Shown here: positions 1 through 41,095 of the stretch, in pieces
Numbering within the stretch: position 1 is the stretch's first letter
How the letters are laid out: every line of letters starts with the position of its first letter
NCBI GenBank assembly: GCA_001871115.1
Contig: MNUR01000056.1
Coordinates: 1 to 41,095 of the forward strand
Length of the DNA stretch: 41,095 bases
Source of the DNA: Elusimicrobia bacterium CG1_02_56_21
GTDB taxonomy: Bacteria; Elusimicrobiota; Elusimicrobia; Elusimicrobiales; UBA9959
Reading direction: 5' to 3'
The notes under the pieces: generated by a model
What the model saw: only the letters and a program-made list of their open reading frames with translations
Databases searched by the model: none
What the model was told of the DNA's origin: nothing
Position numbers and translations under genes: made by a program

Positions 1-805
1 TTTTGAGGGCTGTCACCGCCCCGGTGCGGCCGGTGGCCTGCTGCAAAAACTCCGGGTCCAGCTTGTGCACTGTCACTCTTTCTTCCATATGGGCGAAGGC
101 GTTGAGGAAATCCCTGTACCTGCCCGCCTGCTCATAGGCCAGTTCGCGTGAAGCGCGCTCCATTTTTGTTTTGAATGCCAGCCGGAGCTTTTTGAAATCG
201 CCTTTCAGGAAGTCGGCCACGCGCGCCGCCAGGGCGTTATAGGCCGTTTTTGAGATCTTCCCCGCGCAGGGAGCGGTGCACTGGCCGGTGTGAAAGTAAA
301 GGCAGGCTTTTATTTTGCGCTCCGGCAGCGGATCCTCTACGGAGAATTCCCACCGGCAGCGGCGCAGGTTTATGAACTTTATGCGCCAGAGGTAGCCGGT
401 CAGCTTTTTCAGCGGCTCTACTTTCGGGTAGGGGCCGAAGTAGCGCCCGCCGTCCCTGGTTTTATTCCTGGTGAAAAGCAGGCGGGGGAAGTCCTCGCGG
501 GTCAGTTCCAGGTAAGGGTAGGTCTTGGAGTCCTTCCACATTTCATTGAAGAAGGGCTGCAGGCTGTGTATGAGCTGCCGCTCCGTCAGGAGGGCCTCCC
601 TTTCGCTGGCGGAGGCTATATAATCTATACTGCGTATCAGGGCCACCAGATTAGGTATCTTCCAGCGGCTGTCCGAGGGATTTTTCTGGAAATACTGGGC
701 AACGCGCTTGCGGAGGTCCTTGGCCTTTCCTACATAGAGCACGCTTCCGGTGGCGTCCCGCATCAGGTATACGCCCGGGCTTCCGGGTAAATGTGAAAGG
801 TCCAT
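1..805 (-). CDS. uvrC: UvrABC system protein C, N-terminal part (cut by window edge)
   Basis: Excinuclease subunit that makes the dual incision in nucleotide excision repair after UvrA/UvrB damage recognition. Reading the minus strand from the ATG at 805 gives an open frame of 268 codons to the window edge. It begins MDLSHLPGSPGVYLMRDATG and continues with LYVGKAKDLRKR, the GIY-YIG nuclease signature, near residues 10-35. The stretch CRWEFSVEDPLPERKIKACL and the cysteine-containing YFHTGQCTAPC follow the family pattern. The UvrB-binding (UVR) region appears to start near the cut end; the C-terminal RNase H-like and HhH domains lie outside. It follows murJ by 14 bases on the same strand and is probably co-transcribed with it. 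Confidence 0.93.
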   Translation of the reverse strand, partial: MDLSHLPGSPGVYLMRDATGSVLYVGKAKDLRKRVAQYFQKNPSDSRWKIPNLVALIRSIDYIASASEREALLTERQLIHSLQPFFNEMWKDSKTYPYLELTREDFPRLLFTRNKTRDGGRYFGPYPKVEPLKKLTGYLWRIKFINLRRCRWEFSVEDPLPERKIKACLYFHTGQCTAPCAGKISKTAYNALAARVADFLKGDFKKLRLAFKTKMERASRELAYEQAGRYRDFLNAFAHMEERVTVHKLDPEFLQQATGRTGAVTALK

Positions 806-819
806 GGTTAATCCGACTT

Positions 820-2388
820 CTAGAACCGGCCTCCGGTTAGAAGGTTTCTTTCCTCTACTTTAAGGACTTTAAGAGCGCTGAAATACACAGCCACGCCCGC
901 AGGTACCGCGACGGCGGTTACCACGAGGGGACCGGCGGGGTCCAGGACTTCTCTCAATGCCAGCGCGGCCAGGGCGGATAGAGCAGCCGCCAGGGCGGGA
1001 CGGAAGAGAGGTATGGCCATGGGGCTGAAGCCGGCTTCGCGGTTTAGCACGAAAATGAAGGCAAGGGCGGCCGTCCAGGAACTTATCGAGGTAGCCAGCA
1101 TAAGCCCGGGCGCGCCTATAGACCGCATCAGCGGCAGGCACAGGAGCGCGTTAAGCGTTAGCTGGGCTGAAATTATTATTATCGGCGCTTTTTGCCTGCG
1201 CATTGCGTAAAGGGAGGAGGCCGCTACCTTGTTCAGGCCATAGGCGGGCAGGCCCAAAGCCAGCCAGAAAAGAGAGCGCGCGGTGGACAAGCTCTGTTCG
1301 GGCAGGAACTTGCCGTGCTCGAAAAGTGCGCGGCAGACCGGCAGCGCGGTTACGGCTATGCCCAGCGCGGCGGGCAGCATTATAAGCCAGGAAGCCGTAA
1401 TCGCCGGCTTTAACTGGCGCCTGAAGCCTTCAGAGTCTCCGGCCGCCGCTCTTGCCGCGAGTTCCGGAAGCGAGAGCGTTGCCGCCGCCGCGGCAAAAAG
1501 AGAAACAGGGAACTGTACCAGGCGCGCCGAATTGTAGATAGCGGTGATAGAGCCCGGGGGCAGGAAGCTCGCGTACATGGTGTTTATCAGCATTGAAAGC
1601 TGGTCCTGGGCCAGCGTTAGGGCCGCCGGGGCCGCGGCGAGCAGGGCCGGCGCCGCCCCTAGGTTCCTGAAAGGGTTTGAAAAAGCCAGCCCGTAGCCCT
1701 CGCTTCTGAGCGGCGGCAGCAGCGCCAAGGCCTGCAGCAGCCCGGAGGCCGAAGCCACTCCGGCTACCAGTATTATTTTGCCCCGCGCGTCGAGCCCGCC
1801 GAACAGGCCGTAATGGAAGGCGGCCAGCACCGCTATTATAGAAATTGAAAAAAAAGCGGGGGCAAGCGCGGGAAGAAAGAATTTGCGCGCGGAGTTGAGG
1901 GTTGCGGTGAAAAGCGCCGCCGAGTTTACAAAGATGAGGTGCGGCATGAAAACCGCCGCGAGCAGGGCGGTAAGGGCCAGCTGGCCCGGCAAGTCCCGGA
2001 ATCCCCAGGCGGCCAGGGTGACCATTTGCTCCCGGAAAATGATCCCGCCGGCGCAAAAAAGGGCTGAACCCCAGAAGATAATCGTCCAGGCAGAGGAGAA
2101 AAAACCGGCTTCGGCCTCTTTCCCTTGTGGTTTTTCCTTTTCCAGCAGGGGGATGAAGACCGCATTAAGGGCGCCTTCCCCTACTGTCCGCCTGAATACG
2201 TTCATCAGCCGGAAAGCGGCGTAATAAGCGTCAGCCAGGGCCCCGCCGCCGAAAAAAGCCACCAGGAAGGCGTCCCGCGCATATCCCAGGGCCTTGGTTA
2301 TAAGGCCGGCCCCGGCTATTGCGGACAGGCCCCGCGCGAAGGAGGGGCTTTTTGGGACCGCCGCGGCGGGATTTGCTTTTTTAAGCAT
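820..2388 (-). CDS. murJ: Lipid II flippase MurJ (MviN family)
   Basis: Polytopic inner-membrane protein of the MOP superfamily that flips lipid II for peptidoglycan synthesis. About 522 residues with many hydrophobic helices, consistent with the 14-helix fold. The N-terminal part reads ITKALGYARDAFLVAFFGGG, then DAYYAAFRLMNVFRR and EGALNAVFIPLLE, matching the conserved MurJ region of family members. The ATG at 2388 is chosen because the longer frame (to 2484) would run into rpsT on the other strand and adds a segment unlike the family. Only 22 bases separate this start from rpsT, so the two divergent promoters must overlap coding sequence. Downstream is uvrC. Confidence 0.9.
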   Translation of the reverse strand: MLKKANPAAAVPKSPSFARGLSAIAGAGLITKALGYARDAFLVAFFGGGALADAYYAAFRLMNVFRRTVGEGALNAVFIPLLEKEKPQGKEAEAGFFSSAWTIIFWGSALFCAGGIIFREQMVTLAAWGFRDLPGQLALTALLAAVFMPHLIFVNSAALFTATLNSARKFFLPALAPAFFSISIIAVLAAFHYGLFGGLDARGKIILVAGVASASGLLQALALLPPLRSEGYGLAFSNPFRNLGAAPALLAAAPAALTLAQDQLSMLINTMYASFLPPGSITAIYNSARLVQFPVSLFAAAAATLSLPELAARAAAGDSEGFRRQLKPAITASWLIMLPAALGIAVTALPVCRALFEHGKFLPEQSLSTARSLFWLALGLPAYGLNKVAASSLYAMRRQKAPIIIISAQLTLNALLCLPLMRSIGAPGLMLATSISSWTAALAFIFVLNREAGFSPMAIPLFRPALAAALSALAALALREVLDPAGPLVVTAVAVPAGVAVYFSALKVLKVEERNLLTGGRF

Positions 2389-2401
2389 AGAATGATAGAC
2401 T
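2373..2401 (+). promoter_or_regulatory. Probable rpsT promoter giving a near-leaderless mRNA
   Basis: TTGCTT (2373-2378) and TAGACT (2396-2401) are separated by 17 bases, a good sigma-70-type match. The predicted start site falls near 2408, only 2-3 bases before the rpsT ATG at 2411. There is no Shine-Dalgarno sequence upstream of that ATG. The elements lie inside and just before the start of murJ on the opposite strand. Confidence 0.5.
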
Positions 2402-2410
2402 ATGTGTACT

Positions 2411-2701
2411 ATGGCAAAACTAAAGACCGGAAGACATACCAGCGCTATTAAAGCCTGGCGCAAATCAGTGAAGCTGGCCTCCAAAAACAGGGGCGTAAAA
2501 ACCAGAATTCACGACGCATCAAAAGAGTTCAGCGCTCTCGTCGCCAAGAAGGACATAGAAAACGCGCAGAAAATGCTGCCCAAAACCTATGCCCTGCTCG
2601 ACAAGGCCGCTAAGTCCGGGACTATACACTGGAAAGCAGCCGCGCGGAAGAAATCCCGCGTTGCCGCCCGTGTAAAGTCCATGGCGCAGAACCCCGCGTA
2701 G
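2411..2701 (+). CDS. rpsT: 30S ribosomal protein S20
   Basis: Primary 16S rRNA-binding protein of the small subunit. The 96-residue product begins MAKLKTGRHTSAIKAWRKS and is lysine/arginine/alanine-rich throughout, with the three-helix S20 pattern and the usual length for the family. The ATG at 2411 is preferred over a start at 2402 because S20 typically begins with a short basic Met-Ala segment. It is a single-gene unit divergent from murJ, ending in a strong terminator at about 2770-2798. Some bacteria regulate S20 by autogenous translational control; nothing specific to that is visible here. Confidence 0.95.
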   Translation: MAKLKTGRHTSAIKAWRKSVKLASKNRGVKTRIHDASKEFSALVAKKDIENAQKMLPKTYALLDKAAKSGTIHWKAAARKKSRVAARVKSMAQNPA

Positions 2702-2721
2702 AACAAACTTCTTTTCTTAAT

Positions 2722-2750
2722 GCCGTTTTGAACTTCGGTTTCAATACGGC
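2722..2750 (+). other. Imperfect hairpin after rpsT
   Basis: GCCGT and TTGAA pair with TTCAA and ACGGC across one T-T mismatch, with a 7-base loop. It lies between the rpsT stop codon and the terminator, so it may stabilise the 3' end of the rpsT mRNA. There is no T-run behind it, so it is not itself an intrinsic terminator. Confidence 0.5.
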
Positions 2751-2769
2751 TTCAGTTCAGAATAGCTAT

Positions 2770-2798
2770 CCCCGGCGCAGTCAGCCGGGGTTTTGCTT
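2770..2798 (+). terminator. Rho-independent terminator of rpsT
   Basis: Perfect 7-bp GC stem CCCCGGC / GCCGGGG with a 7-base loop, followed by TTTTGCTTT. It ends the rpsT transcript. The convergent holA gene ends at 2847. Confidence 0.85.
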
Positions 2799-2846
2799 TG
2801 GCTTCTTGCGGTTCCCCGGGGCATTATCCGCACTGAGGGTCCCGGC

Positions 2847-3842
2847 CTACCTGGTTGAAGTTATCTCGTAAACCAGCTGGCGCAGAACCAGTCCCGGTTC
2901 TCTTTTTGAGGAGGATTTCAGAAGCTCCTCCGCCTCAAGGCAGCGCCTGAGGGCGCGTAAAAGTTTTTCTTCCGTGTAGTTGCCCGCGTCCCGCAGGGCC
3001 GCGTGGTACTGGCCCGGGGACATCCCGGCCTGGTAGCAGGCCGCGGGGCCTTCCCCGGACAGCCGCTTTACCTTGAGCAGTCTCTCTACCGCTTTGGAAG
3101 TCTGGGCCAGCAGCGCCAGGGGTTCGGCGCCAAAAGCCAGCATCCTGGCCGCGGCCTCCGCGGCCCGGGCGGGGTTTTTTGAGCAGACCGCGTTAGAGAG
3201 CTCGAAGGGGTTCTGCGTTCGCGCGAAGCCGGCCAGCGCAAGCGCGTCGTCAGGGCCGAAAAATCTGTTCTGGCCGTGCATGTAGAGGATTATCTTCTCG
3301 GCTTCTCCGTCCAGCGTGACGGAATCCGTCCCAAGCAGTTCTACAAGAAGCTCCAGCGCTTCTCCGTCCGCCTTTACGCCCTTAGCGAGCAGCGCCGAGT
3401 TAAGATGTTCAACGGCCTGGTGCCCGGACATCGGGTCAAAATTCACCACGGCGGATTCCGGGCCGAGCGCGCCGGGGATCGGGTCCTGCTTCTCTCTGGG
3501 CCAGTCGGACAGTATAAGCAGGCAGGCGCTGGGGCAGGGGTCCGCAAGGTAAGCGAGCAGAGCCTTGAGCGGTTCCTTTTTAAGCTTCTCAACCCTTTTA
3601 AGCGCTACAAAGCGTATTTCTGCCAGCATAGGGGCCGTCTGGGCTTCATCGAGGGCCTGGGACAGGTCCGCGGTTTCGGCGTCCCGCACGGAAAAATTGA
3701 ACGCCTCGGGCCTGAAAACGCCTTCAAGGCGTTTGAGGGCGGCGTCTTTCAGCGCGGTTTCTTCGCCGCAGAGGTAATATACCGGCCGGGTTTTGTTTTT
3801 GGCCCATTCATCGGCCAGCGCTTTGGGGGTCAGGGTTTGCAT
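2847..3842 (-). CDS. holA: DNA polymerase III subunit delta
   Basis: Clamp-loader delta subunit, which opens the beta sliding clamp during replication. 331 residues, the usual length. The N-terminus (RPVYYLCGEETALKDAALKR) corresponds to the AAA+-like domain start of HolA, and the APMLAEIRFVALKRVEKLKK region matches the clamp-contacting part. The C-terminal third (ELSNAVCSKNPARAAEAAAR onwards) is the helical collar region. It sits 2 bases downstream of the lptE-like gene and after leuS, reproducing the well-known leuS-lptE-holA order of proteobacteria. Confidence 0.9.
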   Translation of the reverse strand: MQTLTPKALADEWAKNKTRPVYYLCGEETALKDAALKRLEGVFRPEAFNFSVRDAETADLSQALDEAQTAPMLAEIRFVALKRVEKLKKEPLKALLAYLADPCPSACLLILSDWPREKQDPIPGALGPESAVVNFDPMSGHQAVEHLNSALLAKGVKADGEALELLVELLGTDSVTLDGEAEKIILYMHGQNRFFGPDDALALAGFARTQNPFELSNAVCSKNPARAAEAAARMLAFGAEPLALLAQTSKAVERLLKVKRLSGEGPAACYQAGMSPGQYHAALRDAGNYTEEKLLRALRRCLEAEELLKSSSKREPGLVLRQLVYEITSTR

Positions 3843-3844
3843 GG

Positions 3845-4441
3845 TCAGGGGTTAGGGTTTACTCCTCCGGGCGGCTGCTTGTTGTCCTGCGCCCCGGGCA
3901 GCTTTTTCTGGGAGGCGCTGGATACCGAGCCGAAACCCGAGACCGTGCGCAGGACTACATCCTTGGCCAGTATTTCCCAGAGGGCCTCCCTGGCCTGTTC
4001 TTCGGTCAAACCGCCGGGCAGGTTGGCGGCGGAATACACCTTGGTTACCTGCAGGGCCGGCTCTTCCCAGAGGTAGCGGTTCTGTTCGCGGTCCAGCAGG
4101 CGGAGGCCGGCTATCACGTTAAGCTTGTATACCGTGGGCACCAGGTTCACGTCGTATTGGATAGGGGTGAGTATATAGTGGCTTATCTCTCCGACTATTA
4201 CTCCCTGCGCCGAGGCTTCCGGGGAAACCGCATATTCCCCGTTCTTCAGGAATTCGTCTATCACTTTCAGCGTGATTTTTTCTTCAAGCCCGAACTGCTG
4301 GGTCTTGTTGGCGAAAGGCCTTACGGCTATGCGCTTGATGTATATCGGAAGCTTCTGCTCGGCCGGGTTGTAGATTATATCCGAACTCGCAGAGCATCCT
4401 GCAAGGCCCATGACAGCGGTTATCAATATCAGTTTCTTCAT
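3845..4441 (-). CDS. lptE: LptE-like LPS-assembly lipoprotein
   Basis: Predicted outer-membrane lipoprotein that would plug the LptD barrel for lipopolysaccharide export. It begins MKKLILITAVMGLAGCSASS: a short positively charged N-terminus, a hydrophobic stretch and the lipobox LAGC with lipidation Cys16. The mature part (IYIKRIAVRPFANKTQQFGL, then ITLKVIDEFLKNGEY) shows the LptB-like/LptE fold pattern of a predicted secreted alpha/beta domain. The proline/glutamine-rich C-terminus is unstructured. The family assignment rests on this pattern plus the position between leuS and holA. Together with lgt in this window it supports a diderm envelope. Confidence 0.8.
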   Translation of the reverse strand: MKKLILITAVMGLAGCSASSDIIYNPAEQKLPIYIKRIAVRPFANKTQQFGLEEKITLKVIDEFLKNGEYAVSPEASAQGVIVGEISHYILTPIQYDVNLVPTVYKLNVIAGLRLLDREQNRYLWEEPALQVTKVYSAANLPGGLTEEQAREALWEILAKDVVLRTVSGFGSVSSASQKKLPGAQDNKQPPGGVNPNP

Positions 4442-4453
4442 ATTTCCCCCATG

Positions 4454-4522
4454 CTAGACGGGAAGAGGCGTAGCGCGCAAGGCGCTCCTTGTCCTCCAGT
4501 CCTCCAGTCCTCTAGTCTTCTA
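4454..4522. repeat. Octamer repeat array in an imperfect inverted repeat (leuS-lptE spacer)
   Basis: Four tandem degenerate copies of an 8-mer (GTCCTCCA, GTCCTCCA, GTCCTCTA, GTCTTCTA) fill 4491-4522, ending exactly before the leuS stop codon. A purine-rich partner (CTAGACGGGAAGAGGCG, 4454-4470) can pair imperfectly with it. The spacer would form a hairpin in the leuS-lptE mRNA. The design resembles the elements at 8283-8352 and 9307-9389. Confidence 0.6.
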
Positions 4523-7035
<2,513 letters not shown>

Positions 7036-7039
<4 letters not shown>

Positions 7040-7695
7040 TTGGAAGCCTCCATGCTTTTGCCCTTCTTAAGGCGGTCAAAAATTATTCTTACCGAGCCCT
7101 TTGAGGCCCGGACCTGGTACTTATCGGGGTTTGCGCCCTCGGGTACGGAGATAATACGCTGGCGCCGCTTCATAAAAAAGGAAGATGAATTGCTGCCGTC
7201 CGGGTTGGTGACCAGCCTTTTTTCTTCCAGCCTGTAATTCATTTTTATGCGTTTGGCGTCTATGTTTATCTTCATCGAGTCTTTTTCGGCTTTCGGGGCT
7301 TTGAGCTTTACTGTAATATGGTCCTTATCCGAAACCACTTCCGGGTTGAGGTCGGCGGGCGACATCTTTTCCGACACCCATTTGCCGTAGGACTCGTCGA
7401 ACCGGTTCTGTCCCGCGCCGAGCTTTGAATTAATTTTCTTCTGCGCCAGCTCGATATCCCTGATGGGGTCCTCGGAGCCGGAGAAAAAAGAATCGTTGAA
7501 GATAGAGTCGAAATCCTCGGAGCCTATCGGCTGCCCGGACTGGATCTTGCCGTTTATCTTGCCCAGCCAGCCGTCGATGTTCCGGATCAGGTCCTGGCTT
7601 AGCTGCTCAGAGTCCACGGCTTGCTCCTGAGCGGCCGGCGCGGGGGACGCGGTTAAGAAAAGCAGGAGGACAGGGGCGGCCGGTATTAGGTTCAT
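7036..7695 (-). CDS. Secreted Hsp20/alpha-crystallin-like protein
   Basis: 219 residues. The first about 22 form a signal peptide (hydrophobic [22 protein letters not shown]). A charged helical region follows, then from about residue 120 a pattern typical of an alpha-crystallin domain: [14 protein letters not shown] (strand pair), later [19 protein letters not shown] and [15 protein letters not shown], which parallels the family motif of an edge strand, a P-G-x-x-P-D turn and a G-V-L-type strand. The usual C-terminal IXI anchoring motif is not obvious. Small heat-shock proteins are normally cytosolic, so export is unusual. It overlaps leuS by 4 bases and probably heads this operon. An AT-rich -10-like TAAAAT lies 10-15 bases upstream on the minus strand, with no Shine-Dalgarno seen. 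The 156-base gap to ybeY shows nothing else recognisable. Confidence 0.6.
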
Positions 7696-7851
7696 ATTTA
7701 CATATATTTTATCAAATAAGGGAGGGGGGCGGCTGTATCGATAGCGACAGGAAGCGGCAGGCGCCCGGAAACCGGCGGCGGCAAGACCCTGCGCGGACTT
7801 TATGGTTTCACGCGGTTTACCTTGCTAATTGGGCCCGAAGCGGCTTTCCGG

Positions 7852-8277
7852 CTACAGTTTTTTAAGAAGAGCGGCGGTTTTCAGGTTCATCACGCGGCGT
7901 TTTGCGGGGGTATCGTCCTCCATCCCGGCGAGGTGCAGGGCGCCGTGCGCGGCGAGTACAAGAAGTTCCGTAGGCAGGGAATGCCCCATTGCGCGCGCCT
8001 GGCGGGCGGCTACCGGCAGGCAGATATAGATCTCGCCCCATTCCGCGCCGGGGACAGGGGAGGGGGGAAAGTTGAAAGCGATGACGTCGGTCAGGCGGTT
8101 TTTGCCGAGAAAGCGGCGGTTAAGGGCCTTGATCCCGGGCCCGTCAGTGAAAATCAGGTTGACTTGCCTCCGGGAATTCCGCGCGCCAAGCCCCAGCGCG
8201 GCGGCTTTGGCCAGTGTCGCCTTCGCCGCTCTCACTTCCGGGGCGGGGGTAAATTTAAAAAATATATTTACGGGCAT
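7852..8277 (-). CDS. ybeY: YbeY endoribonuclease / 16S rRNA maturation factor
   Basis: Metal-dependent RNase acting in 16S rRNA 3'-end maturation and ribosome quality control. Using the ATG at 8277 gives 141 residues beginning MPVNIFFKFTP. A longer frame to 8388 would overlap phoH and add residues unlike the family. The core NRRFLGKNRLTDVIAFNFP matches the family L-N-x-x-F-x-x-x-x-x-x-T-D-V-L-S-F motif. The metal site H-x3-H-x5-H appears as HGALHLAGMED: His111 and His115 are present but the third ligand is Asp121. It lies 76 bases downstream of phoH, the common phoH-ybeY pair. Confidence 0.85.
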   Translation of the reverse strand: MPVNIFFKFTPAPEVRAAKATLAKAAALGLGARNSRRQVNLIFTDGPGIKALNRRFLGKNRLTDVIAFNFPPSPVPGAEWGEIYICLPVAARQARAMGHSLPTELLVLAAHGALHLAGMEDDTPAKRRVMNLKTAALLKKL

Positions 8278-8282
8278 AATTT

Positions 8283-8352
8283 GGAGAACCGGAGGATTCT
8301 GGGATTGGCCGGAACGATACCCATCCCAATCTTGCCAGGTTCCAGCTAGTTC
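8283..8352. repeat. Imperfect inverted repeat in the phoH-ybeY spacer
   Basis: A purine-rich left arm (GGAGAACCGGAGGATTCTGG at its start) is followed by a pyrimidine-rich right arm (containing CCCATCCCAATCTTGCCAGG). The best local pairing is GGATTGG with CCAATC. It occupies almost the entire spacer. The composition and layout match the repeat elements at 4454-4522 and 9307-9389. Confidence 0.45.
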
Positions 8353-8353
8353 T

Positions 8354-9295
8354 TTAATTTTTCTTTTCCCACTTTTCGTAGGCGGCAAGAATCTCTTTAA
8401 CCAGCGGGTGGCGCGCGACGTCTTTACCGGTAAAATTCACGAATTTAACCGCAGGCACTTTTTTCAGGATGTCTTTTATCAGCAGAAGTCCCGAGCGGTC
8501 CTTCTCAATCAGATCTATCTGGGTGAGGTCGCCGGTTATCACTATTTTAGACGACATCCCCATGCGGGTGAGGAACATTTTCATCTGCTCGGGCAGGGTA
8601 TTCTGCGCTTCGTCGAGGATTATAAAGGCGTTTTCAAGCGTGCGGCCGCGCATATAGGCCAGCGGCACGGTCTCTATAAGATCTTCGGCGCGCATGGACC
8701 TGAATTTGTCCGGCCCGACCAGGTCGTGGAAAGCGTCGTAAAGGGGGCGCAGGTAGGGGTGTACTTTTTGAGAGATATCCCCCGGCAGATAGCCCAGTTT
8801 CTCCCCGGCCTCGATTATAGGCCGGGTAAGAACTATGCGTTTTACTTCTTTGGAGTGCAGGGCGCGCAGCGCGCAGACGGCGGCCAGGTAGGTCTTGCCC
8901 GTTCCCGCAGGCCCGACCCCGACGACCATGGGGTGCGAGCGTATGGCCTCGGTATATATTTCCTGGTTCCCGGTGCGGGGTTTTATCAGTACCCCGAAAT
9001 TGGTCTTGTAAAGTACGCCTTCCGGCAGCGGCGGGATTATTTCAGGGCGGGCGTCTTCCTGGCTGAGGCGGTTTGTGTAAAAACTTTCAAGGGCTTGCTG
9101 CAGGCGCGTCAGGGCTTTTTCAACCGCGGCCGGGTTCCCTTTGAGAGTGAGGTCGGCGCTTTCGGTTTCAGGGTGCTGTTTAACGTAAACCTGCACCTTC
9201 AGCGCCCGTTCCAGCTCGCGCAGGTCTTCTTCGTCCTCGCCAAGTATGGCCAGGATCTCTTCCCTGTTTTTAAGCCTGAATTTCCTGGTGTTCAT
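8354..9295 (-). CDS. phoH: PhoH-like P-loop ATPase
   Basis: Cytosolic RNA-associated ATPase of the PhoH family (YbeZ type), commonly partnered with YbeY. 313 residues. After a KH-like N-terminal part (residues 1-75) comes Walker A GPAGTGKT at 128-135, then LTRPIIEAGEKLGYLPGD, a signature stretch of the family, and Walker B FIILDEAQNT. GDLTQIDL follows, as in helicase-like ATPases. 313 residues is a normal length. Its ATG at 9295 follows a 95-base spacer carrying an inverted repeat, beyond which lies glgC on the same strand. Confidence 0.92.
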   Translation of the reverse strand: MNTRKFRLKNREEILAILGEDEEDLRELERALKVQVYVKQHPETESADLTLKGNPAAVEKALTRLQQALESFYTNRLSQEDARPEIIPPLPEGVLYKTNFGVLIKPRTGNQEIYTEAIRSHPMVVGVGPAGTGKTYLAAVCALRALHSKEVKRIVLTRPIIEAGEKLGYLPGDISQKVHPYLRPLYDAFHDLVGPDKFRSMRAEDLIETVPLAYMRGRTLENAFIILDEAQNTLPEQMKMFLTRMGMSSKIVITGDLTQIDLIEKDRSGLLLIKDILKKVPAVKFVNFTGKDVARHPLVKEILAAYEKWEKKN

Positions 9296-9306
9296 AAAAA
9301 GGGGGG

Positions 9307-9389
9307 CCAGAGGACCGGAAGATTAGAGGATTAGCAGGTAAGGAACTCCTAATCTTATCCCTGTCTCGCTATTCCTCTGGTCTTTTCGA
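9307..9389. repeat. Degenerate short-period inverted repeat (glgC-phoH spacer)
   Basis: The left arm 9307-9338 consists of degenerate purine-rich units (CCAGAGGACCGGAAGATTAG then AGGATTAGCAGG). The right arm 9348-9389 carries the complementary pyrimidine units (CCTAATCTTATCC, then ATTCCTCTGGTC). CTAATCTT pairs with AAGATTAG and CCTCTGG with CCAGAGG. The arms fill the spacer between glgC and phoH and end just before the glgC stop codon. Confidence 0.6.
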
Positions 9390-9390
9390 C

Positions 9391-10599
9391 TTACTGCCAC
9401 TTTGAGATGCCGCGCGGAATAACCACTATCCCGTCGGGGTCTATATAATAATGCTGGGCGTCCAGGTCGTGGTTGTAGCCTATGGTGGATTTCGCTTCAA
9501 TGGTGTTATAGCGGTCCGCTATCACTTTCTTCATGCGCGTCCCGGCCTTTATTTCGCAGGCGTCCATGATTATGCAGTCCTCCAGCTGGCACTTCTCGTG
9601 TATTATGACGTCGTTGGAAAGTATGCAGCGCTTCAGTGAGGACTGGTTGATCACACAGCCGTCGCAGACCATGCAGTCCTGCAGGTTAGACTCGATTATT
9701 TTCGCGGGGGCCGTGGTGTTGCGGGAGTCCTGTACCGGCCAGGCCTTATTGTTCAGGTCCAGCTTGGGCCTGGGGCCGAGCAGGTCCATATGGGTCTGCC
9801 AGAAGGTTTCCATGGTTCCCACGTCGCGCCAGTAGTTCTTTTCCTCGTAGCTCTTTATTCCGGGCAGTTTCTGCTCGGCGAAGTTATAGGCGAATACCCG
9901 GTAGCGCTTGTGGATATTGGGCAGTATGGTTTTGCCGAAGTCCAGCGCCGCGGCCTCTCCGGATTCCTCATGAAGTATTTTAACCAGCGCGTCGTAACTG
10001 AAAATATAGTTGCCCATCGAGGCGAAGACGGAGCCGGGATTCCCGGACAGGGGTTTCGGGTTCTTAGGTTTCTCCTCGAACCCGGTTATGCGGTTCTTGG
10101 CGTCCACGACCAGCGTCCCGAAGCGGTAAGCCTGCTTGATCGGGACGGTTATGGCGGACACGGTCACATCGGCCTTGCTGGCCACATGGAAATCTATCAT
10201 CTGCCGGATATCCATCCTGTAGATGTGGTCCGCCCCGAATACCGCCACCAGGTCGGGCTTGTAGTCGTTAATGAGGTTCATGTTCTGCTTTACCGCGTCG
10301 GCCGTGCCGCGGTACCACATTTCTCCCAGCCGCATCTGCGGGGGCACGATGGTTATGAAATGGCTTTTGGTGATGCCGCCCAGGTTCCAGGTGGAGCGCA
10401 GGTACTCTATGAGGGACTGGGACATGTACTGCACCAGCACGTAATTGGAATAAATGCCGGAATTTATGAAGTTTGAAAGCACGAAGTCGATGATGCGGTA
10501 CTTCCCGCCGAACGGCACGGCGGGCTTGGAGCGTTCCTTAGTGAGCGGGTAAAGTCTTTCTCCCTTGCCGCCCGCCATGATAATGCCAATGGTTTTCAT
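9391..10599 (-). CDS. glgC: Glucose-1-phosphate adenylyltransferase (ADP-glucose pyrophosphorylase)
   Basis: Makes ADP-glucose from glucose-1-phosphate and ATP, the committed step of bacterial glycogen synthesis. 402 residues. The nucleotidyltransferase motif GGKGERLYPLTKERSKPAVP is at residues 10-29, followed by GGKYRIIDFVLSNFINSG. The FGADHIYRMD segment holds the metal-binding Asp, and GFEEKPKNPKP the substrate-binding region. The C-terminal left-handed beta-helix (NLQDCMVCDGCVINQS, then SLKRCILSNDVIIHE) is intact. The GH57 branching enzyme at 34530-36134 would act later in the same pathway. Start ATG at 10599 has an AGGGG sequence upstream. Confidence 0.95.
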   Translation of the reverse strand: MKTIGIIMAGGKGERLYPLTKERSKPAVPFGGKYRIIDFVLSNFINSGIYSNYVLVQYMSQSLIEYLRSTWNLGGITKSHFITIVPPQMRLGEMWYRGTADAVKQNMNLINDYKPDLVAVFGADHIYRMDIRQMIDFHVASKADVTVSAITVPIKQAYRFGTLVVDAKNRITGFEEKPKNPKPLSGNPGSVFASMGNYIFSYDALVKILHEESGEAAALDFGKTILPNIHKRYRVFAYNFAEQKLPGIKSYEEKNYWRDVGTMETFWQTHMDLLGPRPKLDLNNKAWPVQDSRNTTAPAKIIESNLQDCMVCDGCVINQSSLKRCILSNDVIIHEKCQLEDCIIMDACEIKAGTRMKKVIADRYNTIEAKSTIGYNHDLDAQHYYIDPDGIVVIPRGISKWQ

Positions 10600-10650
10600 A
10601 AAAATCCCCTTTGTCAGGTCTGTGCCGTGTTTCTTCCCGGCCAGGCGCGG

Positions 10651-11349
10651 TTAACTTATAGCGTCCATTATTTCCCGCAGGTCCCTGCCCAGGCACAGGA
10701 ACACCGGCTTGTCCACTACGGTGTAATTTTTGATGCGCTTCTGCCTCAGCTCCTGTGTTGCCGAGATGAGGTCTTCCATTGTGCGCGCTTCCCTGGCTAC
10801 TATTATCTCCTGGTCATCAAGGCCGTAGGAGAGGAAAAAATTCTCCTGTATTTCCTTGTAGCGGGTAAAGACCTGCCTCCGCTCCGTCAGAAGGGTTTCT
10901 CTTTCTTCCTCGGAGAGTTCGTACCAGGTATGCGCTTTTACCACGGGGTGAAGCAGCATGTAGCGGTAGCGGCCGAAAGTTTCTTTTGGCAGAAAGCCGA
11001 AATCCAGGTCTTTTTTCAGCTGGGCCGTTTCGGGACCGTGGTGCACTCCGAGGAAAGAGTGTACCGGGGTGAAATATTTCCCGGCTCCGGTGGAAAAGGT
11101 GCGCGCGCAGATTTCCTGCAGATAGGACAGGTCGTCCGACATGCGCCAGAAAAGCATGTCCGAATCGGAGCGCAGTCCTGAAACCATATAGGTGCGCAGG
11201 AATAGTTTCTCCTGGCAGGCGCCTACCATGTTCTCGAATTCCTGTTTGGCGGCTATCTTCTCGTTGGAAATCAGACGCCGGAATTCCGGCTGCAGCTTCA
11301 GGAACATGAAGCTGGAGTAAATATTAGAGCTTTTTTTTATCTTTTCCAT
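10651..11349 (-). CDS. Chlorite dismutase/HemQ-family protein lacking the usual haem histidine
   Basis: 232 residues with the Cld-family signature layout: FLRTYMVSGLRSDSDMLFWR (residues 50-69), then HPVVKAHTWYELSEEER and SYGLDDQEIIVARE, then NYTVVDKPVFLCL. In coproheme decarboxylases (HemQ) and chlorite dismutases an E-H pair before the conserved R-x-Y carries the proximal haem His. Here the aligned residue is Arg157 (TERRQVFTRY), so haem binding is doubtful. Some archaeal and Thermus family members are also considered non-haem. Start ATG at 11349 has GGAGG six bases upstream. It overlaps the 3' end of the preceding HlyD-like gene by 26 bases, indicating co-transcription with thyX. Function unknown. 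Confidence 0.7.
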   Translation of the reverse strand: MEKIKKSSNIYSSFMFLKLQPEFRRLISNEKIAAKQEFENMVGACQEKLFLRTYMVSGLRSDSDMLFWRMSDDLSYLQEICARTFSTGAGKYFTPVHSFLGVHHGPETAQLKKDLDFGFLPKETFGRYRYMLLHPVVKAHTWYELSEEERETLLTERRQVFTRYKEIQENFFLSYGLDDQEIIVAREARTMEDLISATQELRQKRIKNYTVVDKPVFLCLGRDLREIMDAIS

Positions 11350-12214
11350 TTTTCGCCTCCGCGGCGGGGAGGACCGGCTCCAGGTACATAGAGCTGTGTC
11401 CCAGTATCTCTATTTCTCCGGCGGTTTCCAATCCGGATTTAATCTCGGTTATCAGGAAGCGCCTGCCGTCGGATTCTATCACATGTCCGCGGGGTACAAG
11501 CATGGTGTTCTCGCTCTTGCCCACAAAGAGCGTTCCGTCGTACTGCTGGCCTATCTTTATCCCGTCTTTCAGGTCCAGCACTTCCATCCAAAGCCGGTAA
11601 ATAAGGGGGGCCCCTTTCAGGCTTACGAAGTTGACAAGGGTGGTGTCATACTTCTCGTCCGGGCTCCGCACATGTTCCACCTTTGCGTTCATCCCTGGCG
11701 CCAGTTTTGAATATAAAGGTTCGGTGTTCTTTCCTACTATCACCACCTTTTTAGCTATCGTGAAAAGGCGGTCCCCCCTGTTCACGCGGGTCCCGGGTTG
11801 TATGTAAATGTTGGTGACCATGCCCTGAGTCCCGGGCTTGATCTCTTTATAGCTGTAGACGTCCTGCCAGCGCCGTGCCGTCTGCTTGCGGGACTCCTCC
11901 GAGCTGGAGTCCAGCAGCGCAGCCATTTCCGTAGAGACCATGCGCGCCAGCAGGGTTTTAGGCGAGGCGAAGCTGAATATTTCCGCCTGCAGCTCCTCGA
12001 TGCGGCCGTCAAAAGGAGCGAAAATATCGTAGGTATCCTGGGCGGTGGTAATTCCCGTGACGGGGGTGTTGACTACTATGTCCCCGGTCTTTATCTGCTG
12101 TTGCCGAAGCCCTTCGCGGACGGGGGACTTCGTGATTCCGGTTCCGGCCGGGGCCGCCGCGTAAGCGGGGCAGGTCAGGAGAAGAGCCGCGCAGTTGAGC
12201 AGTATTCTTTTCAT
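11324..12214 (-). CDS. Secreted HlyD/RND-adaptor-like protein
   Basis: 296 residues from the ATG at 12214, beginning MKRILLNCAALLLTCPAYAA, a signal peptide. The mature protein has a barrel-sandwich (lipoyl-like) part in two halves: FAPFDGRIEELQAEIFSFAS and QGMVTNIYIQPGTRVNRGDR, the latter typical of membrane-fusion adaptors. A beta-barrel part follows, including LAPGMNAKVEH and GTLFVGKSENTMLVPRGHVI. The coiled-coil hairpin between the lipoyl halves is short. No inner-membrane transporter or TolC-like gene is adjacent, so the partner is unknown. The ATG overlaps the thyX stop (ATGA) and the 3' end overlaps the Cld-like gene. Confidence 0.65.
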   Translation of the reverse strand: MKRILLNCAALLLTCPAYAAAPAGTGITKSPVREGLRQQQIKTGDIVVNTPVTGITTAQDTYDIFAPFDGRIEELQAEIFSFASPKTLLARMVSTEMAALLDSSSEESRKQTARRWQDVYSYKEIKPGTQGMVTNIYIQPGTRVNRGDRLFTIAKKVVIVGKNTEPLYSKLAPGMNAKVEHVRSPDEKYDTTLVNFVSLKGAPLIYRLWMEVLDLKDGIKIGQQYDGTLFVGKSENTMLVPRGHVIESDGRRFLITEIKSGLETAGEIEILGHSSMYLEPVLPAAEAKNGKDKKKL

Positions 12215-12939
12215 TTGGCAGCTGCCGCCTGTTGCGGGTCTTTGTCCCCGGGGGCTTGGCGCAGCTTTGACCAGGCTTCCCAGGTCCACGGCATTTTTGC
12301 GCGGAAGATCTCCGCTATGGCGTCGGCGTACTGCCGTATTTCTTGCTGTGCGTGCGCGTCGGCGCGCAGGCTGATGAAATTGAGCAGGCTGCGGGCGTTT
12401 ATGCTCCAGTGGAACTGCGTATACTGGGCCACAGGCAGCACCATGCGGGCCATTTCCCTGGCGGCTCCGGCTTCCAGGAGCTCCCGGTAAGCGGAGAAGG
12501 CGGCTTTTATGGCCTTGTCGTAAACGGCCAGCATCTTTTCCTGCTCCAGTTCTCCGGAGCGGACGGAGCCCTGGCGGTTTATCTTGTCCTGGGCCCTGAA
12601 GGCGCCCGGGTAATAAAATTCCTCCTGCACCTCCGTATAGCGGGCGGAGATCTCATTGTAGGAAGCGATGCGGTGGCGCATCCACTGCCTGGCCACGAAG
12701 ATAGGGCACTTTATATGGAACTGGAAAACCGAGTGTTCGAACGGGCTGAGATGCCCGTTAGCCAGCAGGTAGCCCAGCAGTTTTTTGTCCTGCGCCTCGC
12801 CCTTGGAGACCGAGCCGAAAGAGACCCTTGCGGAATCCACGGCACGCTGATCGCCGCCCATGAAGTCCACCAGTTTTACAAAGCCTTTATCCAGCGTTGT
12901 GTATACGTCCTGCCCTGTTTTGATTACTGTTTCAGACAT
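12211..12939 (-). CDS. thyX: Flavin-dependent thymidylate synthase
   Basis: Converts dUMP to dTMP using methylene-tetrahydrofolate, FAD and NADPH. 242 residues from the ATG at 12939, which is preceded by GGAGGG. An upstream in-frame TTG would add an unlikely N-terminus. The ThyX signature RHR-x7-S appears as RHRIASYNEIS at residues 88-98, followed by ARYTEV. The region SPFEHSVFQFHIKCPIFVARQ is typical. It is the first gene of a four-gene minus-strand unit (thyX, HlyD-like, Cld-like, glgC). The divergent mazG, a nucleotide pyrophosphohydrolase, shares its promoter region. Confidence 0.95.
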   Translation of the reverse strand: MSETVIKTGQDVYTTLDKGFVKLVDFMGGDQRAVDSARVSFGSVSKGEAQDKKLLGYLLANGHLSPFEHSVFQFHIKCPIFVARQWMRHRIASYNEISARYTEVQEEFYYPGAFRAQDKINRQGSVRSGELEQEKMLAVYDKAIKAAFSAYRELLEAGAAREMARMVLPVAQYTQFHWSINARSLLNFISLRADAHAQQEIRQYADAIAEIFRAKMPWTWEAWSKLRQAPGDKDPQQAAAAK

Positions 12940-12972
12940 GCGCCCTCCGCGGGCTGCGCCCGCTGCTTTTCT

Positions 12973-13019
12973 TTGATAAATTGATACAAAATTATATACT
13001 TTTACAAGGTCTAATGAAA
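12973..13019. promoter_or_regulatory. Overlapping divergent promoters of thyX and mazG
   Basis: Plus strand: TTGATA (12973-12978), 16-base spacer, TATACT (12995-13000), giving a start near 13006 for mazG. Minus strand: consensus TATAAT (complement of 12991-12996), 17-base spacer and a weak -35 TTTCAT (complement of 13014-13019), serving thyX with a leader of about 45 bases. The two -10 boxes share two bases, so the promoters should exclude each other. Confidence 0.55.
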
Positions 13020-13496
13020 GAAAAAGCCGCCATGAAAACAAAATTCAGCCGTCAGGCCGTAATTCTCGCGCGCAGTCCGGCGCTGCGCTCCCTGGAAAAG
13101 ATAATGAAAATGCTGCTCGCCCCGGGCGGCTGTCCGTGGGACCGCCGGCAGACTCATTCCAGCCTGCTTAAATACCTGCGTGAAGAGGCCGGCGAGGTGA
13201 GCCAGGCCGTCCGCAAAAAGGACTGGGAGAACCTGAAAGAGGAGCTGGGTGATGTCCTCCTGCAGGTGGTATTCCACAGCGCGCTGGCCCAGAGGGACGG
13301 GCGTTTTTGTCTGGGCGACGTGATCAAAAGCATAAACGCCAAGATGGTCCGGCGCCATCCTCATGTTTTTGCGGGCGGGAAGCTTGACACTCCCGGGCAG
13401 GTGCTTCGTCAGTGGAAGCAGATAAAGAAAGAAGAAAAAGCATCCGCCGCGGTGTCGGCCGGGCTTAAAAAAGCAGGCCGCGGCCGCAAAAAATGA
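13014..13496 (+). CDS. mazG: MazG-type nucleoside triphosphate pyrophosphohydrolase
   Basis: Hydrolyses (d)NTPs to monophosphates and pyrophosphate, a house-cleaning role. 160 residues from ATG 13014 (AAGG four bases upstream); an alternative ATG at 13032 would give 154. The family signature GGCPWDRRQTHSSLLKYLRE is followed by the metal-binding EEAGEVSQAV and EELGDVLLQVVFHSALAQ. Near the C-terminus, KMVRRHPHVFAG is typical. This is a single-domain form, shorter than the E. coli two-domain MazG. Its stop overlaps the nagZ start (ATGA), so the two are coupled. Confidence 0.88.
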   Translation: MKEKAAMKTKFSRQAVILARSPALRSLEKIMKMLLAPGGCPWDRRQTHSSLLKYLREEAGEVSQAVRKKDWENLKEELGDVLLQVVFHSALAQRDGRFCLGDVIKSINAKMVRRHPHVFAGGKLDTPGQVLRQWKQIKKEEKASAAVSAGLKKAGRGRKK

Positions 13497-14983
13497 ACCC
13501 CGGAAAACTGGCGCGCCTTATCTATCCGGGGTTCAGGGTCGGGACCTCCGATCCCGGCCAGGCCCTTAAACTTATTGAACTCGGCGTAGGCGGCTTCTGT
13601 TTTTACGGCGGAAAGGCAGCAGAGGTCTATGAAACTACCCGCGCCTTCAGGTCTGCCTCCGAAACCCCTCTTTTAATAGCCTCGGATTATGAGAACGGCG
13701 CCGGCCAATGGGTCCTCGGCGCAACAGAACTGCCTTCCAGTATGGCGATAGGCGCTTCAGGCTCCGAGACGCTTGCCAGGAGAAAAGGCGAGATAACCGC
13801 CCTCGAGGCCAGGGCTCTCGGAGTGGACTGGGTTTTCGCCCCGGTAGTAGACCTTGCCTCGGAACCTTCAAATCCTATAGTCAATGTCCGCGCTTTCGGG
13901 GCGGACCCGAACCTGGTTTCCGTGCTGGCCGGGGCGTATCTTTCCGGCTTAAGCTCCCAGGGCGCGCTTTCAACCCTTAAACATTTTCCGGGCCACGGAG
14001 GCACAGGAACGGATTCCCACCTGGAACTGCCGGTCCTGGATAAAAATCCGCAGGCCCTGGAGGAGGGTGACCTTAAGCCTTTCAGGTCGCTGCTTAACCG
14101 GGCGGATTCCGTAATGGCCGGGCACCTCATGCTGCCGGAATTGGACCGGGCCGGACCGGCCTCGCTTTCCGAAAGGCTCCTGACCGGGCTGCTGCGAAAA
14201 AAAATGAAATACGGGGGCGTGGTGCTCACGGACGCGCTGGAGATGAAGGCGGTCTCAAAAGCCCCGCGCGCGGGGGTTAAAGCTTTTCTCGCGGGGGCGG
14301 ATATCCTGCTTGTCCCTGACGACCCCTTTGCCCTGCATTCCGAGCTGGTGGACGCTTTCAACAGCGGGGTAATCACCGCCGCCGCGGTTGAGCTGGCGCT
14401 GGCGAGGCAGGCCCTGCTGGTGCGCAAACTTTCTCCTTTCCGCCCGGACCCTTCATGTTTTAACATTCTCCGCTGCCCTGAGCATTTGTCTTTTAATTCC
14501 GAGGCGGCGGCCGGCTGCCTTGCCTGGGCTTTCGGCGGCGGGAGTTTCGCGCTGAGACCGGGTGAAACCGTAGGGTATTTTGAACCGCTCACTTCTTCCA
14601 GGGACTGGAAGGGAAATTTTTTCGCGGAAGAGCTGGCCCTGCTCGGGGCCCGCGTGGAGCCTTTTGCGCCGGGCTGCGGAATGAAGCTGGCCGCCGGCTG
14701 CTTTTCAAAACCGAAGGCCGGCAGCGGCAGTATAAACCTTTCCCCGGAAGAGAAGGCGGCCCTCGCGGGAGCCGTATCCGGCGCGGCTGATTCGGTGGCT
14801 CTGGCTTTCGGCAGCCCTTTTGTCCTCAACGGGCTCAGGCCCGCGGCCGCGCTCTGCGCTTTCTGCCCGCTCGAGGAATTTCAAAGAACCGCGGCGCGCG
14901 TGCTTTTCGGGGTAGCCCGCGCGGGCGGGACAATGCCGGTAAATATTGACAGGCTCAGTGACGAGGGAACACACTATGAATGA
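13493..14983 (+). CDS. nagZ: Glycoside hydrolase family 3, NagZ-like beta-N-acetylhexosaminidase
   Basis: Predicted to release N-acetylglucosamine from cell-wall muropeptides or chito-oligosaccharides. 496 residues. The GH3 barrel contains the NagZ-type loop KHFPGHGGTGTDSHLELP at residues 163-180, with the Asp174-Ser-His176 acid/base dyad, and the nucleophile region VVLTDALEMKAVS with Asp247. No signal peptide is visible, so cytosolic action is likely. The part after about residue 330 extends beyond the roughly 340-residue minimal NagZ, forming a second alpha/beta domain as in longer GH3 enzymes. It overlaps mazG upstream and the SSS transporter downstream by 8 bases. Confidence 0.85.
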   Translation: MNPGKLARLIYPGFRVGTSDPGQALKLIELGVGGFCFYGGKAAEVYETTRAFRSASETPLLIASDYENGAGQWVLGATELPSSMAIGASGSETLARRKGEITALEARALGVDWVFAPVVDLASEPSNPIVNVRAFGADPNLVSVLAGAYLSGLSSQGALSTLKHFPGHGGTGTDSHLELPVLDKNPQALEEGDLKPFRSLLNRADSVMAGHLMLPELDRAGPASLSERLLTGLLRKKMKYGGVVLTDALEMKAVSKAPRAGVKAFLAGADILLVPDDPFALHSELVDAFNSGVITAAAVELALARQALLVRKLSPFRPDPSCFNILRCPEHLSFNSEAAAGCLAWAFGGGSFALRPGETVGYFEPLTSSRDWKGNFFAEELALLGARVEPFAPGCGMKLAAGCFSKPKAGSGSINLSPEEKAALAGAVSGAADSVALAFGSPFVLNGLRPAAALCAFCPLEEFQRTAARVLFGVARAGGTMPVNIDRLSDEGTHYE

Positions 14984-16466
14984 AACAGCCGCATTTGAAC
15001 AGATCACAGGCCTTGCGCCGCTGGACTACGCACTGCTGGCGGCGGCCGTCGCGGCGCTTTTTGCGATCGCTTACTTTAAAGGAAGGGGCGAAAAAGACAC
15101 GCAGGATTACTTTCTCGGCCGCAGGAAAACCCCTGTCTGGGTAGGGACTCTTTCCTTTGTAGCCACGGAGATAAGCGCGATGACCATTGTCGGCGTCCCG
15201 CCGATAGGCTTCGCTGAAAACTGGCAGTACCTGCAGTTTTTTATCGGCTCAGCCTCGGCACGCGTGCTGATAGCCTTCTTTTTCATCCCGGCTTTCTACA
15301 GGTTCAACTGCACTACAATTTATGAATTCCTTAAACACCGGTTCGGCTCCGAGACGCAGTACGCCGGCTCGGCTTTCTTTTTTGTCACCCGGCTTTTCGC
15401 TTCGGGCGTGCGGCTTTACGCCGCTTCGCTGGCCGTAGCCGTTATAATGGGCTGGCAGCTGGGTTATACTCTGGCCTTCTTTACCGTGGTCAGCGTGGTC
15501 TTCATAGGTTTCGGGGGCATAAAGGCCGTGCTGTGGACAGGGGCTTTCGAGGCCGTGATCTTTTATGTCGCCGGCACGGCGATAGCCGGCTATTTGATCC
15601 TTCATATAGACGGCGGCTTTTCCGGGGCCTGGCAGCTGGCTTCGGAGGCCGGCAAGCTTTCTATCTTTAATGTAGGCTGGGGCGTCAAAGACCCTAATTT
15701 GCTCTGGGTGGCCGTACTTAACGGAGTCTTCGGTTCTATGGCCGCTTTCGGCACGGACCAGGAACTTATGCAGCGCCTGCTGACGCTTGAAACCAGGAGG
15801 GAAAGTCAGAAAACCATTATAGCCACCATCTTCGCCAGTTTCCCCGTAACCGCGCTTTACCTGGGGATAGGCACGCTGCTCTTTGTTTTTTACAAACAGA
15901 ATCCGGGGCTGCCCCTTCCGGCCAATCCCGACAGTATCCTGTCTCATTTCACCGTGCACATCCTGCCTGCCGGGCTCAAAGGCCTTGTGCTTACGGCCGT
16001 GGTTCTGGCCAGCATAGACTCGCCGTTAAGTTCTCTTTCTTCTTCTTTTGTAACGGATATCTACAGGCCGCTGATAAGAAAAAACGCCCCCGAGAAACAT
16101 TATCTGATTGTTTCGCGGATCAGCGTGGGCTGCTTCGGGCTGCTCCTCGCGGGCATAGCCTGGCTGTGCGCCGCCGGTTCCGGCCGCATGCTTTGGCTGG
16201 CCTTCAAAATAAACGGCGTTACGGCCGGCAGCCTGCTGGGAGTTTTCCTGCTGGGCCTGCTGACAAAGCGGGCCGTTAACAAGGGGAATGTGCTGGCCAT
16301 GGTCTTCAGCGCGGCGCTGGCCGGGTTTGTTCTTTACCTCTCGGAAAAAGGAATTGCGCCGATAGGCTGGAGCTGGATAATAGTGATAGGCACCGTTTCA
16401 ACTTTCAGTATCGGCTGGCTGCTGTCCCCGCTGGAACACAGGTTCGGCTCTAAAGCGGTTAAATAG
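14976..16466 (+). CDS. Sodium:solute symporter (SSS) family transporter
   Basis: Polytopic inner-membrane symporter, 496 residues, about 13 hydrophobic helices. The N-terminal helix is followed by DYFLGRRKTPVWVGTLSFVATEISAMTIVGVP, the conserved SSS region (D-Y-F-L-G-R-R and S-x-x-A-T-E-I-S-A). The sodium-site region is LVLTAVVLASIDSPLSSLSS, a typical S-x-x-S-S arrangement in helix 8. ATG 14976 is used rather than an upstream in-frame start because it has GAGGG upstream and overlaps nagZ tightly. The substrate cannot be read from sequence; the NagZ neighbour suggests an amino sugar, anhydro-muropeptide sugar or sialic-acid-like solute. Confidence 0.85.
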   Translation: MNETAAFEQITGLAPLDYALLAAAVAALFAIAYFKGRGEKDTQDYFLGRRKTPVWVGTLSFVATEISAMTIVGVPPIGFAENWQYLQFFIGSASARVLIAFFFIPAFYRFNCTTIYEFLKHRFGSETQYAGSAFFFVTRLFASGVRLYAASLAVAVIMGWQLGYTLAFFTVVSVVFIGFGGIKAVLWTGAFEAVIFYVAGTAIAGYLILHIDGGFSGAWQLASEAGKLSIFNVGWGVKDPNLLWVAVLNGVFGSMAAFGTDQELMQRLLTLETRRESQKTIIATIFASFPVTALYLGIGTLLFVFYKQNPGLPLPANPDSILSHFTVHILPAGLKGLVLTAVVLASIDSPLSSLSSSFVTDIYRPLIRKNAPEKHYLIVSRISVGCFGLLLAGIAWLCAAGSGRMLWLAFKINGVTAGSLLGVFLLGLLTKRAVNKGNVLAMVFSAALAGFVLYLSEKGIAPIGWSWIIVIGTVSTFSIGWLLSPLEHRFGSKAVK

Positions 16467-16482
16467 CGGACCGGCTAAAAAT

Positions 16483-16515
16483 AAAAACCGCCGGCTGGTA
16501 AGGCCGGCGGTTTTT
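16483..16515. terminator. Bidirectional Rho-independent terminator
   Basis: Perfect 13-bp stem AAAAACCGCCGGC / GCCGGCGGTTTTT with a 7-base loop. With A-rich and T-rich flanks it can stop transcription from both the SSS gene (plus) and the convergent TPR gene (minus, ending at 16535). Confidence 0.9.
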
Positions 16516-16534
16516 GTCGGGCGACGGGATTTTC

Positions 16535-17212
16535 CTAAATCCCGGGGACGTCTGTCAGCATCTCCAGCATATTCTTTGAGCGTTTGTCCTTGGGGTTATG
16601 TTTGAAGGCCTCGCGGAAAGCTTTGGCGGCTTCCATGTTCCGGTAAAGCCCGAGATAGGCCTGCCCCAGTTTGTACCAGGCCGTGGCGGAGGAAGGGCTG
16701 GTTTTAAGCAGTTTCTCCAGCACATCCACAGCGTCCTGGAAGCGCCTCCGCTGAAGATAGTCTTCCGCCATATGATAGTAGACTATCCGCGTTTCGGGGC
16801 TGGTTTCTTTGACTCTTTGGAAGTGGTGAAGCGACTGGTCCGCGTGTCCTTTGTGATAGTAGGCGAAACCCAGATAATAATGGGCCATAGCCAGGTCGGG
16901 ATCTATTTTTATAGCTGCCTCCAGCTCTCTTATCGCTTCATCAAGGCGCGCTAGCCTGTAATAGGCTATACCTATGCGCAGGTGTACTACCGCAAGGTCG
17001 GGCTTTATCTTGAGGGCTTTGCGGTAGATGTCTATGGATTGGAGAATGAGCCCTTTGCTGAAATAAAGGTTCGCAAGGCTGTCCCAGGACCAGAAATCCC
17101 CGGGATTTTTTTTAAGGCGTTTTTCCAGGTCCATCGCGAGGGATTTGAGCTTTTTGTTCCCGGGAGGAATCTGAGCTAAAACACCGGTGAGAAAGGTTTG
17201 GGCAATTTTCAC
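16535..17212 (-). CDS. Tetratricopeptide-repeat protein
   Basis: 225 residues, start GTG at 17212 with AGGAG seven bases upstream. At least five TPR units of 34 residues are visible from about residue 40: FWSWDSLANLYFSKGLILQS, AVVHLRIGIAYYRLARLDEA, AMAHYYLGFAYYHKGHADQS, RIVYYHMAEDYLQRRRFQDA and ATAWYKLGQAYLGLYRNMEA. No signal peptide or membrane helix, so a cytosolic scaffold or adaptor is likely. Single-gene unit between two terminators; its promoter has an inverted repeat. Specific role unknown. Confidence 0.8.
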   Translation of the reverse strand: MKIAQTFLTGVLAQIPPGNKKLKSLAMDLEKRLKKNPGDFWSWDSLANLYFSKGLILQSIDIYRKALKIKPDLAVVHLRIGIAYYRLARLDEAIRELEAAIKIDPDLAMAHYYLGFAYYHKGHADQSLHHFQRVKETSPETRIVYYHMAEDYLQRRRFQDAVDVLEKLLKTSPSSATAWYKLGQAYLGLYRNMEAAKAFREAFKHNPKDKRSKNMLEMLTDVPGI

Positions 17213-17244
17213 TTGAGTTCTCCTAAATATGTTGATCGTAGACC

Positions 17245-17273
17245 TGTGGTAACCCCGTTTTTATTCTACCACA
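17245..17273 (-). promoter_or_regulatory. TPR-gene promoter with an inverted repeat over the -10
   Basis: On the minus strand TAGAAT (complement of 17263-17268) is a plausible -10, with TTACCA 16 bases further upstream. A 7-bp inverted repeat TGTGGTA (17245-17251) / TACCACA (17267-17273) with a 15-base spacer surrounds and partly overlaps this -10, a layout expected for a repressor operator. Confidence 0.4.
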
Positions 17274-17304
17274 TCTGGCCTCGCTGGTAAATTCCCGGGC
17301 GCTT

Positions 17305-17349
17305 AAAAAAGCCGCCTGCCGGTTCCCGTTAAGGCGGGACGGCAGGCGG
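17305..17349 (-). terminator. Terminator of ytxH
   Basis: On the minus strand a long hairpin (CCGCCTGCCG pairing with CGGCAGGCGG, extended inward by GTCCC/GGAAC-type pairs) is followed by TTTTTT. It lies about 53 bases beyond the ytxH stop codon and before the TPR promoter. Confidence 0.8.
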
Positions 17350-17401
17350 AACCAGGCCGTAGCTGCAAGCCCGGCCTGGCTTGTGGACCGCGGGCTCAGG
17401 C

Positions 17402-17623
17402 TTAGTTAGTGCTCTTGAGCAGGTGTTCTTTGCGGTTCTTTATTTCGTCTTCAAGTTTTTCGAATTTTTCTTTGGTCTTTTCCCTGGTTTCGTCCATCCA
17501 CTCGCCGAGCTGCAGCCGCGTGGCTTTGCCGGTTTTGGGGGCGAACAGTATCCCTATGGCCGCTCCTATCAGGGCTCCCGTCAGAAAGGAACCTATTATT
17601 TCTCCGCCTTTGTTTTCAGACAT
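17402..17623 (-). CDS. YtxH-domain small membrane protein
   Basis: 73 residues. It begins MSENKGGEIIGSFLTGALIG and continues AAIGILFAPKTGKATR: one glycine-rich transmembrane segment followed by the YtxH motif L-F-A-P-x-x-G-x-x-x-R. The rest (DETREKTKEKFEKLEDEIKN) is a charged amphipathic helix, probably a coiled coil. YtxH proteins are poorly understood; in Bacillus one is stress-induced. GGAGG precedes the ATG at 17623, and a consensus-like promoter lies upstream (see 17661-17699). Confidence 0.8.
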   Translation of the reverse strand: MSENKGGEIIGSFLTGALIGAAIGILFAPKTGKATRLQLGEWMDETREKTKEKFEKLEDEIKNRKEHLLKSTN

Positions 17624-17660
17624 GGTGTCCTCCGTATAAATTCAAGTAGAGTTCGACTAA

Positions 17661-17699
17661 ATCTTATACATTGCCGCGGTCTTTGTCAAATCTTATAAT
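17661..17699. promoter_or_regulatory. Interleaved divergent promoters of ytxH and the HExxH gene
   Basis: Minus strand: TTGACA (complement of 17684-17689), 17-base spacer, TAAGAT (complement of 17661-17666), for ytxH. Plus strand: TTGCCG (17671-17676), 17-base spacer, TATAAT (17694-17699), for the gene at 17708. The two promoters are interlocked. The plus start site should fall at about 17706, 1-2 bases before the ATG. Confidence 0.6.
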
Positions 17700-17707
17700 A
17701 AGGCTGT

Positions 17708-18985
17708 ATGAAGAGGCTGCCCCTGCTCCTGGCGATACTGCTGTTCCCGTGCTGTGCGGCGGCTTATCAATATGACGCGCGGCTGAGCTCCAGGCTGAAA
17801 AAAGAGTTCGAGGCCCAGCTCCGCTCCGTTCCCGCGGGCCGGGAACTTTACGGCAGGCTGGCGAAGTCCGGGGGGTACTCCGCCATGCGCGTCCTCGTCC
17901 GCGGCGATGCCTCCCCCTGCCTTGCCTGGTTCGACCCTCAGGAAAACGCGGTATATTTCAATTCCAGGTTTATTCTCAGGTTTTTCGAAGCCAAAGGTTT
18001 TAAGGACGCTAAGGTGGTGGAGGTTCTCTGGGACAATAAGAAGGTGCGCGCCGAGCTGGTTAAATATGCCGGAGCGGTCTATGTGCATGAGCTTGTTCAC
18101 GCCGTGCAGTGCTATCTCTATCCGGAATACCGCCAGGACGCCGGGGCCAACCCGCTGGAATTTGAATATGAAGCCTACCTTACCGAAGACATCTACGTCC
18201 ATGAACGCATGAAGGCCGACCCCGCGCTGCTTAAGAAGTTCATCCGCGGCGCTTATACGGACCTCTATACCGAGAATATGTTCGGCAGCTATTTTACCCT
18301 GTCTTTGGACATTAACCGCTATAAAGAAAAGATACGCCGGTTCTACGAGGAGGAACTGGGCGGGTATCTGAGCCTCGAAAGCGCCGAGACCATTCAAAAG
18401 AACCGCAATGCAGACTCGAAGATCCTCGCTTACGCGGCCGGGGACGGGGAGAGTTACGAGCAGGCCGGTCTCTCACTTGCCCGGCTGCAGAAGGAAAAAG
18501 CCGAGTACGCAAGCTTCCTTGAGGATTTTTATAAAACCCGCTGGCCGGCTTTCAGCGGAGACGCGCTTTTTTTCCTGGGCTCCATCGCGCTGGAGGAGAA
18601 AAATTACCCGCTGGCGCTGGACTGCCTGGCGGGGGCGGACGCGAACTCGGCCGGTTACGAGCCTGAGCCGGGCGTGCTTAATTCGCTTAAAACAAGCGGC
18701 GCCCTCGCCATACTGGAGGCGGCTTCTTTTATCCGCGATAATTCAAAAAAAATGGACATAGAGACCCTGAGCCAGCATTTAAAATCCCTTGATAAGGCCT
18801 GCGCCGCGACCGGGCGCCCGTTCCCGGAGGATCTGCTGGAGTCGAAGAATTCCGTCTACCCCAGGGCAATGGCTTATTACGCCAAAAAGCACGCGTCCGA
18901 AACCGATCCGGCCAGGAAGGACTACTACAAGGAGAATCTGGATTTCTTCGCGGCCGCGTCCGGGCCCGCAGGGGGCGCTCATTGA
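17708..18985 (+). CDS. Secreted protein with a zinc-protease-like HExxH motif
   Basis: 425 residues. MKRLPLLLAILLFPCCAAAY is a signal peptide. At residues 127-131 YVHELVHAVQ contains HELVH, the HExxH zinc motif, and about 20-30 residues later EFEYEAYLTEDIYVHER offers acidic residues that could be the third ligand, as in gluzincin peptidases. The C-terminal half is helical with TPR-like spacing (GDALFFLGSIALEEKNYPLA). The family is not recognised with certainty. The ATG is nearly at the predicted transcription start and has no Shine-Dalgarno. The gene is 93 bases upstream of the aminotransferase and may be a separate unit. Confidence 0.55.
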   Translation: MKRLPLLLAILLFPCCAAAYQYDARLSSRLKKEFEAQLRSVPAGRELYGRLAKSGGYSAMRVLVRGDASPCLAWFDPQENAVYFNSRFILRFFEAKGFKDAKVVEVLWDNKKVRAELVKYAGAVYVHELVHAVQCYLYPEYRQDAGANPLEFEYEAYLTEDIYVHERMKADPALLKKFIRGAYTDLYTENMFGSYFTLSLDINRYKEKIRRFYEEELGGYLSLESAETIQKNRNADSKILAYAAGDGESYEQAGLSLARLQKEKAEYASFLEDFYKTRWPAFSGDALFFLGSIALEEKNYPLALDCLAGADANSAGYEPEPGVLNSLKTSGALAILEAASFIRDNSKKMDIETLSQHLKSLDKACAATGRPFPEDLLESKNSVYPRAMAYYAKKHASETDPARKDYYKENLDFFAAASGPAGGAH

Positions 18986-18999
18986 AAAAATCTTTTTCC

Positions 19000-19029
19000 T
19001 TGAACTGCTCCCGTTATATTGAGTAAATT
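19000..19029 (+). promoter_or_regulatory. Candidate promoter of the aminotransferase-BMC unit
   Basis: TTGAAC (19000-19005), 18-base spacer, TAAATT (19024-19029). The start site would be near 19036, giving a leader of about 43 bases ending with GGAGG before the ATG at 19079. It is the only promoter-like element seen ahead of the pduS/pduT-like genes. Confidence 0.4.
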
Positions 19030-19078
19030 GTAAATATTAATATCGTCGGCAGGGTCTTATATTCCACCGGAGGAACTT

Positions 19079-20308
19079 ATGATAGACATCACAAAGAATC
19101 TCGCCACCGCCCCCCGTCGCACAAAAGCCTCTGTAATCCGTGAACTGCTCAAGATAACCAATAAACCCGGAGTGATCTCTTTTGCCGGCGGCCTGCCGGA
19201 CCCCGAACACTTTCCGTATGATTTTGTGGCTGACTCCGTAAAAGAAATAATGGCCAAGAAGGGCCGGGTGGCGCTTCAGTACGGGCCCACCGACGGCCTG
19301 CCCGAGCTGAAGGAAGAATTTATAAAGTTCCTGAAGAAGCATGAAGGAATAGACGCCAAGCCTGAAAACCTCATAGTCACTACCGCCTCGCAGCAGGCGC
19401 TGGATATGGTAGGCCGCCTCTTTATCGACGCCTCCGACCCCGTCCTGGTGGAAATGCCCAGTTATATGGGCGGCCTGCAGGTGTTCAAGTCCTACGGCGC
19501 GGACTTTGTGGGAGTCAGGCTGGAAGACGACGGCATAAGCATCGAAGAACTCGAAGAGCGGCTGGTCTGGCTCAGGAGCCAGGACGAGCATTATAAGTTC
19601 ATCTACCTGGTGCCAGATTTCCAGAATCCCAGCGGCGTAACTCTTTCAGCCGGGAAGCGCGAAAGGATTATAGAGCTTTCAGAGAAATACGATGTGGCCG
19701 TGATAGAGGATTCTCCCTACAGGCAGATACGCTTTGAAGGCGCGGCGCCCAGGATGCTGTACCGCCTTGACCAGGATACCCGCAGGACCAGCAATATCAT
19801 CTCCCTGTTCACCTTCTCCAAGACCTTCGCTCCCGGCCTGCGCCTCGGCATCGTCCTTGCGCATCCCCAGATCATCAGGAAGATGGAGATACTCAAGCAG
19901 TCGCTCGACCTTTGCACTTCCAGCCTCAACCAGCTTATCGCGGCCGATTTCCTGCGCACCGGTTTCTTTGAGAAACATATAGAGGAGGTCAAGAAGACCT
20001 ATAAACTGAAGAAAGACACCATGGTAGCGGCGCTTGAAAAATATATGCCGGAGGGCGTCACCTGGACAAAGCCGGAGGGCGGCCTGTTCCTGTGGGTGCG
20101 CCTGCCGGAATGGATGAGCGCCGACGAGATGTTTGCCGACGCCCTCAGGGAGAACGTGGCCTACGTCATAGGCTCCGCTTTCCACTGCGACGGCTCCGGC
20201 AAAAACACGATGCGCCTGAATTTCTCCTATCCCACTCCCGAAGATATAGACGAAGGGATAAAGCGCCTTGCTAAAGCCGTGAAGAACCGCATGGTCGCAG
20301 TCAAATAG
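19079..20308 (+). CDS. PLP-dependent class I/II aminotransferase (2-aminoadipate/aromatic transaminase-like)
   Basis: 409 residues. The N-terminus (TKASVIRELLKITNKPGVISFAGGLPDPEHFP) matches the LysN/MocR-type fold I aminotransferases. The catalytic lysine is in SLFTFSKTFAPGLRLGIVLA, the pyridine-binding Asp is in VAVIEDSPYRQIRF, and PDFQNPSGVTLS is the conserved NP motif. The substrate cannot be fixed; alpha-amino acids such as 2-aminoadipate, leucine or aromatic residues are typical. The stop is 13 bases before the PduS-like gene, which lacks its own Shine-Dalgarno, so both are probably one transcript. Whether the aminotransferase serves the microcompartment is unknown. Confidence 0.85.
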   Translation: MIDITKNLATAPRRTKASVIRELLKITNKPGVISFAGGLPDPEHFPYDFVADSVKEIMAKKGRVALQYGPTDGLPELKEEFIKFLKKHEGIDAKPENLIVTTASQQALDMVGRLFIDASDPVLVEMPSYMGGLQVFKSYGADFVGVRLEDDGISIEELEERLVWLRSQDEHYKFIYLVPDFQNPSGVTLSAGKRERIIELSEKYDVAVIEDSPYRQIRFEGAAPRMLYRLDQDTRRTSNIISLFTFSKTFAPGLRLGIVLAHPQIIRKMEILKQSLDLCTSSLNQLIAADFLRTGFFEKHIEEVKKTYKLKKDTMVAALEKYMPEGVTWTKPEGGLFLWVRLPEWMSADEMFADALRENVAYVIGSAFHCDGSGKNTMRLNFSYPTPEDIDEGIKRLAKAVKNRMVAVK

Positions 20309-20321
20309 TTTATACCCGCTA

Positions 20322-21665
20322 ATGTCCGACTTCTCAGCTGAATTTAGCCGAAACCTGCGCAGCTCCGGAATAGTAGGAGCCGGCGGCGCGGGCTTTCCCT
20401 CCTATGTGAAAGCGCAGGGGAAGGCCGAATACGCGCTGGTGAACGCGGCCGAGTGCGAGCCCCTCCTTAAAAAAGACCAGAAGATCCTCGAATATTTCCC
20501 GGAAAAGGTTTTCAACGGGCTCGGCCTGCTGATGCGCGCCGTGGGCGCGAAGCGGGGCATAGTCGGCATAAAGAAGAAGCACGAGAAGCTCATCCCGCGC
20601 CTCGAGGAAATAGCGAAGGGCAGGAAGAACGTCTCCGTGCTGAAGATGGGGGACTATTATCCGGCCGGCGACGAGCAGTGCCTGGTCTACGAGGCCACCG
20701 GCCGCATAGTGCCGCCCGGGGGCCTCCCCCTGGAAGTCGGCTGCGTGGTCTGCAATGTGGAGACCCTCTATAACGCGGCTTTCCAGGGAAAGCCCGTCAC
20801 CGAAACTTTCGTGACGGTGAACGGCGCGGTGAAAAAGCCCGCCACTTTCCGGGTCCCCGTCGGGATCTCCTGGCGCGAGGCCGTGGAGCTTTGCGGCGGC
20901 TTCACTGTAAAGGACCCGGCCTATATAGACGGCGGGCCCATGATGGGCAAGGTCATGACCGATTTCGAGGCGCCGCTGGTGAAAGCCTCCGGCGGCATCG
21001 TGGTCCTCCCCAAAACACACCCCCTCATAGTTAAAAAGGCGCAGAGCCGGCCCGTGTTCACCCGCGTGGGGCGTTCGACCTGCGACCAGTGCTCCTTCTG
21101 CACCGAGTTCTGCCCGCGCTATTTGCTCGGCCATAACGTGCAGCCTCACCGGGTTATGCGCACCATGCTTTTTTCAGGCGGGCCGGAACACAAGCTGCAC
21201 AGCCAGTACGGCCTGCTCTGCTGCGAATGCTCGCTCTGCAGCCTGTACGCCTGCCCTGAAAATTTGAATCCCCGGGAAGCCTGCGTGGCGGCCAAGTCCG
21301 ATCTGCGCGAGCTAAAGACCGGCTTTAAGAATTCTTCCCTGAACACCGGGCGCGCTCCCCGGGTGCATCCCGTGCGCGATTTCCGCAAGGTCCCTGTTTC
21401 CAAACTGATAAAGCGCCTTGGCCTCGAGGATTACAACAGGGACGCTCCCTGGACCGACCTTTCCTACAAGCCTTCCAGGGTTAAAATTTTGATGAGCCAG
21501 CATATCGGCGTTCCCTGCAGCCCCGCCGTCAAAGAGGGGCAGCGGGTAGAGAAAGGCGCCGTGGTGGGGGACGTTCCCGCCGACAAACTGGGCTGCCCGG
21601 TGCACGCGAGCATCTCCGGCACCGTAGGCAAGGTCAACGAAAAATACGTGGAGATAATCGCTTAA
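20322..21665 (+). CDS. pduS: PduS-like (RnfC-type) iron-sulfur electron-transfer protein of a microcompartment
   Basis: 447 residues. The Rnf/Nqo1-like N-terminal part contains GAGGAGFPSYVK (residues 20-30), the nucleotide/flavin-binding glycine loop. Two cysteine clusters follow: C254-x2-C257-x2-C260-x3-C264 and C300-x2-C303-x2-C306-x4-C311, expected to hold two [4Fe-4S] clusters. The C-terminal part (GVPCSPAVKEGQRVEKGAVV onwards) is a barrel-sandwich-like domain. In PDU compartments PduS is a flavin/Fe-S NADH-linked reductase that docks to PduT. Here the PduT-like shell gene follows by 7 bases. No B12 enzyme is present, so the role is likely general electron export rather than cobalamin reduction. 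Confidence 0.85.
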   Translation: MSDFSAEFSRNLRSSGIVGAGGAGFPSYVKAQGKAEYALVNAAECEPLLKKDQKILEYFPEKVFNGLGLLMRAVGAKRGIVGIKKKHEKLIPRLEEIAKGRKNVSVLKMGDYYPAGDEQCLVYEATGRIVPPGGLPLEVGCVVCNVETLYNAAFQGKPVTETFVTVNGAVKKPATFRVPVGISWREAVELCGGFTVKDPAYIDGGPMMGKVMTDFEAPLVKASGGIVVLPKTHPLIVKKAQSRPVFTRVGRSTCDQCSFCTEFCPRYLLGHNVQPHRVMRTMLFSGGPEHKLHSQYGLLCCECSLCSLYACPENLNPREACVAAKSDLRELKTGFKNSSLNTGRAPRVHPVRDFRKVPVSKLIKRLGLEDYNRDAPWTDLSYKPSRVKILMSQHIGVPCSPAVKEGQRVEKGAVVGDVPADKLGCPVHASISGTVGKVNEKYVEIIA

Positions 21666-21672
21666 GGTTATT

Positions 21673-22221
21673 ATGTTAAACGCAATCGGCGGTGTCGAAC
21701 TCTCGAGCGTGGCCAAGGGCCTGGAAGCGGCCGACGCTATGCTGAAAACTTCCAGTATAAAATTGCTGCTTTCGCGCTCTATCTGCCCGGGCAAGTACAT
21801 AATACTGCTGGCCGGCAATGTCGGAGACGTGAACGCCGCGGTAGCGGCCGGCTCCGCCAAGGCCGCCCACGCGCTGGTGGACAGTTTTGTTATCCCGAAT
21901 ATCCATCCTGAAGTTTTTCCCGCCATCTCCGGAACTACCGTGGTGGAAGGTCTTGAGGCCCTCGGCATAATCGAGGCTTTCTCCGTCTCTGCCCTGGTGG
22001 AGGCCGCCGACGCCGCCGTAAAGGCCGCGCCGGTGAAGCTCCTGGAGATCCGCCTGGCCATGGCCCTCGGAGGAAAAGCCTTCGTCACCATGACCGGCTC
22101 CGTCGCCGCCGCCGAAACCGCCGTGGCCGCCGGCGCCGCCGTAGTAGCCAAAAAAGGCCTGCTGGTGGAAAAAGTAGTCATCCCCCAGCCCCGACAGGAA
22201 CTCCTGCGGGAGATAATCTAG
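21673..22221 (+). CDS. pduT: BMC-T shell protein, PduT-like with cluster-binding Cys38
   Basis: 182 residues, two BMC domains in tandem forming a pseudohexameric trimer. Domain 1 begins AIGGVELSSVAKGLEAADAM. The pore loop carries SRSICPGKY with Cys38, the same position and motif as the residue that binds the central [4Fe-4S] cluster in Salmonella PduT. Domain 2 begins [21 protein letters not shown] and has ALGGKAFVTMTG. The C-terminus LVEKVVIPQPRQELL is typical of PduT. Adjacent to the PduS-like gene, so the pair can form an electron conduit across the shell. Confidence 0.9.
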   Translation: MLNAIGGVELSSVAKGLEAADAMLKTSSIKLLLSRSICPGKYIILLAGNVGDVNAAVAAGSAKAAHALVDSFVIPNIHPEVFPAISGTTVVEGLEALGIIEAFSVSALVEAADAAVKAAPVKLLEIRLAMALGGKAFVTMTGSVAAAETAVAAGAAVVAKKGLLVEKVVIPQPRQELLREII

Positions 22222-22234
22222 TTTCTAATAAGCC

Positions 22235-22278
22235 TTGACAATCTTTAGGGGGCAATGTATACTCAATGTAGATACATT
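22235..22278 (+). promoter_or_regulatory. Strong mazEF promoter with operator-like inverted repeat
   Basis: TTGACA (22235-22240), 17-base spacer, TATACT (22258-22263): near-perfect consensus. An inverted repeat AATGTAT (22254-22260) / ATACATT (22272-22278) covers the -10, and an additional direct AATGTA lies at 22265-22270. This fits autoregulation by the MazE antitoxin or the MazEF complex. Confidence 0.75.
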
Positions 22279-22289
22279 TGGAGGGCGTT

Positions 22290-22532
22290 ATGACAACTAT
22301 AGTTCAAAAATGGGGAAATAGCCTGGCGCTGCGTATTCCAAGCGCGCTGGCCAAGGATATTCATTTGCACCAGGGCTCCCTGGTGGATATGGCTATCGTG
22401 GAAGGCGAGATGATTGTAAAGCCCCAAAAAAGATCCAAGCTCTCTCTCGCGCAGATGCTCAAGGGTATCACTAAGAGTAATCGTCATTCCGAGCAGAATA
22501 ACGAAGGCCCTGCCGGCCGGGAAATATTCTAA
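22290..22532 (+). CDS. mazE: MazE-like antitoxin (AbrB-fold)
   Basis: 80 residues from the ATG at 22290 (GGAGGG upstream). The SpoVT/AbrB-type DNA-binding motif is clear: TTIVQKWGNSLALRIPSALA, followed by LVDMAIVEGEMIVKPQ. The C-terminal tail, after about residue 50, is the part expected to bind the toxin. Its stop codon shares one base with the mazF start (TAATG). It lies between a BMC-T and tpiA and has its own promoter. Confidence 0.88.
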   Translation: MTTIVQKWGNSLALRIPSALAKDIHLHQGSLVDMAIVEGEMIVKPQKRSKLSLAQMLKGITKSNRHSEQNNEGPAGREIF

Positions 22533-22873
22533 TGCCCCAGCCCTATTGCCCGAAGCGGGGCGATGTGGTCTGGCTGTCGTTTGCGCCTCAGGCTGGGCAT
22601 GAGCAGGCGGGTCACAGACTTGCTTTGACCCTCTCTCCCGAAGCCTATAACCGGAAAGCGGGCCTCGCCCTCTTCTGCCCCATCACTTCGCAAGTAAAAG
22701 GCTATCCATTCGAAGTCCCTCTTCCCTCCGGCCTTAAAGCTTCCGGTGTCATCCTGTCCGATCAGGTCAAAAGTCTCGATTGGCAAGCCAGGAACTCTCA
22801 GTTCTGCTGCAGGATTCCAAGCGCGACTTTCTCCGAAGTATTAAAGAAACTCAGTGTCTTGCTGGACGATTAA
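22532..22873 (+). CDS. mazF: MazF/PemK-family endoribonuclease toxin
   Basis: 113 residues. The product begins MPQPYCPKRGDVVWLSFAPQ and continues AGHEQAGHRLALTLSPEAYN, the MazF signature (G-D-v-v-w-l-x-F-x-P-q-x-G-x-E-q). The next strand GLALFCPITSQVKGYPFEVP is typical of the family, as is ILSDQVKSLDWQAR. MazF cleaves mRNA at short motifs until neutralised by MazE. A 10-bp palindrome AACAATTGTT overlaps the stop codon (22872-22881). The pair appears to be an insert in the BMC locus. Confidence 0.9.
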   Translation: MPQPYCPKRGDVVWLSFAPQAGHEQAGHRLALTLSPEAYNRKAGLALFCPITSQVKGYPFEVPLPSGLKASGVILSDQVKSLDWQARNSQFCCRIPSATFSEVLKKLSVLLDD

Positions 22874-23054
22874 CAATTGTTGTCCTGGTTCTTTGGATGA
22901 GGATGGGTAGCTCTATTCGACGCGGTCCCCGCGGCGTCCCGCCAAACCGTGGAAAACACGGTCTCGGAGCGCGGAGGCAACCCGCTGGCGCTCCCGGTGT
23001 ACCTGAACCCCAAGATTTGTATAATATTTTTATTGTTAGCTAGGAGACTATAAA
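22874..23054 (+). other. Gap between mazF and tpiA: possible remnant and a -10 box
   Basis: 181 bases. It holds two small hairpins (GACGC/GCGTC near 22919-22938 and CCGTG/CACGG at 22947-22961). Reading from about 22912 in one plus frame gives an uninterrupted stretch of 40-odd codons (VALFDAVPAASRQTVENTVS then ERGGNPLALPVYLNP) that has no start codon and looks like a gene fragment, though its identity is unknown. TATAAT at 23020-23025 is a perfect -10 with no good -35; it may drive tpiA. GGAG precedes the tpiA ATG. Confidence 0.35.
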
Positions 23055-23834
23055 ATGGCTTCGAATAAACGGGTACCGATGATAGCCGGGAACTGGAAGA
23101 TGCACCTCAATTCTAAGGAGGCCGCGGATCTGGCCGCCGCCATTAAGAAAGGGCTCGATCCCGATCTTAAGCATGAGGTACTCCTCGCCCCCGGCTTTAC
23201 CTGCCTTCACGCCGTCAAGGCCGCGCTGGCCGGTTCCAAAATTTTCCTTTCCTCGCAGGACGTGGCCTGGGAGGAGAAAGGCGCTTTCACCGGGGCCGTT
23301 TCCCCGTCGCAGCTCATCGACGCGGGCTGCACCCACGCGATCATAGGCCATTCCGAGCGGCGCAAGATATTTCTTGAGACCGACGAGGTTGTAAACCGCA
23401 AGATGAAAGCCGCCATAAAGGCCGGCCTTGTGCCCGTGCTCTGTATCGGCGAAACCCTTGAGGAGCGCGAGAACCAGAAAACCTACCGCGTCCTTGAGAC
23501 CCAGCTTAACGGAGCTTTCGCGGGCATCACCGCAGCCGAGGCCGCGAAGGTCGTCATAGCCTACGAGCCCGTCTGGGCCATCGGCACCGGTAAAACCGCC
23601 ACCCCCGACCAGGCCCAGGACGCGCACGTTTTCGTGCGCAAGCAGATGGAACGCATTTACGGCAAGCCATATGCCGAGGCTGTGCGGTTGCTTTACGGCG
23701 GCTCCGTGAAGGCCGACAACGTGGATGAACTGATGGCTCAGCCCGACATCGACGGCGCGCTGGTGGGCGGGGAAAGCCTCAAAGCAGACAAGTTCCTGCG
23801 CGTGATACATTTCCAGGCGGTGCTGAGCAGATAA
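23055..23834 (+). CDS. tpiA: Triose-phosphate isomerase
   Basis: Interconverts glyceraldehyde-3-phosphate and dihydroxyacetone phosphate. 259 residues. Active-site residues are intact: Asn13 and Lys15 in MIAGNWKMHLN, His99 in IIGHSERRKIF, Glu171 in AYEPVWAIGTGKTATPDQAQ, and the phosphate-binding LLYGGSVKADN with GALVGGESLK. The N-terminus (MASNKRVPM) shows no encapsulation peptide, so a cytosolic location is likely. Its place 3 bases before pduL suggests that it handles glyceraldehyde-3-phosphate released by the DeoC of the same locus. TPI is normally found with other glycolytic genes. Confidence 0.96.
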   Translation: MASNKRVPMIAGNWKMHLNSKEAADLAAAIKKGLDPDLKHEVLLAPGFTCLHAVKAALAGSKIFLSSQDVAWEEKGAFTGAVSPSQLIDAGCTHAIIGHSERRKIFLETDEVVNRKMKAAIKAGLVPVLCIGETLEERENQKTYRVLETQLNGAFAGITAAEAAKVVIAYEPVWAIGTGKTATPDQAQDAHVFVRKQMERIYGKPYAEAVRLLYGGSVKADNVDELMAQPDIDGALVGGESLKADKFLRVIHFQAVLSR

Positions 23835-23837
23835 GCC

Positions 23838-24470
23838 ATGGACGAGAAGCTCCTGAAAGAGATACTCGAGGACCTGAAGCTCCGGCAGGAGCGTTCCGAT
23901 CTGCCCGTGCCGGTGGGCATTTCCAACCGGCACGTGCACCTGACCAAAGAAGATTTCAAGACCCTCTTCGGAGCCGACTCCGACGACACGCAGCTCAAGG
24001 CGGTGAAGCAGCCAGGCCAGTACGCCTGCAACGAGCGGGTAGCGGTAGAGGGGCCCAAAGGTTCCCTTAAAGACGTCCGGATGATAGGGCCGTACCGGAA
24101 ATACAGCCAGGTGGAGGTGTCGCTGGGCGACGCGCGCCGCCTGGGCATGGAGCCGCCGATCCGGGACTCCGGCAAGCTGGACAATTCCCCGGGCATCAGG
24201 CTCACGGGGCCGAAAGGCTCGGTCACTATAAAGCAAGGCTTGATCCTCTCAAAGCGGCATATCCATTTCAACGTCAGGGAAGGCGCGGCGTACAAGGTCA
24301 GGGACGGCCAGGAAGTGCGCGTGCTCTGCGGCCGCGGCACGGAGCGCGAGACCATTTACGAGCGCGTGCTCTGCCGCGTTTCCGACGCTTACTCGCTGGA
24401 ACTCCACCTGGACGTGGAAGAAGCCAACGCCGCCGGGCTCAGGAACGGGGACGCGACTTTCATAGTCTGA
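23838..24470 (+). CDS. pduL: PduL-type phosphate acyltransferase
   Basis: Converts acyl-CoA (here probably acetyl-CoA) and phosphate to acyl phosphate and CoA, recycling CoA inside the compartment. 210 residues. Residues 1-17 (MDEKLLKEILEDLKLRQ) form a short amphipathic helix, a likely encapsulation peptide, followed by the PduL core. Metal-binding His residues are in NRHVHLTKEDF (32-34) and KRHIHFNVREG (141-143), and RMIGPYRKYSQVEVSLGDAR matches the family. It starts 3 bases after tpiA without a clear Shine-Dalgarno, consistent with coupling. Confidence 0.92.
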   Translation: MDEKLLKEILEDLKLRQERSDLPVPVGISNRHVHLTKEDFKTLFGADSDDTQLKAVKQPGQYACNERVAVEGPKGSLKDVRMIGPYRKYSQVEVSLGDARRLGMEPPIRDSGKLDNSPGIRLTGPKGSVTIKQGLILSKRHIHFNVREGAAYKVRDGQEVRVLCGRGTERETIYERVLCRVSDAYSLELHLDVEEANAAGLRNGDATFIV

Positions 24471-24510
24471 ATTTTCGGTAATTTGAAGGGTAGTTTTACA
24501 GGAGGATACA

Positions 24511-24795
24511 ATGGACGCACTTGGAATGATAGAGACGAAGGGCCTTGTGGCCTGCGTGGAAGCGGCCGACGCCGCAGTGAAAGCCGCCAATGTCAAGATC
24601 GTAGGTTATGAAAAGATAGGCTCAGGTCTTGTGACCATACTTTTCCGCGGTGAAGTCGCCGCCTGCCGCGCCGCCTGCGACGCCGGCGCCGCCGCCGCCC
24701 AGAAAGTGGGAGAGCTTGTGAGCGTGCACGTGATACCGCAGCCCCACGGCGACCTGGAAGGCAAGCTGCCGATAAGCGAGAACAAGAAGAAATAG
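24511..24795 (+). CDS. BMC-H shell hexamer protein (PduA/EutM type)
   Basis: 94 residues, single BMC domain. It begins [20 protein letters not shown]; the pore-lining loop KIGSG is at residues 35-39, and the family strand [20 protein letters not shown] follows. The C-terminal [14 protein letters not shown] matches PduA/PduJ-type hexamers. The KIGSG pore is that of PduA/EutM-like shell proteins that pass small polar metabolites. AGGAGG lies just upstream of the ATG. Confidence 0.93.
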
Positions 24796-24892
24796 TCGAA
24801 AATAGAAGATCGAAAATCGAAGATCGGAGGAAATAAATTCAAGTTCCCCGCTTTCGATTTTCGACTATCGATTCTTGATTTTCGATTATTTT
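24794..24892. repeat. 7-bp-period inverted repeat (BMC-H / BMC-P spacer)
   Basis: The left arm (24794-24828) is a run of degenerate ATCGAAA-like heptamers, including GATCGAAAATCGAAGATCGG. The right arm (24851-24892) contains the complementary units, including CTTTCGATTTTCGACTATCG. TCGAAAATCGAA in the left arm is exactly complementary to TTCGATTTTCGA in the right, with a roughly 22-base loop. It sits between the BMC-H stop and the Shine-Dalgarno of the next gene. Confidence 0.8.
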
Positions 24893-24901
24893 GGAGGTTT
24901 T

Positions 24902-25207
24902 ATGCTTTTTGCAAGAGTAGTGGGTAATGTGGTCTGCACCCGCAAGGACGATAAACTTGTGGGGACCAAGCTTTTGATGGTGCAGCCGGTGGGCCTCGAC
25001 GACAAGCCCCGCGGCAATACGCTCGTCGGCATCGACGCGGTCGGCGCCGGCACGGGCGAGCTGGTCCTGCTTGTTCAGGGTTCCAGCGCGCGGCAGACTT
25101 CTAAAACCGAGAATACCCCGGTGGACTGCACCATTTTCGCCATAGTGGACACGATAGAGAAAGAAGGCAAAGTGGTGTTTAAAAAATCCGCAGACAAGAT
25201 GCAATAG
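24902..25207 (+). CDS. BMC-P (EutN/CcmL) vertex protein 1
   Basis: 101 residues from the ATG at 24902 (GGAGG seven bases upstream). It begins MLFARVVGNVVCTRKDDKLV and continues GTKLLMVQPVG, the EutN/CcmL OB-fold signature, with VGIDAVGAGTGELVLLVQGS in the central strand. These pentamers cap the vertices of the polyhedral shell. Three copies occur in this locus (with 27774-28073 and 28129-28416). Confidence 0.93.
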   Translation: MLFARVVGNVVCTRKDDKLVGTKLLMVQPVGLDDKPRGNTLVGIDAVGAGTGELVLLVQGSSARQTSKTENTPVDCTIFAIVDTIEKEGKVVFKKSADKMQ

Positions 25208-25218
25208 AGGGAGCGCAC

Positions 25219-26634
25219 ATGTCTCTCAGTGAAGAAGAATTAACTAAAATAGTGGCCGAGGTCGTCAGGAACCTCGCGCCGCAGGCCGAAGCCGCCGCGG
25301 CCGCCTCCCCGGGCGGGCCGGTGTTCGACACCGTCAACGAGGCCGTGGCCGCCGCGAAGAAGGCGCAGCCCGGCTTCCAGGACCTGGGCCTGGCGGCGCG
25401 CGAAAAAATAATCGCCGCCATACGGGAAGTTTCCCGCGGCAATGCCAGGCGCTGGGCGGAAATGGCCGTAGCCGAGACCGGCATGGGCCGCGTAGAAGAC
25501 AAGGTCGTCAAGAACCTGGTCTGTATCGACGGGACCCCCGGGGTGGAAGACCTGCGCGCCGTGTCCTATACCGGAGATAAAGGCCTGACGCTCGTGGAGT
25601 ACGCGCCTTTCGGGGTAGTGGCGGCGATCACCCCCTCGACTAATGCCGTGGCCACCATAATCAGCAATGCCATAGGGATTTTAGCCGCCGGCAATTCAGT
25701 GGTCTTCTCGCCGCACCCGGCCGCCAAGGGCTGCGTGGCCGACGCCGTGCGGTTGCTCGATAAAGCGATAGTCGCCGCCGGGGGCCCCGCCAATTTGGTC
25801 TGCACCATGGGCAAGCCAACGCAGGAAGTGACCAAACAGCTTTTGTCCCACCCGGACACCAATATGAACATCGTGACCGGCGGCCCGGCCATAGTTAAGG
25901 TCGCCATGACCTCGGGCAAGCCCTGCAAGACCATAGCCGCCGGCCCCGGCAACCCGCCCGTGGTGGTGGACGAGACCGCCGTCTTCCCGGACTGCGCCAG
26001 GGAAATAATTTTCGGCTGCGGCTTTGATAATAATGTGCTTTGCATAGCGGAGAAGGAAGTTATAGTCGTAGAGGCGGCCCGCGCGCGCTTCCTGGAAGCC
26101 ATGCGCTCCGATCCGCGCGCTTACGAGCTCAGCCGCGCCCAGATGGACCAGCTTTCAAAACTGGCCATCCTGGAGCCGGGCCGGGAGCCCAAGGTGAACC
26201 GCGACTTTATCGGCAAGAACCCGTCGGTAATAGCCAGGTCCATCGGCTTGAACCTTTCCGACGACATCCGCGTGCTCTGGGCGGAAGTGCCCAACGACCA
26301 TCCCTTCGTGGTGAGCGAGCAGCTGATGCCGGTGCTGCCGGTCACTTTCTGCAGGGACATAGATTCGGCTATAGAGCTGGCGCGCTTCGCGGAAGGGGAA
26401 AACCACCATTCGGCGGGCCTGTATTCCACGAATGTGAAGAACATGACCAGGATGGGACGCCGTATGGCCTGCTCCATATTCGTAAAGAACGGCTGCACCC
26501 TGAACGGTCTTGGAATGGGAGAAGGCTACGCCTCCATGTCCATCGGCACGCCTACCGGCGACGGGATAACCAAGACCAGTCATTTCGTGCGGCCTCTTCA
26601 ATGCAGCGTAGTCGGAGACCTCAGGATAGCGTAA
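25219..26634 (+). CDS. CoA-acylating aldehyde dehydrogenase (PduP/EutE type)
   Basis: Oxidises an aldehyde, most likely acetaldehyde from DeoC, to acyl-CoA with NAD+ and CoA. 471 residues. Residues 1-20 (MSLSEEELTKIVAEVVRNLA) form an encapsulation peptide, followed by an alanine/proline linker to about residue 34. The domain contains TPSTNAVATIISNAIGILAAGNSVVFSPHP, the nucleotide-binding region, and the catalytic cysteine Cys275 in GCGFDNNVLCIAEKEVIVVE. The C-terminal part has GLGMGEGYASMSIGTPTGDG, typical of EutE/PduP. It is downstream of BMC-P1 and followed by a repeat arm. Confidence 0.94.
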   Translation: MSLSEEELTKIVAEVVRNLAPQAEAAAAASPGGPVFDTVNEAVAAAKKAQPGFQDLGLAAREKIIAAIREVSRGNARRWAEMAVAETGMGRVEDKVVKNLVCIDGTPGVEDLRAVSYTGDKGLTLVEYAPFGVVAAITPSTNAVATIISNAIGILAAGNSVVFSPHPAAKGCVADAVRLLDKAIVAAGGPANLVCTMGKPTQEVTKQLLSHPDTNMNIVTGGPAIVKVAMTSGKPCKTIAAGPGNPPVVVDETAVFPDCAREIIFGCGFDNNVLCIAEKEVIVVEAARARFLEAMRSDPRAYELSRAQMDQLSKLAILEPGREPKVNRDFIGKNPSVIARSIGLNLSDDIRVLWAEVPNDHPFVVSEQLMPVLPVTFCRDIDSAIELARFAEGENHHSAGLYSTNVKNMTRMGRRMACSIFVKNGCTLNGLGMGEGYASMSIGTPTGDGITKTSHFVRPLQCSVVGDLRIA

Positions 26635-26640
26635 AAAACA

Positions 26641-26674
26641 ATCGAGGATCGGGAATCGAAAATCGAAAATCGGA
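26641..26674. repeat. 7-bp-period repeat arm (aldehyde dehydrogenase / BMC-T spacer)
   Basis: Degenerate heptamers on the plus strand, ATCGAGG ATCGGGA followed by ATCGAAAATCGAAAATCGG. Only the left-type arm is present; no complementary arm occurs before the next gene. It belongs to the same family as 24794-24892, 27704-27740, 28088-28125 and 29428-29509. Confidence 0.75.
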
Positions 26675-26697
26675 ACAGCGGGATCACAGGAGAATTT

Positions 26698-27246
26698 ATG
26701 CAGGCAAATATAGCGCTGGGACTTGTTGAAACTTCGTCGATAGCCAGGGGGATAGAAACCCTGGACGCAATGTGCAAAGCCGCCGGAGTAAAGCCGGAAG
26801 TGCACCAGGCTATTTCCAAAGGGAAATATATCATAGTCATTTCCGGCCCGCTGGGCGAGGTTGAGTCCTCGCTGGCCAAAGGCGTGGAGATAGGGGGAGA
26901 CGCCGTCATAGCGCACCATATTATCCGCAACGTTCACTCCGGCGCGCTGGCCGCCCTGAATAAAAAGGTTAAGGCGGTTAAAATAGAGGCCGTGGGCATC
27001 GTGGAAACAAAAGAAGCGCTGCCCGCGCTTTTCGCCGCGGACGCCGCGGCCAAAGCCGCTTTCGTGCATGTTTCGGAAGTGAACACCGGCAAAGGCATAG
27101 GCGGCAAGGGCTACTTTACGGTTACCGGAGAGCCGGGCGCGGTGCGCACCGCGGTAACCGCCGGCGTAAAGGCCGTCGGAGAGGACGCCGTCGTCAGCCG
27201 TATAGTGATCCCCAACGCGCACGAGCATATCGGCGCGGCGATATAG
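26698..27246 (+). CDS. BMC-T shell protein 2 (no cluster cysteine)
   Basis: 182 residues with two BMC domains: domain 1 ALGLVETSSIARGIETLDAM and domain 2 AVGIVETKEALPALFAADAA. The size and layout are close to the PduT-like protein at 21673-22221, but the pore loop reads AISKGKY where the other has SICPGKY, so the cluster-binding cysteine is absent and the pore should be a metabolite channel or structural. The C-terminus is SRIVIPNAHEHIG. AGGAG lies upstream of the ATG. Confidence 0.9.
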   Translation: MQANIALGLVETSSIARGIETLDAMCKAAGVKPEVHQAISKGKYIIVISGPLGEVESSLAKGVEIGGDAVIAHHIIRNVHSGALAALNKKVKAVKIEAVGIVETKEALPALFAADAAAKAAFVHVSEVNTGKGIGGKGYFTVTGEPGAVRTAVTAGVKAVGEDAVVSRIVIPNAHEHIGAAI

Positions 27247-27255
27247 GAGCTTTTT

Positions 27256-27702
27256 ATGAGACTTGTAATTGGAGCGGACCACGCGGGTTTTGAAGCCAAG
27301 GAAAAACTAAAAAAGTTCCTTCAGGGCCTGGGGCACGAGGTTTCGGATTTCGGCTGCTACTCTACGGACCCGGTGGATTTTCCCGACGTAGCCCTGCTGG
27401 TGGGGGAAGCGGTGCGGAAGAAAGAATTTGACAGGGCCGTCCTGGTGGACGGCTTTAACGGGGCCATGCCGTTAGCCGCCAATAAGCTGGCCGGGATACG
27501 GGCCGTGGCCGCTTACGATATTATTTCGGCGCGTTTCGCCGCGGCGCATGAGGACTGCAATGTGCTCTGCCTCGGAGGCAAGACGCACGGAGAGCTGGCC
27601 CTGCAGGAAATGCTTAAGGTCTGGCTGAACACCCCTTTTGAGGGTGGCAAGTACCAGAAGCGCCTGGATAAAATAACCGCGATAGAGCAGCGCTGCTGTT
27701 AG
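27256..27702 (+). CDS. RpiB/LacAB-family sugar-phosphate isomerase with altered active site
   Basis: 148 residues of the RpiB fold: IGADHAGFEAKEKLK (Asp8-His9), DFPDVALLVGEAVRKKEFD, HEDCNVLCLGGKTHG, and FEGGKYQKRLDKI near the end. In E. coli RpiB the catalytic loop is C-G-T-G-I-G-M-S-I-A-A-N-K. Here it reads DGFNGAMPLAANK, with Asp65 at the catalytic Cys place and the glycine pattern changed. His98 (AHEDCN) is retained. Because of these changes ordinary ribose-5-phosphate isomerase activity is uncertain. RpiB-like proteins are recurrent in sugar-phosphate-utilising microcompartments. No N-terminal encapsulation peptide is seen. Confidence 0.85.
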   Translation: MRLVIGADHAGFEAKEKLKKFLQGLGHEVSDFGCYSTDPVDFPDVALLVGEAVRKKEFDRAVLVDGFNGAMPLAANKLAGIRAVAAYDIISARFAAAHEDCNVLCLGGKTHGELALQEMLKVWLNTPFEGGKYQKRLDKITAIEQRCC

Positions 27703-27703
27703 G

Positions 27704-27740
27704 AAATCGATAATCGGGGATAGAAAATCGAGAATCAGGG
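27704..27740. repeat. 7-bp-period repeat arm before BMC-P2
   Basis: Degenerate heptamers AATCGATAATCGGGGATAG followed by AAAATCGAGAATCAGGG. AAAATCGAGAATC is exactly complementary (13 bp) to GATTCTCGATTTT in the arm at 28088-28125, on the far side of the intervening BMC-P gene. Confidence 0.75.
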
Positions 27741-27773
27741 AAAACGGAAAGAGCAGTATTTTATAGAGAGTTT

Positions 27774-28073
27774 ATGAAACAGGCAAAGGTCATTGGAAGG
27801 GTTTTTTGCTCGCAGCAGTGCTGCGGCATGGAAAGCAAGACCCTGCTTCTGATACAGCCTCTTGACTGGGAAACCGACAAGCCGGCGGGAGAGCCTCTCG
27901 TGGCGGCGGACACCGTGGGCGCCGGTTCCGGGGAAACCGTTTTTTTCGTGGCTTCGCGCGAGGCCATCCTGGCCTTTGAGGGCTGGGAGGGAGAAACCGC
28001 CGTTAACGCGCCCCCTCCCCCGGTAGACGCGGCGATAGTCGGCATCATAGACGGCAAGACCATAAAGGTTTGA
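27774..28073 (+). CDS. BMC-P (EutN/CcmL) vertex protein 2
   Basis: 99 residues. MKQAKVIGRVFCSQQCCGME and SKTLLLIQPLDWETDKPAGE follow the EutN/CcmL pattern, with VAADTVGAGSGETVFFVASR in the central strand and a proline-run APPPPVDAAIVGIID before the last strand. Three cysteines (CSQQCC) near the first loop are unusual for the family. The gene is bracketed by two mutually complementary repeat arms. Confidence 0.9.
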   Translation: MKQAKVIGRVFCSQQCCGMESKTLLLIQPLDWETDKPAGEPLVAADTVGAGSGETVFFVASREAILAFEGWEGETAVNAPPPPVDAAIVGIIDGKTIKV

Positions 28074-28087
28074 AAAAGGTGTTCCGT

Positions 28088-28125
28088 GATTTTCGACTTT
28101 CGACTTTAGATTCTCGATTTTTAAT
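28088..28125. repeat. 7-bp-period repeat arm (inverse type) between BMC-P2 and BMC-P3
   Basis: Pyrimidine-type heptamers GATTTTCGACTTTCGACTTT then AGATTCTCGATTTTTAATT, the inverse of the arm type at 27704-27740. It ends 3 bases before the BMC-P3 start codon, so no Shine-Dalgarno is present for that gene. Confidence 0.75.
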
Positions 28126-28128
28126 TTT

Positions 28129-28416
28129 ATGTTCATAGCTAAAGTTATAGGAAACGTCTGGGCCACCCGCAAGCACCCGGGACTTAAGGGGGCTACAATG
28201 CTGATAGTTAAAGCCATGGACCCCATGGACGGGAATAAGCTGGTCGGACAGGCTACACTCGCCCTCGACGGCAACCAGGGAGCGGGGCCGGGCGACACCG
28301 TGCTTATTGTAGACGAAGGCGGCTCCGCCAGGAAGATTTTGAAGAGTCCTAAAGCGCCGGTGCGCACCGTAATAGCCGGGATAGTGGACAAAGTGCATAT
28401 TACAGGGAAGGAATAA
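28129..28416 (+). CDS. BMC-P (EutN/CcmL) vertex protein 3
   Basis: 95 residues: [20 protein letters not shown] then [20 protein letters not shown], with [20 protein letters not shown] and a final strand [15 protein letters not shown]. It is the family member closest to consensus in its first strand. The region immediately upstream is a repeat arm and offers no Shine-Dalgarno; translation may depend on coupling or on the AT-rich leader. The stop is 2 bases before deoC. Confidence 0.92.
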
Positions 28417-28418
28417 AA

Positions 28419-29426
28419 ATGAACGACGAAGATATAAAGAAAATAGCGGCCGAGGTGGCCAGGATCCTTAGGGAAAAGGGAGCCTCTTTCCCCAGGCAGA
28501 CCCTCGGAGATTCGGTTTCTACAGGGTCCTCCGGCAAGGTTTTTCAAAGCCCGCTGGTAAAGCCCGCAGGCAGCTATGGAATACATAGCGCGCCCGCCGC
28601 GGCCCCGGCCAAGCAGTGTTCCGGCCAGGGCGATTGCCGCCTGGAAGAGAACACCTGCAGTTCCTCCTGCCAGAGCTGCAACCCTCTTACTAATTACACT
28701 GCCCAGCAGGTTAAGGCCAGCGTGGACCGCGTCAGCTTCTGCAATCCCAACGAGGCCAGCAATTCTATAGCCGGTATGATAGACCATACCCTGCTTAAGG
28801 CTAACGCCACCCAGGAAGAGATAGGCAAACTCTGCGAGGAAGCCCGCAAGTACCGTTTTGCCTCCGTCTGCGTGAATCCCGGTTATGTGGCCATGTCCGC
28901 CCGCCTGCTGCGCGGCTCCTCCGTCAAGGTCTGCACCGTTATCGGTTTTCCGCTGGGTTCCACCACGCCTACGGTAAAGGCGATAGAAGCCCGTGACGCA
29001 ATAGCCAACGGGGCGGACGAGATTGACATGGTGATAAATATAGGCGCGCTTAAATCCGGCAATGACCAACTGGTGCAGGACGATATAAAAGCCGTGAGGG
29101 AAGCCACCCGCGGCAAATGCCTCAAAGTGATACTTGAGACTTCCTACCTTACCAAGGACGAGAAGCTGCGCGCCTGCAGGATGGCCAAGGTCGCACAGGC
29201 CGATTTTGTGAAAACCTCCACCGGCTTCGGCTCCGGCGGCGCTACTCCGGAAGACATAGCGCTGATGCGCGAGACGGTAGGCCCCGGGATGGGAGTGAAG
29301 GCTTCCGGCGGCATCAAGAACGCGGAGGCGGCAGCGGCAATGATAAAGGCCGGCGCCAACAGGCTCGGGACCAGCGCCAGCATTGCTATAGTTTCCGGCG
29401 GCGAGGCCGCCAAGGGGCAGTACTAA
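28419..29426 (+). CDS. deoC: Deoxyribose-phosphate aldolase with encapsulation peptide and Cys-rich linker
   Basis: Cleaves 2-deoxyribose-5-phosphate to acetaldehyde and glyceraldehyde-3-phosphate. 335 residues, about 80-110 longer than common DeoC. Residues 1-21 ([20 protein letters not shown]) form an encapsulation peptide nearly matching that of the aldehyde dehydrogenase. A linker of about 95 residues follows, with C67, C73, C80, C84, C87 and C108 (C-x5-C-x6-C-x3-C-x2-C-x20-C). The TIM barrel starts near residue 118 (MIDHTLLK). The catalytic residues are Asp203 in [11 protein letters not shown], Schiff-base Lys265 in [16 protein letters not shown], and Lys294 in GVKASGGIK. It is the signature enzyme of the locus and the source of the aldehyde for the compartment. 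Confidence 0.93.
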
Positions 29427-29427
29427 G

Positions 29428-29509
29428 AAATCGAAAATCGAGAATCGAAGATCAGGAATAAATAATATTTTCCGCGATTTTCGACTTTCGACCTTTGATT
29501 TAACGATTA
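29428..29509. repeat. 7-bp-period inverted repeat (deoC / BMC-H2 spacer)
   Basis: The left arm (29428-29456) has AAATCGAAAATCGAGAATCG then AAGATCAGG. The right arm (29474-29509) has GCGATTTTCGACTTTCGACC then TTTGATTTAACGATTA. Pairing is imperfect; the best core is TCGAAAATCG with CGATTTTCGA. The loop is about 17 bases and AT-rich. A Shine-Dalgarno (AAGGAG) for the next gene lies beyond the right arm. Confidence 0.8.
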
Positions 29510-29528
29510 GCAGTATCAAGGAGATAAT

Positions 29529-29825
29529 ATGTCAGAAGCAAAAGAAGCGTTAGGGATGATAGAAACCAAGGGTTTTATAGGCATGATAGAGGCCTCTGAC
29601 GCCATGAGCAAGGCGGCCAGGGTGCGCCTGCTCGGCTATGAAAAGATAGGTTCGGGCTATGTCACCACGCTGTGCTGCGGCGAGGTCGGCGCGGTGCGCG
29701 CGGCTGTAGAAGCCGGCGCGGCGGCTGCCCAGAAGGCCGGTGAGCTGGTAGGGATGCATGTCATTCCCCGTCCTTCCGACGACCTGGATAAATATCTCGC
29801 GAAGATATCCGTAAAAGTCAGCTAA
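29529..29825 (+). CDS. BMC-H shell hexamer protein 2
   Basis: 98 residues. [20 protein letters not shown] starts the BMC domain, the pore loop KIGSG is at residues 39-43, and [20 protein letters not shown] follows. Compared with BMC-H1 it has a five-residue N-terminal extension and a Cys-Cys pair (residues 49-50) at the strand after the pore. The C-terminus is [20 protein letters not shown] is 5-10 bases upstream of the ATG. Confidence 0.93.
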
Positions 29826-29907
29826 AAACGAATGACGGCCGGGCGCCGGGATTCAGGCCGCTTAACGCGGTCTGTCTCCTTAGGCCGCCCGGAGGCCGGC
29901 TTCTTAT

Positions 29908-30153
29908 ATGCTTACAAAAGGCGCGGTAGAGGACCTTATCATGCAGCACCTGTCCCGGCGCGGGCAGGGAGCAGCCGCGCCTGCGCCCGGGAAAGTTCCG
30001 GAACTCAGAAAAAGAATATTCCTGAGCGACTATGAGCTGAAGCGGAAGTTCGTTCCCGGTTCCAGGTCAATAAAGGTTCCCGCCAATTCTATTATCAGCC
30101 CGCTGGCGCTTGATTGGATAGAATTTAACGGGATACTCCTCATAGAGGATTGA
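29908..30153 (+). CDS. Small BMC-associated protein (putative lumen protein)
   Basis: 81 residues. MLTKGAVEDLIMQHLSRRGQ is a predicted amphipathic helix like an encapsulation peptide, then an Ala/Pro/Gly linker (GAAAPAPGKVPE), then KRIFLSDYELKRKFVPGSRS and IKVPANSIISPLALDWIEFN. The last segment resembles the small domain seen at the N-terminus of EutT-type adenosyltransferases and in other BMC-associated proteins (a V-P-x-x-A-I-x-x-P-L-A-x-D-x-x pattern). No catalytic residues are identifiable. It lies 82 bases after BMC-H2 in a spacer with an inverted repeat (CCGGGCG/CGCCCGG). Function unknown. Confidence 0.6.
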   Translation: MLTKGAVEDLIMQHLSRRGQGAAAPAPGKVPELRKRIFLSDYELKRKFVPGSRSIKVPANSIISPLALDWIEFNGILLIED

Positions 30154-30229
30154 TCACCCGCTATCAGGCGCGCTAATGCGTAATTTTTTGTATAGGCCGC
30201 CGCCAGGCGGACCACAGAGGGGATACAGG

Positions 30230-31615
30230 ATGAATAAATTCGGATCCGTAATTTTGGCTGCCGGTGCGGCGCTGGTCTTTGCCCTGCCTGTGTATCCGCA
30301 ATATGCCGAAATAACGCTGGCGGGAGAAAGCGGTGCGCAGACAGCGGCGCGGCCGCGCGTACAGGCCGGAGTCCTTACCGCCTCGGCCAAACCGGTAGTT
30401 ATCCAGCCTAGTATTCCTTCCCCCGCGGCCCTAAGCGAATCGGAATGGGACTTTTTGAGCAGCAGGGGGGAAGAGAAGGATAAAGATCTGCTTGAACTGC
30501 TGCTTCCCCAGGTTTCGGACTGGATAGCGGTTTCTCCGGCCGGAAAGCATTCAGCGGACGCGCAGCTTCTTAAAGCCGCCCTGCAGCTGAAACTGGGAGA
30601 CTATAAGTCCGGTATCATGAGCCTGATCCGGCATTTTTACGAATATCCGCAGGCTGATTCCTCAGCGGCCGCGAAACAGCTTTTTACGGAGACCGTAGAT
30701 AAAAAGGCCGGTAAAGAAATCAGGCCTGTGCTGTCGGAACTGGCCGCAGCCCATGAAACCGGAGAAACCTCCGTCAGGCTGGCTATGATGCTGCAAAAGG
30801 TCTGCTCTCGCGCGGGAGAGTTCCTCTACGAGCCCGTTCAGGCAGAATACCGGGACTTTTTCAGAAGGTTCCCCGACCGGCCCGGCAACGATATGCTGCG
30901 CCTGGCGCTGGCGGACCTGCACCGCGGCAACCGCGACTATCTGCCCGCAAAAATTGCTTATGAGAAGATGATACAGCTTCATCCGGCAAGCCCGCTGCTC
31001 CCCGTGGCCAAGAGTTCACTGGGGAAAGTCCTGGCCGATAATTTAAAGGAATACGGCAAAGCTATAGAGGTTTACCGGGATATAACGGTTTCCTTCCCGG
31101 GCAATGACCAGGCCTGGGTCGCTTATACCCGCCTGCCCGCCCTCGCCGAAAGAACCAGGCAGTACGAGCTTTCGGTCCGTATCTATGAACAGATAATAGA
31201 ACTTTATCCGGACCGGTCAGAGGCGTATGATTCCTACAATTCCGAGGCGCGGGTTCTGCGTAAAAAACTCGGGAAGTCCGCTGACGCGGTGGAGGTTCTT
31301 ATCAGGCTGGCTGACAGGTATAAAGACCGGAAGGAAAAAGCCCTGAAAGCCCTGCTGCTGGCCGCTGAGATCTACAGGAAGGACCTGAAGGACGCGGCCG
31401 GCGAGGTGAAAATGTATGACAGGATAGCCGGAGACTATCCCTCTGATGCGCAGGCCCCCAAGGCGCTTTACGCGGCCGCTCAAATATATTTTAAACAGAA
31501 GGATACCGAGAAAGCAGGGCTGTACTACAGGAAGCTGCTTACCGGTTACCCGGAAAATCCGCTGTCCGCGAAAGCCCAGAAAAAGCTGGCGGCGATTATT
31601 ACAGGCAAGAATTAA
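30230..31615 (+). CDS. Secreted TPR protein
   Basis: 461 residues from the ATG at 30230. MNKFGSVILAAGAALVFALP is a signal peptide, without a lipobox. TPR-like repeats fill the mature protein: YLPAKIAYEKMIQLHPASPL, YGKAIEVYRDITVSFPGNDQ, YELSVRIYEQIIELYPDRSE, and near the end EKAGLYYRKLLTGYPENPLS. The pattern resembles periplasmic TPR scaffolds of the BamD/CpoB kind. It may form a short operon with the GH84 gene 10 bases downstream. Its link to the BMC locus, 76 bases upstream, is uncertain. Confidence 0.7.
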   Translation: MNKFGSVILAAGAALVFALPVYPQYAEITLAGESGAQTAARPRVQAGVLTASAKPVVIQPSIPSPAALSESEWDFLSSRGEEKDKDLLELLLPQVSDWIAVSPAGKHSADAQLLKAALQLKLGDYKSGIMSLIRHFYEYPQADSSAAAKQLFTETVDKKAGKEIRPVLSELAAAHETGETSVRLAMMLQKVCSRAGEFLYEPVQAEYRDFFRRFPDRPGNDMLRLALADLHRGNRDYLPAKIAYEKMIQLHPASPLLPVAKSSLGKVLADNLKEYGKAIEVYRDITVSFPGNDQAWVAYTRLPALAERTRQYELSVRIYEQIIELYPDRSEAYDSYNSEARVLRKKLGKSADAVEVLIRLADRYKDRKEKALKALLLAAEIYRKDLKDAAGEVKMYDRIAGDYPSDAQAPKALYAAAQIYFKQKDTEKAGLYYRKLLTGYPENPLSAKAQKKLAAIITGKN

Positions 31616-31625
31616 CGGGGATAAT

Positions 31626-32717
31626 ATGAACGCTCAAATTGGAGTCATAGAAGGTTTTTACGGGGAGCAGTGGAGCTGGGGGGAGAGAGTGGATTACACG
31701 ATCTTCCTCAGAAAACACGGCTTTGCTTTCTACATCTACGCCCCGAAGGCGGACGGCTACCTGCGCAAGAAGTGGCGCGAGCCTTTTCCTAAAAGCCTGG
31801 AGGAAAAACTCACCAAGCTGGCCGGGCATTGCCATTCGGTGGGAATAGAGTTCGGCATAGGGTTCAGTCCCTACGAGATCTATTTGTCCGCTTTTAACCT
31901 GCAGGTAAAGAACCTGCTTCAGCAGCGCCTCGACGTGTTCAACCGCATCGGGGTGGACAAGCTCGGGATACTGATGGACGACATGAAGGGAGACCTGCCC
32001 GGGCTCGCCGAGCGGCAACTGGAGGTAGTCAACTGGATGGCCGCGCGCTCCAGCGCAAGACAGCTGGTTTTCTGTCCTACTTACTATTCCTCGGACCCGG
32101 TGCTGGAGAAGCTTTTCGGCAAGATGCCGGAGGGATATCTGGAGAAGCTGGGGAGCGAATTAGACAAGAAAGCCAGCATTTTCTGGACCGGCGAGCAGGT
32201 CTGCTCAAAGTCCTATACGCCGGAGCACCTGAACGGTATTTCCGGAAAACTGGGCCGCAAGCCTTTCCTCTGGGACAATTATCCCGTTAACGACGGTCCG
32301 CGCATGTGCAAATTTTTGCACCTGAGGGCCGTTACAGGCCGCCCCGCGGGCATGCGGGAGCTGCTGTCCGGGCACGCCGTGAACCCCATGAACCAGGCGG
32401 CCCTTTCCAAGATAGTCCTGCTTACTTTAAAGGCAAGTTTCGAGAAGGGCCCGGCCTATGACTCCGATAAAGCCTTTGTAAAGGCCGCAGGCATAGTCGC
32501 TTGCCATGAGTTGGCCCTTCTGCTTAAGAGGGACCTGCCGGCTTTTATGGATAAGGGGCTGGATGTCCTTACCGATGAAGAGAAAGAGTCTTTAAAGGAC
32601 GACTATTCGGGTTTCCTGGAATCGCATCAGAACGATACCGCGCAGGCCGCGCGGGAGGTGATCGACTGGCTTTCCGGACGCTATAACGTTACCAAGGACC
32701 TCTTCCTTACGCAGTAA
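31626..32717 (+). CDS. GH84-like beta-N-acetylglucosaminidase
   Basis: 363 residues, ATG at 31626 preceded by GGGG. The O-GlcNAcase (GH84) signature is clear: GVIEGFYGEQWSWGERV at residues 6-22, YIYAPKADGYLRKKWREP, the catalytic Asp pair D118-D119 in LGILMDDMKGD, and FLWDNYPVNDGPRMCKF. No signal peptide is seen, so the enzyme appears cytosolic. Bacterial GH84 proteins often act on N-acetylglucosaminides from mucin or hyaluronan; the substrate here is unknown. Confidence 0.88.
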   Translation: MNAQIGVIEGFYGEQWSWGERVDYTIFLRKHGFAFYIYAPKADGYLRKKWREPFPKSLEEKLTKLAGHCHSVGIEFGIGFSPYEIYLSAFNLQVKNLLQQRLDVFNRIGVDKLGILMDDMKGDLPGLAERQLEVVNWMAARSSARQLVFCPTYYSSDPVLEKLFGKMPEGYLEKLGSELDKKASIFWTGEQVCSKSYTPEHLNGISGKLGRKPFLWDNYPVNDGPRMCKFLHLRAVTGRPAGMRELLSGHAVNPMNQAALSKIVLLTLKASFEKGPAYDSDKAFVKAAGIVACHELALLLKRDLPAFMDKGLDVLTDEEKESLKDDYSGFLESHQNDTAQAAREVIDWLSGRYNVTKDLFLTQ

Positions 32718-32756
32718 GGGGGCAGCCCGGCGGCTGGTTAAATGCCGCCTAAACGC

Positions 32757-32798
32757 AAAAAAGCGGCCGCGGGTTTAACGACCCGCGGCCGCTTTTTT
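32757..32798. terminator. Bidirectional Rho-independent terminator
   Basis: 18-bp perfect stem (AAAAAAGCGGCCGCGGGT / ACCCGCGGCCGCTTTTTT) with loop TTAACG. It separates the convergent GH84 gene (plus) and KBL-type gene (minus, stop at 32802). Confidence 0.93.
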
Positions 32799-32801
32799 TG
32801 T

Positions 32802-33992
32802 TTAAACAATATTCAGCTCTTTCCCGACCTTTTTGAATTTCTCCACGGCGAATTCCAGGTCTTTTATGGTGTGGCCCGCTGTCACTATCGTGCGCAGGCG
32901 CTCTTTGCTTTTTGGAACCGTGGGAAAGCCTATGGAGAGCGCGAAGACGCCCTCGTCGAAAAGCCGCTTCGAGAAATTTACGGCTTTTTCGGTGTCCCCG
33001 ACCATTATCGGCGTGATAGGCGTTACTGAAGAGCCTGTGTCAAAGCCGGCCTTTTTGAGTTCTTCCTTGAGGAAAGCGGTATTGTCCCAGAGGCGCTTAA
33101 GATGTTCCGGCTCGTTAAGCAGCATTTCCAGGACCGCTATGCAGGTGGCGGCTATCGAAGGCGGCTGTGAGCTTGAGAAAAGGAAAGGCCGGGCAACCGA
33201 GCCCAGATAGTCGCGCAGGTCCCGGGTAGTGGCGGCGTAGCCGCCGACGGAGGCGAAGGCTTTGGAAAGCGTGCCTATCTGTATCTCCACCTTCCCGTCC
33301 AGGCCGAAGTGGCTTACCGTCCCGCGGCCTTCCTTGCCTATCACGCCGCTGGCGTGGGCGTCGTCCACCATTACGAAAGCGCCGTATTTATGCGCCGTTT
33401 CGGTTATTTCGTCGAGGTTGGCTATATCGCCGTCCATCGAGAAGACTCCGTCCGTCACCACCATCTTGCGCCGGGCCGCTCTGGCCTCTGGGGTTTCAAG
33501 GATCTCCGCCAGGTGCTTTATGTCTTTATGGCGGTAGATCTTGCGGGGGGATTTCGCCAGGCGCGCTCCATCAATGATGGAGGCGTGGTTGAGTTCGTCG
33601 GAGATCAGCAGGTCCGTATCGCTCGACATCAGGGACTGGCAGACCGCTACGTTGGAGGTAAAACCGGACTGGAACAGTATGGAGGCCTCAGCGTGCTTGA
33701 ACTTGGCGAATTTCTCCTCCAGTTCCTCGTGTATGGACATTGTTCCGATTATGGTGCGCACTGCCGCCGAGCCCACCCCGTACTTTTCAATGGCCCCGAT
33801 CGCCGCCTGTTTCACTTTCGGGTTGTTTGCGAGCGCGAGGTAATTATTGGAGGTGAGGTTTATCACTTTCTTGCCGTCTATCACCGAGACGGGCTCCTGC
33901 GCGGACTCGAGTACCCGGGGTCTGATGAACCGGTTTTCTTTCTTCAGTGCGGCAACTTCCTCTCCGGCGAATTTAAGGGTATCAAAAGTCAT
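32802..33992 (-). CDS. kbl: 2-amino-3-ketobutyrate CoA ligase / 8-amino-7-oxononanoate synthase-type enzyme
   Basis: PLP-dependent alpha-oxoamine synthase. 396 residues from ATG 33992 (AGGAG upstream; a longer frame to 34124 adds an unlikely leader). NLTSNNYLALANNPKVKQAA begins the fold. PLP-site motifs are VMVDDAHASGVIGKEGRGT and, for the Schiff-base lysine, IGTLSKAFASVGGYAAT. Glycine C-acetyltransferase (KBL) is the likeliest because the product is typical in length and no biotin genes are nearby, but AONS cannot be excluded from sequence alone. The 151-base gap to the divergent DUF4912 gene carries an A/T-rich promoter area. Confidence 0.8.
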   Translation of the reverse strand: MTFDTLKFAGEEVAALKKENRFIRPRVLESAQEPVSVIDGKKVINLTSNNYLALANNPKVKQAAIGAIEKYGVGSAAVRTIIGTMSIHEELEEKFAKFKHAEASILFQSGFTSNVAVCQSLMSSDTDLLISDELNHASIIDGARLAKSPRKIYRHKDIKHLAEILETPEARAARRKMVVTDGVFSMDGDIANLDEITETAHKYGAFVMVDDAHASGVIGKEGRGTVSHFGLDGKVEIQIGTLSKAFASVGGYAATTRDLRDYLGSVARPFLFSSSQPPSIAATCIAVLEMLLNEPEHLKRLWDNTAFLKEELKKAGFDTGSSVTPITPIMVGDTEKAVNFSKRLFDEGVFALSIGFPTVPKSKERLRTIVTAGHTIKDLEFAVEKFKKVGKELNIV

Positions 33993-34143
33993 GGGTATTT
34001 CTCCTTTCTGCGGCTGTCGGATCCCGGCGGCTTTCCGCTTTTCCTGCCGGTCGCCCCGGGCCCGCGCGCCTGCTATTATGATATAAAAAAAAACGCAGGA
34101 AAAAATATTCTTAATTGCCGGCAAATTTAGTAAATTATAAGTG

Positions 34144-34533
34144 ATGCCTGAGCTTTCAAGACCGCTGCCTCACGAGGACCGCCTGGTGCTTCTCCCGAAG
34201 AACCCGGGGCAGTATTTCATTTTCTGGCAGTTTTCCGAAGGGCGGGCTGATTCTTTCCATGCGGCGTCTTTTGCCCCTGAGATAGAGCTGCGCCTGTATT
34301 ACGCGGACGACAGATCTCCCGCCGCCGTTCACAAGGCCCAGTGGCAGGCGGGCAGCGCCTACCTGCCGGTGCCGGAGCGCGGCGGCAATTGCGAAGCCGT
34401 CCTTTACGCCCTGCGCGGCGGAGCCTGGGAAAAACTGCTGGAATCCAACCAGGCGGCCGCGCCGGCGGCAGCAGGCCTGGCGGAAGAACGGGCTTATGCC
34501 AGCCTTGAATTTCATAAGAAGGTCCTTTCATGA
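34144..34533 (+). CDS. DUF4912-like protein
   Basis: 129 residues from the ATG at 34144. HEDRLVLLPKNPGQYFIFWQ and FSEGRADSFHAASFAPEIEL match the pattern of DUF4912 proteins (a short beta-rich domain with a P-x-x-x-F-x-Y-W-x core). Such proteins are often encoded beside GH57 enzymes. The stop overlaps the GH57 start by 4 bases (ATGA). Upstream, TAAATT (34131-34136) would place the transcription start at or next to the ATG, with no Shine-Dalgarno. Confidence 0.65.
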   Translation: MPELSRPLPHEDRLVLLPKNPGQYFIFWQFSEGRADSFHAASFAPEIELRLYYADDRSPAAVHKAQWQAGSAYLPVPERGGNCEAVLYALRGGAWEKLLESNQAAAPAAAGLAEERAYASLEFHKKVLS

Positions 34534-36134
34534 GCTCGCGCGGCTCCATGCTCTTCGTTCTCCACGCGCATCTGCCGTACGTTAACCACCCGGAAGATGC
34601 CGCTTTCCTTGAAGAAAACTGGTTTTTTGAGGCCGTCGTAGAAACCTATGTGCCTATAATTTCCGTGCTGGAGCGCCTCGCCGCCGAAGGCATAAGGCCG
34701 GGGCTGGCAGTTTCTATCTCTCCCACGCTCGGGGCGATGCTAGAGAATGAAGCTCTTGAAAAGAAACTGGGCCTTTATGTGGAAGCCCGGCTTGAGCTTC
34801 TTGAAAAAGAGCTTGAGCGGGCCCGGGACATTCCTCCTCTACTTAAAACCGTAAAATTATATCAGAAGCTTTACGAGGAGGCAGCTGCGCTGCTTCACAA
34901 ATACAGCGGAGACCTTATAACTCCCCTTAAGTCCCTTCAGCACGCGGGGCAGATAGAGATAATCACCACGTCGGCCACCCACGCCGTGCTTCCCCTGCTG
35001 ACCCGGCCTGAGGCCGTGAGGGCCCAGCTGGCGGCGGCGGCTGAGGATTACCAGGACCGCTTTAACAGGAAGCCCTCCGGCTTCTGGCTGCCTGAATGCG
35101 CGTATGAGCCGCGGCTTAATTCTTTTCTAAAGCTGTCCGGTTTTAACTACACTTTTACAGAATCACATTCCCTGGACGGGGCTGCGCAGACCGCTAACGG
35201 CGTTCACGCTCCTTACCGCACCTCCAACGGCCTGCGCCTTTTTGCGCGCGACTCCGCCAGCTCCAGCGAGGTGTGGAGTTCAAAGACCGGCTACCCCGGC
35301 GACCCGGCTTACCGCGAATTTTACCGCGACCTCGGCTATGACGGGGATTATGAGTATATGCGCCCTTACCTGGGGGTTGATGGTATCAGGAGGCCGCTGG
35401 GGCTTAAGTATCACCGCATTACCGGCCACGAGGCTGACTTGTCCGCAAAGCAGTATTATGATCCCGACGAAGCCCTGCTCAGGGTGGAAGCCCACGCCAC
35501 CGATTTCCTGGCGAGGCGGATGAAGCAGACCGAAGACTTTTACGCCTCCCGTTCTGCCAGGCCGCTTATAGTGAGCTGCTACGACGCCGAGCTGTTCGGT
35601 CACTGGTGGTTTGAGGGCCCCGCTTTTCTGGAGGCGGTAATAAGGAAGATCAGGGTTGAGCGCCTGCCTCTGCAGCTGGTCACCCCTTCGGAGTACCTCA
35701 ACTCCTGCCAGGAACCGCAGGAAATTTCCCCCGGTATTTCCTCCTGGGGGGAGAAGGGCTACTTCGACCCCTGGGTCAACGAAACCAACGATTTTATTTA
35801 TCCGGCGGTCTACGCGGCCACGGATAAAATGATAGAGACGGCCAACCGCTTCCGCAACCAGGACCTTTCCAGCGTCAATGCCCGCGCACTTAACCAGGCG
35901 GCGCGCGAAACTCTGCTGTCTCAATCTTCAGACTGGGCTTTCCTGCTGTATATAGATTCTCACGCGGATTACGCCAAGCGCCGCCTTGAGGGCCACGCGG
36001 CCGGCGCGATCAAGCTGCTGGGCGAGGTTATAGCCGGCAGGGTGGACGAGAAGGATCTTGCCGCGCTTGAGAAGCACAACAGCCTGTTCCCCAGGCTGGA
36101 TTTCCGCGTTTTCGCCTCGGTATCAAAATTCTAA
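34530..36134 (+). CDS. GH57 1,4-alpha-glucan branching enzyme
   Basis: 534 residues, the length of the Thermus/Thermococcus-type GH57 branching enzymes. N-terminal MLFVLHAHLPYVNHPED is the conserved barrel start. The catalytic Glu189 is in GFWLPECAYEPRLNS and the catalytic Asp352 in IVSCYDAELFGHWWFEGP. The C-terminal domain (ETNDFIYPAVYAATDKMIET and beyond) is helical. It would add alpha-1,6 branches to glycogen, complementing the GlgC at 9391-10599. It is translationally coupled to the DUF4912 gene and terminated by the hairpin at 36141. Confidence 0.92.
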   Translation: MSSRGSMLFVLHAHLPYVNHPEDAAFLEENWFFEAVVETYVPIISVLERLAAEGIRPGLAVSISPTLGAMLENEALEKKLGLYVEARLELLEKELERARDIPPLLKTVKLYQKLYEEAAALLHKYSGDLITPLKSLQHAGQIEIITTSATHAVLPLLTRPEAVRAQLAAAAEDYQDRFNRKPSGFWLPECAYEPRLNSFLKLSGFNYTFTESHSLDGAAQTANGVHAPYRTSNGLRLFARDSASSSEVWSSKTGYPGDPAYREFYRDLGYDGDYEYMRPYLGVDGIRRPLGLKYHRITGHEADLSAKQYYDPDEALLRVEAHATDFLARRMKQTEDFYASRSARPLIVSCYDAELFGHWWFEGPAFLEAVIRKIRVERLPLQLVTPSEYLNSCQEPQEISPGISSWGEKGYFDPWVNETNDFIYPAVYAATDKMIETANRFRNQDLSSVNARALNQAARETLLSQSSDWAFLLYIDSHADYAKRRLEGHAAGAIKLLGEVIAGRVDEKDLAALEKHNSLFPRLDFRVFASVSKF

Positions 36135-36140
36135 AAGAAA

Positions 36141-36211
36141 GCAGGCAGCAGGTCCCGGCAGTGGAAAAAGATAGAACTTATTTCCCGCCGGGTCCTGCTG
36201 CCCGCTTTTTT
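36141..36211 (+). terminator. Long-stem terminator of the DUF4912-GH57 unit
   Basis: GC-rich stem (GCAGGCAGCAGGTCCCGGC pairing with GCCGGGTCCTGCTGCCCGC, two mismatches) around a 27-base A-rich loop, followed by TTTTTT. It precedes the convergent rluD-like gene, which ends at 36222. Confidence 0.85.
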
Positions 36212-36221
36212 GCCGTCCGCG

Positions 36222-37130
36222 CTATTTTTTCTTGAGGGCTTTCCACACGTTCTTGAAATCATCTTCAAGAGGCGCTTCTAATTTTACTTTTCTGCCGGTG
36301 GTCGGGTGCTTGAAAGCCAGGCTTAAAGAATGCAGCAGCATGCGGGGAGCTTCCGGGCCCCCGTAAAGATTGTCGCCCATTATGGGATGGCCGATGTGGG
36401 CCAGATGTATCCTTATCTGGTTAGTGCGCCCGGTCTGCGGGTGTATCTCCAGCAGCGCGCAGCTCTTGCCCTTTTCTTTAACGACATATTCCGTCAGGGC
36501 ATCACGGCCGTATTCCCACACTTTTATCTTATTGTAGCCGCTCGGGCGGCCTATCGGCGCGTCGATTATCCCTTTTTTTTCGGCAGGTATGCCGGCCACG
36601 GCCCCGATATAGGTCTTCTCCATCAGCCGCTCCCTGAACCCGTCAGTCAGCTTTTTCTGGACTTCGGCCGTTTTGGCCATGATCATAAGCCCGCTGGTGT
36701 CCCGGTCCAGGCGATGAACCAGTCCCAGTCTTTCAATTCCGCCTTCCGCCATCTGCGGCCGCGCGGAGAAGACCATGGAGACGAGAGTAGGCGTCCCCAG
36801 CAGGGAGGCGGCAGGATTGACCTCCCAGTTGGCGGCGTTCGGATGCACGGCCAGCCCGGCCGGCTTGCGTATGGCCAGCAGCGATTTGTCCTCGTGGAGG
36901 ATAAGGTCTTCGAAGCCTTCCTGGGTCTCGTCCGCGTCTAGCGCGGCGATATCCACGGTGTCTCCGTCATAAAGCACGAAGGACGGTTTTTTCTTCTGCC
37001 CGTTCACCGTGGCCAGGCCTTCTTCAATAAGGCGCCGCGCGAACGAGCGCGAGAAGTTTTCCCCGGTCCGGCTCAGAAAGACGTCCAGGCGGAGGGGTTC
37101 GCCGGAATAAACCATTTTATTTTTTTTCAT
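36222..37130 (-). CDS. rluD: RluA-family 23S rRNA pseudouridine synthase (RluD-like)
   Basis: 302 residues. An S4 RNA-binding domain (RLDVFLSRTGENFSRSFARR, then LIEEGLATVNGQKKKPSFVL) precedes the catalytic domain, which contains GLVHRLDRDTSGLMIMAKTA with the catalytic Asp in HRLDRDTSG, and later EIHPQTGRTNQIRIHLAHIG. The domain layout matches RluD rather than the S4-less RluA and RluC variants. The ATG at 37130 overlaps the end of lgt by 14 bases. Confidence 0.93.
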   Translation of the reverse strand: MKKNKMVYSGEPLRLDVFLSRTGENFSRSFARRLIEEGLATVNGQKKKPSFVLYDGDTVDIAALDADETQEGFEDLILHEDKSLLAIRKPAGLAVHPNAANWEVNPAASLLGTPTLVSMVFSARPQMAEGGIERLGLVHRLDRDTSGLMIMAKTAEVQKKLTDGFRERLMEKTYIGAVAGIPAEKKGIIDAPIGRPSGYNKIKVWEYGRDALTEYVVKEKGKSCALLEIHPQTGRTNQIRIHLAHIGHPIMGDNLYGGPEAPRMLLHSLSLAFKHPTTGRKVKLEAPLEDDFKNVWKALKKK

Positions 37131-37908
37131 ATTTTATCCTTAAAAATACCGACGCAGCTGCCGCGAATACCGCAGCCGAAATCAATTGGGCCGGAGAGAG
37201 TCCGAGGTGAAGAAGGCCGCGGTCGTCCCCGCGCAGGAATTCCATAAAGAAGCGCAGCGCGGAGTAGAGGGCCGCGTAGAGAGCGAGCACCGCGCCGGCG
37301 CGCAGTTTCCCTGACAGCGAGCGCTTCAGAGCGGCGTTCAGGAGAAAGAATATCGCCAGGTTCCCGGCCGCTTCGTAGAGCTGGGCGGGGTGGAGGGGGA
37401 CTCCAAGGTAAGCCGGGTTAACTTCGGACGCCGGGTTTGTGAAGATGACGCTTACCGGGCAGGAGGTCGGTCTGCCGTGGCAGCAGCCTGCCAGGAAGCA
37501 CCCTATCCGGCCGAAGGCGTGTCCCAGAGCCAGCGCCGGGGCTACCAGGTCCGCGGCCTTGAGGGGGCTGAGCCCCGAGAGGCGCGCTTTTATAAAAAAG
37601 GCGGCCGACCCGAAGATAAGCCCTCCGTAAAAAACAAAGCCGTACTGGAAGCTCTTGAGCAGGTACAGTATCTTTGACTGAAAATCCGCGCCGAATTCGT
37701 TCCAGTAGGTTGCGGCGTAGAAAAACTTTGCGCCGAGCATGCCGCTGAGCACGGCGTAGAAGATAATATCGGAGAGAGTCTCTTTTTTAAAGCCGGCGCT
37801 CCCGGCCTTGCGGAATATATACAGAATAGCCGCCAGGTAGCCTGTAGCTACCATCAGGCCGTAGGCCGGAAGTTTGAACGAGCCCAGCTGGAAAATTATG
37901 GGATGCAT
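37117..37908 (-). CDS. lgt: Prolipoprotein diacylglyceryl transferase
   Basis: Transfers diacylglycerol from phosphatidylglycerol to the lipobox cysteine of prolipoproteins in the inner membrane. 263 residues, about seven transmembrane segments. Signature GHAFGRIGCFLAGCCHGRP is present, and PLHPAQLYEAAGNLAIFF is the typical downstream segment. The C-terminal RGDDRGLLHLGLSPAQLIS is also conserved. The lptE-like lipoprotein in this window would be a substrate. It is in a minus-strand series after the HAD gene (45-base gap). Confidence 0.94.
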   Translation of the reverse strand: MHPIIFQLGSFKLPAYGLMVATGYLAAILYIFRKAGSAGFKKETLSDIIFYAVLSGMLGAKFFYAATYWNEFGADFQSKILYLLKSFQYGFVFYGGLIFGSAAFFIKARLSGLSPLKAADLVAPALALGHAFGRIGCFLAGCCHGRPTSCPVSVIFTNPASEVNPAYLGVPLHPAQLYEAAGNLAIFFLLNAALKRSLSGKLRAGAVLALYAALYSALRFFMEFLRGDDRGLLHLGLSPAQLISAAVFAAAASVFLRIKYEKK

Positions 37909-37953
37909 AGTAATATAGAAGCAGCGTCCGGAAAAAACGAAAAGGGCGGCGCG

Positions 37954-38595
37954 CTAACTGTTTTTCCTGATGAAGCCGGCCGCGCGGGTAAAGCTTACCA
38001 GGGGAGACGCTTTTATGCCCCTTTCCCGGCAGAGTTTCAGCAGCCTGCCCGCAGCGTATACTTTGTCGGCTGTCCCCGCGGCTTTAAGGTCGTTAGGGCC
38101 GTCCCCGAAAAACACTACCTTGTACCCCGCGGTTTTCAGGCGGCGCACCCTTGAAGCCTTGAAGGAGCTCAGGTCCATGCGCTTGAGAAAGGGGTAGGTG
38201 ATCCTGATACCTTCTCTGACCACCCGCGCCCTGCCAAAAAAAGATTTAACTTTAACCCCGTGTTTTTTTAAGAACGGGTCCGCGTAGAGATCCATCCCGC
38301 CGCTGGCTATTTCAAAAGGGATACCGGCTCTCTCGCAAAAGAAGATGAAATAGCTGAATCCCGCCCGGGCTTTTACTTTTTCCCGGACAAAGCCGGCAAT
38401 AACTTCCTCGCTCAGCCTTGCGCCGGCGAAAGCTCGCTTCATAAAATCCTCTACGCGCACCTTAAGCGAATAGGACTCCTCAATGGTTTTTTTGTCTGAA
38501 AACCCGTAATGCAGCAGGAGATGGTCCCCGACGTCCCGCAGGGTTATTGTCCCGTCAAAATCGGAGACGGCCGCCCAGCCTTTTGTCTGTTTCAC
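37954..38595 (-). CDS. HAD-family phosphatase (SerB/MtnX-like)
   Basis: 213 residues, start GTG at 38595, overlapping the stop of the metallo-beta-lactamase gene by 4 bases (GTGA). Motif I is SDFDGTIT (nucleophile Asp12, acid Asp14), motif II is EIASGGMDLY with the conserved Ser, and motif III/IV is VVFFGDGPNDLKAAGTAD. The helical cap between motifs I and II puts it in the SerB/MtnX/ThrH-like group. The phosphorylated substrate cannot be told from sequence. Confidence 0.85.
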   Translation of the reverse strand: MKQTKGWAAVSDFDGTITLRDVGDHLLLHYGFSDKKTIEESYSLKVRVEDFMKRAFAGARLSEEVIAGFVREKVKARAGFSYFIFFCERAGIPFEIASGGMDLYADPFLKKHGVKVKSFFGRARVVREGIRITYPFLKRMDLSSFKASRVRRLKTAGYKVVFFGDGPNDLKAAGTADKVYAAGRLLKLCRERGIKASPLVSFTRAAGFIRKNS

Positions 38596-39224
38596 ACTAC
38601 CGCCTTAAGGAATTCATCCCTGCGGCCGGCCAGGGCCAGCTTAAGGTAAAGGTTATATTCTTTCTGCACTCCTAAAGTGGACTTGTCTCCGTTATAGGAA
38701 TGTCCCGGGTAAACCGCGGAACTTTCCGGCAGCCCGGAAAGCCTCACGAAACTGTCGTACAGGTCCTCGGCGCTTGAGCCGGGGAGATCTACCCGGCCGC
38801 ATTCGCCTACGAAAAGAGTGTCGCCGGTATACACCGCTTCTCCGGCCCGGTAGCAGACTGAGCCGGGCGTATGGCCGGGGGTGTGCAGCACGGTTATTTT
38901 AAGTGCGCCGGCTTCCAGCTTTTCGCCGTCGTGTACCGGGCGGAGCACGGGCGGTTTAACCTCGAGCATGAAGTAATCGGCTTCGTGCAGGTACACGGGT
39001 AATTTATTGTCGGCTCCGGTGAAGTAAGCCACGCCGTTGACATGGTCCGGGTGCGCGTGGGTGAGCAGTATACACTGCAGGTTAAGGCCCTCTTTCTGTA
39101 TAAGCTCCTGTATTTTCTCCGGCTGCCAGGCCGGGTCTATTACGGCGGCTTCCTTCGTGTCCTCGTCCCAAAGCAGGTAGGAGAAATTATCCATCGGTCC
39201 GAGTTTTAACTGGAGGCTTTTCAT
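38592..39224 (-). CDS. Metallo-beta-lactamase fold hydrolase (glyoxalase II/ETHE1-like)
   Basis: 210 residues. Metal-binding motif LTHAHPDHVNGVAYF (T-H-x-H-x-D-H) near residues 54-68, HTPGHTPGSVCY with the next His, and YTGDTLFVGECGRVDLPGSS with the bridging Asp, followed by YPGHSYNGDKS. This is the pattern of glyoxalase II and sulfur dioxygenase-type enzymes that act on thiol esters or persulfides. The substrate is uncertain. It overlaps ftsB by 4 bases (ATGA). Confidence 0.86.
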   Translation of the reverse strand: MKSLQLKLGPMDNFSYLLWDEDTKEAAVIDPAWQPEKIQELIQKEGLNLQCILLTHAHPDHVNGVAYFTGADNKLPVYLHEADYFMLEVKPPVLRPVHDGEKLEAGALKITVLHTPGHTPGSVCYRAGEAVYTGDTLFVGECGRVDLPGSSAEDLYDSFVRLSGLPESSAVYPGHSYNGDKSTLGVQKEYNLYLKLALAGRRDEFLKAVV

Positions 39225-39511
39225 TTACCGGACTCCCCGGGCGGCGGGAAGCGGTATTCCGTTTCCTCCGGCCTTATCAGCCCCAGTTCCCTGCGCGCGG
39301 CCTGCTCTATGGCGGGCTTCTTCCCGATCTCTTTTAATTCCTTCTCCAGCTCGGCGCGCTGCAGTTCCAGGCGGGCCTTCTCCAGGCTGAGGCGGCGGTG
39401 CTCCCTGTAATTTGTCAGGAGGCTGCGGAAGCCGCAGTTGCCCAGCAAAAGAGCGCCCAGTCCCAGGATTGCCAGGTATTTGTAATTAAACTTGAAACGG
39501 AGAGGCTTCAT
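39221..39511 (-). CDS. ftsB: Septum formation initiator FtsB/DivIC-like
   Basis: Small cell-division membrane protein of the FtsQLB-type complex. 96 residues from ATG 39511 (an ATG at 39532 lies inside the preceding terminator stem and is rejected). A basic N-terminus (MKPLRFKFNYKYLAILGLG) leads into one transmembrane helix, then a coiled coil (HRRLSLEKARLELQRAELEK), then the FtsB-type tail AARRELGLIRPEETEYRFP. It is next to enolase, as in many bacteria. No promoter is apparent between the terminator and this start, so expression may rely on readthrough from eno. Confidence 0.85.
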   Translation of the reverse strand: MKPLRFKFNYKYLAILGLGALLLGNCGFRSLLTNYREHRRLSLEKARLELQRAELEKELKEIGKKPAIEQAARRELGLIRPEETEYRFPPPGESGK

Positions 39512-39516
39512 CAGAT

Positions 39517-39547
39517 AAAAAGCCCCGTCCATTTAGGACGGGGCTTT
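39517..39547 (-). terminator. Terminator between eno and ftsB
   Basis: On the minus strand, AAAGCCCCGTCC / GGACGGGGCTTT (12 bp) with loop TAAAT, followed by TTTTT-AT. It lies 13 bases after the eno stop, and its T-run ends 6 bases before the ftsB ATG. The stem also contains the only GGGG-type purine run upstream of ftsB. Confidence 0.88.
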
Positions 39548-39560
39548 GACGGCTGGCCGC

Positions 39561-40844
39561 TTACTTGAACTTGAAAACGCTGTCTTTTGCGTAGCGGGCC
39601 TTCTTGCCCAGCTCTTCCTCTATGCGGACAAGCTGGTTGTACTTGCTTAATCTTTCCGAGCGGCACGGCGCGCCGGTCTTTATGGCTCCGGCGTTGGTGG
39701 CTACGGCCAGGTCCGCTATGAAGGAATCCTCTGTTTCCCCCGAGCGGTGGGAAATAACGGTGGCGTACCCGGCCTTCTGCGCCATTTCAATAACGCGTAT
39801 GGTCTCGGTCAGGGAGCCGATCTGGTTGGGCTTTATAAGGATGGCGTTGGCCACGCCGTCCTCTATGCCCTTCTTCAGGCGTTCCGGGTTGGTTACGAAC
39901 AGGTCGTCGCCGACAACCCGCGCTTTCTTGCACAGATGCTTGGAGAGGTGCTCCCAGCCTTCCCAGTCGTCCTCGGCAAGCGGGTCTTCGTAGGAGATTA
40001 TCGGGAAATGCTTTCTCCATTCCGAGTACTTGGCGGTGAGTTCCTGGTAGCTCAGGTTGGAGCCTTCGAAGACATAGCGGTCGTTCTGGAAGAATTCGCT
40101 GGCGGCAGAGTCCAGGGCTATCTGCACTTCTTTGAAATTGTAGCCGGCTTCCTTTATTGAATTGCAGATGGTCTCCAGGACGGACTCGTGGGTGAATATC
40201 TTGGGGGCAAAGCCGCCCTCGTCGCCGACCGCGGTGGTGTAACCGGCCCGGGCGAGGATCTTCTTGAGTGTCTGGTAGATCTCGCAGCCCATGCGCAGAG
40301 CGTCCGTGAACCTGGCCGCCCCGGTGGGGACGATCATGAATTCCTGTATGCTCAGGCCTGAGTCCGCGTGCTTGCCGCCGTTTATTATGTTCATCATCGG
40401 GGCGGGGAGTATGAAATCCTTGTGCTTAAGGCCGTAGGCTTTGCGGATATAGGCGTAAAGAGGAAGTTTGGCGGAAGCCGCCCCGGCGCGCGCCAGGGCC
40501 ATGGAGACGGAAAGGATGGAGTTCGCGCCCAGCTTGCTTTTTGTCTGGGTGTCATCGAGCTTAATCATCATCTCTTCGAGCTTTATCTGGTCGGCTTTAA
40601 GGCCGGTGATCTCGGCCGCTATGGTCTTGTTTACGATGTCAACGGCTTTGGTAACGCCTTTCCCGAGATAGCGCTTGCCGCCGTCCCGCATTTCCAGGGC
40701 TTCGTGGGTCCCGGTGGAGGCGCCGCTCGGAACCGCAGCGCGGCCGAACGACCCGTCTGTAAGCAGCACGTCGGTTTCCACGGTGGGAAAGCCGCGCGAA
40801 TCAAGGATTTCCCTGGCTGTAATTTTTTTTATTTTAGCGTCCAT
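39561..40844 (-). CDS. eno: Enolase
   Basis: Converts 2-phosphoglycerate to phosphoenolpyruvate. 427 residues, typical. N-terminal motif AREILDSRGFPTVETDVLL and RAAVPSGASTGTHEALEMRD are intact. GDEGGFAPKIFTHESV holds the conserved acidic loop, and the catalytic lysine region is VANAILIKPNQIGSLTETI, followed by SHRSGETEDSFIADLAVATN. AGGAG lies 12 bases upstream of the ATG. Downstream comes ftsB beyond the terminator. Upstream is a phosphohexomutase gene, so this is a carbohydrate-metabolism run. Confidence 0.97.
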   Translation of the reverse strand: MDAKIKKITAREILDSRGFPTVETDVLLTDGSFGRAAVPSGASTGTHEALEMRDGGKRYLGKGVTKAVDIVNKTIAAEITGLKADQIKLEEMMIKLDDTQTKSKLGANSILSVSMALARAGAASAKLPLYAYIRKAYGLKHKDFILPAPMMNIINGGKHADSGLSIQEFMIVPTGAARFTDALRMGCEIYQTLKKILARAGYTTAVGDEGGFAPKIFTHESVLETICNSIKEAGYNFKEVQIALDSAASEFFQNDRYVFEGSNLSYQELTAKYSEWRKHFPIISYEDPLAEDDWEGWEHLSKHLCKKARVVGDDLFVTNPERLKKGIEDGVANAILIKPNQIGSLTETIRVIEMAQKAGYATVISHRSGETEDSFIADLAVATNAGAIKTGAPCRSERLSKYNQLVRIEEELGKKARYAKDSVFKFK

Positions 40845-40867
40845 TGTTTGTTTTTATCTCCTGTGAT

Positions 40868-40890
40868 CCGGCGCCTTAAGCGGCGTCCGG
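40868..40890 (-). other. Small hairpin between the phosphohexomutase and eno genes
   Basis: CCGG-CGCC pairs with GGCG-CCGG (one bulged T) around TTAAGC. There is no T-run behind it, so it is probably a processing or stability hairpin rather than an intrinsic terminator. Confidence 0.4.
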
Positions 40891-40892
40891 AC

Positions 40893-41095
40893 TTAGAACT
40901 TCCCGGTCATTATTTTTTTACCGGCCTCGTTCAGGGCTGCTGTTTTCTGTGCGGTGGGGGATTCCGCGTAAATGCGGACCAGCGCTTCGGTACCGGAGGG
41001 GCGCAGGCCCAGCCAGCTGCCGTCTTTCATGATGAACTTGAATCCGTCGGTGTGGTCTATTCTCCAGACCGAGGCCCCTGCCAGGTTCAGCGGCG
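40893..41095 (-). CDS. Phosphoglucomutase/phosphomannomutase, C-terminal end (cut by window edge)
   Basis: The last 66 residues and stop of a minus-strand gene, open to the edge. The translation includes WRIDHTDGFKFIMKDGSWLG then LRPSGTEALVRIYAESPTAQ. R-P-S-G-T-E is the phosphate-binding motif of domain 4 of alpha-D-phosphohexomutases. It would interconvert glucose-1-P and glucose-6-P (or the mannose equivalents), feeding GlgC. The exact substrate class cannot be told from this fragment. It lies 48 bases upstream of eno on the same strand. Confidence 0.9.
   Translation of the reverse strand, partial: PLNLAGASVWRIDHTDGFKFIMKDGSWLGLRPSGTEALVRIYAESPTAQKTAALNEAGKKIMTGKF

Follow-up and report, generated by a model that had tools for sequence, protein, structure and literature searches.

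An RpiB-like protein with aspartate in place of the catalytic cysteine in SPU-type microcompartment loci of Elusimicrobiota and Planctomycetota

Microcompartment loci of the SPU type, as defined by Axen 2014 (PMC4207490) and Sutter 2021 (PMC8217296), carry a PF02502 protein that both papers describe as an RpiB-type ribose-5-phosphate isomerase. The locus studied here raises the question of what such a protein does once the Cys on which RpiB catalysis depends has been replaced. The passages on this protein in Axen 2014 and Sutter 2021 make no mention of a lost Cys, and the listings and passages returned by our searches of open-licence PMC texts contained no mention of an Asp-for-Cys substitution. 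The stretch of DNA that we analyzed, referred to below as the window, is 41,095 nucleotides long and comes from Elusimicrobia bacterium CG1_02_56_21 (contig MNUR01000056.1); its nearest named loci are those of Elusimicrobiota. As in SPU microcompartments, shell genes stand together with genes for a DeoC-type aldolase, a PF02502 protein, an aldehyde dehydrogenase, PduL, and triose-phosphate isomerase. The features are as follows.

20322 to 21665, + strand: PduS/RnfC-like electron-transfer protein (RnfC-type models, under their cut-offs; PduS is our own label)
21673 to 22221, + strand: BMC-T shell protein (PduT-like model, under its cut-off)
23055 to 23834, + strand: triose-phosphate isomerase (TIGR00419, 189.2 bits; cut-off, 130.6)
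23838 to 24470, + strand: PduL-type phosphotransacylase (NF011652, 237.4 bits; cut-off, 209)
24511 to 24795, + strand: BMC-H shell protein (PF00936)
24896 to 25207, + strand: BMC-P shell protein (PF03319)
25219 to 26634, + strand: aldehyde dehydrogenase of the microcompartment type (NF011927, 569.9 bits; cut-off, 403)
26698 to 27246, + strand: BMC-T shell protein, immediately upstream of the RpiB-like gene (PF00936, two stretches)
27256 to 27702, + strand: Asp-type RpiB-like protein P0001, 148 amino acids (intact ORF, PF02502, predicted structure)
27448 to 27486, + strand: codons 65 to 77 of P0001, the rewritten loop DGFNGAMPLAANK (Asp65 at the position of the catalytic Cys, Phe67 at the Ser/Thr position of Cys-type enzymes)
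27774 to 28073, + strand: BMC-P shell protein (CcmL/EutN models, under their cut-offs)
28129 to 28416, + strand: BMC-P shell protein (translation and matches to planctomycete BMC-P genes)
28419 to 29426, + strand: DeoC, deoxyribose-phosphate aldolase with an N-terminal extension of about 115 amino acids (TIGR00126, 291.1 bits over residues 117 to 325; cut-off, 117.3; PF01791)
29529 to 29825, + strand: BMC-H shell protein (EutM/CcmO models, under their cut-offs)
29908 to 30153, + strand: 81-amino-acid orphan protein (hhalign and HMM homology to the N-terminal domain of planctomycete Asp-type RpiB proteins)

Between the upstream BMC-T gene and the triose-phosphate isomerase gene lies a MazE/MazF-like pair, so labeled from the translations (22278 to 22532 and 22532 to 22873, + strand). 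Such a pair is also present in locus L010, and a MazE-like gene alone is present in L003, L021, and L043.

P0001 matches PF02502 with 146 bits (cut-off, 24.7). Its predicted structure (pLDDT, 97.0) superimposes on Clostridium thermocellum RpiB (3he8_A) at 0.7 Å, residues 1 to 148 on 1 to 148 (Z score, 28.7; 37% identity); with respect to the fold, which is all that this comparison covers (no dimer or ligand), P0001 is an RpiB without insertion. A phmmer alignment places Asp65 at Cys65 of C. thermocellum RpiB and Cys66 of E. coli RpiB. A preliminary description of this DNA had proposed that Asp replaces the catalytic Cys in an RpiB-like protein, and the ORF, the alignment, and the structure overlay all bear this out. 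It had further described the glycine loop as rewritten relative to that of E. coli. The loop of P0001 (VDGFNGAMPLAANK), which occupies the site of the catalytic-Cys loop of RpiB enzymes, is indeed rewritten, but the E. coli loop with which it should be compared is CGTGVGISIAANK, according to the PDB sequence, and not CGTGIGMSIAANK. P0001 resembles the RpiB enzymes (EC 5.3.1.6) of E. coli, C. thermocellum (3he8), and T. cruzi in fold and length and in having Asp8, His9, Asp41, His98, Arg136, and Glu144; positions 132 and 133 are Lys and Tyr. It differs from them in having Asp for Cys, Phe67 two residues after the base position where RpiB has Ser or Thr, a changed glycine loop, and Glu99 for Asn.

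Profile scores and overall identity were poor guides to the active-site state. P0001 exceeded the cut-off of the NCBIfam subfamily model NF004051 (140.5 versus 135 bits) and fell short of that of the TIGR01120 equivalog (130.0 versus 138.65 bits). This shortfall carries no weight, because the Cys enzyme of the same genome (L001) also misses the cut-off narrowly, with 138.3 bits, and three of the four Asp types scanned (L183, L178, and L140) pass it. We therefore rejected the TIGR01120 cut-off as a means of telling Asp types from Cys types. Identity to C. thermocellum RpiB was rejected for the same purpose, being 58% for the Asp type L183 and 48% for a Cys type; the 48 to 53% identity that Axen 2014 gives for SPU proteins (PMC4207490) likewise does not distinguish Asp types from Cys types in other phyla. 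We did not file P0001 as an RpiB enzyme, because the two defining active-site features, the Cys and Ser/Thr67, fail.

We scanned a genome-contig collection with P0001 and obtained 60 loci (L003 to L062). All of the 54 closest (L003 to L056) encode Asp65 and Phe67 in a loop of the form D-G-F-[N/G]-G-[A/G] and have shell and/or aldolase neighbors, which argues that Asp65 is not a sequencing slip. With Asp in 54/54 close loci and in 117 distinct sequences overall, chance or artefact was rejected as its source. The other six loci (L057 to L062) encode Cys and have no shell or aldolase neighbors detectable with the window proteins. Among 30 short loci (L104 to L133), 28 have shell or aldolase neighbors; none was found for the Asp types L125 and L133, whose loci span 2.7 and 3.4 kb.

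An Asp type (>190 bits) is present in 42 of 198 Elusimicrobiota genomes, and all 42 have a second RpiB match. A scan of relatives gave a similar picture: 35 of 61 genomes have an Asp type, and a second RpiB match is present in 34 of these, all but G008, which is 84% complete. In 30 of the 42 genomes, including that of the window, no other RpiB gene lies less than 1.5 kb from the Asp gene; the Cys-type RpiB of the window's genome, L001 (loop CGSGVGACVAANK), lies on a separate contig. The remaining 12 genomes (L134 to L145) have Asp and Cys types in tandem in the same operon, with Asp-type loops IDGTGGAM or IDGTGGGM (nine), IDGFGGA (two), and IDSFGGA (one). In these 12 genomes, the Asp type was more conserved than its Cys neighbor in 66 of 66 genome pairs (mean identity, 0.709 versus 0.531), indicating that the Asp type is under strong selection and is not decaying. 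Two SPU operons, L146 and L148, contain the Cys type only, and no further RpiB match was found in either genome. Unlinked Cys enzymes fall mostly in another clade than the tandem Cys types. In one Elusimicrobiota locus, L156, two unlinked Cys-type RpiB genes are adjacent (2891 to 3286 and 3600 to 4040), and one of the loops ends in AANT rather than AANK. RpiA was considered as a back-up isomerase and rejected, since it was not found in any of 41 Elusimicrobiota genomes, of which 36 carry an Asp type, in a search whose control was positive in 8 of 14 known genomes. The Cys-type RpiB is thus the only ordinary ribose-5-phosphate isomerase recognized there.

Searches seeded with Asp types also identified SPU-like loci in Planctomycetota, in which DeoC accompanies shell genes. 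Of 392 planctomycete genomes searched, 148 scored over the cut, and 76 loci were read, giving 75 distinct RpiB proteins. The 76 comprise the search returns and 40 loci picked further down the listing; the seeding favors Asp types in number but is independent of their neighbors. Among the loci read, all 39 Asp types adjoin shell and/or DeoC genes, versus none of the 36 Cys types, a split with a chance probability of 1/C(75,36) = 3e-22 if sequence relatedness is ignored. The planctomycete Asp loop has the form D-[G/A]-[A/V/M/I]-G-[I/V/L]-[G/A]-[S/G], so that the Gly-Ile-Gly glycine loop is nearly kept.

Of the 39 planctomycete Asp types, 36 are extended at the N terminus by a segment that a single domain HMM recognizes. 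This extension seems to consist of a short helix and then a small domain, and it has the look of a targeting segment. This domain is homologous to the 81-amino-acid orphan of the window (29908 to 30153), which has no match in Pfam or NCBIfam (hhalign probability, 97.8%; E value, 1.1e-12; HMM matches in both directions). Because homologues of the orphan are fused upstream of the RpiB core in L178, L183, L184, and other planctomycete loci, the separate orphan and RpiB-like protein of the window may cooperate. Twenty of the planctomycete loci extend 470 bases or more past DeoC. In eight of them (L303, at 10664 to 11647, L306, L309, L311, L313, L320, L321, and L323), the gene immediately after DeoC encodes a nucleoside phosphorylase; none was found next to DeoC in the other 12. 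Three of these phosphorylases were scanned and were nearest to uridine phosphorylase, under its cut-off.

We counted active-site residues over distinct sequences from Elusimicrobiota, Planctomycetota, viral contigs, and other sources and over Lactococcus LacA and LacB. Residue 65 is Asp in 78 and Cys in 42 Elusimicrobiota proteins, Asp in 39 and Cys in 37 planctomycete proteins, and Cys in all of the distinct proteins from viral contigs (56) and from other sources (13). Counted by locus, the RpiB genes on IMG/VR contigs, which are putatively viral, all encode Cys (86/86; L096 to L103 and L222 to L299). LacA has Asp at this position and LacB has Cys; LacA is the only aligned RpiB outside the Asp clade that is without Cys. 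Two small phyla reached by the searches have Cys types only, with no shell or aldolase neighbors in the short loci read. In one of them, reached via L059 and L061, the loop is CKSGIGMSITANK, with Lys after the Cys and a triose-phosphate isomerase gene nearby (L175, L176, L187, and L188).

All 79 Cys types from Elusimicrobiota and Planctomycetota have Ser/Thr67, but it has been lost in 108 of 117 Asp types: it is kept in none of the 39 planctomycete and in 9 of the 78 Elusimicrobiota sequences, where it is always Thr and always in tandem operons. Elsewhere, residue 67 of the Asp types is mostly Phe in Elusimicrobiota and Ala, Val, Met, or Ile in Planctomycetota. The DGT loop forms belong to tandem operons; the Phe67 forms occur in all 54 window-type loci and in three of the tandem operons. 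At position 99, every planctomycete Asp type has Asn, whereas the 78 Elusimicrobiota Asp types all have an acidic residue, Glu or Asp; Elusimicrobiota Cys types have Asn (23) or Asp (19). The rewritten glycine loop is a feature of the Elusimicrobiota Asp types and separate from the Asp-for-Cys change. In contrast to these positions, Asp8, His9, Asp41, and His98 are kept in 117/117 Asp types, as the preliminary description had noted for Asp8-His9 and His98 of P0001; His98 is absent from 4 of the 42 Elusimicrobiota Cys types. This conservation argues for a working site.

The mechanism passages of PMC4783025 indicate what these residues do in characterized RpiB enzymes (trypanosomatid and E. coli). 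The Cys takes the C2 proton, a Thr shuttles a proton between O2 and O1, and the ring is opened by His102 (His98 here), which protonates the ring oxygen; the C69S, C69A, and D45N mutants are dead, Asp45 corresponding to Asp41 here. Mutants of LacAB fit this picture: Cys65, Asp8, and His9 are indispensable in the LacB subunit, and there is a 25-fold effect at His96 of LacA (PMC3755991). In the Asp types, by comparison of sequences, substitutions affect the residues that act on C2-H and O2 and spare those for ring opening and phosphate binding. We concluded that the Asp types very probably form a distinct RpiB-fold subfamily, linked to the SPU microcompartment and with Asp in place of the catalytic Cys, in Elusimicrobiota and Planctomycetota. 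The claim is for these two phyla only. Altered chemistry in the SPU compartment, as the preliminary description suggested, is likely, but the change is clade-wide in two phyla and not the peculiarity of a single protein and its loop.

The preliminary description had also proposed a phylogeny of RpiB-like proteins. When the loop columns were removed, 30 Elusimicrobiota Asp types still formed one clade (support, 96/99), in a tree that left out eight long rows (both Lac rows, L062, L094, L095, L162, L169, and L172); an artefact of the loop columns was rejected as the cause of the Asp/Cys split. A larger tree, built from 103 chosen rows, placed the Elusimicrobiota Asp types in one clade and the planctomycete Asp types in one clade of their own (100/100 and 97/96, respectively). 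A single joint Asp clade was not rejected (p-AU, 0.731; likelihood higher by 8.68). The Asp types therefore make one clade per phylum, and both one and two origins of the Asp state are compatible with the trees.

Two known groups resemble the Asp types at the base position. LacA, of galactose-6-phosphate isomerase, has Asp in place of Cys followed by x-aromatic, and the Lactococcus LacA loop, DAYGAGPFMVATK, comes part of the way to that of P0001; the preliminary description had made the presence of the same loop in a characterized RpiB an argument against its reading. The lacA-lacB arrangement likewise resembles the 12 tandem pairs. However, LacA has Leu instead of His9 and functions together with LacB, whereas the Asp types keep His9 and mostly have no Cys neighbor. 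P0001 is 30% identical to LacA and scored under both equivalog cut-offs (82.3 versus 164 and 61 versus 181.1 bits); with His9 also retained, membership in LacA was rejected. The second group is actinobacterial RpiB (TIGR02133), which, like P0001, has no Cys at the base position and in which a carboxylate may serve. The preliminary description's statement that the mycobacterial enzymes use a Glu elsewhere in the loop agrees with PMC4783025; in Mycobacterium tuberculosis it is Glu75. That carboxylate comes later in the loop, unlike the one at position 65 of P0001, and P0001 scored 113 bits against a TIGR02133 cut-off of 168.2. Residues 65 to 77 of P0001 contain no Glu, so a mycobacterial-type Glu base was rejected; the position of Glu75 is presumably the one that holds Met in P0001, judging from an alignment to the mycobacterial loop.

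The gene next to the Asp type suggests a substrate. 2-Deoxyribose-5-phosphate (dR5P), the substrate of DeoC, has no C2 hydroxyl and hence cannot undergo aldose-ketose isomerization. With no O2 to act on, a Cys to abstract the C2 proton and a Ser/Thr to carry a proton between O2 and O1 could be dispensable. We tentatively propose, from the residues kept and lost, that the Asp type is no longer an ordinary RpiB and that it may open the dR5P ring or present the open form to DeoC. It would act in the compartment and bind the closed furanose, with His9 and Arg/Lys132-Arg136 holding the phosphate; His98 and Asp8, both retained, would open the ring, and the open-chain aldehyde would be released or presented to DeoC for formation of the Schiff base. 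Loss of the Cys and Ser/Thr67 would also stop turnover of ribose-5-phosphate. About 99.8% of dR5P exists as the furanose, and it is the open-chain form that the aldolase requires (PMC5975929). A functional analogue is YhcH, the N-acetylneuraminate aldolase anomerase, a dedicated opener that supplies the open form to the aldolase NanA (PMC8141875); it belongs to an unrelated family (DUF386, a metalloprotein), so the likeness is one of proposed role only. The pattern of residues lost and kept, the score of the window's aldolase above the DeoC equivalog cut-off, the nucleoside phosphorylase after DeoC in 8/20 planctomycete loci, the targeting-like extension, and the conservation of the Asp type in 66/66 genome pairs are all consistent with ring opening. 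To our knowledge, no protein dedicated to opening a sugar phosphate for an aldolase has been described before.

Several observations count against this proposal. Phosphorylation speeds spontaneous ring opening (40 to 100 s-1 for ribose-5-phosphate), so that dR5P opens fast on its own and is not expected to limit DeoC (PMC5975929); an opener might pay only where aldolase sites outnumber substrate, for example, in a crowded compartment. Thr67 persists in nine of the 78 Elusimicrobiota Asp types. Planctomycete Asp types retain both the Gly-Ile-Gly anion hole and Asn99, for which a pure ring-opener would have no obvious need. The Cys-only operons L146 and L148 indicate that the Asp type is not indispensable, a point that ring opening would itself explain, because a Cys enzyme also opens rings and could stand in. 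The source of dR5P is a further difficulty. DeoB was considered and was over its cut-off in 14 of 35 genomes, with 0 of 12 Asp-only, 6 of 7 tandem, 2 of 2 Cys-only SPU, and 6 of 14 other genomes. The window's genome is not among the 14 and has a divergent phosphopentomutase-like protein under the DeoB cut-offs (L300, 1288 to 2541, on contig C97). In addition, 12/20 planctomycete loci show no nucleoside phosphorylase beside DeoC.

Nearly as likely as ring opening, and likewise well short of established, is that the Asp type is still a ketol isomerase that interconverts an aldose and a ketose phosphate in the compartment, whether ribose-5-phosphate or another sugar, with Asp65 as a new general base in the manner of Glu75 of M. 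tuberculosis RpiB. A carboxylate base has this precedent in the family (PMC4783025), the RpiB fold and all four invariant residues are in place, and a normal-looking isomerase sits at the same operon position in L146 and L148. The same nine Thr67 sequences and the same planctomycete glycines and Asn99 that trouble ring opening fit an isomerase, as does the closeness of L183 to ordinary RpiB. Loss of Ser/Thr67 in 108/117 sequences speaks against it, as do the dead Cys-to-Ser and Cys-to-Ala variants of known enzymes (PMC4783025), and none of the characterized isomerases that we encountered has an acid at position 65. Since all Asp-type genomes (42/42) have a further RpiB match, another ribose-5-phosphate isomerase would moreover be redundant, and no other substrate is indicated. 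A partner-subunit role, in which the Asp type forms a LacA-like heteromer with a Cys-type RpiB, contributes half-site residues, and has a silent Asp site of its own, appears unlikely. LacAB has one ligand-bound site per LacA-LacB pair, the one with the LacB Cys (PMC3755991), and the Asp of LacA, the neighboring genes in 12/42 genomes, and a second RpiB match in nearly all Asp-type genomes (34/35; 42/42) fit such a pairing. Complementary decay is absent, however: LacA has lost His9 and LacB His98, whereas the Asp types keep Asp8, His9, and His98, and their tandem Cys partners keep the Cys, Ser/Thr67, and the flanking motifs. No LacB-type Cys partner gene is found within the window, as in the other genomes (30/42 in all) without a nearby second RpiB; most of the unlinked Cys enzymes fall outside the clade of the tandem ones; genomes in which RpiA is not found need a Cys RpiB in any case; and the Cys partners evolve faster than the Asp types.

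A non-catalytic role, as a phosphosugar sensor, a buffer, or a scaffold that organizes the compartment core, is more improbable still. Loss of the catalytic base and the planctomycete fusion to a small domain and helix would suit it, but the ring-opening and phosphate-contact residues are fully conserved among the sequences read, and a Cys enzyme occupies the same place in two operons. Least probable is an ordinary RpiB with a tolerated substitution that acts as a standard ribose-5-phosphate isomerase. The NF004051 score of P0001 and the TIGR01120 scores of L183, L178, and L140 point that way, while the shortfall of P0001 against TIGR01120 (130 versus 138.65 bits), shared by L001 (138.3), says little on the other side; against it, the Cys is essential in characterized enzymes (PMC4783025 and PMC3755991) and is present in 86/86 viral-contig loci.

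The broadest form of the ring-opening proposal goes further and is correspondingly doubtful: an RpiB fold turned into an organelle dR5P opener that feeds DeoC would be the true second signature enzyme of SPU loci in at least two phyla, its N-terminal targeting domain fused to it in planctomycetes and separate, as the 81-amino-acid protein, in Elusimicrobiota. If isomerase chemistry has indeed disappeared from the second SPU signature enzyme in two or more phyla, the reading that RpiB isomerizes ribose-5-phosphate needs revision there, and the job assigned to the SPU RpiB-like protein may be wrong. Automatic annotation hides the difference between Asp and Cys types, three of the four scanned Asp types passing the RpiB equivalog cut-off. 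Two positions, 65 and 67, separate the organelle copies from the housekeeping copies and offer a sharp handle on the substrate and chemistry of the organelle that can be tested with small soluble proteins.
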